Source: Opitutales bacterium (lineage in GTDB: Bacteria > Verrucomicrobiota > Verrucomicrobiia > Opitutales > UBA2995). Taken from it: DNA of 39,047 bases. The notes under the pieces were generated by a model. That model was not told the DNA's origin and did no database searches. It saw nothing but the letters and a program-made list of their open reading frames with translations. A program made the translations under genes and the position numbers. Each line of letters opens with the position of its first letter. Position 1 is the first letter of the stretch. Of the stretch, positions 1 through 39,047 are shown piece after piece. The DNA lies in contig JAJDZZ010000061.1 in assembly GCA_022824405.1 (NCBI GenBank), positions 1 to 39,047 on the forward strand, written 5' to 3'.

Positions 1-356
1 CCCATTCGGGCCAGGAGCCTCTCCCGCTCCGCCTGCGCTTGCTCCCCTCCCTTTTTAAGGATTCCTTCAAAGGCTTCCACCCGCCCCTTCTGCCGCCCGT
101 ACAATTCGCAAAACCGGGCCATTAATTCCCCGTCATCGACTTCCTGTTTCTCCGGCACCCGAACCAGGACGTGGAAGTGGTTGGTCATGATGCAGTAGGT
201 CAGTATTTCCACCCCGCAGAACCGCGCCATATACCACATCTGTTTGCGCAGCACTTCCTTGGCCCGATTATCCAACAGCATCGCGCCACCCACCACCCGC
301 GTCACGCAGTGATACACCGCACTCTGCCCCTTCACCTTCAACCTGGACGTTCTCAT
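1..356 (-). CDS. REP-associated tyrosine transposase (RAYT, Y1_Tnp), 5' part only
   Basis: Reading leftward from the ATG at 356-354, 118 codons run open to the window edge, so the C-terminus is missing. The product starts MRTSRLKVKGQSAVYHCVTR and carries the HUH motif in TNHFHVLV (His60, His62), followed by the helix ELMARFCELYGRQKGRVE. This is the usual N-terminal layout of Y1 (IS200/REP-type) transposases. The catalytic tyrosine expected further on lies outside the window. A good Shine-Dalgarno (GAGGAGG, about 8 nt before the ATG) supports the start. Known role of the family: single-strand nicking and joining at palindromic REP sequences. Two REP-like palindromes occur in this window at 1434 and 10095, and a half-site-like sequence lies just upstream of this gene at 385-408. 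Whether the gene is intact cannot be judged. Confidence 0.88.
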   Translation of the reverse strand, partial: MRTSRLKVKGQSAVYHCVTRVVGGAMLLDNRAKEVLRKQMWYMARFCGVEILTYCIMTNHFHVLVRVPEKQEVDDGELMARFCELYGRQKGRVEAFEGILKKGGEQAQAERERLLARM

Positions 357-384
357 ACCCCCACCCTCCTCATTCCTAACCCTT

Positions 385-408
385 CGTCAACAAATTTTAG
401 CCTGTCCC
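385..408 (-). repeat. Possible REP half-site upstream of the RAYT gene
   Basis: On the minus strand this reads GGGACAGGCT, then AAAATTT, then GTTGACG. It keeps the GGG..CA.GC and TTGAC elements, in the same order and with similar spacing, as the left half of the REP-like palindromes at 1434 and 10095. It lacks a matching right half here. RAYT genes are commonly flanked by their own REP sequences, which is why it is recorded. Similarity is partial and was judged by eye. Confidence 0.3.
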
Positions 409-457
409 TTTTTATTGGATTGCAGGTGAGGGTATTGAGGTGGTTCTCTCCAAGGGC

Positions 458-1315
458 TCAAACGGTGGGACCGTCACCCAGAAGGGTGGTTCGTCTCATG
501 ATGCGGCGGTGATTTGCCGCGTCCCAGGGCCGGCCTCGGTGCAGGGCGCAGCGGTTGTCCCACATTACCAGATCCCTCGGTTTCCAGGCGTGTTTGTAAA
601 CAAAACGGGGTTGGGTGACCCATTCCACGAGTTCTTCGAGCAATACCCTACCCCGCTCCTCGGGCCAGCCGATGATATGTGAGGCATGTGAGCCGACCAA
701 GAGGGTTTTCTCACCGGTTTCCGGTATATCGCGAACGAGCTTTTGGCAAACCGGAGGCACTTCTTCCCGGAACTTGCGGTCCATGAGACCGGGAGCAATC
801 TTGTTGCGGGAATGGAGGAGGCTGTGTTCCGCCACCAAACCTTCCAGGACCTTCTTTTTTTCTTCCGGCAGGGCGGCATAGGCGGCCTTCATGGAAGCGT
901 ACTCCGTTCCGCCCCCTTCGGGGGGAACTTCCACCGCGTAAAGCAGACCGCCCCGAGATGGCACCTCCTTGTAGGAACTGTCGGAATGCCAAAGCGAGTT
1001 TCCCTTGTTGTAGAGCATGCGCGGATCGTCAGGTGGAATGATATTTCCCTCTTCATCGATATTGGAAAAGTGATTGACCCATCCTCCCCCTCCACTGGGG
1101 TCGTTCACCATGGTCGGTTCCAAAGGCCCGAATCGTTTGCTGAAGGCAATGTGCTGATCCTCGTCGATATCCTGATCGTGAAAGACCAAAACCGTGTGTC
1201 GGTAGAAAGCGTGTTTCAGTTCGGCCAAGGCGTCGTCAGAGATGGGGGAAGCGAGATCGATCCCACTGACCTCTGCCGCCAAATGACCACTTAATTTTTC
1301 GATTTTCAGAGTCAT
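458..1315 (-). CDS. TauD/TfdA-family 2-oxoglutarate/Fe(II) dioxygenase
   Basis: The 285-residue length is normal for the family. The iron-binding facial triad is visible as WHSD (His110, Asp112) and the distal His259 in ALHRGR. The 2-oxoglutarate-binding arginine follows 11 residues later (Arg270 in NHRRIMRRT). These enzymes are cytoplasmic and hydroxylate substrates such as taurine, alkyl sulfates or aryloxyacetates, using 2-oxoglutarate and O2; the substrate here is unknown. There is no signal peptide. The start at 1315 has an AGGA about 9 nt upstream. It lies downstream of the enolase-superfamily gene (stop at 1529) in the same direction, with a REP-like palindrome between them, so it may be the last gene of the 8556-458 operon or transcribed separately. 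A role in releasing sulfite or sulfate from a small organosulfur compound would suit the sulfatase-rich setting, but that is inference. Confidence 0.9.
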   Translation of the reverse strand: MTLKIEKLSGHLAAEVSGIDLASPISDDALAELKHAFYRHTVLVFHDQDIDEDQHIAFSKRFGPLEPTMVNDPSGGGGWVNHFSNIDEEGNIIPPDDPRMLYNKGNSLWHSDSSYKEVPSRGGLLYAVEVPPEGGGTEYASMKAAYAALPEEKKKVLEGLVAEHSLLHSRNKIAPGLMDRKFREEVPPVCQKLVRDIPETGEKTLLVGSHASHIIGWPEERGRVLLEELVEWVTQPRFVYKHAWKPRDLVMWDNRCALHRGRPWDAANHRRIMRRTTLLGDGPTV

Positions 1316-1433
1316 ATCGTCATTCCTGACATTATGGGCATTTTACCCCGTCAAGCCGTCGTCCAAACACTGCATACAATGGGTTGGGATCGGGAAAGGG
1401 GTCAAACCTGAATGGAGGATGTCCTCGGAGGAA

Positions 1434-1494
1434 GGGGTCAAGCCTTGAATCGGTTGACTCCGCAAGCTGCGTCAAGATTGCAAGGCATGACCCC
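1434..1494. repeat. REP-like palindrome, copy 1
   Basis: This is a 61 bp imperfect inverted repeat. The left arm GGGGTCAAGCCTTG-AATC pairs with the right arm GATTG-CAAGGCATGACCCC, and an inner pair TTGAC/GTCAA flanks a short central segment. It matches copy 2 (10095-10154) at about 55 of 60 positions. Further pieces of the same motif surround it: GGGGTCAAACCTG at 1398-1410 and GGCATGACCCCTTCC at 1515-1529. Several nested or tandem insertions may therefore have occurred in the gap between the enolase and dioxygenase genes. A RAYT gene begins about 1.1 kb away. Confidence 0.75.
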
Positions 1495-1528
1495 GACGAA
1501 CCCCAAAGGACGGAGGCATGACCCCTTC

Positions 1529-2899
1529 CTATTCCTTCAGGGCAACGGGATCGGGCAAGGAGCGGTCGATTTGGTCTACCCGGTAACCGAATCCGGTTTT
1601 CCCCACCGTGGACCAATCCAGAATTCCGTTTCTGCGCCGAAAAAGGCCGGGATGGACGGTCTCCTCCGGAGCTGAAGCAGCGGGATAGAATTGCATGCCG
1701 TTACTTTCCACTCCCATAATAGTACCCGCGTGAGCCGCCAGGAGGACATGGGGAATCTGGGCCAGCATGGGATTTGTCAGGTCCTGGACCATCAGGGTCA
1801 TGCCGTGGGCTTTGGCCCAGCAAAGGCTGAGAAGGGCGCCCGTCTGGGTCTTGCAGGTTTTTAAAGCCACCCCGGTCCAACCGAGTTCACGGCCCCATTT
1901 AACGTAACGCCAATCGTGCGCGCTCTCGTCCATGAAGAGCGGTTTGCGCGCGCTCACACTACGAACGTCAATGGAGTGGGCCTTGAGGTCGTAGGGGAAG
2001 GGCTGTTCCACGTAAAGTATTTTCTGGTAGGTTTGGGCATGTTCACGGCAGAGCCGATCGAGGATGGCGTTGACATAGCCCGGGTCGGTGACCGTACAGT
2101 TGAAATCCGTGGTTAACCAATCGACATTTTCCTCCTGGCAAATTTGTCCGATGGACACCAGACGCGCGTAATCCCAGTTGGCATCGTCACCCCGCAGTTT
2201 AATCTTCAAGCAATTGAGCCCGTCCCTGCCGATCCAGTCTCTCAGCAGGATGGGATGACCATCGTCCGGTTCATCTCCGGACAGGTCCTTTTCCTCGATG
2301 GGATCCAGGCCCCCCACCAAGTGCCAAACCGGCAACTTTTTCGACGGGGTATCCACCAAAAAATCGTCAGGGTATATCCCGGCAAATCTGTCATCGTCAA
2401 AATAATGGGCCAGATCGCGACTCATCCATTCTCGGGAATAGATATCGTAGACGGGCAAGCCTTTCGCCACGGCGAAGGCATCGTGGATGGCTATATCGAA
2501 GAGTGAGAAACAAACCAGAGCAGCCAACCAGGGCATGCCGGCTTCCTTATCGCGTCCCGCGTTGAGGGAAGCCAACAAATCGGGCAGCGGGCCCTCCATG
2601 AAATCGCAACCCATCTCCATGGGATGACCTGACAAACCGATCCCGGGCAAGCAGCGGGCAATCCGTTGGCAAAACCCCTTCAAGGCTTCCTCGCGTTCCC
2701 AATAATCCAATCCGGAGGGCCAGACCCAAGCCACGGACAGGGGGGTTTCACCCCACCCTGTGGCGACCGTTCCGTTGGCGTCCCCGAGGGTCACCCGGGT
2801 TCGCGCGCACACCACCCTGTCCATGACCTGAGAGCCGAATTTCAACGGCATGCGCATGGTTACGGGAAGAAACCACAACTCGGCGGATTTTATTTTCAT
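1529..2899 (-). CDS. Enolase-superfamily enzyme, muconate-lactonizing/AE-epimerase-like
   Basis: A 456-residue cytoplasmic protein. The barrel acid/base and metal residues of the MLE-type subgroup can be followed: Lys-Ile-Lys at 232-234, Asp265 (TTDFN), Glu298 (YVEQP), Asp324-Glu325 (MDES) and the second catalytic lysine in ALKTCK (about 347-350). The family abstracts an alpha-proton from a carboxylate substrate and then cycloisomerises, epimerises or eliminates. It is longer than usual because of an insert at about residues 160-220. I chose the ATG at 2899 (MKIKSAELW), 13 nt after the upstream sulfatase stop, because GAGG sits about 10 nt before it; an upstream in-frame start would overlap the sulfatase. 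It is co-directional with the sulfatases and probably works on an acid derived from their sugars. It is only distantly similar to the two enolase-family genes at 21.8 and 23.9 kb. Confidence 0.85.
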   Translation of the reverse strand: MKIKSAELWFLPVTMRMPLKFGSQVMDRVVCARTRVTLGDANGTVATGWGETPLSVAWVWPSGLDYWEREEALKGFCQRIARCLPGIGLSGHPMEMGCDFMEGPLPDLLASLNAGRDKEAGMPWLAALVCFSLFDIAIHDAFAVAKGLPVYDIYSREWMSRDLAHYFDDDRFAGIYPDDFLVDTPSKKLPVWHLVGGLDPIEEKDLSGDEPDDGHPILLRDWIGRDGLNCLKIKLRGDDANWDYARLVSIGQICQEENVDWLTTDFNCTVTDPGYVNAILDRLCREHAQTYQKILYVEQPFPYDLKAHSIDVRSVSARKPLFMDESAHDWRYVKWGRELGWTGVALKTCKTQTGALLSLCWAKAHGMTLMVQDLTNPMLAQIPHVLLAAHAGTIMGVESNGMQFYPAASAPEETVHPGLFRRRNGILDWSTVGKTGFGYRVDQIDRSLPDPVALKE

Positions 2900-2912
2900 G
2901 CCCAGGCGGGCC

Positions 2913-4346
2913 TCAATTCCCGTCATCCAAATACTTCCGCAACCGGTTCCCATATTCGGGTCGTTTCAACCAATCCTGAAAATACGGTTGGTATTGAGGC
3001 ATTTCCCACCAGAAGATCCTGGGCGGCTGGTTGGGGTTTACCCGTCCCTCGGGGTAATCCCGCCCCGCGATGCTGGCGGCGACCGATTGCTGCCATGAGA
3101 CCAATTCCTGCGCCATGCGGGCGGAAACATCCGGTCTGGAATAGAAAAGGTTATGCGATTCGGTCGGATCTCCCACCAGGTCAAAGAGTTGAAAATTCCC
3201 TTCATCGGGATTCTCGAGAACCAGTTTAAAATCGTTGTCCACCAGGGCTACCTGGCCATGCCAGTGAAAACCGAGGGGTTGCGGCCTGGTTTCGCCTGAT
3301 TCGCCTTTGAACAGGGGAAGCAGGCTTATCCCATCGTAAGGGTGAATCATGGCAGAGTCGTCCAGGCCGAGAATATCCAGAACGGTGGGGAATATATCGA
3401 CCACCCCGGCAGGATACCCGGCTTGGCGGCCTTTTTCGATTACCTTGGGCCATTCAACGATACCCGGGACGCGTAGTCCGCCTTCCCATATGGAGCCTTT
3501 CCAGCCGCGCAATCCTCCCACCGTGGCCGGACCGAAGGGCGACAGCCCGCCATTGTCGCTGCAGTACCAGACCATGGTGTTGTTGGCAATTTGCAGGTTT
3601 CTGAGTCCCTTCCGCAAAGCGCCGATACTGCGGTCAAGGGCCACCAACTCCCCATAGTGGTGTTGTTCCCGCTCGGACAAATGCCGGAATGGTTTGCGAT
3701 CCTCTTCGGAAGCCATCCAGGGCGAATGCGGCGTACCATACCAAATGACGCACAGGAAAGGTTCATTGCGGTTTGTTTTCATGAACTGCAACGCTTCCCG
3801 GACGATAATTTCCGATGAATCTCCCTCGAATTCTTCAAACTTTCCCTGGCGGCTCATGACGGGATTGAGATCGAAGAAGTTGGTGACGGTAAGCCAGGTA
3901 TCGAAGCCGAACGCTCCCGGTCCCGTCACGTCGGCGGCCAATACCGGAACCCCCGGTCCTCGAATTCCATTGAGGTGCCATTTTCCGAAATGCCCCGTAG
4001 CATAGCCCTGGCTTTGCAAAACCTGTGCCAGGGTCTTCTCCTGCAACCGTAGTGGCGCTCCATGACTCCACACTCCGGTTCGGTCATGGGTGCGGCCCGT
4101 CAACACGCTGGCCCGGGTCGGTGAACAAACGGGCCCCCCCGCGTAAAAACGATCCAGCCTCAGGCCGTTGGCCGCCATGCCATCGAGATGGGGAGTCTTC
4201 AAAATGGGGTGATTATAGTAGCCGGTTTGTCCCCACCCCTGGTCATCGGCCATGACCAGGACGATGTTGGGTCGTTCCTCGGCCCTAAGAGGGAGTAATC
4301 CGAAACATGAAAAGAGGAGGCCTATAAGAATTGAGCGTAACTGCAT
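2913..4346 (-). CDS. Exported formylglycine-type sulfatase
   Basis: A 477-residue type I sulfatase. An N-terminal signal peptide ([20 protein letters not shown]) is followed by the metal-binding pair Asp34-Asp35 in VMADDQG. The maturation motif is CSPTR, with Cys74 expected to become formylglycine, followed by [15 protein letters not shown] and SDNGG supply further active-site residues. Expected function: hydrolysis of a sulfate ester on a glycan in the periplasm or outside the cell. The start at 4346 is preferred over an upstream in-frame start because it begins exactly at the signal peptide and lies 14 nt after the preceding sulfatase stop; no clear Shine-Dalgarno is visible. It is the third gene of the leftward set. 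The cognate formylglycine-generating enzyme is not in the window. The sulfatase subfamily and linkage cannot be assigned by eye. Confidence 0.95.
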
Positions 4347-4360
4347 GGGGGAATACCGGT

Positions 4361-5905
4361 TTAATTTTTCATCCAGGTCAAGTCGGGCCACCAGGGCACG
4401 TCATTGGATTGAGGCTGGCCCGGAGTGGTCCGCCCATTTTCTACGATAAGGGTAATCCTTTTTTCCAACCGTTTTTCAATTTCCGGATGTTGGCCGAACA
4501 GGTTTTGCCGTTCCCCAGGATCCTCGGCCAGATTGTACAGTTCGCGCGTAAAATTCCGATGAGGCATGATCAGTTTCCAATCCCCCTGGCGGATGGCAAA
4601 GCGGCCGGACATGGAATGGTGAATGATGGGGGCTCGATCCAGTTCAACTCCCGGGTCCTGCAGAACGGACCAGAGGCTGACGCTGTCCTCGCCCGCATTT
4701 TGGGGAAGCTGCACCCCTAGTATCTCGGCAAAGGTTGCCAACAAATCCGTCTGACCGACCGGTTCGGAGAAGGTCCTGCCGGCGGGAATGCGAGCCGGCC
4801 AACGCATGAAAAAAGGCACCCGGTGGCCGCCTTCATAGATACTGCGCTTTCCTTCCTTGTAAATATGGGAACTGTAATGACCAAATTCCTCGATGCGCTG
4901 CTCCCACGATCTTTCGGGACCGTTATCGCTGGAAAATATGACCAACGTGTTCTCCGTCAGGGCCATCTCGTCGAGAAAATTCAGCACGCGCCCGACGTGG
5001 TAGTCGGTTTCGATCATGAATTCGCCGTATCCTCCGGCTTCGCCTTGCCCCCAAAACTGGGGCAATGGACAAACCGGGTAATGGGGCGAGGTGTAAGGCA
5101 GATAAAGAAAGAAAGGCTTCTTTTGTTCTCCATCCACTTTTTTCCTCATCCATTCGATCGCCTTGTCGGTAAATCGGGTCAGGCATTCGCTGTCGATAAA
5201 GTCGGGCGCGACCTCGATCGGCCGGGTCTTTTGCGGACGAGGCGTTTCCTCCGGGGAAGGCGCATAGGGAGGCATGATGCGGTAATCCATGTGCCGCTGG
5301 TTGTTCTTCTTGGCCGTATACAAAGTCGGAGGAACTTTGGCATGGCGCCCTTCGAACCAGGCCAGAATCCCGTAGTTTAGCGAAGCCGGAATCCCGTAAA
5401 AATAATCGAATCCCTTGTCCAGGGGCATATCCCGCACCGGTTGACTCCAATCCCGGGCGCCTTCCTCTCCCGGAAAGTCCATGCCCAGATGCCACTTGCC
5501 CACCATGGCGGTATCATAACCGTTATCGCGTAGAAGTGAAGCCAAGGTCATGCGACCGTCTTGGATCAAACACGGTTTCTCGGCCGTGAATACCCCTCGT
5601 TTCAAATGGGTTCGCCAACTGTATCGTCCGGTCAGCAACCCGTAGCGTGAAGGGGTGCAAACCGTATCCGAACAGTGCCCGTCGGTGAAGGTGAGGCCCT
5701 CCGACGCCAAACGGTCCAAGGCCGGGGTCTGGAATTTGGCTCCCCCATTCAGGTTGCTGACATCGCCATAACCCTGATCATCCGTATAGATAAGAATGAT
5801 ATTGGGGTGAGGGGAAGCTTCGCTTTTCTGGGCATGGCACACGTGCCCCACGGCCAAGGCCAGAAGGGGTAGAATTTTGATATAAACCGCTCCTGCAGAT
5901 TTCAT
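4361..5905 (-). CDS. Exported formylglycine-type sulfatase (arylsulfatase A/GalNAc-6-sulfatase-like)
   Basis: A 514-residue sulfatase with a signal peptide (hydrophobic run [15 protein letters not shown]). The metal pair is Asp42-Asp43 in YTDDQGYGD, the maturation motif is CTPSR with Cys83, followed by [12 protein letters not shown], and GKWHLG and SSDNGPE carry later active-site residues. The general pattern resembles the arylsulfatase A/N-acetylgalactosamine-6-sulfatase group. The start is very well supported: AAAGGAGATC lies directly before the ATG and overlaps the stop codon of the upstream phosphatase-like gene (stop 5914-5916). The two are thus tightly coupled in one operon. It acts outside the cytoplasm, removing ester sulfate from a polysaccharide or oligosaccharide. 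Confidence 0.96.
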
Positions 5906-5913
5906 GATCTCCT

Positions 5914-8556
5914 TTAGATTTCCCCTCCAACGGGTGGCAGGGTGTTGATGATTTGAACTTCCGCCTTTTCACCTGAAGTGGCGGTTAAAACCAGCCGACT
6001 ATCCGGGGCAATATCCGGCAAACCGGAAATGGGCAAGGATCCGTCGCTCCGGCTGCGGGTTCCCAAAATGGGGCGTCCATCCGGATGACGCAGGTGAATA
6101 TCCGCATCGGCCAGGGTTTTGATTTGGGGCAGGACGGATGAAGGTAACCGCCCGGTGTCCGAGGCGGCACGGACAAACGAACCACCTCCCCGTGGTTCAG
6201 TGCCGGGCCCGTCCTTCAAATTGCGGATATTCAATGTGATGGTCGGGTCCTCGGCATCCGGATCGAAAATACTCTCCAAAAAATTCCAAGTAGTGCGCTC
6301 CTCAACCCCGGGCAGGTCCAAATCGGGATTTTTCGCCTTCCCGCAATACAGGGCATGCAAAGTAACCTCGCGCCCATCGTGGTCCACCATTTCCCGGCCA
6401 AAATTTGTTTTGAACCCGCGACCGCCAAAATTGCGGCCGATGGGGCCGCAGGAAGCTTCGATCATCCTGTGCTCTTTGTTTTCAACCACGCTGCCCAAGT
6501 GAATGTCCCCGTAAATACTCACCACCCCGGGGCGAGCGCCCAACACTTGAAGTATGCGGTCCACCCCGGCCGTGACCCAACCGGCATAATCGGCCGCTAC
6601 CCGGTCTTCCTGTCCGAATTTGTCCTGCAACTCCTCGTCAAAAACGCCGCCGGTAAAAATCGGGAACATGCAATTGATACCTGTCAGCATGATCAAAGGC
6701 GAAGTTTCGCTACGGATTACCTCCTGAAACCAGCCGAATTGCTCCTCACCCAACAACGACCGGGTCGGGTCCCGACGATCGTAAAGCTTCTTGCGATGTC
6801 CCCATCCCTGTTTGACCCAGAGGTTGGTATCCTGTGACGACCGCCAAAGCCTGGACTCCATTACGAGCAAAGTAAAATCGCCATTCGGCATTTTCCATTG
6901 ACGCCAATCCTTGGGATTGTCCGATCCGATCCAGTGTTCGGTTCCCTGAACCAAGTGATGATTAATGGAAAAATTCCGCGCCATATAGAGGCTGTCCTGC
7001 CCCAGATCGTCGTTTTTTCGCACCAGAATCTGCTCGGGACCTTTGACGTCGTCCATGCCGTAATCGTGATCTCCGGGGTTGATGACATTCCAGTGCCGCA
7101 TCATCTGCCAACGGGTGGTGGGATTGGCTATGGTAAGGGCGATCATTTTGTAGGCGTCGTCGGTACTGGGAGGCGCCTGGATCAGTTCCAGATACCACAC
7201 ATCGTCTTCCCAATTCAAAATCTGGAAGTTGAAATCATCGAAATGTCGATAGGCGCCGACCTCCGGCTGCCCGTGAATCCAGTTGCGCTGATAGGTGCCG
7301 GTATCCTCCAGGGTGGAGTTGTTGTGATGCAAGGCGTGGCAACTGAGGGTGGCGATCCGGTAGGGGGCGGAAAGCCTGGGCAACCGACCGACGTAAGATT
7401 TCTGACCCAGATAACCCTCGTCCTCGGGAGCGGCCCGTGGATCTTCGGTCACATTTTCACCATCCTTCCAAATGGTGTAGAAAAGCGTCTTTTCTGCTGG
7501 ATTGAAGGGCAGGACAACCTCCACGACGGCGGTATAACGGCGCCATTCGTGATCGATAATCCGGGCCGAACCCGCCTCCGGAACAGCCTGCCAACCGCCT
7601 GGGGGATTTTCGCTATCCGAAACGCGGATACCGACCTGCTTTCCTTCGCTGCGAAAGAGGGCAATAAATTTACAGGTCCATTTGCCTCCAGTCTGTCGCA
7701 AGGTATCGCCCAACGGATAAGCCACGAGCAATTCATTGAGGTGGACAGGCACTGGGCGATTGCTCCCAGGATAAATCTCCACTTTGTTCACCTCGAAATC
7801 CAGCGCTCCATAGGCGGCCAATCCAATAAAACCGTCCGTATACATGGCGCGGTTTACCCCTTTTTTAGTGGCTTGGTAAACTTGATCGCGCAGTTGCGCC
7901 TTGACCGTGACATCGGCCTCGACAGTGGAATCTCCGCTTACTTCCACGGAAAGAACGAGCCTGTCCCCCACCCCGGATAACGGGGTCTCAACGGCCTTCG
8001 TACCCTGGAGGGGTCGGCCCTTCTGACCGTGCTCGGACAATTTGAAGGTTCCGTCTTTTTCCCAAATCGCCATCCAGGACGATGCGCCCTGGGGCGCGCC
8101 GCGGAAATTACGCGTTTCAAAGAGCGATTCGCCCCCGAAGCATAGGCCGAAATAACCGCTGGGTTCGCCTCGACCGGGAGGATTCAGGTCCCGTATGGTA
8201 ACGGTGGCCCGCAACTGGTAATTTCCGGACAAGGACCAATCGCGTCGCCAGATCATGCCAACGGGGAGATTGGGCAAACGGTCGCCCCTGCGGTTCGCTA
8301 TCTCCCGCCCACCCTGAGACCAGTGCCAGGGAAAACTGGTAATGGGATTGCGGTTGCCCAGGTTCACCAACCGACGGCGCAGGGAATTGTTCTCGATTTT
8401 CCAATATCCGGGGCTCATGGATTCCCACCCATGACCGTGGTAGCGCGAGTCGGGACGCTCGAAATCGTCCACGGTCAGCCAGTCGGCTTCCAATCCGACG
8501 GCCGGGCCAAATATCAGCAGAGCAAAGAGAAAGAGAGTGCCTGATTTCGTTTTCAT
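5914..8556 (-). CDS. Exported PhoD-like metallophosphoesterase with N-terminal lectin-like domain
   Basis: 880 residues. The signal peptide (MKTKSGTLFLFALLIFGPAV) is followed by a beta-rich LamG/3-keto-disaccharide-hydrolase-like region (about 25-265, from WLTVDDFERP to FEVNKVEIYP). A PhoD-type catalytic region comes next, with GDHDYGMDD (495-503), LLGEEQFGWF (601-610) and GDIH (683-686). These correspond to the metal-site blocks of alkaline phosphatase D. The usual first motif (GDxIY) is not obvious; NWEDDVWY at about 448 may replace it. A C-terminal beta extension runs from about 790. The expected activity is phosphomonoester or diester hydrolysis outside the cytoplasm. It heads the operon with two sulfatases, so it may strip phosphate from the same glycans. 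The start at 8556 has no clear Shine-Dalgarno. Confidence 0.85.
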   Translation of the reverse strand: MKTKSGTLFLFALLIFGPAVGLEADWLTVDDFERPDSRYHGHGWESMSPGYWKIENNSLRRRLVNLGNRNPITSFPWHWSQGGREIANRRGDRLPNLPVGMIWRRDWSLSGNYQLRATVTIRDLNPPGRGEPSGYFGLCFGGESLFETRNFRGAPQGASSWMAIWEKDGTFKLSEHGQKGRPLQGTKAVETPLSGVGDRLVLSVEVSGDSTVEADVTVKAQLRDQVYQATKKGVNRAMYTDGFIGLAAYGALDFEVNKVEIYPGSNRPVPVHLNELLVAYPLGDTLRQTGGKWTCKFIALFRSEGKQVGIRVSDSENPPGGWQAVPEAGSARIIDHEWRRYTAVVEVVLPFNPAEKTLFYTIWKDGENVTEDPRAAPEDEGYLGQKSYVGRLPRLSAPYRIATLSCHALHHNNSTLEDTGTYQRNWIHGQPEVGAYRHFDDFNFQILNWEDDVWYLELIQAPPSTDDAYKMIALTIANPTTRWQMMRHWNVINPGDHDYGMDDVKGPEQILVRKNDDLGQDSLYMARNFSINHHLVQGTEHWIGSDNPKDWRQWKMPNGDFTLLVMESRLWRSSQDTNLWVKQGWGHRKKLYDRRDPTRSLLGEEQFGWFQEVIRSETSPLIMLTGINCMFPIFTGGVFDEELQDKFGQEDRVAADYAGWVTAGVDRILQVLGARPGVVSIYGDIHLGSVVENKEHRMIEASCGPIGRNFGGRGFKTNFGREMVDHDGREVTLHALYCGKAKNPDLDLPGVEERTTWNFLESIFDPDAEDPTITLNIRNLKDGPGTEPRGGGSFVRAASDTGRLPSSVLPQIKTLADADIHLRHPDGRPILGTRSRSDGSLPISGLPDIAPDSRLVLTATSGEKAEVQIINTLPPVGGEI

Positions 8557-8648
8557 AAATTTTGCTTAAACAGACTAACTTTTCCACGGTCCGGGGATCA
8601 AACGCAAGAATAGGCAAACGGCAAATTCGGGACAATTAAGGTGGATAT

Positions 8649-9995
8649 ATGGTGAAAGCCGGTTATTTTTACCGGACAATGAATAAAGATGAGACCCAAT
8701 ATCCAATCTCCCGCCGCGAATTTGTGCAAATCAGCGGCAAGGCGGCAGTTGCGGCTGCGATCTCACCCATGGCTTTCCCATCCATTTCCCTGGGTGCAAG
8801 TCCGACCGGCGATCCGGTAAGGATCGGGCACATCGGTTTGGGAGTGCGCGGTGGGCGGCTCTTGAGTTACACATCGTCGATTCCCGGGGCCAAGGTCGTG
8901 GGGGTATGCGATGTTTACCGGCCTCACCTGCAAAAAGGCATGGATCACGCCAACAATCCGGAAGTCAAGCCCTACCTCGACTACCAGGAATTGCTGAACG
9001 ATCCGAAAGTGGAGGCGGTCGTCATTGCCACACCGGATCATTGGCATGAGAAAATGCTCCTCGATGCGGTAAAAGCGGGTAAGGACGTTTATTGTGAAAA
9101 GGGCTGGACCACCTCTTTGGAAGCCGCCAAACGCATGCGTACCGCGATCAGGAAATATGACCGCGTGACGCAGTTGGGGCACCAGGGCAGGCAACATGCC
9201 GCCGCCGAGGTGGCCGGGAAAATGATCCAGGACGGAGCCTTGGGGGAAATTACCCTGATCAAGACCGGCCGCTACATCAACGGGCCCGAAGACCGGCCGC
9301 CCTGGCGTTGGTACGGGGCCTACTCCAATTACGATCATCCGGACCCCAAGGAAGTCCGGAGCCATTTGGATTGGAAACGTTGGTTGGGTTCTTCCAGGCG
9401 AATCGATTTCAACGAACGCCATTTCTGGCACTGGCGCTGCTACTGGGAATACGGAACCGGTCAGGCGGGCGACCTGCTTTCTCATGAACTCGACTTCGTC
9501 CAGTCCATTGCCCGACATGGTATTCCGGACACCTGTATCTGTTCCGGCATCAACGCTCACTGGAAGGACGATCGTGAAGTCCCGGACACCTGGATGGTCA
9601 ATTACCACTACCAAGAACAAAACCGCACCGTCCAATTTGAAGGCGTCTTTAATTCGAAACGGAACCAACCACCCGAATTCTGTGGAAGGGACGCCCGAAT
9701 GATCTTCAACGATATCGGCCAAGCGGCATCGCGGTTCGAAGTTTTCGCCGACGGTCCAGCCTACGTGCCATCGAGGTATCCGCAACCGGAACCCACTTTC
9801 TCCTTCGTTCCGGGCAAGGAACATGCCAAGCCCAGCCACATGGAGAACTTTCTCCAATGCGTTCGAACCCGCGAAAGGACCTGGTGTAACGAAGACGAGG
9901 CTTTCATCGAGGCAGTCACCCTGCTCATGTCGGTGGAATCCTACCGCAGGAAACGCCTGGTTCGCTGGGACCCTAAGTGGGAATGGATTATTTAG
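8649..9995 (+). CDS. Tat-exported Gfo/Idh/MocA-family oxidoreductase
   Basis: 448 residues. The twin-arginine signal PISRREFVQISGKAAVAA is followed by a Rossmann fold (RIGHIGLGVRGG; VVGVCDVYRP) and the family active-site region CEKGWTTSLEAAKRM. The usual third residue of the EKP motif is replaced here (EKG). The C-terminal half is the alpha/beta substrate domain. Tat export fits a protein folded around NAD(P) in the cytoplasm, as seen for many Planctomycetes/Verrucomicrobia relatives. The start at 8649 has AAGGTGG 4-5 nt upstream; a second ATG at 8679 is possible and would still leave the Tat motif intact. It is transcribed divergently from the PhoD-like operon across a 92 bp gap. The family reduces or oxidises sugars or does NAD-dependent glycosidic cleavage; the substrate is unknown. 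Confidence 0.92.
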   Translation: MVKAGYFYRTMNKDETQYPISRREFVQISGKAAVAAAISPMAFPSISLGASPTGDPVRIGHIGLGVRGGRLLSYTSSIPGAKVVGVCDVYRPHLQKGMDHANNPEVKPYLDYQELLNDPKVEAVVIATPDHWHEKMLLDAVKAGKDVYCEKGWTTSLEAAKRMRTAIRKYDRVTQLGHQGRQHAAAEVAGKMIQDGALGEITLIKTGRYINGPEDRPPWRWYGAYSNYDHPDPKEVRSHLDWKRWLGSSRRIDFNERHFWHWRCYWEYGTGQAGDLLSHELDFVQSIARHGIPDTCICSGINAHWKDDREVPDTWMVNYHYQEQNRTVQFEGVFNSKRNQPPEFCGRDARMIFNDIGQAASRFEVFADGPAYVPSRYPQPEPTFSFVPGKEHAKPSHMENFLQCVRTRERTWCNEDEAFIEAVTLLMSVESYRRKRLVRWDPKWEWII

Positions 9996-10020
9996 GATAA
10001 ACGGATAACCCGTTTGTCTT
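9996..10020 (+). terminator. Hairpin immediately after the oxidoreductase stop codon
   Basis: GATAAACGG (9996-10004) pairs with CCGTTTGTC (10010-10018) through nine pairs including one G-U, with a 5 nt loop. It starts directly after the TAG. Only two T residues follow before TTCC breaks up, so as a Rho-independent terminator it is weak. It could instead protect the mRNA 3' end. Confidence 0.45.
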
Positions 10021-10094
10021 CCAAGGCGGCATGCCTCACAAATCATCTACTGCACTCCAGAATATCGGCACTGAAACGGGCCTTATTGGAGAAA

Positions 10095-10154
10095 GGGTCG
10101 AACCTTGAATCGGTTGACTCCGCGAGCTTCGTCAAGATTCCAAGGCATGACCCC
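10095..10154. repeat. REP-like palindrome, copy 2
   Basis: The 60 bp second copy of the palindrome at 1434-1494 differs from it at about five positions. The outer arms GGGTCGAACCTTG-AATC and GATTCCAAGGCATGACCC, and the inner TTGAC/GTCAA pair, are both kept. It ends one base before the ATG (10156) of the next gene, so its right arm occupies the ribosome-binding region of that gene. Confidence 0.75.
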
Positions 10155-10155
10155 G

Positions 10156-12873
10156 ATGCGGCTTCTCTTTATTTTGGCCCTGCTTCCCTGGATAGCCTTG
10201 GGCCAGGATGGAAGTCTCCCACCGGGTTCCCTGCTTCTGCCCGAATCGAAACTGCCCCCATATGAAAAGGATATCGACCATGCCGGTTATCTGCGCGAAT
10301 TCGACAAGAAGGCGCTCACCCGGGGCAATCTGATCTATCAGCAAGTCTGTTACAATTGCCACGGCGACCTCAGCCTTCCCGGCTCCCTGCCCAATTCCAC
10401 CCGCTTTTCGGAAGGAAAGTTCCAATACGGCAATGATCCCTATTCCATGTATCAGGCCATCACGCGAGGTTGGCGCCTCATGGCTCCCCAAATTCACCTA
10501 ACGCCACAGGAAAAGTACGAAGTCATTCATTTTATCCGGGAAAAATACATCAGGGATCACAATCCGAGTGAGTACTTCGAGATTACGGAAGAATACCTGG
10601 CCGGACTGCCCCGAGGCACTTCAAGGGGGCCCAAGCCGGAAAAACGCGAACCCTGGAAGGATTTTCACTACGGGGACTTCATGATGAAATCCATAGAACT
10701 GGTCGGACCGGACACCCTCCCCGAACAGGTATTCACCGATGAGAAAAGGGCATGGGCGAAAAAGGGTAATCCGCGCCCGGACACCCTTTCCCCCAATGCA
10801 AATATCGCTTACAAGGGAATCGCCATTCGCCTGGACGAAGGAGAGGGGGGAATGCCGGCGGGACGGGCCTTTATCATGTTCGAACACGATACCCTTCGCG
10901 TGGTGGGGGCTTGGACGGGAGAGGGATTTGTCGACTGGAACGAAATCCAATTCAATGGCAGGCATGTCGTGCATGCCAAAACGGTGGGTGAGTTGCAGTT
11001 CGAACTGCCGGACGGACCCGGCTGGGCCAATCCGAAAACCGGCAAATTTTCCGATCCCCGCTTCGTTGGCCTGGATGGAAGACGCTTCGGTCCCCTGCCG
11101 CGATCCTGGGGAAAATACCGTGGATTGTATCATCACGGCAATCGTGCCGTCATAGCATACACCATTGGGGGCGCAAACATACTGGAAGCCTACCGCGTTC
11201 AGGAGACGGAAGAGCAGATGGTTTTTGTGCGAACCTTGAATATTGAGAAATCCTCGCGCGACCTGCTCATGCGCGTGGCCAAGGCCGGGATTGGTTTGGC
11301 TGTTTCCAGTGAAACGGCTGTCATCGATGAAGAAGGCGGTTTTATCACTCTGAACATTCCCGCTTCCGCGACTCCCCTCAAGTTGGAGCTTTTTTTGGCA
11401 AAATACCCCTCACCACACCTGCAGAGACTGGCCAACACCACCCCGCCGGAAGATTTGACGCCCCTTACCCGGGGAGGGCCGAGCCGGTGGCCCCAGGAAC
11501 TTGCCGCCCCCATCGTAAAGAGCCACGAAAAGGGCGGTTTCGCTTGGGACCGGTTGTCTCGTCCCTTGGAAAACCCCTGGAATAGCCAAATCCGCGCCAC
11601 GGGTGTGGACTTTTCGTCGGATGGAAAATTTGCCTACGTCTCCTGTTGGGACGGAGAAGTGTGGAGGGTGGAAGGGATAGATGGAGACCATTCCGCAGTT
11701 ACCTGGCGTCGCATCGCGGCCGGTCTGTATCAACCGCTGGGATTGAAAGTCATCGATGACCGGATCTACCTTACCTGCCGGGATCAACTCCTTGTATTGC
11801 GCGACTTCAACGGGGACGGCGAGACCGATTATTACGAAGCGGTCAATAGCGACCATCAGGTGACCGAGCACTTCCATGAATTCGCCATGGGGCTTCAGGC
11901 GGACCAAGAGGGGAATTTCTACTATGCGAAGAGCGCCCGCCACGCCAAGGCTCCCCTGGTGGCGCACCATGGAACGTTAATAAAAGTGACGGCAGACGGT
12001 TCCCGCAGTGAAATCATCGCCCACGGATTTCGCGCCGCCAACGGCGTGTGCATCAACCCGGATGGCACCTTCATCGTTACGGATCAGGAAGGTCACTGGA
12101 ACCCCATGAATCGCATCAACTGGGTGAAGCCGGGAAATCGCTTTTACGGCAATATGTATGGTTACGGCGCTCCGGAAGACAGTTCGGACTCCGCCATGGA
12201 GCAACCCCTTTGCTGGGTGGCAAAATCGTTTGACCGCTCCCCGGCCGAACTCCTCTGGATCGATAGTGAAAAGTGGGGGCCGTTGAACGGCAAGTTGCTC
12301 AACTTGTCCTACGGGCACGGACGGCTGGAAATCGTGCCCCATGAATTTGTCGACGGGCAGGAACAGGGAGGGATGATCCGACTTCCCATTCCCGACCTGC
12401 CGACCGGAATCATGCGCGGCAGGTTTCATCCCAACGGACACCTCTACATCTGCGGCATGTCGGCCTGGGCCACTAGCCAAATGGACCTGCCCGGCGGTTT
12501 CTATCGCATACGCGCCACGGGAAAGCCGGTCCACCTCCCCATCGAACTAAATGCCTACACCGAGGGATTGAGACTTACCTTCTCCGATCCCCTCGATCCG
12601 GCTGCGGCGCAGGATCCGAAAAACTATGCCGTTTCCACCTGGGGGTTGAAACGCTCATCCCACTACGGTTCAGACCGCTACAATACGAAAACCCTGGAGG
12701 TGGCGTCGGCCAAACTTTCCGGCGATGGCAAAATCCTGAAACTGACCATCCCCGGGATCGAACCCGTCTGGCAGATGCAAATCGACTACCAGCTTGCCGG
12801 AGCCAACGGAGAACCCGTTATCGGGAAATTGCAAAATACCATCTACAACCTCAGAGAACCCGAGGAGGGATAG
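10156..12873 (+). CDS. Exported c-type heme protein with beta-propeller, DUF6797-like
   Basis: 905 residues. Signal peptide MRLLFILALLPWIALG, then a monoheme cytochrome c domain with CYNCH (Cys65, Cys68, His69) at about residues 50-140. A beta-rich region resembling DUF6797 (about 180-440) follows, then an NHL/sorbosone-dehydrogenase-like propeller (about 470-810: ATGVDFSSDGKFAYVS, GLQADQEGNFYYA, RAANGVCINPDGTF). A C-terminal Ig-like part ends the protein. Such large heme proteins are typical of Planctomycetes and Verrucomicrobia and are thought to act in periplasmic redox chemistry on carbohydrates; no activity is established. The ATG at 10156 begins exactly at the signal peptide and has AAGG 10 nt upstream. 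Another ATG at 10147 and a longer in-frame extension read through the REP palindrome and are less likely. Convergent with the GntR gene. Confidence 0.85.
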   Translation: MRLLFILALLPWIALGQDGSLPPGSLLLPESKLPPYEKDIDHAGYLREFDKKALTRGNLIYQQVCYNCHGDLSLPGSLPNSTRFSEGKFQYGNDPYSMYQAITRGWRLMAPQIHLTPQEKYEVIHFIREKYIRDHNPSEYFEITEEYLAGLPRGTSRGPKPEKREPWKDFHYGDFMMKSIELVGPDTLPEQVFTDEKRAWAKKGNPRPDTLSPNANIAYKGIAIRLDEGEGGMPAGRAFIMFEHDTLRVVGAWTGEGFVDWNEIQFNGRHVVHAKTVGELQFELPDGPGWANPKTGKFSDPRFVGLDGRRFGPLPRSWGKYRGLYHHGNRAVIAYTIGGANILEAYRVQETEEQMVFVRTLNIEKSSRDLLMRVAKAGIGLAVSSETAVIDEEGGFITLNIPASATPLKLELFLAKYPSPHLQRLANTTPPEDLTPLTRGGPSRWPQELAAPIVKSHEKGGFAWDRLSRPLENPWNSQIRATGVDFSSDGKFAYVSCWDGEVWRVEGIDGDHSAVTWRRIAAGLYQPLGLKVIDDRIYLTCRDQLLVLRDFNGDGETDYYEAVNSDHQVTEHFHEFAMGLQADQEGNFYYAKSARHAKAPLVAHHGTLIKVTADGSRSEIIAHGFRAANGVCINPDGTFIVTDQEGHWNPMNRINWVKPGNRFYGNMYGYGAPEDSSDSAMEQPLCWVAKSFDRSPAELLWIDSEKWGPLNGKLLNLSYGHGRLEIVPHEFVDGQEQGGMIRLPIPDLPTGIMRGRFHPNGHLYICGMSAWATSQMDLPGGFYRIRATGKPVHLPIELNAYTEGLRLTFSDPLDPAAAQDPKNYAVSTWGLKRSSHYGSDRYNTKTLEVASAKLSGDGKILKLTIPGIEPVWQMQIDYQLAGANGEPVIGKLQNTIYNLREPEEG

Positions 12874-12921
12874 CCTCAAACCTTATGGCGGAGGGTGGGA
12901 TTAGCTGACAGTTTTTCCCGA

Positions 12922-13710
12922 TTATTTCCCTTTTATTTCCGCCTTCTTCAGTTTCTCGACCAACTCGGCTGGAATTCCTTCCGGCAAATCGGTGTTCAAG
13001 GGGTTGGATACGCGGTCAAAATTGTTGAGGAAGAAATTTTTTGTAACCCGGATATGTTCGAGTATCAGATCCTGGGTCTGCTCGCTGGAGTGATTCTTCA
13101 AGGCTTCGAAAATTTTCGCGTGGTCTTCGTAGGTCTCTTGAAAACCGATGCCCAAGTCGTGCTGACCCCAGCTGATGATAACCGATTCCGCCAGGGTTTT
13201 GGTTTCGCGGATGATGCGCTGAATGCGTTTATTTCCTGAAGCCTCGATAATAAGAAGGTGGAAGGCCATGTCCACGGCTAGAAAGTTCTTCAACCTCTCC
13301 TGTTCGACGTTGTCTATCCCGACACGATTTATTTCTTGGCAAATGTCTCCCATGGCATCGACCAATAATTTCAGCTTGGCCAATTGAACCTCCGAAATAT
13401 TCAAGGCTGCTTTTGCGGCTGCAAAACCCTCCAAAGCCTCCCTTACTTCAAAAAGGTCTATCAGGTCCACTCGATCAATAGACCGGACGACCGTTCCATA
13501 ACGGGGAACCTGTTCGACAAGTCCTTCATAAGCAAGGCGCCGGATTGCTTTTCCCACCGGAGTACGACTGATACCTATCTGCTCAGCCAGTAGCGCCTCG
13601 GATACGACCGTGCCCGGAGCCAAGCGGCCTTCCAGGATTTCCTTTAGAATGAATTGGTAAGCTTTGCCGGATAGTCCTTTAAGCTGAAAATTTCCGTTCG
13701 ATTCTGGCAT
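12922..13710 (-). CDS. GntR-family transcriptional regulator, FadR/FCD subgroup
   Basis: 262 residues. The N-terminal winged helix (about 12-75) includes the recognition segment SEALLAEQIGISRTPVGKAI. An all-helical FCD effector domain (about 85-235) carries the metal-ligand pattern Asp/His...His...His (VDMAFHLLI, YEDHAKIFEAL, ILEHIRVTK). FCD regulators commonly bind metal-coordinated carboxylates such as sugar acids, a good match for the enolase/RraA genes at 21-25 kb, although the nearest genes are the DUF1501/PSCyt pair. A symmetrical 31 bp dyad 14-44 bp upstream of the ATG is a strong candidate for its own operator. No clear Shine-Dalgarno is visible. Confidence 0.95.
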   Translation of the reverse strand: MPESNGNFQLKGLSGKAYQFILKEILEGRLAPGTVVSEALLAEQIGISRTPVGKAIRRLAYEGLVEQVPRYGTVVRSIDRVDLIDLFEVREALEGFAAAKAALNISEVQLAKLKLLVDAMGDICQEINRVGIDNVEQERLKNFLAVDMAFHLLIIEASGNKRIQRIIRETKTLAESVIISWGQHDLGIGFQETYEDHAKIFEALKNHSSEQTQDLILEHIRVTKNFFLNNFDRVSNPLNTDLPEGIPAELVEKLKKAEIKGK

Positions 13711-13723
13711 TGGTGTGATGATG

Positions 13724-13754
13724 GCGCTAAAAATACCAGAGGTATTCCTGGCGC
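13724..13754. promoter_or_regulatory. Candidate GntR operator dyad
   Basis: A symmetrical arrangement GCGC-N4-AATACC-AGA-GGTATT-N4-GCGC centred on 13739: six-base perfect inner arms with a 3-base spacer, and GCGC at equal distance on both sides. It sits just upstream of the GntR start (13710) and downstream of nothing else on that strand, where an autoregulatory site would be expected. The sequence shows the dyad; binding is inferred. Confidence 0.5.
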
Positions 13755-13862
13755 ATTCCTGTTAAAAGCGTCACATTATCCGATTTGAATTATGTTTGGC
13801 AAGTCAGGCTTTCACCCCAATCGCTTCACACCCAGGCAGGCGAAGTGAATCTGAGGGTTTTG

Positions 13863-15287
13863 TCAAATAACGAGTTCTTCGATTACGGAGCCACCGGTCT
13901 GGGATAACTGCTTATGGCGTCCGCCGTGAAAATAAGTCAGTTTGTTATCGTCCAACCCGAGCATATGCAAAATAGAGACATGCACGTCCTTCACAGGATG
14001 AACAACCTCGACCGCATTTTCCCCGATCTCATCCGTGGCCCCGACGTAGCGGCCTCCTGCAATTCCGCCGCCGGCGAAAAGCATTTGCATGGCTTTGGCA
14101 TTATGGTCACGCCCGTAATTACCGGCCTTTGCGGCTTTTACCGGATTATCGGGTGAACGACCGAACTCACCGCTGCACACTACAAGAGTCGAGTCAAGCA
14201 AGCCTCGTTGCTTCAAATCTTCAATCAGTGCAGTCATGGGTTTATCGACACTGCGAATTCGTTCCCGGTGTGCTGTTTCAATTAACATGTGGCTGTCCCA
14301 TCCTGAAGAGAATACCTGCACAAAGCGAACTCCACGTTCGACCAATCGGCGAGCCAAAAGGCATTTCCGGCCGAATTCGTCCGTGATGGGATCGCCAATA
14401 CCATATGCTTCCAACGTCCTGGGATTCTCCTGCGAAATATCGAGCAACCCCGGCACCTGGGCCTGCATTCGAAAGGCCAGTTCATAGCTGTCCAGACGAG
14501 CCTGCAGTTCCTCCGCTACCGGGTGATCGAGTAAATGCTCCCGATTCATTTCCGCGAGTAAATCGAGACTGTCGCGCTGCATTCTCTCGGTTACCGACTT
14601 TGGGGGATACAGGTCCAAAATAGGCGATCCGACTGGGCGCAAAGGAGTTCCCTGGTGAGCTGGGGGGAGGAACCCATTGGACCAATTGGGCGTTCCTCCC
14701 TGCGGAAAACTTTCTTCCGGCAGCACGACGAAACTCGGCAAGTCTTCATTTTCCGTTCCCAATCCGTAACTCACCCACGAACCAATGCCAGGATCGCCGG
14801 CAAACCGGTTCCCGGTATTCATTTGAAAGTTAGCAGTTGGATGGTCGACGGAGTCCACCTGACAGCCCCGGTAAATGCAAAGATCGTCCGCCACGCGTTC
14901 CAGATTTTCAAAATGCTCGCACATCCAAATTCCACTTTCACCTGTCTGGCGAAATTTGAAGGGGCTCCTCACGAGGGAACGGGCCCCGATGTCCATCACT
15001 GCCACAAACTTTCCCTCTTTCCGGAATTCCGTCAGATGCCTTTTATCCAACTCCGGTTTGGGATCGAAGGTGTCGATATGACTGGGAGCCCCTTCCATGT
15101 AGAGAAATATGCAGTTTTTCGCCTTGGCTGGAAAATGAGGAGCTTTCGCTGAAAGTGGGTTGAGGTTGGCTGAACTGATAGATTCGAGTTGGAGCAACGA
15201 TTGAAAGGCGGCTGAACCGAGGATGGTACCCATTCCTTTCATAAAGCCCCGGCGGGAACAGAGATCAAACGGTTGAGATTGTTTCAT
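13863..15287 (-). CDS. DUF1501 protein, Tat-exported
   Basis: 474 residues. The twin-arginine signal CSRRGFMKGMGTILGSAAF is followed by the DUF1501 fold (alkaline-phosphatase/sulfatase superfamily). Typical family blocks are KNCIFLYMEGAPSHIDTFDPKPELD near the start (metal-site Asp), GSWVSYGLG, the C-terminal SGEFGRSP and GNYGRDHNAKAM, and HVSILHMLGLD. The family is abundant in Planctomycetes and Verrucomicrobia and nearly always sits next to a PSCyt/DUF1549/DUF1553 gene, as here. Its activity is not established. The ATG overlaps the stop of the upstream gene by one base (TAATG at 15289-15285), which indicates translational coupling. Confidence 0.96.
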   Translation of the reverse strand: MKQSQPFDLCSRRGFMKGMGTILGSAAFQSLLQLESISSANLNPLSAKAPHFPAKAKNCIFLYMEGAPSHIDTFDPKPELDKRHLTEFRKEGKFVAVMDIGARSLVRSPFKFRQTGESGIWMCEHFENLERVADDLCIYRGCQVDSVDHPTANFQMNTGNRFAGDPGIGSWVSYGLGTENEDLPSFVVLPEESFPQGGTPNWSNGFLPPAHQGTPLRPVGSPILDLYPPKSVTERMQRDSLDLLAEMNREHLLDHPVAEELQARLDSYELAFRMQAQVPGLLDISQENPRTLEAYGIGDPITDEFGRKCLLARRLVERGVRFVQVFSSGWDSHMLIETAHRERIRSVDKPMTALIEDLKQRGLLDSTLVVCSGEFGRSPDNPVKAAKAGNYGRDHNAKAMQMLFAGGGIAGGRYVGATDEIGENAVEVVHPVKDVHVSILHMLGLDDNKLTYFHGGRHKQLSQTGGSVIEELVI

Positions 15288-18127
15288 TACTCGACGTATA
15301 GGAATTCATTGGAGTTAAACAGGACCAAACAAAATCCGGCCAGCGCCCGGGTCTCCGGACCTACATCCCAAGGCTTCAGATCCGGGACGAAGGTCCGGTC
15401 GTACACATCCAGGTACTCTGACCAGGAGCTTTTTATGCCGGTTTGTTCGTGGACCATGGAACGTTCCACCGTTGCAGGATAACTTACAGGCATAATTGGA
15501 TTCTTTTTTTGTTCCCCGGTTTGTTTTTTTACAAATTCGAGAGCCCTGTGAATCTCAGCCTCACTCGCAGAGCGGCCATAGACCAATTCGTAGGCATGAG
15601 TTATACGCTTCCGGCCATCTTTTGAATAAGCTTCCAGACGTTTCGCCAGAGCCAGGGAACGATCGTGGGGTTGTTGTCCATTCAACAGAGAAAAAACCTG
15701 CGGAGTCACCGTCGTTGAATCACGGCGTTCGCAGCTAAGGTCAGAACTGGGCTTGTTGAATACTTCAAAAAATGGATTGGACAGGCCGCGCATCCGAAAG
15801 GCGTAAAGTGAACGACGATGACGGTCCTCGGGTTCAGGTGAGGGTTGGTAGGCGGGACCTACACCCACCTGCAAGTAACGGGGCTGCATGGCGGCTTCCA
15901 AATTGATTTCCGGAAAAACGGGAGTTCCGCCCAGCTTTGGATTCAGTTCACCGGAAATTGCCAGCATGGCATCCCGCATTTCTTCCGCATGCAGTCGTCG
16001 AACAGGATATGCGGCCAACAAAATTCCATTGGGGTCGGCGATTGACAAAGAGTCCGGGTGGGGATGTCTGGCCGAGCGTCGATAAACTTTACTGCTGACA
16101 ATAAAGCGATGTAACTTCTTGAGGGACCAACCATTCTCGAGAAACCAGTTTGCAAGGTAATCCAGCAACTCAGGGTGTGAAGGATTTCCGCCTGTGTAAC
16201 CAAAATTGTTCGGCGTACTAACAAGTCCTTTTCCGGCAAAATGCTGCTGCCATATTCGATTCACGATTACACGGGCAGTCAGTGGATTTCGGGGATCTGC
16301 AATCCAACGGGCCAAAGCAATTCTTGGCGACGCACTATCGGCCGTGAATTCGAACCGATGCCCTGCCAGCGTTTCCACACAAGAAATCACCCCAGGGTAA
16401 ACTCTTTCACCAGGTGCATCCAACTCCCCGCCGCTGAGTATATGAATGGGTTCATTGTCGAGTCCCGTAGACTCCGTTGGAATCGGATTGCGTTGGTTGC
16501 TGGAGAAATAATCGTTGGGCGGTCCAGTATAAACCGTAAAGGCAACTGGTTCGAAGCGCTCCAAATATCGAGTAAAGTGGTTCCTCCGATCATTCAGAAC
16601 AGACGCATAGGTAATTTGATCAACCGTAAATCCGTAGTTCTTTGGCGGTCGCTTGTCCTCGGAAAAATCTTTTTCAATTACTTTGGACGGATTCTTATCT
16701 TCACTCCCTTGAAACTCGAATTGGAAATCGTCGTAACCCCGTTCAACCAGCCAATCGACCAGAGCATCGAACCTGACTCGATTCAGTTTGTCCATTTCAG
16801 TCTTTACCCTGTTCAGCTCGCGCTCAATTCGTTCTCGCTCGGCAGCGCCGTCCGGAATTACTTCCCCCGGTAAAAAAGGAGCGGCGACCTCTGCCTGATT
16901 CATTTCCTCGAATACAGCCATAAAGGAATAATAATCCCTTGTCGGGACAGGATCGAATTTGTGGTCATGACACTTGGCACACCGCAAGGGTTGGGCCAAA
17001 AATGTTTCACCCACGTGGTTTACAACGTCGTCGAGGAACTGCTGCCGAACCAGCGCCGCCACCGTCATATTGGTCTTTTCCCACGGACCCATGCGAAGAA
17101 ATCCCACCGCAATTGCTCCTTCAGCATCGTCCGGTTTCAATTCATCGCCGGCAATCTGCTCCAGGATAAACCGGTCGTAGGGCTTATCCGAATTAAAACT
17201 TCGCACTACGTAATCCCTGTAGCGCCAAACACCTGAACGCTCGAAGTCATTCGAACCTCCACTCGTGTCCGCGTAGCGTGTCACATCCAACCAATATTGC
17301 GCTTGTCGCTCACCATAGTGAGGACTCGCCAGCAAACGATCGACCAAATTTGCATATGCCGATTCGGAGTCCCGATCCCACTCGCGCATGAATTGCTCAA
17401 TCTCCTCCGGTGAGGGAGGTATACCAATCAAATCAAAAGTCACGCGACGGATCAAAATCCCAGGGTCTGCCTGGGGAGCCGAATCAACCCCCTTGGATTG
17501 AAGTTCTGCATCAATAAAATAGTCAACTGGATGCCCTGAAAAAGAAGGGGTTGTTGTATTGATGGCCTTATAAGCCCATAGATTTTCCGGCTTATACCGG
17601 CGAAGATTCCATACATCGGACAGCCCTCCGGATGTTTTCACAATGAGTCCGTCATCCGTGACCAAGCGATCGGCTTCCGCGGATTTTATTGCCATTTGCG
17701 TTTCCTCATCCGGCCAAGGAGCTCCGACATCGATCCAATCGCGCAAGGTCATGATTTCCTCCTGTGTCAGACGATCGTTCTCCTTGGGCGGCATTTCATA
17801 ATCGGGATCCTTCCATTGAACTGCCGTCATCATGAAACTGGCCTCCGCATCCCCGGGGACCAACACATCATCGAAACCGTCCCCACCCAGAAGCATGTCC
17901 TCCAAAGTGTGCAGGATCAAACCGCCTTCGATTTCCTCGGGATCGTCCCCGTGACAGGGGAAACATTTTTCCGACAAAATCGGTTTTACCTTAAGTGTAA
18001 AAAGCCGGTCGTGCGCGGATTCTGCCATGAGCCGATTGCTCCCGGCGGCCAGAGCAAACGAACAAAGGATCAAGCAGGCCAAGCAAGACGCTCCGAATGG
18101 CGAACTTATGTACTTTTGAGCGCTCAT
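15287..18127 (-). CDS. Planctomycete-type cytochrome PSCyt1-DUF1549-DUF1553 protein
   Basis: 946 residues. Signal peptide (CLACLILCSFALAAG), then a heme-binding PSCyt1 domain with CFPCH (Cys55, Cys58, His59) that also keeps the EMPPKENDRLTQEE stretch. DUF1549 (about 200-410) contains a second heme-type motif, CAKCHDHKFDPVPTRDYY, and the C-terminal DUF1553 (about 600-900) has ARVIVNRIWQQHFGKGL-like and SLLNGQ segments. The protein is exported and presumably redox-active; its substrate is unknown. The ATG at 18127 is chosen; a TTG four codons earlier at 18139 has a weak GGAT upstream. It forms a coupled pair with the DUF1501 gene. An inverted repeat at 18216-18233 lies about 90 bp upstream. Confidence 0.93.
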   Translation of the reverse strand: MSAQKYISSPFGASCLACLILCSFALAAGSNRLMAESAHDRLFTLKVKPILSEKCFPCHGDDPEEIEGGLILHTLEDMLLGGDGFDDVLVPGDAEASFMMTAVQWKDPDYEMPPKENDRLTQEEIMTLRDWIDVGAPWPDEETQMAIKSAEADRLVTDDGLIVKTSGGLSDVWNLRRYKPENLWAYKAINTTTPSFSGHPVDYFIDAELQSKGVDSAPQADPGILIRRVTFDLIGIPPSPEEIEQFMREWDRDSESAYANLVDRLLASPHYGERQAQYWLDVTRYADTSGGSNDFERSGVWRYRDYVVRSFNSDKPYDRFILEQIAGDELKPDDAEGAIAVGFLRMGPWEKTNMTVAALVRQQFLDDVVNHVGETFLAQPLRCAKCHDHKFDPVPTRDYYSFMAVFEEMNQAEVAAPFLPGEVIPDGAAERERIERELNRVKTEMDKLNRVRFDALVDWLVERGYDDFQFEFQGSEDKNPSKVIEKDFSEDKRPPKNYGFTVDQITYASVLNDRRNHFTRYLERFEPVAFTVYTGPPNDYFSSNQRNPIPTESTGLDNEPIHILSGGELDAPGERVYPGVISCVETLAGHRFEFTADSASPRIALARWIADPRNPLTARVIVNRIWQQHFAGKGLVSTPNNFGYTGGNPSHPELLDYLANWFLENGWSLKKLHRFIVSSKVYRRSARHPHPDSLSIADPNGILLAAYPVRRLHAEEMRDAMLAISGELNPKLGGTPVFPEINLEAAMQPRYLQVGVGPAYQPSPEPEDRHRRSLYAFRMRGLSNPFFEVFNKPSSDLSCERRDSTTVTPQVFSLLNGQQPHDRSLALAKRLEAYSKDGRKRITHAYELVYGRSASEAEIHRALEFVKKQTGEQKKNPIMPVSYPATVERSMVHEQTGIKSSWSEYLDVYDRTFVPDLKPWDVGPETRALAGFCLVLFNSNEFLYVE

Positions 18128-18215
18128 TGGGGAACCCAATTCTTATCCGAACGTCACTGGGATCATGGCTGTTAATTTGTCGAAAATCGTCTTTTTTGCC
18201 CACTTAGTCCTATTT

Positions 18216-18233
18216 GCCAATACAGATATTGGC
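18216..18233. promoter_or_regulatory. 7-bp inverted repeat upstream of the PSCyt-DUF1501 pair
   Basis: GCCAATA-CAGA-TATTGGC, a perfect 7-base dyad with a 4-base spacer, about 89 bp upstream of the PSCyt start and in A+T-rich DNA. It could be an operator or a small hairpin. It is not the same half-site as the GntR dyad at 13724-13754. The rest of the 205 bp gap (18140-18344) shows nothing else I can name. Confidence 0.3.
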
Positions 18234-18344
18234 CAGTCCTTTTATCGAGAATTCCTTCTCCCGGCCGGTCGGCCAGGCGCTGGATTCCCTATATTGACAA
18301 GATTCTGTTTCAGGCGGTTGATCATCGGACTGGTTGATTTACAG

Positions 18345-19412
18345 TTATTCGTAGGCCCTTCGGTTCAGGTAGTTTTGTTTCATGGTTTCATCTACTTCGA
18401 AGCGCTTCATAAAACCATATTGAGCGCCCACATGGTGACAAAGGCCCCAACCCAATCCTGTTAATGGGCCATCGTCATGATGGGGTGTCCGGTACAGACC
18501 ATTCCCTTCAGGTGCATTTTTGATGTAAGCCATGATTTCGAAATTGATACCGTCCGCGGCCCACTGAAGGGTATTCCGTTCGGGGCCATCGGTCGTCAGC
18601 ATGGCCGCGATTCCCCCGTTATAATGCCAGACACAGACTTCGTGTCCGGAATTGGTTATTGGGTTGTATTCACAACGTGTATACGGTCCTTCCGGTTTAT
18701 CGGCGATGGCCAATCCCCACTTGGTTTCACGCCCGCCCATAAATAATTCCTCCCCCATGGGTTCTCCTTTGTAATAGAGGTAATATTTGTCTTTGAATGC
18801 CATAAGGCACGGATCGTGAACCTTGTGGCTATCGAAACTGCCCTTTTTCTCGACCAAAAATCGATTGTCGAATTCCCCTTCCCACTGACCGTCCTGCAAC
18901 GCTTCAAGTACGGGTCCATCAACCTTTAACCAGGGTCCATAAGGGCTATCTGAAACTGCCACCGAAATATGTTCAAAGGATCGTCGCAGGTAAGGTGATT
19001 TGACAACCTGGTAAACGAGATAATATTTCCCATTGTGGGCCAGAACCTCCGGAGTAAAAACACTGCGGTCATCGTAGGATCCCGGTTCGCCTCTGCCAAC
19101 CGCCAACCCTTCCTCTTTCCAATGCCAGCCGTCCGCACTGGTCGCATGCCAAACATCGCAGAGGTCCCAGGGAAAAGTTTTGGCATCCGGAACGCCAGAG
19201 CCGAAACCAACACTGACTCCCGTCGACCTGCTATACCAGACATGATACAAACCATCGACTTTGATGACAGCGCTCGGGTCCCGTCGCACCATCCCCTTTT
19301 CTTTGACTGAAAGGTCGCCGGTAATTTCGCGCTCACGGATCACACAGTACCACTCCGGGCCTTTATCATAGTTTTTGGCACGGAGGCTGGCTGCGCTCAG
19401 TTTCCGGCTCAT
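18345..19412 (-). CDS. GH117-family glycoside hydrolase (3,6-anhydro-L-galactosidase family)
   Basis: 355 residues forming a five-bladed propeller. Family-typical blocks run through the chain: [18 protein letters not shown] (Asp45), [19 protein letters not shown] (Asp114-Asp115), [10 protein letters not shown] (Asp200), [22 protein letters not shown] and [18 protein letters not shown] (His257, His263). Characterised GH117 enzymes remove terminal 3,6-anhydro-L-galactose from neoagaro-oligosaccharides; some clades have no known substrate. No signal peptide is visible, so it probably acts in the cytoplasm on imported oligosaccharides. The ATG at 19412 is chosen; a TTG eight codons upstream at 19436 is an alternative. 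It is the last gene of the leftward 30964-18345 set. I recognised the family from memory of its conserved blocks; the exact clade and substrate are open. Confidence 0.85.
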
Positions 19413-19528
19413 TCGATTTTTGGGGATTTCAGACAATTTGTTTGGGTTGTTTCTTTAACATTCCAACAAGTTGGTTGCACTATGGGTTGATGCGTAATAG
19501 GTAATAGAATCGATCGGTTCTCAAATAT

Positions 19529-21046
19529 TCAGCCTGATAATCGGGAGATAATGTCCTGAACCCGGCCCCATACCGCCCATAATCCAAAAGCGAGCAGAAC
19601 GAGAGCCGAGACCCATAATCCGAGGTCGGAAATCCTGGATGACCGTATTGCCGCAATCTTGTGTTTGCTTCTATAATAGAGCGCCGCGAAGGCTAAAAGC
19701 GGAAGCATCAAAGTATTCACAAACCCCGACAACAGTATCATGGCGATAGGCGAGGAGTATCCCAAGTATACGGCACAGCTCATTACGGGAAGAAGGAAAG
19801 AGAGGTTCTTTCGAAGCCTGTTCGTGTTAAACGTCCAATTCCTCTCACGTTGAAAAATCCTGAAGATGTCCGTGTAAGCCAGCGCGCCATTTGCGTTGCC
19901 AACAAAGAAAGTGGAGTACAAGACCGCTACTGCTCCGAATAAAAACAAGTATTTGGAAGAGCTTCCGAACACCGGTTCGAACATTGCGGCAAGGGTACGA
20001 ATGAGATCGGCATTGCCCGGTTGTATATCAACCCGATTCAATACCGCTGCCCCGAGAATGTAAAACATGAGAGTCGACAAGGTATATACCACCATGGAGG
20101 CCCAAGCATCGTATTTCATTATACGCAACCAGCCATTCGCTCTCCTGTACCAAGCCGCTGTTTCTTCCCTTGGTCCGGTGTATTTGGCATAACCCTTTTC
20201 AAGGCACCAGTAAGGGTAGAATATCAATTCACCGGCGGACATGCCAATCATCCCAAATGCCGCAAGGGCAACAAGCATGGGATCAATCCCGTTCCGATCT
20301 CCTGGCGGCAACCGAAACATGAACCCCTGCTTCAAATCGGCAAAAGACAAGGCCCACTCGGAATTCATTTGCAGCATCAAGACGTTGTAGAGGGTCAACA
20401 AGGTGAAGCTCCCCACCAAAAACATAACCGTCTTTTCAATCAGGCCATAGCCCCCTCGATAAAGCAGAAAGGCGGTAATCAGTGAGACAATCACGGCATA
20501 AATTTTGACATCTATAGGTTCCTTCAAGGCCGCTTCCGGAATATCGGAATTCGTATGGGTATCCTGGATACCGCTTTCATCGGCGCCAGCGCCTTCCAAC
20601 ATTCCCAAATACTCAAACTTGGCCTTCACCCGGGCATCCGCTGCCTCATTAAAAGCTTCGCCTTTCTCCGTAATGGATTGGGTCATACCGACGGCTTGCC
20701 CTATGGCCCCTACCATACCCCCCGATTGCCCCAAACCTATAATTAAGACAGCTAGCCAAAACCAAATAATCCAATGCATTCCGCCGAGTTTGAAGCCAGG
20801 CAAGGTAGACAACCCTTCAAGTGTTGTCCGTCCGGTCAAAACCGTGTAACGGCCGATTTCCAATTGGGTAAATACTTTTATTACGCAACCGATGATAATT
20901 AACCACATCAGCCAAAAGCCGCAAGCGGCTCCCATGAGGGTAGTCGCGATCAGTTCCCCTGAACCCACAATAGAACCTGCGATAATCAGACCCGGTCCAA
21001 GTTCCTTCAGGATCTCAATAAAGTTTGTTGGGGCATCTCGGGTCAT
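19529..21046 (-). CDS. Nramp-like membrane transporter lacking canonical metal motifs
   Basis: 505 residues with about 11 membrane segments. The first helix reads LGPGLIIAGSIVGSGELIATT. Classical Nramp proteins have DPGN at this spot, but here it is GSGE. The sixth-helix region reads FGMIGMSAGELIFYPYWCL, where the classical Met-x-x-His pattern is also missing. A soluble loop of about 55 residues (roughly 125-180) separates helices 3 and 4. It belongs to the Nramp/LeuT-fold group, but the metal ligands of Mn/Fe transporters are not conserved, so the cargo may be another metal (Mg2+ would suit the Mg-dependent neighbours) or an organic acid. It starts 14 nt after the RraA-like gene stop and is clearly co-transcribed with it. 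Weak Shine-Dalgarno (GGA). Confidence 0.8.
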   Translation of the reverse strand: MTRDAPTNFIEILKELGPGLIIAGSIVGSGELIATTLMGAACGFWLMWLIIIGCVIKVFTQLEIGRYTVLTGRTTLEGLSTLPGFKLGGMHWIIWFWLAVLIIGLGQSGGMVGAIGQAVGMTQSITEKGEAFNEAADARVKAKFEYLGMLEGAGADESGIQDTHTNSDIPEAALKEPIDVKIYAVIVSLITAFLLYRGGYGLIEKTVMFLVGSFTLLTLYNVLMLQMNSEWALSFADLKQGFMFRLPPGDRNGIDPMLVALAAFGMIGMSAGELIFYPYWCLEKGYAKYTGPREETAAWYRRANGWLRIMKYDAWASMVVYTLSTLMFYILGAAVLNRVDIQPGNADLIRTLAAMFEPVFGSSSKYLFLFGAVAVLYSTFFVGNANGALAYTDIFRIFQRERNWTFNTNRLRKNLSFLLPVMSCAVYLGYSSPIAMILLSGFVNTLMLPLLAFAALYYRSKHKIAAIRSSRISDLGLWVSALVLLAFGLWAVWGRVQDIISRLSG

Positions 21047-21060
21047 GGATCCAGTTCTTT

Positions 21061-21750
21061 TTAAAATTTCCCACCTCTGAGAACCACCTCAGCCGGAGAT
21101 AAGCCGGAAGCAATGATTTGCCGCCAACTCCGCTCGGCACGATTGCGGTCTTCTGCCCTAAGCAACACCTCCTCCGCGATAGCTCTGGGAACCACCACGA
21201 TGCCATCCATATCGGCAAAAACCAAATCGCCTGGAACCACCTCCGTTCGACCTATTCTTACGGGTTGCTGCCACCCTGAAATATTAAATCGATCAGCCAT
21301 GGAAGCCGGTGTCCGGTAGCGACTCCAGACCTTGAAACCCGTCTCGATGATGCGAACCACATCGCGCACCCCACCATCCACAATGGCCCCGACACAGCCT
21401 TGCATCATGGACGCCGCAGTCATCATTTCTCCGTAATGGGCTGTTCCTTCGTCCTTGCAGGTATCCCAAACAACCAGGCTGCCGGGATAAAGGGCATCGA
21501 TCATGGCCGCTCTTTGGTCGTGTGCGTCCTCCGGTTCCGGCAAGTGAGTCGGGGTCCCTTTAATGGTGAAAGCAAATCCCGCGACCTTTGTACCGTCCAC
21601 CAAGGGAAGTAAATTCGAAGGAAGGGCCTGCTCTCGCATGCCATGCTCTTCATGCAAAATATCGACCACGACCGCCGTATAGATCGCATGGTAGCGCTCC
21701 AGTATTTCATCATCCTGCAACTCGATATTTTTACTCACCTCCTTATCCAT
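21061..21750 (-). CDS. RraA-family aldolase/decarboxylase-like protein, cytoplasmic copy
   Basis: 229 residues from the ATG at 21750. Family features: the GEMMTAAS segment and the signature GAIVDGGVRDVVRI, with the Arg-Asp pair that binds substrate and Mg2+ in 4-hydroxy-4-methyl-2-oxoglutarate aldolases, then VVPGDLVFADMDGIVVVP. No signal peptide. The family cleaves or decarboxylates 2-keto acids, though true RraA proteins instead inhibit RNase E. Placed between a sugar-acid dehydratase-like gene and a transporter, an aldolase on the dehydratase product is likely. A textbook AAGGAGGTGA lies inside the frame at 21744-21735 with no ordinary start codon at the right distance, so the start is not fully certain. 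A longer frame back to 21852 would overlap the upstream gene. Confidence 0.85.
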   Translation of the reverse strand: MDKEVSKNIELQDDEILERYHAIYTAVVVDILHEEHGMREQALPSNLLPLVDGTKVAGFAFTIKGTPTHLPEPEDAHDQRAAMIDALYPGSLVVWDTCKDEGTAHYGEMMTAASMMQGCVGAIVDGGVRDVVRIIETGFKVWSRYRTPASMADRFNISGWQQPVRIGRTEVVPGDLVFADMDGIVVVPRAIAEEVLLRAEDRNRAERSWRQIIASGLSPAEVVLRGGKF

Positions 21751-21790
21751 ATATCGAAAAGTTTGCTTTCCCTGGCGCCCTGGAAATAAG

Positions 21791-22939
21791 TCAATACGGC
21801 CTATAAGGTTCCGTTTCGATCGGAGTGTAATCAGATGGAGGATATTTTCCAATTACCTCCTCATTCAGATCGGCACCCCATCCCGGTCCTTCAGGGGGGA
21901 TGCATCGACCGTCCTTTACCACAAGCGGTTGAGTCAGGACTTCATTGTAGAGATCCAGGAGGTCGATAAACAACTCCTGCATCAGACCATTGAGAATACA
22001 CATTTGCAGTTGCAAGCTCGCCACTGTTGAGATGGGACCATTGGAATTATGCGGCGACAGGGTAACATAGTAAGTCTCGGCCAAAGCAGCTATCTTCTTA
22101 AGTTCAGTCATGCCGCCCGCGTGACATATATCCGGCTGAATGATTCCTATTGAATTGGATTCGAGTAACTCGCGAAATCCCCAACGCGTGTACAATTGCT
22201 CTCCCGTGGCAACGGGTATCCGTACAGATTTCGCAAATTCAATCAATGTCTTTGCATTGTCCCAAGGAATCGGTTCCTCGATCCAGGCAATCCTGAATGG
22301 TTCCAACGCTTCAGCCACCCTTCTCGCGCTCCAGACGTTCAACTGGCCTCGAATATCAATACCGATTTCAACATCGGCACCTACTGCTTCCCTGATCGCC
22401 CGAACGCGCTCCACCCCAAGTCGAATCCGCTCCGGAGTCGCGATCTGAGGTCCATTGAACGGATACATCTTGAGGGCCCGAAAACCTTCCTCCACCACCT
22501 TTTTTGCACCCTCCGCATACGCTTCGGGAGTTTCATCCATATCCAACCAACCGTTGGCGTACAATTTAATGGTGTCATGACATTTTCCCCCCAACATTTC
22601 GTACACGGGCAATCCGGCGACTTTACCCTTGATATCCCAAAGCGCCAGATCGACGGCGCTGATAGCGCTGGTAGTTACCGGCCCACCCGTCCAAGTGACG
22701 CACCTGTAAAGCGAATTCCACAGGTGCTCAATCCGTAAGGGATCCTTTCCCATGAGGAATCGCTTGAAGGCCTCGATTTCGGCCTTCAATGCTTCGTCCT
22801 TGTATTGTAAACTGGCCTCGCCGGTTCCATGAATGCCGTTATCGGTTTCAATTACGACAAAGGTCCAATTCCAACTATAGCCACCGGGCCGACCCTTGCC
22901 CGCCGACATCTGAAGCACCTTTACATCGGTAATTTTCAT
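21791..22939 (-). CDS. Enolase-superfamily sugar-acid dehydratase-like enzyme, cytoplasmic copy
   Basis: 382 residues, mandelate-racemase/galactonate-dehydratase-like. Visible residues: Lys157 (ALKMYPF), metal ligands Asp195, Glu221 (WIEEP) and Glu247 (TGEQLY), and the Asp270-His297 dyad (QPDICHAGG; SPHNSNGP). Where D-galactonate dehydratase has Asp-Phe-His, this protein has Asp-Ile-Arg (195-197), so the general-acid His is absent and the substrate should differ. No signal peptide. It lies 14 nt downstream of the exported RraA gene and 40 nt upstream of the cytoplasmic one. It is clearly paralogous to the gene at 23924 (roughly two-thirds identical by eye in the aligned N-terminal part). Confidence 0.9.
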   Translation of the reverse strand: MKITDVKVLQMSAGKGRPGGYSWNWTFVVIETDNGIHGTGEASLQYKDEALKAEIEAFKRFLMGKDPLRIEHLWNSLYRCVTWTGGPVTTSAISAVDLALWDIKGKVAGLPVYEMLGGKCHDTIKLYANGWLDMDETPEAYAEGAKKVVEEGFRALKMYPFNGPQIATPERIRLGVERVRAIREAVGADVEIGIDIRGQLNVWSARRVAEALEPFRIAWIEEPIPWDNAKTLIEFAKSVRIPVATGEQLYTRWGFRELLESNSIGIIQPDICHAGGMTELKKIAALAETYYVTLSPHNSNGPISTVASLQLQMCILNGLMQELFIDLLDLYNEVLTQPLVVKDGRCIPPEGPGWGADLNEEVIGKYPPSDYTPIETEPYRPY

Positions 22940-22953
22940 TCAATTTTTCGGCG

Positions 22954-23895
22954 TTACCACGTCCGTTCTCTCAATAGTTCCCGAACCTGTTCCTCCGGCA
23001 CAGGCAACTCACCGATGTTATCGCGAAGCCATTGGGAAAAATCTTTTTCGATTGCATCGGACCAACGGCCGTCAATCTGACCGGGCGAGTAGACTCCGGC
23101 TTTCAGGCGCTCAAATCCAAAGGCGTCCCGAAGGCGGACAACCTCGGAGGTTTTGACTACTTTTTCGGCCAGGTGGGGCGGTATTACCATGACGCCTTCC
23201 CGCTTACCCAGGATTACGTCACCGGGAAATACGGTCACATTACCGATGTTGGTGGGAACATTAACGCCCATGATCATGGAAGCCCAGTAATAGCCGGGAT
23301 TCCAACCACGGACAAAGCCGTTGAAGCCTTCTATGGCTTCCAACTGTTCAAGGTCACGTACTTCCCCATTGAATAGCACCCCATTGCCAGACTTGGCAAA
23401 AATGGAATTACCCAGGTTGCCTCCAATGATGGGCCCCCCAATTTCCCGGTTGTAACAATCCGCAACATAGACATCCCCATCTTTCAGCATATCGATCGGC
23501 CAGGATACCTGACCGCCTACACGACCTTCCTTTTCCCCAATTTGGTTGGTGACCTCGTTCGCGACTTTCCTCAAGGGCATATAGATAACGGTCAAGGCAC
23601 GCCCGCACAAAACCTCTCCGGGATGTATGTGTTTCCAACCCCGCTCGAACTGGTAATCGTAGCCTTCATTTCTCAATACCGACCAAGCCTCTTCGATATT
23701 TACGGATTTCATCCTTTCAATAATACCATCCGGAACCTTAGGCCGCCCATCTGCGGTTCGTTCTCCCCTCCATTCCGGAGTGTACCGAATCAAGTCCTCC
23801 TTGGACATTTTCATCGGCATGGCGGAGCAGGTCAGACCAATCGACAGGATACAGGTGAATGTAAAAAACAAATGCAAAATAAAATTTCGTTTCAT
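22954..23895 (-). CDS. RraA-family protein with signal peptide, exported copy
   Basis: 313 residues. An N-terminal Sec signal (MKRNFILHLFFTFTCILSIG, ending near SAMP) is followed by an extension of about 60 residues and an RraA-like core. The core has SWPIDMLKDGDVYVADCYN, GGPIIGGNLGNSIFAKSG, the signature VLFNGEVRDLEQL with its Arg-Asp pair, and VFPGDVILGKREGVMVIPP. Exported members are known among Planctomycetes/Verrucomicrobia, but their role is not established. It sits 28 nt after an exported enolase-family enzyme and 14 nt before a cytoplasmic one. If it works as an aldolase on the product of the exported dehydratase, this step takes place outside the cytoplasm. Confidence 0.85.
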   Translation of the reverse strand: MKRNFILHLFFTFTCILSIGLTCSAMPMKMSKEDLIRYTPEWRGERTADGRPKVPDGIIERMKSVNIEEAWSVLRNEGYDYQFERGWKHIHPGEVLCGRALTVIYMPLRKVANEVTNQIGEKEGRVGGQVSWPIDMLKDGDVYVADCYNREIGGPIIGGNLGNSIFAKSGNGVLFNGEVRDLEQLEAIEGFNGFVRGWNPGYYWASMIMGVNVPTNIGNVTVFPGDVILGKREGVMVIPPHLAEKVVKTSEVVRLRDAFGFERLKAGVYSPGQIDGRWSDAIEKDFSQWLRDNIGELPVPEEQVRELLRERTW

Positions 23896-23923
23896 ATCTG
23901 AAGAAGAGGTTTAATTCACAACG

Positions 23924-25183
23924 TCAAAAGACGTCTCCGGAACTCACAGGGTTGTAGTTCTTTGGAGGATACTTGGCTATTACATCCTCACGAAGATCCA
24001 CTCCCCATCCGGGTCCCTCGGGCGGGGTGCAGTACCCATCGATTACCTCAATGGGGCGAGTCAGCATTTCATTGTAGCGGTCTTCAAATCTCAGGATATA
24101 CTCCTGCATAAAACAATTATTGATCATCATATCCAGATGCAGGCTCGCGATCGTTGAAATGGGACCATTCGAATTATGAGGCGCCAATGTAACGTAATAG
24201 GTCTCAGCCATGGCGGCAATTTTCTTGAGTTCCGACAATCCACCCGCGTGGCATATATCGGGCTGAATAATATCCACGGCATTTTTTTCCAGGATTTCGC
24301 GAAATTCCCAGCGGGTATAAAGGCGTTCGCCCACAGCAATGGGAACTCTCACTTCTCTGGCCAATTCCACTAAGGTAGTGGAGTTATCATAGAGAATCGG
24401 CTCCTCCATAAACATTATATCCATAGGCTCCAATTTATGAGCGACCCGGCGAGCTCCCCAGATATTCAGGGCATTTCTTATATCCACCCCGACTTCAATA
24501 TGCGGCCCAACGGCTTCTCTCACGGCTTGGACGCGAGCAACACCCAGTTCCAACCGTTCGGGCGTTATCACCTGAACCCCCGGGAAAGGATATAACTTCA
24601 TAGCCTTGTACCCTTTCCCGACTACCTCCTTTGCCGCCCGGGCAAAGTCTTCCGGAGAATTCCCATACTTGAACCAGCCATTGGCATACATCTTGATTTT
24701 GTCGTGTACCTTGCCTCCTAATAATTCATAGACAGGTACACCAAAGGCTTTACCCTTAATATCCCACAAGGCCAAATCAATGGCGCTGATGGCGCTCATG
24801 GTCACCGGTCCGCCGGTCCAGGTCACTCGCCGATGCAACGAAGTCCAAATATGCTCAATCCGAAGCGGATCCTGGCCGATCAGGAATTTTTTGAATGATT
24901 TCAATTCGGCGATTACCCCGGCATCTTTTTCCTGAAGGCTTGCCTCACCCCAACCATAGATTCCCGAGTCCGTCTCAATTTTTACAAAAATCCAATTCCA
25001 ACCGCTATTGGACCCCGGAGTCGTCACTACGATTTTAAGATCCTTGATTTTCATCCCATTCTTCCTCGATGAACCTTGGGAGGCGGCTTGCGTGGTAGGA
25101 ATGCTCAGGGTACCGGCGGCTACTGCCGTAGAAGCGGCCATCAGGAAGCTCCGCCGGTTGACTTTACGGTTCAATTGATTCAT
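23924..25183 (-). CDS. Tat-exported enolase-superfamily sugar-acid dehydratase-like enzyme
   Basis: 419 residues. A twin-arginine signal (NRRSFLMAASTAVAAGTLS) is followed by a linker and a core that starts MKIKDLKIVV, the same as the start of the cytoplasmic paralogue. It keeps KLYPF, Asp-Ile-Arg in GVDIRNALN, FMEEP, VGERLY, QPDICHAGG and APHNSNGP, so all catalytic positions match the gene at 21791. The ATG at 25183 is supported by GGAG about 9 nt upstream and by placing the Tat motif correctly; an earlier ATG at 25231, only 2 nt after the haloperoxidase-like stop, lacks a Shine-Dalgarno. Enolase-superfamily enzymes fold with Mg2+ in the cytoplasm, so Tat export is logical. Family knowledge suggests dehydration of an aldonate; the substrate is not known. 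Confidence 0.88.
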   Translation of the reverse strand: MNQLNRKVNRRSFLMAASTAVAAGTLSIPTTQAASQGSSRKNGMKIKDLKIVVTTPGSNSGWNWIFVKIETDSGIYGWGEASLQEKDAGVIAELKSFKKFLIGQDPLRIEHIWTSLHRRVTWTGGPVTMSAISAIDLALWDIKGKAFGVPVYELLGGKVHDKIKMYANGWFKYGNSPEDFARAAKEVVGKGYKAMKLYPFPGVQVITPERLELGVARVQAVREAVGPHIEVGVDIRNALNIWGARRVAHKLEPMDIMFMEEPILYDNSTTLVELAREVRVPIAVGERLYTRWEFREILEKNAVDIIQPDICHAGGLSELKKIAAMAETYYVTLAPHNSNGPISTIASLHLDMMINNCFMQEYILRFEDRYNEMLTRPIEVIDGYCTPPEGPGWGVDLREDVIAKYPPKNYNPVSSGDVF

Positions 25184-25233
25184 AATGTTGTCTCCAAGGG
25201 TTACAGATGTTGGTTCTTTAAAATTTTCCATTT

Positions 25234-27375
25234 TTATCGGATGTTCAAGGCACGATAGAAAACCGGATTCACGGCCGGACTTTCTGTGAGTTCATCGATT
25301 ATTTCACTCGGTTCCCCGGTGTTCGGAAAGTTACCGATAATTTCCCAGTTCATAAGGTCTTCGGATCTATAAATGATACTGTAGGATTCAGGATCTCCGT
25401 GAACGGTGAGTTGGGCCTGCGTTTTTCCGGAATGATTGAGTTCCATGGAAAGAGAGGGTCCGCTCTCCACTGCGTAAAAGTTTTCGCCATCGAAAATACT
25501 TTTGGCCTTTGCCCACGCCTCTCTCCCGACCTCCGAACCAACCATACGCCCGGCCAGATCGTCGGGCTCGACATGAATTCCTCCCCAGAGCCTGGCTCTG
25601 CCGGCAGCATCGGACGCATCGAAGTAAGTGGCCCATTGTAAGGAAAAAGGCTCACTTGGCCCGATCTCGTACAATCGATCGAACTTGGCGAGATAGCTGA
25701 CCTGCACCGGAAATTCAAATAAACCGCCCGGAAAGAATTCAGATCCGGTGAAGCCGGCCAATGCTTCAGCCGCCGCTCGACTGAAGGTACTATGTCCTGA
25801 GACATATCCGGCAAAAGAAGGGGTTACAAAGTCGATCTCCTGAAAGGGCATCCACCACTTGCCCAGAGTCCAGGTATGCCCCTTGATATCGGCATCCAAG
25901 ATAAACTCGGGGGCCAAATGTGTTTTACCCTTCACGGCAATTTCTCCAACTCGATCTGTCAAATGGTCGTGGCGTTCGCCTCGGGCTGAACTATCCGCAG
26001 AAATTACTTCGATCAAACCATCGATCAGGGGCATCCCATGGACATGAAAATTGGAAGCCTCGGTATCGGTCGATTGCCCCATGGCGCTCATGTAACGGAT
26101 CATGGTGATCGGTCGTACGTAGTCGTAATGTTTCTTTATTTCGAACGCGGCAATCCCGGCATCGTGCAGGGCCGCGTTGAGAACGAAGTAGAGTTTCACG
26201 TCCCATTCCAGTTCTGAAACTATCGGGCCCATCCCTCCGATTCTTTTTTCGATGGCCGGGTGATCGGAGACTTCGTTCGCTATTACGTTCCAGTGACCGG
26301 GCGGTGTCTCGGAGTCGGGACCATCGGACCAGAAAGCCGCGGTTACTCTTCCAAAATCGTGACGCTTAACGAAGTTATCTTCGTAAGGTTGATTTGTGAA
26401 TGGATTTACCGGATGTCCCGTTCCACCGTTCCCGCCCAAAGGATTGTTGCCCATTACTCCGGGACCGATATTGATTTCGGTATCGTCCTGAAAATGCAGG
26501 TAGGACTGTAAACGAATCAATTCAATCACATTTTCTTTAAAATCTTCATCCCCTGGACCTCCCAAAAAAGGAGGCGGTCCCGGATCGGCAAGGAGTAACC
26601 CAGGAGGTTTTCTTTCCAATGCAAACGTAGCTACCTCACCCCAATGGGGCTCGAAAAACACCTGACGCAAAACGGTCTCCGCCGGTCCGCCACCTTCAAT
26701 TTCCAGAACCTCGTCCTTACGGGCCGCCTCAACGGCGTCCTCACTAAGAATTTTGAAAGTGAACTGCAATGGTTGCCACCGATTCGGATCGACGACCTGA
26801 AGAAAGCTCCTTTCAAATTGCAAGCCTCTGTTTACGGGTTCGTAGCCCGTGGTATCGAGATAATCATTGGCCTGATTGGATCCATCGTTAAATCCCAGAT
26901 CGATATAGAGCGCAGCAATTCTGTTACCGATACTGGAGGGTGAATCTCCCTCCGAGTCCGTATTCTCAAGATCGTACCCCAAGCCCGTCATCACTCCATC
27001 CAACATTTCCTTCGTTTTTGCCGGACTAAAAGATCTCTCGTAACGGGAAATCAAAATACGATAGACGGCATAACTAATGGCTTCCCTACGCATAGCCTCG
27101 ACGTCTTCGACGAAATGCTTTTCCAGAAACAGATAGCTCTGAGCCTCGATGTCGAATGCGGCCCAGGCATCATATGCGGCCGCCGAAGTATGGAAGAGAT
27201 TTCTCGCATTAGTTGCAGCTGAGGGGACGTCCGATCGAATAGCTTCCAGGCACGCTTCGTTCCAAATACGAGCCACCGAATTTGCATCGATGTCAGCAGG
27301 AGCAAGGGTTGATAGTAGGATTAAGGCCCAAAAATAAGAAGGAGTTTTCGACAATCTGGACTGGGAGATCGGCAT
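25234..27375 (-). CDS. Exported vanadium-dependent haloperoxidase-like protein
   Basis: 713 residues. Signal peptide (SYFWALILLSTLAPADI), a helical N-terminal half, and an acid-phosphatase/haloperoxidase core. All vanadate-site residues of the fungal chloroperoxidase have counterparts with identical local spacing: Lys414 and Arg421 (KKHYDYVRP, 7 apart), Ser526-Gly527-His528 (YVSGHSTF), and Arg595 with His601 (RLWGGIH, 6 apart). A C-terminal beta domain of about 75 residues ends FYRALNIR. Vanadium haloperoxidases oxidise halides with H2O2, and relatives are phosphatases, so activity must be tested. It sits between the TonB receptor and the exported dehydratase in one leftward set, an unusual partner for polysaccharide genes. 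ATG at 27375, no clear Shine-Dalgarno. Confidence 0.88.
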   Translation of the reverse strand: MPISQSRLSKTPSYFWALILLSTLAPADIDANSVARIWNEACLEAIRSDVPSAATNARNLFHTSAAAYDAWAAFDIEAQSYLFLEKHFVEDVEAMRREAISYAVYRILISRYERSFSPAKTKEMLDGVMTGLGYDLENTDSEGDSPSSIGNRIAALYIDLGFNDGSNQANDYLDTTGYEPVNRGLQFERSFLQVVDPNRWQPLQFTFKILSEDAVEAARKDEVLEIEGGGPAETVLRQVFFEPHWGEVATFALERKPPGLLLADPGPPPFLGGPGDEDFKENVIELIRLQSYLHFQDDTEINIGPGVMGNNPLGGNGGTGHPVNPFTNQPYEDNFVKRHDFGRVTAAFWSDGPDSETPPGHWNVIANEVSDHPAIEKRIGGMGPIVSELEWDVKLYFVLNAALHDAGIAAFEIKKHYDYVRPITMIRYMSAMGQSTDTEASNFHVHGMPLIDGLIEVISADSSARGERHDHLTDRVGEIAVKGKTHLAPEFILDADIKGHTWTLGKWWMPFQEIDFVTPSFAGYVSGHSTFSRAAAEALAGFTGSEFFPGGLFEFPVQVSYLAKFDRLYEIGPSEPFSLQWATYFDASDAAGRARLWGGIHVEPDDLAGRMVGSEVGREAWAKAKSIFDGENFYAVESGPSLSMELNHSGKTQAQLTVHGDPESYSIIYRSEDLMNWEIIGNFPNTGEPSEIIDELTESPAVNPVFYRALNIR

Positions 27376-27499
27376 GGCAATTATTACTGCCTAATAAATC
27401 AGGGGTATTGGATAACGGATGCATCAACCCATTTTGCGGAAATAGAAACAGACGGATATGATTCGAGCCACTCTATTTATTTTGACTATGCAATACGAT

Positions 27500-30400
27500 T
27501 TAGAACCTGAAAGTATTGGTCAGGAAGATTTCCTGCGGAATTGAATTCCGAATAACGGCCAAATTCCCATCTGGATTGATAACCACGGGAATCGGACTAT
27601 CATCGCCGTAAGCGTTTCGCACATTCAACTGGATTTTCCAATCCATCCTGTCGTCCCAGATGGGGCGTTGATAGCTGATCCAGATATCGCCATTCAACTG
27701 GGCAGGGCCGAAAAACGGTTTGGTGATATCGGGCACTGCCTCACCTTCCACGATTTTGTTTTCGAAGCCGACCGCATTCTTCGACTGGTGCCGAATTCCC
27801 GTTCCGATACCGAGTCCTTTAAGGGCTCCCTCGTCAAATTGGTAATTGGTCACCGCATTTATGCGCCATTCACGCTGTTCCAGGGCAGGCGTGCCGTCCC
27901 GGGATAGGATTGCCGACAGGGGACCGATTACCAATGCCTGGTAACGTTCCTGAATGGTAACGATATCATCGCTCACCGGATCGCCTAGCAAATCAGCCAA
28001 TGGAGAAGACTGAATTCTGGAATAATGTTCTCTGGTAACATCGGCAATGGCCTGTGCGGTGTTACTCTGAACCGATTCTTGTTGAGCCACATTGAGGAAT
28101 GCGCGCCAGTTACTGGTCAAGTTGGCTACGATCTCAATTTCCAGTCCTTCCGACACGAAATCCCGAGTGGCGGTTTGGCCAGGATTCGGGTCTGAGGTAA
28201 CGATGCCTTCATTATCGATTCGCATGTTTCGTATGGCCTGCACATCGGGAGGCAAAAATCCAATGATTTCATTGTATACCTGATCATAGGAACTGAATTC
28301 ATTTCCGTTTCCTCCAGCCATGACAAGGGCGTCCCGGATGGAAAGGTTTTCCACGTATTGGGCTCGTCCCCAACCGGACAACCAATTCTGATTCCAACTG
28401 AAGAATTCGGTTGCCGTGGCCAGGGGAATCCTGGTCCTGGCACTCCGGGTTTCAAACCAATTTACCCGAGCGAACAGGAGGCCTTTGTAACCGACGGTGA
28501 AACCGGCTTCCTCTGTTTCTCCCGCTGGATTTCCAATTATTTCACCGCGAACGTTGCGTCCCGTCGGCAAGACCTGAAAGTTTTCCGATTCGCTTATATG
28601 GGCGCTGATACTGAAAGGTGAATCTCCCAACCAATTGTGGGGCGCGTGGGCGACGACACTCCAGGTCGAGGTCTCACCGGAGTCGGAGGAGGTGGGAGAA
28701 TCCTGTAATCGCAAATAATCCGGATTCATTTTCTGGCTACTGCCTATGAGCCGAGAGATACCCTGTGGATTGCCCGGGGTAATGTTTTCGGTTGTATCCA
28801 TTTCATCGTCACGCCAGCCATATAAACCAACAATGTGGTCATTGAGGAAACGGCCTTGCCAACTCAGCACCTTGGTATCCACTTCAAATCGTCTCCGCGC
28901 TCCGCTTTGCAGAAATTCCTCGACGTAAAACTGAGCCTCCTCGAATGAATCCGTATCTTTGTTCCACAGCAAGGTGGAGAAAGTATCTCCATGCGAAGGC
29001 AAATTCACCCGAATATCTCCGTCCAATTGCAATTGGTCGGGAGATGTGATTCCGGCATCGAAAACCGATGGACCCAAATAAACGAAGGAAGCAACTTGGC
29101 GAAAATAACCACCGGAAGGATTGCCTACATACTTCGGATCCCTCAGGTCCCCGTCTTCCGTAATCCAGGTGCCCACCCGTTGCCAGTCCAGGGTGTCGTT
29201 TTTCTGAGAATTCAGGAACCCCGTGAAGGTATGGCGCCCGAGCCACCCCAGACTGTCGCTCGTTTCCGCAAAATCGAATTCATAAAATCCGGTAAACCGT
29301 GTGGACTCACGCGAGGTTTCGCGGAAACGCGCTTTTGGCAGAGGACGCTGTTTCATCATGGGACGCCCCAGATTCGGATTTGGTTCTCCCGTTCCAATAA
29401 ATTGTCCGATATCTATAACGACATCACTGTTGGCGGTATCGCCGCCACTTTCGTTAAAGGAGAAGGGAAGGTCGACTTCCTGCCGGTAGTTCTGTTTATC
29501 ATAGGCCAATTCGATCCCCGCATCGCCGCCCAGAAAGGTTTGTTCCAGTGTAAGGTTATGCGTGTCGAAGGAAATCTCCCGCGTTTGAGTAGTTCCCTGG
29601 ATCATGCGGTTCTCATTATCCCATACCTGTGGATTCAAAATAACCGGAGTCACAAAATTCGGCAACAACTGCTCATTTCGGTTACCCGAATACAGGGATT
29701 GAGTCGCCAATGGATAAACGGCAAGACCGCTACTTCCCGGGGTGTCCGAGGTTATGGCTTCAATATCCGGATACCATCCTGAATGAATACTCGGACCTGA
29801 AATTACGGTGGGATAGTAGACCACGGCCGCCTGCAAGAATGTTGGATTCTCAACTATATTGGGTATATGGGCCCGGCGTATCGGATTCCTGTTGTCAAAC
29901 ACCTGCATGGGCCGCCACGACGTCTGAGGGACGCTTTCACCTGTGGAAAAATTATAGGTGGTGCGGTTCAATCGACCGGGAGTAATATTGGCGGGATTAT
30001 CGGGATGGTAGGAAGGAAGGATGACCCCCGGTACAGGTTGACCATCGGGCCCCAGCACGTTGGGCATGTCAAACCATGTTGAAAATTGATCCGAGGGCGG
30101 AAAAATATTTACCGGGTAACCATGCATGGACCCCACCTCAAAATCGCCCCGCAACAATGTCCGACCCAAAGAGTCGCTACCTTCGTTTTCCATTAAAACG
30201 GCTTCAAAAGCGCCATGAATACGTTTGTCGATTTCAAAGGCCGGTCTTTGTTGATAAATGGTGTCGTCGTGAAGGGCTGACAAGCGAAAAGCTAAACGAC
30301 CCTGGGATAGAATGTTGTGGTAGTCCAGTGTTTCGCGATGACTGTTTCGTTCGCCTATGCGAACGGAAATTTCGGTAAAATCATCTCCATCGACCGAGGC

Positions 30401-30964
30401 CTTATGCACCGTATTGTTGATGATTCCACCCGGAGCCCCAATTCCAAAAAGTAAGGAATTTGCCCCACGACTGATATCGACTCTGTCCGTGTTATAACTG
30501 TCGAAGGGAATGTCGGTCAGAAAAAAGTTCCTCGTTAGAGAAGCGCTGGCAAGTCCACGCACACGTTGGGAAATCTGCGGATTCTCTCGCTGCAAGTCTT
30601 GTTCCGCCCGACCATTATGGTTCGTCCCAAGCCCATCGGCAAAGTTACCGAAGGCCCCGGATATCTCCATGTTGGTGGCGTAACTGAGAATGGTTTCAGC
30701 GTCTACAGCTCCCGTATCCTCAAATAACTCGGCTGTAATTACAGAGACGGCAGATCCAATGTCGCGCAATGGAGTTTTAATCCGCGTTCCGGCCAAGGTG
30801 GATGTGGCCTGATAACCGATTTGTTCATCCTCGGAGACCGTGAAGGGTGACAGCTCATAGACCTCTTCACTCTCGAGTTGATTTGATTGGGCCACCAGCA
30901 AGGTCGAGGCGCCGAAGACGCTCATGGCAGCGATACAGAAGTGTTTGGAGTTTGGAGATAACAT
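27500..30964 (-). CDS. TonB-dependent outer-membrane receptor (verrucomicrobial type)
   Basis: 1154 residues. The signal peptide is followed by an N-terminal ELSPFTVSEDEQIGYQATST segment, characteristic of verrucomicrobial receptors. The plug domain comes next (about 60-200, with RIKTPLRDIGSAVSVITAEL and NTDRVDISRGANSLLFG). A long beta-barrel then ends in Phe (IFLTNTFRF), as outer-membrane proteins do. Function: energised import of a ligand too large for porins, plausibly sulfated or anhydro-galactan oligosaccharides given the GH117 and sulfatases. No SusD-like lipoprotein accompanies it, as expected outside Bacteroidota. It is the first gene of the leftward set 30964-18345, and its 5' leader (30965-31076) should hold the main promoter. 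Confidence 0.96.
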   Translation of the reverse strand: MLSPNSKHFCIAAMSVFGASTLLVAQSNQLESEEVYELSPFTVSEDEQIGYQATSTLAGTRIKTPLRDIGSAVSVITAELFEDTGAVDAETILSYATNMEISGAFGNFADGLGTNHNGRAEQDLQRENPQISQRVRGLASASLTRNFFLTDIPFDSYNTDRVDISRGANSLLFGIGAPGGIINNTVHKASVDGDDFTEISVRIGERNSHRETLDYHNILSQGRLAFRLSALHDDTIYQQRPAFEIDKRIHGAFEAVLMENEGSDSLGRTLLRGDFEVGSMHGYPVNIFPPSDQFSTWFDMPNVLGPDGQPVPGVILPSYHPDNPANITPGRLNRTTYNFSTGESVPQTSWRPMQVFDNRNPIRRAHIPNIVENPTFLQAAVVYYPTVISGPSIHSGWYPDIEAITSDTPGSSGLAVYPLATQSLYSGNRNEQLLPNFVTPVILNPQVWDNENRMIQGTTQTREISFDTHNLTLEQTFLGGDAGIELAYDKQNYRQEVDLPFSFNESGGDTANSDVVIDIGQFIGTGEPNPNLGRPMMKQRPLPKARFRETSRESTRFTGFYEFDFAETSDSLGWLGRHTFTGFLNSQKNDTLDWQRVGTWITEDGDLRDPKYVGNPSGGYFRQVASFVYLGPSVFDAGITSPDQLQLDGDIRVNLPSHGDTFSTLLWNKDTDSFEEAQFYVEEFLQSGARRRFEVDTKVLSWQGRFLNDHIVGLYGWRDDEMDTTENITPGNPQGISRLIGSSQKMNPDYLRLQDSPTSSDSGETSTWSVVAHAPHNWLGDSPFSISAHISESENFQVLPTGRNVRGEIIGNPAGETEEAGFTVGYKGLLFARVNWFETRSARTRIPLATATEFFSWNQNWLSGWGRAQYVENLSIRDALVMAGGNGNEFSSYDQVYNEIIGFLPPDVQAIRNMRIDNEGIVTSDPNPGQTATRDFVSEGLEIEIVANLTSNWRAFLNVAQQESVQSNTAQAIADVTREHYSRIQSSPLADLLGDPVSDDIVTIQERYQALVIGPLSAILSRDGTPALEQREWRINAVTNYQFDEGALKGLGIGTGIRHQSKNAVGFENKIVEGEAVPDITKPFFGPAQLNGDIWISYQRPIWDDRMDWKIQLNVRNAYGDDSPIPVVINPDGNLAVIRNSIPQEIFLTNTFRF

Positions 30965-31324
30965 TTTTCGGATGGTTTTTAATTAATGTGCAACTGAGGC
31001 ACATGTTGCCAAAATCATGAATTTGATGGATGGAAAACCGTCAAAGCTCTCTTACCATCCCACAGAAATTCCTTAAATGTCAATAAAGAATTCCACTGGT
31101 ATTTTTAAAGGGGAACCCGGCAACCCGATCGGACCGAAAACTTCCTGTCAGGCCTGGAAGATCCTTGCCGGACAGGGTTTATCGGGCCTGCGGGAATGGT
31201 TCCCTTTATTTCGATTTTTGCCCTTTCCCCAACTCCTGTCGGGGCTGGACAAAAGGAACCGTTTCCAGTTTTTGCCTTTTGGTGAGGCAGGCTCTTATCT
31301 CACACTTGCAATGGGGTTGCCGGG
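30965..31324. other. Gene-free 360 bp stretch
   Basis: No convincing gene. It should carry the TonB receptor promoter on the minus strand near 30965-31076 and the 3' end of the sulfite oxidase transcript. There is a loose inverted repeat (GGAATGGTTCC near 31195 against GGAACCGTTTCC near 31255) and a direct repeat of TTTTTGCC(C)TTT. Neither forms a clear terminator with a T tract. Confidence 0.4.
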
Positions 31325-32533
31325 TCAGGTCAGGTCAATTTCCCTGATCCACTGCTGGTTGGCTTCCCAATAGGTCTTCTTCAATGCGATCTCATCGTCT
31401 TCGGAGGATGGCTGGATGCGGCCGCTGGCATCGATGGCGCGAGAAACGACGGAGCGCCTGCCGGGCTTTTGCAAACCGAGATCGATGGAAAAAAACACCC
31501 AGCAGAATTTATGGCGCGGTTCCTCGTCTAACACGGCGTCCTGCCACTCGCCATCATCGACTTTTACCTGGACCTTGCTGATGGGGGTGCCGTCTCCCCA
31601 AGCGGCGCCATAGGCCTTGAGCGGAATTTTGCCATCCTGGGCCGGACGCCGGGTCACCCGAGCTACAATTGACTTCAATCGCATGCGGCCAACGGAATGC
31701 TCCACATTGACAATTTCGTCCCCCCAGCGTTCGCCCCGCACCGTCACGTAATCGCGTCCCATGTAACGTCCCATGTAGCGTTGGTCCCGCAACTCGATGC
31801 GGGTGAGCCACTTCACGTTGGCAACGCCATACCAGCCCGGAACGATCAGGCGCAAGGGAGCCCCATGCCTTCGTTCGAAAGGTTCCCCATTGCGTTCATA
31901 AGCCAATAAACAGTTTTCATTCATGGCATCGTCCAAAGACAGGCTGCGTCCAAAGGGGACCTTTACTTCCAACTCGCGAGTCGTGCCGGGCCGCAAGGTC
32001 TCCACCTTGGTGTCCTCTCCATAGAAGACCACTTCGAAGGCCCGCGGATCGACACCGACTTGGTCCAGCAATGGTTTCAAGGGAGTGCCGGTCCACTTGC
32101 TATTGTAAACGCCGTTCATGAACCCTTTGCTGCTCCCGTTGCCCGAGCATTCCAAGGTCATGAACTGGTCTTTTTTGGGCAAACGGCGGATTTCCTCCAT
32201 GGTCAAAGCCATGGGTTTTTCGACCAAGCCGTCTATCTCCAGTTTAAAGTTGTCCAGGTCTACCTCGGGCACGCCGTAATGCTGCACGTTAAAGGCCTGG
32301 TTCGAGGGGGTCAGCCAAGAGTCCAGCTTCTCCCAATCCAACCGGTTGGGAGGGGTGACCGGCATGTCGAGAAAGGGGACCAACTCTTCGTCCTTGGCTT
32401 CCGGCGGAAAGGCGAACAGGGAAGGGGAAATTTTCATCGCCCCCAACGCGGCGGCGGCCAGGCCGGTCTTTACGGCAATGCGGCGTGATACGGGTGTATG
32501 GAAGTAAGGAGAATCGGGTTGGAAGTCTTTCAT
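31325..32533 (-). CDS. Tat-exported sulfite-oxidase-family molybdopterin enzyme
   Basis: 402 residues. Twin-arginine signal (VSRRIAVKTGLAAAALGAM), molybdopterin-binding domain with the Mo-ligand cysteine in TLECSGNGSS, RHGAPLRLIVPGWYG and VKWLTRIEL, then an Ig-like dimerisation domain (about 290-390). The family oxidises sulfite to sulfate or reduces sulfoxides, with electrons passing to a cytochrome; no partner cytochrome is adjacent. It lies directly next to the repeat-flanked four-helix-bundle element, whose left end begins 14 bp upstream of its ATG (32533). No Shine-Dalgarno is visible, so its original promoter or leader may have been displaced. Sulfatases give sulfate, not sulfite, so the sulfite source would be elsewhere (perhaps a sulfonate dioxygenase). 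Confidence 0.92.
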   Translation of the reverse strand: MKDFQPDSPYFHTPVSRRIAVKTGLAAAALGAMKISPSLFAFPPEAKDEELVPFLDMPVTPPNRLDWEKLDSWLTPSNQAFNVQHYGVPEVDLDNFKLEIDGLVEKPMALTMEEIRRLPKKDQFMTLECSGNGSSKGFMNGVYNSKWTGTPLKPLLDQVGVDPRAFEVVFYGEDTKVETLRPGTTRELEVKVPFGRSLSLDDAMNENCLLAYERNGEPFERRHGAPLRLIVPGWYGVANVKWLTRIELRDQRYMGRYMGRDYVTVRGERWGDEIVNVEHSVGRMRLKSIVARVTRRPAQDGKIPLKAYGAAWGDGTPISKVQVKVDDGEWQDAVLDEEPRHKFCWVFFSIDLGLQKPGRRSVVSRAIDASGRIQPSSEDDEIALKKTYWEANQQWIREIDLT

Positions 32534-32546
32534 GGGCGGGGACTAT

Positions 32547-32613
32547 AAAGGCTAAAGGCTGAAGGCTGAAGGCTAAATACTAAAGGAAGAAGGAAGAAGG
32601 AAGAAGGAAGAAG
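32547..32613 (+). repeat. Left heptad-repeat tract (AAGGCTR)n-(AAGGAAG)n
   Basis: From 32548, the sequence runs in an unbroken 7-base phase: AAGGCTA, AAGGCTG, AAGGCTG, AAGGCTA, a degenerate AATACTA, then four AAGGAAG units and a partial AAG. The first 31 bases (32547-32577) match 33017-33047 in inverted orientation at 30 of 31 positions. Confidence 0.9.
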
Positions 32614-32660
32614 TATTGTTGAATATAGGGTTAACTTAAATGAAAATGTTGTCATCTCCT

Positions 32661-33001
32661 TCAGACTCTATTTCGCTTAGCCTTAATTAAAGAAGAAATA
32701 AAAATTGCTGCTAGTTCGGAGGATTCATTCATCAGCCCTTGTAATTTTTAACTGGTATAATTTTCGCTTCGATAAGCAACTCAAGCCAGTAAATTGTCTC
32801 CTCCAATTCCTGCTGACCACCGCCGATCTTACTTATGAATTCGGCTGTGGAACGAGCACGGGTAGCTTCTCGATAATGAGCTCCAACAGATGTTCCTGAC
32901 TTGAGTATTTGCTTCCCAATCACCTGAGCCACAATTGAACTAGGCAGATGCGTATAAAGTCGGATTATCCGCAATGAAAAATCCTTTGTGCGCTCCCTCA
33001 A
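32661..33001 (-). pseudogene. 23S rRNA-intervening-sequence-type four-helix-bundle protein, frameshifted
   Basis: The first 89 codons read LRERTKDFSLRIIRLYTHLP, SGTSVGAHYREATRARS and ELEETIYWLELLIEAKIIPV, then stop at 32734-32732. The missing C-terminal helix is found in the next frame (LMNESSELAAIFISSL, then IKAKRNRV, stop 32663-32661). Adding one G in the GGG run (CCC at 32736-32738 on the plus strand) would rejoin both parts into a normal-length product of about 113 residues. The 5' end is also odd: no ATG exists, the frame is closed upstream at 33034, and only TTG (33001) or CTG could start it; relatives usually begin a few residues earlier, where ATA-GTC-GAT stands here. It is either a decayed gene or a sequencing error plus a non-ATG start. 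Function of the family is unknown; the fold resembles the Avd proteins of diversity-generating retroelements. Confidence 0.85.
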
Positions 33002-33013
33002 ATCGACTATTTC

Positions 33014-33090
33014 GCCTTTAGCCTTCAGCCTTCAGCCTTCAGCCTTTAAAACTTCTTCCTTTTTTTTCCTTCATCCTTCAGCCTTTTCTT
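33014..33090 (-). repeat. Right heptad-repeat tract
   Basis: Read on the minus strand: AAGGCTG, AAGGATG, AAGGAAA, an A-rich GGAAGAAG stretch, then AAGGCTG three times and AAGGCTA. The inner part (33017-33047) is the inverted partner of 32547-32577. The outer part lies inside the sulfatase gene and encodes its last residues. Confidence 0.85.
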
Positions 33091-34458
33091 GGCGGGCGGT
33101 TGCCAGGGAACCCGTCCGCGTTCCTGGAAGTGTTGGGACAGACGAGCGCGAAGTTGCGAAAATTGGGGAACCTGGTTCAGCTCGTTGCCGCTTTTGCCTT
33201 CCAGGAGATTGTTTTTTTCGTAGGGATCCTCCGCGATATTATAGAGTTCGTAGGGGGAGAAGGGATAGTTTTGCAACAGCTTGTAGTCACCGATCCTGAC
33301 CGCCTCTATGGTTTTTCCATTGTAGGCCAGTCCCCCTTCGCGCCGCGAAAAGATCATGGCCCGCTTCGAAACATCAACCGCATTGCCATGGAGAACCGGG
33401 GCAAAACTGACTCCGTCGATAGGGCCCTCCCATTCAACACCGCAAATTTCCAGGATGGTGGGAAAAATATCCATGGTCATGCCGGTGTGGCCGGTCTTGG
33501 ACCCGGCGGGAATCCGGTCTTTCCACACAACGACGGTGGGCACCAGAAGGCCGCCCTCGTAGACCGTTCCCTTACCCTCCCGCAAGGGACCGTTGTCCGA
33601 TCCAAACCGGAGCGATCCCCCATTGTCGCTGCTGAAGACGATCACCGTATTGTCGTAAATTCCATTGTCCTTGAGGGACTGAACCACCTCTCCGATTCCC
33701 GCATCCATGTGCTCCACCAAAGCCACCAGCTTGGCCCGCTTTTCCGCGATTCCCGGTTCCCGCTTCATCACGCGGTCGACCCACTCCTGGGGCGGTTGGA
33801 TGGGACTGTGAGGAGCATTATAGGCCAGGTAGAGGAAAAAGGGTTCCGCCATTTTGGAGGCTTGGCCGATATAATCTACGGCCCATTGGGAAAAGAGGTC
33901 GGTAGCATGGCCCTCGGGATCGATGACCGATCGATTCTCCCGCATGAAATTGTGCCCGTGTCGGCGGTGATGATAGTAATCGTCCATCATGTCGCCCAAA
34001 AATCCTTTGAAGTATTTGAAGCCGCGCTGGTTGGGGATGTTGGGCTCTTCCAGACCCAGGTGCCATTTTCCCACAAGAGCCGTCTCGTAGCCGCTTTTTC
34101 CGAGCACCGTTGCGATCGAAGTGGAATTGGGGTTCCAGTAGCCCCAGGTGTTGTCCTCCAAATCCCGAATGACTCCCTGGACTCCTACCAGATCCTGCTG
34201 TCGACCGGTCAACAGGGCGGCGCGGGAAGGTGAACAGACCGGGCAATTGGCATAGAAATTGTCAAATCGCATCCCCTCCCCCGCCAATGCGTCCAGGGCC
34301 GGGGTCTCAATATCGTCCAAACCGTTGTAAGACACGTCGTAATAACCTTGATCATCGGTGAAGATGAGCAGGATGTTGGGTCGATCGGAAGCGCTCAAAC
34401 CCGCCGGGATGATGACACCCCAGACCGACCATTGGAATATCATTCGGATCAAATTCAT
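33046..34458 (-). CDS. Exported formylglycine-type sulfatase with repeat-encoded tail
   Basis: 470 residues. Signal peptide MNLIRMIFQWSVWGVIIPAG, the metal pair Asp35-Asp36 (FTDDQGYYD), and CSPSR with Cys75 as the formylglycine precursor (AALLTGR follows), then VGKWHLG and SSDNGG. It resembles arylsulfatase A-like enzymes. The ATG at 34458 is chosen; a TTG two codons upstream is an alternative. The last 14 residues, KKRLKDEGKKRKKF, are highly basic and come from the AAGGNNN heptad tract that bounds the adjacent four-helix-bundle unit, and the TAA at 33048-33046 lies in the inverted repeat. The native 3' end may have been replaced by the repeat. It is divergent from the next sulfatase across 116 bp. 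Confidence 0.95.
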   Translation of the reverse strand: MNLIRMIFQWSVWGVIIPAGLSASDRPNILLIFTDDQGYYDVSYNGLDDIETPALDALAGEGMRFDNFYANCPVCSPSRAALLTGRQQDLVGVQGVIRDLEDNTWGYWNPNSTSIATVLGKSGYETALVGKWHLGLEEPNIPNQRGFKYFKGFLGDMMDDYYHHRRHGHNFMRENRSVIDPEGHATDLFSQWAVDYIGQASKMAEPFFLYLAYNAPHSPIQPPQEWVDRVMKREPGIAEKRAKLVALVEHMDAGIGEVVQSLKDNGIYDNTVIVFSSDNGGSLRFGSDNGPLREGKGTVYEGGLLVPTVVVWKDRIPAGSKTGHTGMTMDIFPTILEICGVEWEGPIDGVSFAPVLHGNAVDVSKRAMIFSRREGGLAYNGKTIEAVRIGDYKLLQNYPFSPYELYNIAEDPYEKNNLLEGKSGNELNQVPQFSQLRARLSQHFQERGRVPWQPPAKKRLKDEGKKRKKF

Positions 34459-34574
34459 AACCAAAGGATATTGGCAGGGATGGGATGGAGGTCAATCTCC
34501 ACCCCGGCGCCAGGACGCATTTGACGAAAGAATTGGGTTTTCTCCCGGCCGGTTAATCCGGTAGCTTTTCCATC

Positions 34575-36080
34575 ATGACCTATGCAAGATCACTGCTAAT
34601 TCTGTTCTCCATGGCCATCGGTCTGAACCTGGCCACGGCGGACCGACCCGACATCCTGTTGATCACCGTCGACGACATGAGTTGCGATTCGGTGGGGGTA
34701 TTCGGGGCGGAATTGGCCGACACCACTCCCCATATCGATTCTCTGGCCGCCCAGGGCCTGCAGTTTCGATATGCCCACGTCCAGGTAGGCAACTGCATGC
34801 CGGGACGCAACGTCATGTTTTCCGGACTTTTCTCACACAACAACGGCGTCCTGGGATTCAACCAAAACAAGAACCCGCATTACCCGCACTTGAGCGATCT
34901 CCTGCAGGCCGGGGGCTACTACACTGCCATATTCGGCAAAGTGGGCCACTCCTCCCCCTACCTCCCTTACGCATGGGACCTGAATCTGGACAAGGAAAAG
35001 GGTGAGAAACTGCACATCAAGGACCCCCATTCCTATTACCGAGCCACCAAGAGAGGCATTCAAGCGGGCAGGGCCGCGGACAAGCCGCTATTCCTGAACG
35101 TCAACGTGTCCGATCCGCATAAACCCTTCTACGGTGTTAACAACAAGTACAAAGTATTCGAGGATCCCCACAAACCCTCCAAATTGTTTACTCCCGAGGA
35201 GGTGCCCATCCCGAGGTTTTTGTTTGACGATCCCGCCGTGAGGCTCGAGTTGGCTCATTACTACATGTCCGTCCGCCGGGCCGATGATTGCGTGGGAGAG
35301 GTTTTGCGGGCCCTGGAAGAGTCGGGCCGGGCTGAAAACACCGTGGTCATGTTTTTCTCGGATCACGGCATGCCCTTGCCTTGGGCCAAAACAGCCCTCT
35401 ATCACCACAGCACCCACACTCCCTGGCTGGTCCGATGGCCCGGTAAAATCGAGCCTGGAACGGTTGACGAAAAAAACATGATCTCCGCCGTCGATCTGCC
35501 CCCTACCCTTCTGGATATTGTCGGGCTAAAACCCACCACCCTATTCGACGGCCGCTCCTTTCTCCCTTTGCTGGAGGGCAAACCCCAAGAAGGCAGAAAC
35601 CACATCATAAAGGAGTACAACGAAAATGTGGGCGGTGGCAGCCATCCCATGCGCGGCGTTCAGACCAAGCGTTTCCTATACCTCTTCAACCCCTGGTCGG
35701 ATGGGTTAAACAAATTCAAAACCGCCACCACGAGCACCCTGTCTTACAGGAAGATGCGGGAAATGGCTTCGACCGATCCGGCCATGGCAAAGCGCCTCCA
35801 TCTCTTCGATCACCGGGTGGTGGAGGAGTTATACGACGTGGAAAACGACCCGGATTGCCTGCACAACCTGATTGACGATCCGGAATATGGAAAGAAGCTG
35901 AACCAACTGCGCGGAACTTTGGAAGACTGGATGATAAAATCCAAGGACACCGCCCTGGCCGCCTTTCAAAACCGCCACCGGCCGGAAGTCATGTACGGCC
36001 ACGTGGCCAAGCTTCAGGCCGAGAGCGACCTGATACAGGAAGCCAAACGTGAAGCCAAAAAATTGGCCAAGGCCGATTAA
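34575..36080 (+). CDS. Exported formylglycine-type sulfatase
   Basis: 501 residues. Signal peptide (ARSLLILFSMAIGLNLATA), the metal pair Asp33-Asp34 (TVDDMSCD) and the less common maturation motif CMPGR (Cys74), followed by NVMFSGL; FSDHG is later in the fold. The overall pattern resembles the heparan-N-sulfatase-like group, but I cannot assign the subfamily securely. The C-terminus is an Ala/Lys-rich helix (EAKREAKKLAKAD). No Shine-Dalgarno is obvious before the ATG. It is the only rightward sulfatase here. Its stop codon overlaps that of the convergent peroxiredoxin gene (36077-36080), so no room remains for a terminator between them. Confidence 0.94.
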   Translation: MTYARSLLILFSMAIGLNLATADRPDILLITVDDMSCDSVGVFGAELADTTPHIDSLAAQGLQFRYAHVQVGNCMPGRNVMFSGLFSHNNGVLGFNQNKNPHYPHLSDLLQAGGYYTAIFGKVGHSSPYLPYAWDLNLDKEKGEKLHIKDPHSYYRATKRGIQAGRAADKPLFLNVNVSDPHKPFYGVNNKYKVFEDPHKPSKLFTPEEVPIPRFLFDDPAVRLELAHYYMSVRRADDCVGEVLRALEESGRAENTVVMFFSDHGMPLPWAKTALYHHSTHTPWLVRWPGKIEPGTVDEKNMISAVDLPPTLLDIVGLKPTTLFDGRSFLPLLEGKPQEGRNHIIKEYNENVGGGSHPMRGVQTKRFLYLFNPWSDGLNKFKTATTSTLSYRKMREMASTDPAMAKRLHLFDHRVVEELYDVENDPDCLHNLIDDPEYGKKLNQLRGTLEDWMIKSKDTALAAFQNRHRPEVMYGHVAKLQAESDLIQEAKREAKKLAKAD

Positions 36081-36640
36081 CCCAGCTTCTTCAGTTCGGA
36101 CACCACCTTATCGGCATCCTCGGTGGCTTTGACCGCGTTGTCCATGTAGACCACCTTTCCGCTCTTATCGATGATGAAAGTCCACCGGCTGGTGGTCGAC
36201 CCCCGTGTGAGGGTGTGCATGATGCCGGCTACCTCGCGCTCAATGGAGCCGCCCTTCCGGGACGGCACGCCAAACTGCTCGGCGATGCCCCCGTTGGCGT
36301 CTGATAAAAGGACAAAGTTGAGGCCGTTTGCCTTCTTGAAAAGTTCCAAGTTGTTCACGGAATCTCCACTCACTCCCACAACTACCGCGTCGAGGTCGTT
36401 CAACTTGACGGAGGCGTCGCGGTAGGCACAGGCCTGTTTGGTGCAACCCCCCGTCATGGCGGCCGGATAAAAATACACCACTATGTTCTTCTGGCCCAGG
36501 TGATCGGATAATTGCCAGAGGTTTCCGCTGTCGTCATTGGCGGAAAATGGACTCACTTCCTGACCGACCTTCAAGGCGCCAGCCGAAACGGCCAAGGGAA
36601 GGAGGGAAAGGGCAAACAAGGATGGGAATAGGATTTTCAT
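36077..36640 (-). CDS. Exported BCP/PrxQ-type peroxiredoxin
   Basis: 187 residues. Signal peptide MKILFPSLFALSLLPLAVSA, then a thioredoxin fold with the peroxidatic Cys66 in TGGC and the resolving Cys71 in ACAYRD. This four-residue spacing is typical of the PrxQ/BCP group. TFIIDKSGKVVYM is the conserved C-terminal strand. It reduces peroxides, here in the periplasm. A local role against oxidative by-products (there is a haloperoxidase-like protein 10 kb away) is possible, but distance makes it speculative. Its start lies downstream of the next sulfatase gene (stop 36703) in the same direction, 62 bp apart, so co-transcription is likely. Confidence 0.95.
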   Translation of the reverse strand: MKILFPSLFALSLLPLAVSAGALKVGQEVSPFSANDDSGNLWQLSDHLGQKNIVVYFYPAAMTGGCTKQACAYRDASVKLNDLDAVVVGVSGDSVNNLELFKKANGLNFVLLSDANGGIAEQFGVPSRKGGSIEREVAGIMHTLTRGSTTSRWTFIIDKSGKVVYMDNAVKATEDADKVVSELKKLG

Positions 36641-36702
36641 GATTTGGGGTTCTCCAATAGTGGGGTTGAATAGTGAAAACAGGAGGGGTAAATACGCTTG
36701 TT

Positions 36703-38247
36703 TCAGCGGCGGCGTCTTCGTTCGAAAACGGGATCCGTTTCCGGAACCTGAAAGCGCTCCCTGAGGTTTTTTATCTGGTTGAGTTTCTGACGCTGGATCC
36801 GAGCAACTTCAGGACGTCCGTAAAGGTTGTTCAACTCATTGGGGTCGTTCTCCAAATCGTACAATTCCCAATCATCCAATGCTTCGCCTTCCAGTTCGTA
36901 AAAGTGGATCAACTTATAGCGGCCGTCCGTTACCCCGTAATGACGGGCCACGTTGTGAGCCCCGGGATTTTCATAATAGTGGTAGTAAAACACCTTCCGC
37001 CAATTCTCGGGTTGGTTTCCCCGAAACAGGGTTTCCAGGCTGCGCCCCTGCATATCGGAGGGAACCTTGACATTGGCCAGGGTCAAAAAGGTTTTGGCAA
37101 AATCCAGATTGGATACGATTTCATCCCGCACGCTGCCCGGTTCGATTGCCCTCGGCCAACGGACCAAAAGGGGAGTCTTTAGTGATTCTTCGTACATCCA
37201 TCGCTTGTCGAACCAACCGTGTTCGCCCAAATACCAACCCTGGTCGGAGGAATAGATCACCACCGTATTTCTGGCCAATCCGGCTTCCTCCAGGTAGTCC
37301 AATACCCTACCGATTCCATCATCGACGGACTTCACACAACGAAGGTAGTCTTTCACGTAGCGCTGATACTTCCACTGAATGATCTCCTTTTCCGTCATAT
37401 TGGGAAGCGCGCGCAGGTAGGCTTGGTTTTTCGGCTCATAAGCGGCATTCCATACTTCCCATTGCTCATCGTTGAGGTTGCCGCGAGGCTCCAGTTTGAG
37501 GTCCCTGGCATTCATATGGGTTTTTATTTCCATGGTCTGGCGGGCGGCGGACCGGGTTCTGGTAGCGTAATCGTCAAAGAGGGTTTCAGGCTCAGGGATA
37601 GTTACGTCGTCCAGCCAATTGAGGTACTTCGGGCCCGGTTTCCAGTCGCGGTGAGGCGCCTTGTGCTGATACATCAGCATGAACGGCTTGGTCGAATCAC
37701 GGTCCTCTCTTAGCCAAGCCAAGGTCTTGTCGGTGATTACATCGGTGGTGTATCCCGTATTGGGCAGGGTAACCGGTTCTCCGTCCTCCCCCTCTGTAAT
37801 CATGGGGGGATTGTAATAGGGCCCCTGCCCCACCAGCACGTCGTAATGATCAAAACCCTGCGGTGTAGTACCCAGGTGCCATTTGCCGATGACGGCCGTT
37901 TGGTAGCCGGCTTTCTTTAAGAGTTTCGGGAAGGTCTGCTGATCGCCGTTAAAAGATTGTCCGTTTCGGAAAAAACCGTTCAGGTGACTGTACTTGCCCG
38001 TTTGAATCACGGCCCGGCTGGGACCACAAATGGAATTGGTCACATAGCAACGGGTAAACCGCATGCCTTCGTTGGCCAACCGGTCCATATTGGGAGTGGA
38101 CATGCGCGAGGGGTCGTAGGCGCTCAAGGCCTGCTCGCAATGGTCATCGGTAAAAATAAACACGATATTGGGCTGGTTTTGGCCCATGAGCCCGGAATGA
38201 AGGGCCAAAATACCCGAAAAAGTCAGAAGAAGTAATCGCAATGGCAT
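36703..38247 (-). CDS. Exported formylglycine-type sulfatase (GlcNAc-6-sulfatase-like)
   Basis: 514 residues. Signal peptide [20 protein letters not shown], Asp34-Asp35 in FTDDHCEQA, and the maturation motif CGPSR with Cys74, followed by [20 protein letters not shown] and [19 protein letters not shown] follow, a pattern typical of the N-acetylglucosamine-6-sulfatase/iduronate-sulfatase-like group. The protein ends in FERRRRR. It acts outside the cytoplasm on a glycan sulfate ester. There is no visible Shine-Dalgarno at 38247. The 254 bp upstream (38248-38501) separates it from the divergent epimerase gene and should contain promoters for both; no clear boxes were found. Confidence 0.95.
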
Positions 38248-38501
38248 AAGTATTGGAGTTAGCCCGCGCCAGTGCCGGCGTGTCCTGCCGCAACTTGGTA
38301 AAGCAGGACATTCCTGAGCGCAGTGTATGATTTAGGAGACATGCGGGTTAGGTTAATTGGGAAAGCCTACAAACTTCACCTCCATTCAGTAAAGCCTTGA
38401 AGGTTCATCTGGATAATTATTCCCGATTTTACCTGACGGCAAACTGGAAACCCGCTCCGGGCTTGTGCTTATAAGACCTGATCACTTTAACTCTGCAAAC
38501 C

Positions 38502-38852
38502 ATGAAGAAAGTTCTCATTACAGGAGTGTATGGCTTGGTTGCTGGAGCCATCTACAAGCATCTGCAAACAATGCCGGATAAATATGAGCTCTTTGGCATG
38601 GGTCGGCGGCGTGTGCAATCCGATCGCGTCAGTGACGAAGAGGCAATCGATATACCCGAAGATCATTTCTTCCTCTCGGACATGTCGGAGCGAGATCTGC
38701 TGGCAGAAGCATTTCAGGGCATCGACATCCTTGTCCATATGGCGGCTGCTCCGCATGCCGATCACGGTTGGGAAGCCGTCCTGAACAGCAATTTATCGGG
38801 AGGATACAATGTGTTGGAGGCCTGCCGATTGGCGGTAAAAAGGGCGGTTTAA
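38502..38852 (+). pseudogene. NAD-dependent epimerase/dehydratase, truncated by an IS
   Basis: The N-terminal 112 or so residues of an extended short-chain dehydrogenase. MKKVLITGVYGLVAGAIYKH shows the NAD-binding glycine motif, DILVHMAAAPHADHGWEAVL the family's second block, and NLSGGYNVLEACRLA the helix after it. The frame then enters IS-derived sequence at about 38840, and the last codons (AGG GCG GTT TAA) belong to the insertion. Normal relatives are about 260-300 residues and would continue to the YxxxK catalytic motif, absent here. Without catalysis and most of the fold, it is almost certainly non-functional. Confidence 0.9.
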
Positions 38853-38903
38853 AACTGACCCACTATGGGCGGTTTAAAATTGACCCACCTGAGAGGGAAA
38901 ATC

Positions 38904-38946
38904 GGGAGGGGGAAGCGAAGGCCGGAGGCCGAAGCTTCCCCCCTCC
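38904..38946 (+). terminator. G/C-rich hairpin in the IS leader
   Basis: GGAGGGGGAAGC (38905-38916) pairs with GCTTCCCCCCTCC (38934-38946) with one bulged C. The loop holds a second small palindrome, GGCC-GGA-GGCC. No T tract follows directly. Placed between the IS end and the transposase start, it could block transcription or translation entering from outside, a known IS self-limiting device; here that is inferred. Confidence 0.5.
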
Positions 38947-39004
38947 TGGAGAGATTCCGGTTGATCGAGACAACTCCGCATCGACCTTGACTGTCGTTTT
39001 TCCA

Positions 39005-39047
39005 ATGACTCAAGAGATGCTCAACCAAGATCAACACATGGATATAA
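39005..39047 (+). CDS. IstA-like transposase, first codons only
   Basis: From ATG 39005 the window ends after MTQEMLNQDQHMDI (a second ATG at 39017 is possible). The LxQDQHMDI phrase resembles the start of IS21 IstA-type transposases, just before their helix-turn-helix. With so few residues, the call rests mainly on the terminal repeats upstream. Confidence 0.5.
   Translation, partial: MTQEMLNQDQHMDI

Follow-up and report, generated by a model that had tools for sequence, protein, structure and literature searches.

The window analysed here, a stretch of 39,047 nucleotides of Opitutales DNA, lies on contig C89 of a draft genome of 3.39 Mb (G000), whose sister species is G001. Between a sulfatase gene and a sulfite-oxidase-like gene it carries the remains of an IVP gene, of the type known from intervening sequences (IVS) of 23S rRNA, enclosed by arrays of short tandem repeats. 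The features of the locus are as follows.

31325-32533, minus strand: downstream host gene, molybdopterin sulfite-oxidase-like (PF00174, PF03404), on the same strand as IVP
32540-33094, minus strand: inserted block of 555 bases, absent from G001 (blastn of the window against L065)
32546-32577, plus strand: AAGGCTR heptad array distal to the IVP start, one inverted-repeat arm (31/32 with 33017-33048)
32583-32613, plus strand: AAGGAAG heptads sharing the phase of the first array (4.4 copies, 100% matches)
32661-32747, minus strand: IVP C-terminal helix, in a frame that differs from the rest, KLQGLMNESSELAAIFISSLIKAKRNRV followed by a stop (tblastn with the protein of L005 aligns first in frame 3 and next in frame 2, E 4.5e-10)
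32732-33001, minus strand: remaining IVP open frame, 89 aa, TTG start (PF05635 match at 32738-32995)
32745-32751, minus strand: site of a 1-nt deletion in an A-run of the coding strand (alignment with L005, L060 and L050)
33008-33028, minus strand: former N-terminus within the heptads, (A>C)TGAAGGCTAAAGGCGAAATA, reading (M>L)KAKGEI (ATG in the relatives L050 and L060)
33017-33048, minus strand: AAGGCTR heptad array at the IVP 5' end, second inverted-repeat arm (31/32 with 32546-32577)
33046-34464, minus strand: upstream host gene, sulfatase (PF00884), on the same strand as IVP
33049-33087, minus strand: outer array AAGGCTG AAGGATG AAGGAAA..AAGGAAG, which also codes the altered sulfatase C-terminus

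The two arms agree as inverted copies in 31 of 32 positions and reach 39 nt at 90% once extended; an earlier note on this DNA, which had counted 30 of 31, was right on this point, as it was on the in-phase continuation of the left tract into AAGGAAG units. Its assignment of the gene to the IVS type is likewise borne out by profile scores above the cut-offs for PF05635 (56.8 bits, cut-off 33.8) and TIGR02436 (67.9 bits, cut-off 24), and a relative of the window protein, L005, matches PDB 2RLD at 9e-23. The block has rewritten the C-terminus of the sulfatase, which ends in AKKRLKDEGKKRKKF and a stop in the window and in GSNAKR and a stop in the sister species. Across the 3.39-Mb genome G000 the motif AAGGCTRAAGGCTR has 93 matches and the reversed motif 0, and the folded strand of the element is more stable than 100 of 100 shuffles (z -2.9), the folding check that the note had proposed; together, these two results exclude a chance origin of the heptads. 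The heptad also occurs beyond this site, with dozens of tracts in G000, the majority of them lacking an IVP gene. The Rfam scan of the window and the loci matched the element to no known RNA, and in the window, where Rfam gave zero matches, the neighbours are protein genes and no ribosomal RNA gene lies around it.

The gene itself appears decayed. In relatives of the same subfamily the start codon sits within the heptads, AAGG-ATG-AAGGCTAAAGGCG reading MKAKG, and in L050 the string AAGG-ATG-AAGGCTAAAGGCGAAAT (with AAGGCA in L060) combines ribosome-binding site, start codon and MKAKGE; the corresponding codon of the window is CTG. Further along, helix 4 is thrown out of frame by a missing base near 32745-32751, and the intact four-helix frame of the relatives is therefore not retained in the window copy. 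Judged from these changes, the copy is probably dead; an assembly error could account for the frameshift, though not for the lost start codon.

Comparison with the sister species revealed an empty site of the kind that the earlier note had suggested looking for. In G001, the two host genes lie next to each other and share 88-89% identity with their window counterparts (89% to 33095, 88% from 32539), and the counterpart of 32540-33094 consists of about 50 unrelated bases with zero heptads and zero IVP, both neighbouring genes being intact. This site could instead reflect a loss in G001. For L006, a second element of G000, the orthologous G001 site is empty as well. Additionally, the window IVP shares 84% identity with the IVP that G001 has at another junction (DUF1553/DUF1501) and 66% with the IVP that its own genome carries there, a pattern expected if elements change place, which differential loss could also explain. 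Several copies per genome, which the note had named as support for mobility, were found: G000 harbours three octad-armed IVP copies (L001, L002, L006) that are 92-95% identical in unrelated surroundings, with homology stopping at the arrays, an internal deletion in one of them, and an extra truncated copy elsewhere in the genome. Internally deleted copies are common, and contig ends in G000, G117 and G229 carry IVP copies, as repeated sequence does. Occupied and empty orthologous sites and dispersed copies, the marks of a transposon or MITE, are thus both present; at the window copy no TIR and no target duplication was recognised, and reading the AAGGCTR loci of G000 revealed no common outer cap. 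The likely reading of the block is a very small selfish mobile element in decayed form, consisting of inverted short-repeat arrays around one IVP gene.

The layout extends far beyond this genus. With four relatives as queries, 80 IVP loci were collected from Verrucomicrobia, Planctomycetes, Acidobacteria, Chloroflexi, Cyanobacteria, Desulfobacterota, Chlorobi, Nitrospirota, Gemmatimonadota, Bacteroidota and others. In phages, relatives were almost absent. Reading of the flanks demonstrated upstream heptads and their reverse complement downstream at nearly all loci, so that the inverted arrays looked for in related genomes occur across phyla, the unit varying from locus to locus (AAGGATG, AATGATG, AACGATG, AGGGATG, AATGCGG). 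As controls, 311 neighbouring genes were taken from the same contigs as 77 of the IVP loci (at least 10 phyla). Two-sided 7-nt periodicity was present at 64% of the 77 IVP loci and 1.3% of the 311 controls, with other lags at 0-1%. An exact inverted match of at least 15 nt was found at 48% of IVP loci; the rate was 0.6% in control genes and 4.5% when IVP flanks were mispaired (p 6e-35 and 2e-28, indicative only, as the loci share ancestry and the p-values are too small). The low rate in mispaired flanks indicates that the arms of one locus resemble each other beyond the family consensus. Duplex energy separated true from mispaired flanks poorly, similar units being present in many elements, and the exact-match statistic separated them well. 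That an ordinary small gene should have a simple-sequence repeat on each side by chance, which the richness of G000 in such repeats might suggest, is refuted by the control comparison and has next to no probability, the same layout recurring about 50 times as often as among the controls, and in dozens of unrelated genera.

When all subfamilies were included, 137 of 185 loci (74%) showed one period on both sides: 7 nt in 106, 6 nt (or twelve) in 22 and 8 nt in 9. The element class is broad, with units of 6, 7 or 8 nt, and unit length goes with the IVP subfamily. The remaining 26% or so fell below the threshold for two-sided arrays; of the two observations that the earlier note had named as speaking against its reading, IVP genes without arrays do exist, at about a quarter of loci, and heptads at the same site without the gene were not found. 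In the tree built from these 137 proteins, unit length underwent 7 changes, compared with 29 in shuffled data, and 0 of 200 shuffles were as low; 21 of the 22 hexad elements fall in a single clade (SH-aLRT 99). Because unit length tracks the tree while unit sequence drifts freely within clades, we infer that something about the IVP protein fixes the period of the array.

These results also bear on the relation between gene and array. Short tandem arrays could be primary, spreading by slippage or recombination and receiving IVP genes by homologous exchange, a proposal that draws on the G000 tracts, most of which lack an IVP gene, and on the intergenic regions of the genus, which are mosaics of several repeat types. 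Elsewhere, however, the only tracts of a genome lie at the gene: all AAGGATG or AATGATG triples of G013 (6.3 Mb), G015 and G019 are located at an IVP gene, and so is the sole AAGGMTR triple of G006. Other genomes have the unit in scattered form, among them G000, with 63 AAGGCTR/AAGGATR triples to 1 in its sister. The arms, moreover, match each other locus by locus, and a unit length that follows the protein tree is not what a passive landing pad would show. We regard an origin from the arrays as improbable and retain the mobile element as the preferred reading.

Evidence on termini comes from hexad elements of G117 and G229, which belong to the same phylum as the window. These elements have terminal inverted repeats (TIR) of 18-24 bp, GGGCGCATGGCAGTTCTG(ATGAGG), whose ends number 25 in G117, 20 in G229, one or two in three further genomes and 0 in 236 of 241 genomes. 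Two complete G117 elements of 413 and 347 bases are flanked by perfect 9-bp duplications, TACGTCGCC and TGCAAGCGC, so that the target duplications (TSD) derive from two complete elements of one draft genome and, like the TIR, from another IVP subfamily than that of the window; in a third complete element (578 bases) the target duplication is absent. In both duplication-flanked elements the IVP gene is internally deleted, suggesting that their movement depended on a factor provided in trans. The small mobile element proposed by the earlier note is accordingly supported by the empty site, the several copies and the arrays across phyla, with TIR and TSD contributed by this related hexad family alone. 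A hammerhead-like CTGATGAG in the hexad terminus was considered and dropped, as the G229 copies read CTGTTGAG. In G229, positions 1500-1566 of L375 form a 66-base minimal hairpin of both hexad-element ends, similar to a REPIN-sized derivative. In G117, a worn TIR at L356 adjoins a gene that by eye resembles a Y1 (REP-associated, RAYT-like) transposase, an assignment that is putative.

In the surroundings of IVP elements, the upstream neighbour is co-directional with IVP in 78% of cases and the downstream neighbour in 80%, compared with 68% of other adjacent pairs (p 0.003 and 0.0005), so that sense orientation is a preference with exceptions. In five Acidobacteria (L129, L133, L157, L162, L167) the element lies between a tRNA gene and a small SRP RNA gene, the three sharing a strand. 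Both observations, together with the reported homology of the IVP and Avd folds (PMC10053308), favour an RNA route, the chief alternative for how the element is transferred, in which the hairpin RNA would be reverse-transcribed in trans with IVP acting like the Avd of diversity-generating retroelements. A Pfam scan of the main proteins encoded in the window found zero reverse transcriptases, and TIR with 9-bp target duplications, as in the hexad elements, are typical of DNA transposition. The RNA route appears unlikely on balance, while retaining a minor share of the probability.

Recurrent positions were noted as well. In several Verrucomicrobia and Planctomycetes an IVP gene again occupies the DUF1553/DUF1501 junction, with units that differ; at L005, L102, L107 and L111 the arms match each other no worse than those of the other species, and at L118, L174 and L116 the arm-to-arm match is weak. 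Within the window, a DUF1553-DUF1501 pair at 13863-18139 abuts directly (shared base 15287) and represents an unoccupied version of this junction. On cyanobacterial and Chlorohelix plasmids (L182-L186, L190, L191), IVP elements lie within defence operons, in the layouts csx2/IVP/cas1, drmD/IVP/MmeI or PglX(-like), DUF1156/IVP/Swt1 and helicase/IVP/N6-methylase, and the cyanobacterial plasmid units are AATCCCC, TAATTCG and GTCGGAA. IVP genes in cas loci have been noticed earlier, the repeats being unmentioned in the passages found of that paper (PMC3936711). The recurrent junction, where both arms changed together in some cases, and the defence operons are what a domesticated regulator would account for, the IVP and its hairpin tuning expression of the downstream genes and being kept by selection. 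The broken window copy, the empty sister site between two intact genes and the frequency of internally deleted copies all oppose this reading, to which we assign little probability, and the selfish element is again preferred.

Among the closest known systems is the IVS of 23S rRNA. In Coxiella burnetii, an IVP gene lies in the loop of a hairpin with a 28-bp stem, and tandem heptamers, GACAGAT, stand right before its start codon (PMC4990558). The window element likewise has stem-capable inverted repeats at its ends around an IVP frame, with arms of 32-39 nt where the Coxiella stem has 28 bp, and both are a few hundred bases long with a gene that is often decaying; the IVS, too, is regarded as selfish (PMC4990558). 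In contrast to the IVS, the window element lies between protein genes, its arms are themselves a tandem repeat, and it has dispersed copies and solo arrays; for IVS, the repeat was noted in a single case and never as a family rule. We read the element as akin to the IVS in kind but sited in operons. A search of the open-access literature gave this one Coxiella IVS as the sole published case in which IVP genes are connected with repeat arrays. The stem of the 23S rRNA IVS is cut and trimmed by RNase III. REP/REPIN sequences with RAYT, and MITEs, are similar in that dispersed intergenic short repeats are apparently tied to one small protein gene and internally deleted derivatives occur, the hexad family here adding TIR and 9-bp duplications; they differ in that the protein here is a four-helix bundle, no known nuclease, and the arms are arrays of 6, 7 or 8 nt. 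Avd is reported to be a homologous four-helix bundle (PMC10053308), and the systems differ in the reverse transcriptase, for which the Pfam scan of the main proteins in the window gave no hit.

Heptameric repeats are familiar in their own right. Cyanobacterial STRRs are heptameric tandem repeats. Others are GGGAATC in Xanthomonas and GGGGA(C/T)T in Nostoc (PMC4692102) and TAACTGA in Beggiatoaceae (PMC4679880), and the searched passages of these two papers contain neither a source of the heptamers nor a mention of IVP. All of these, STRRs included, resemble the arrays described here in unit length, intergenic scatter and strain-specific spread, and the IVPs of cyanobacterial plasmids have units of this kind. 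A search with the Xanthomonas GGGAATC repeats returned three viral contigs only, from which IVP was absent.

A mechanism consistent with these observations can be outlined. The window element would have landed in the sense direction between two co-directional genes. In the RNA, as the earlier note had proposed, its arms may form a long stem, here with the IVP frame as its loop by analogy with the 23S rRNA IVS, and the protein may act as a helper. A pentameric IVP might then recognise its own array by period rather than exact sequence: the structure of Xcc0516 is a ring of five four-helix bundles (cited in PMC3936711), and one unit per subunit would offer period-specific recognition. The cut-and-join enzyme would be supplied in trans, because the element encodes none. 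Gene loss or internal deletion would leave solo arrays, appearing as scattered short tandem repeats. The wider proposal, that these elements form a mobile class of many phyla whose protein reads period and not sequence, that the rRNA IVS is a special case and that heptameric repeats are largely footprints of the class, we hold to be evenly balanced between right and wrong. IVP genes are common small bacterial genes, and reports of heptameric tandem repeats go back decades without naming a source; the design described here may tie both together, and unit length, being predicted by the protein subfamily, provides a direct handle on each. The rRNA IVS would become one of the sites at which a general element of transcribed regions lands, and the link may explain the presence of IVP genes inside CRISPR and other defence operons.

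Candidate footprints are conspicuous in the window's own genus. TTAGGAA triples number 147 in G001, 48 in G000 and 0 in six further genomes of the family, and a G001 IVP locus, L048, has arms of exactly TTAGGAA. The TTAGGAA tracts (L283, L285, L291, L316-L318, L341) have a short GC hairpin cap, followed by AA and then heptads, and the stem sequence of the caps varies while pairing is kept (GGCGCGCTGGAGCGCGCC, GGCGCCCAAGGGCGCC). Perhaps each repeat type in the intergenic mosaics of the genus is the trace of a different IVP subfamily. At L010, L022, L283, L285, L289 and L293, these mosaics are composed of AATTCCT, AAGGCACA, GATCGT, CACAGAG-like and GAATGAG repeats.
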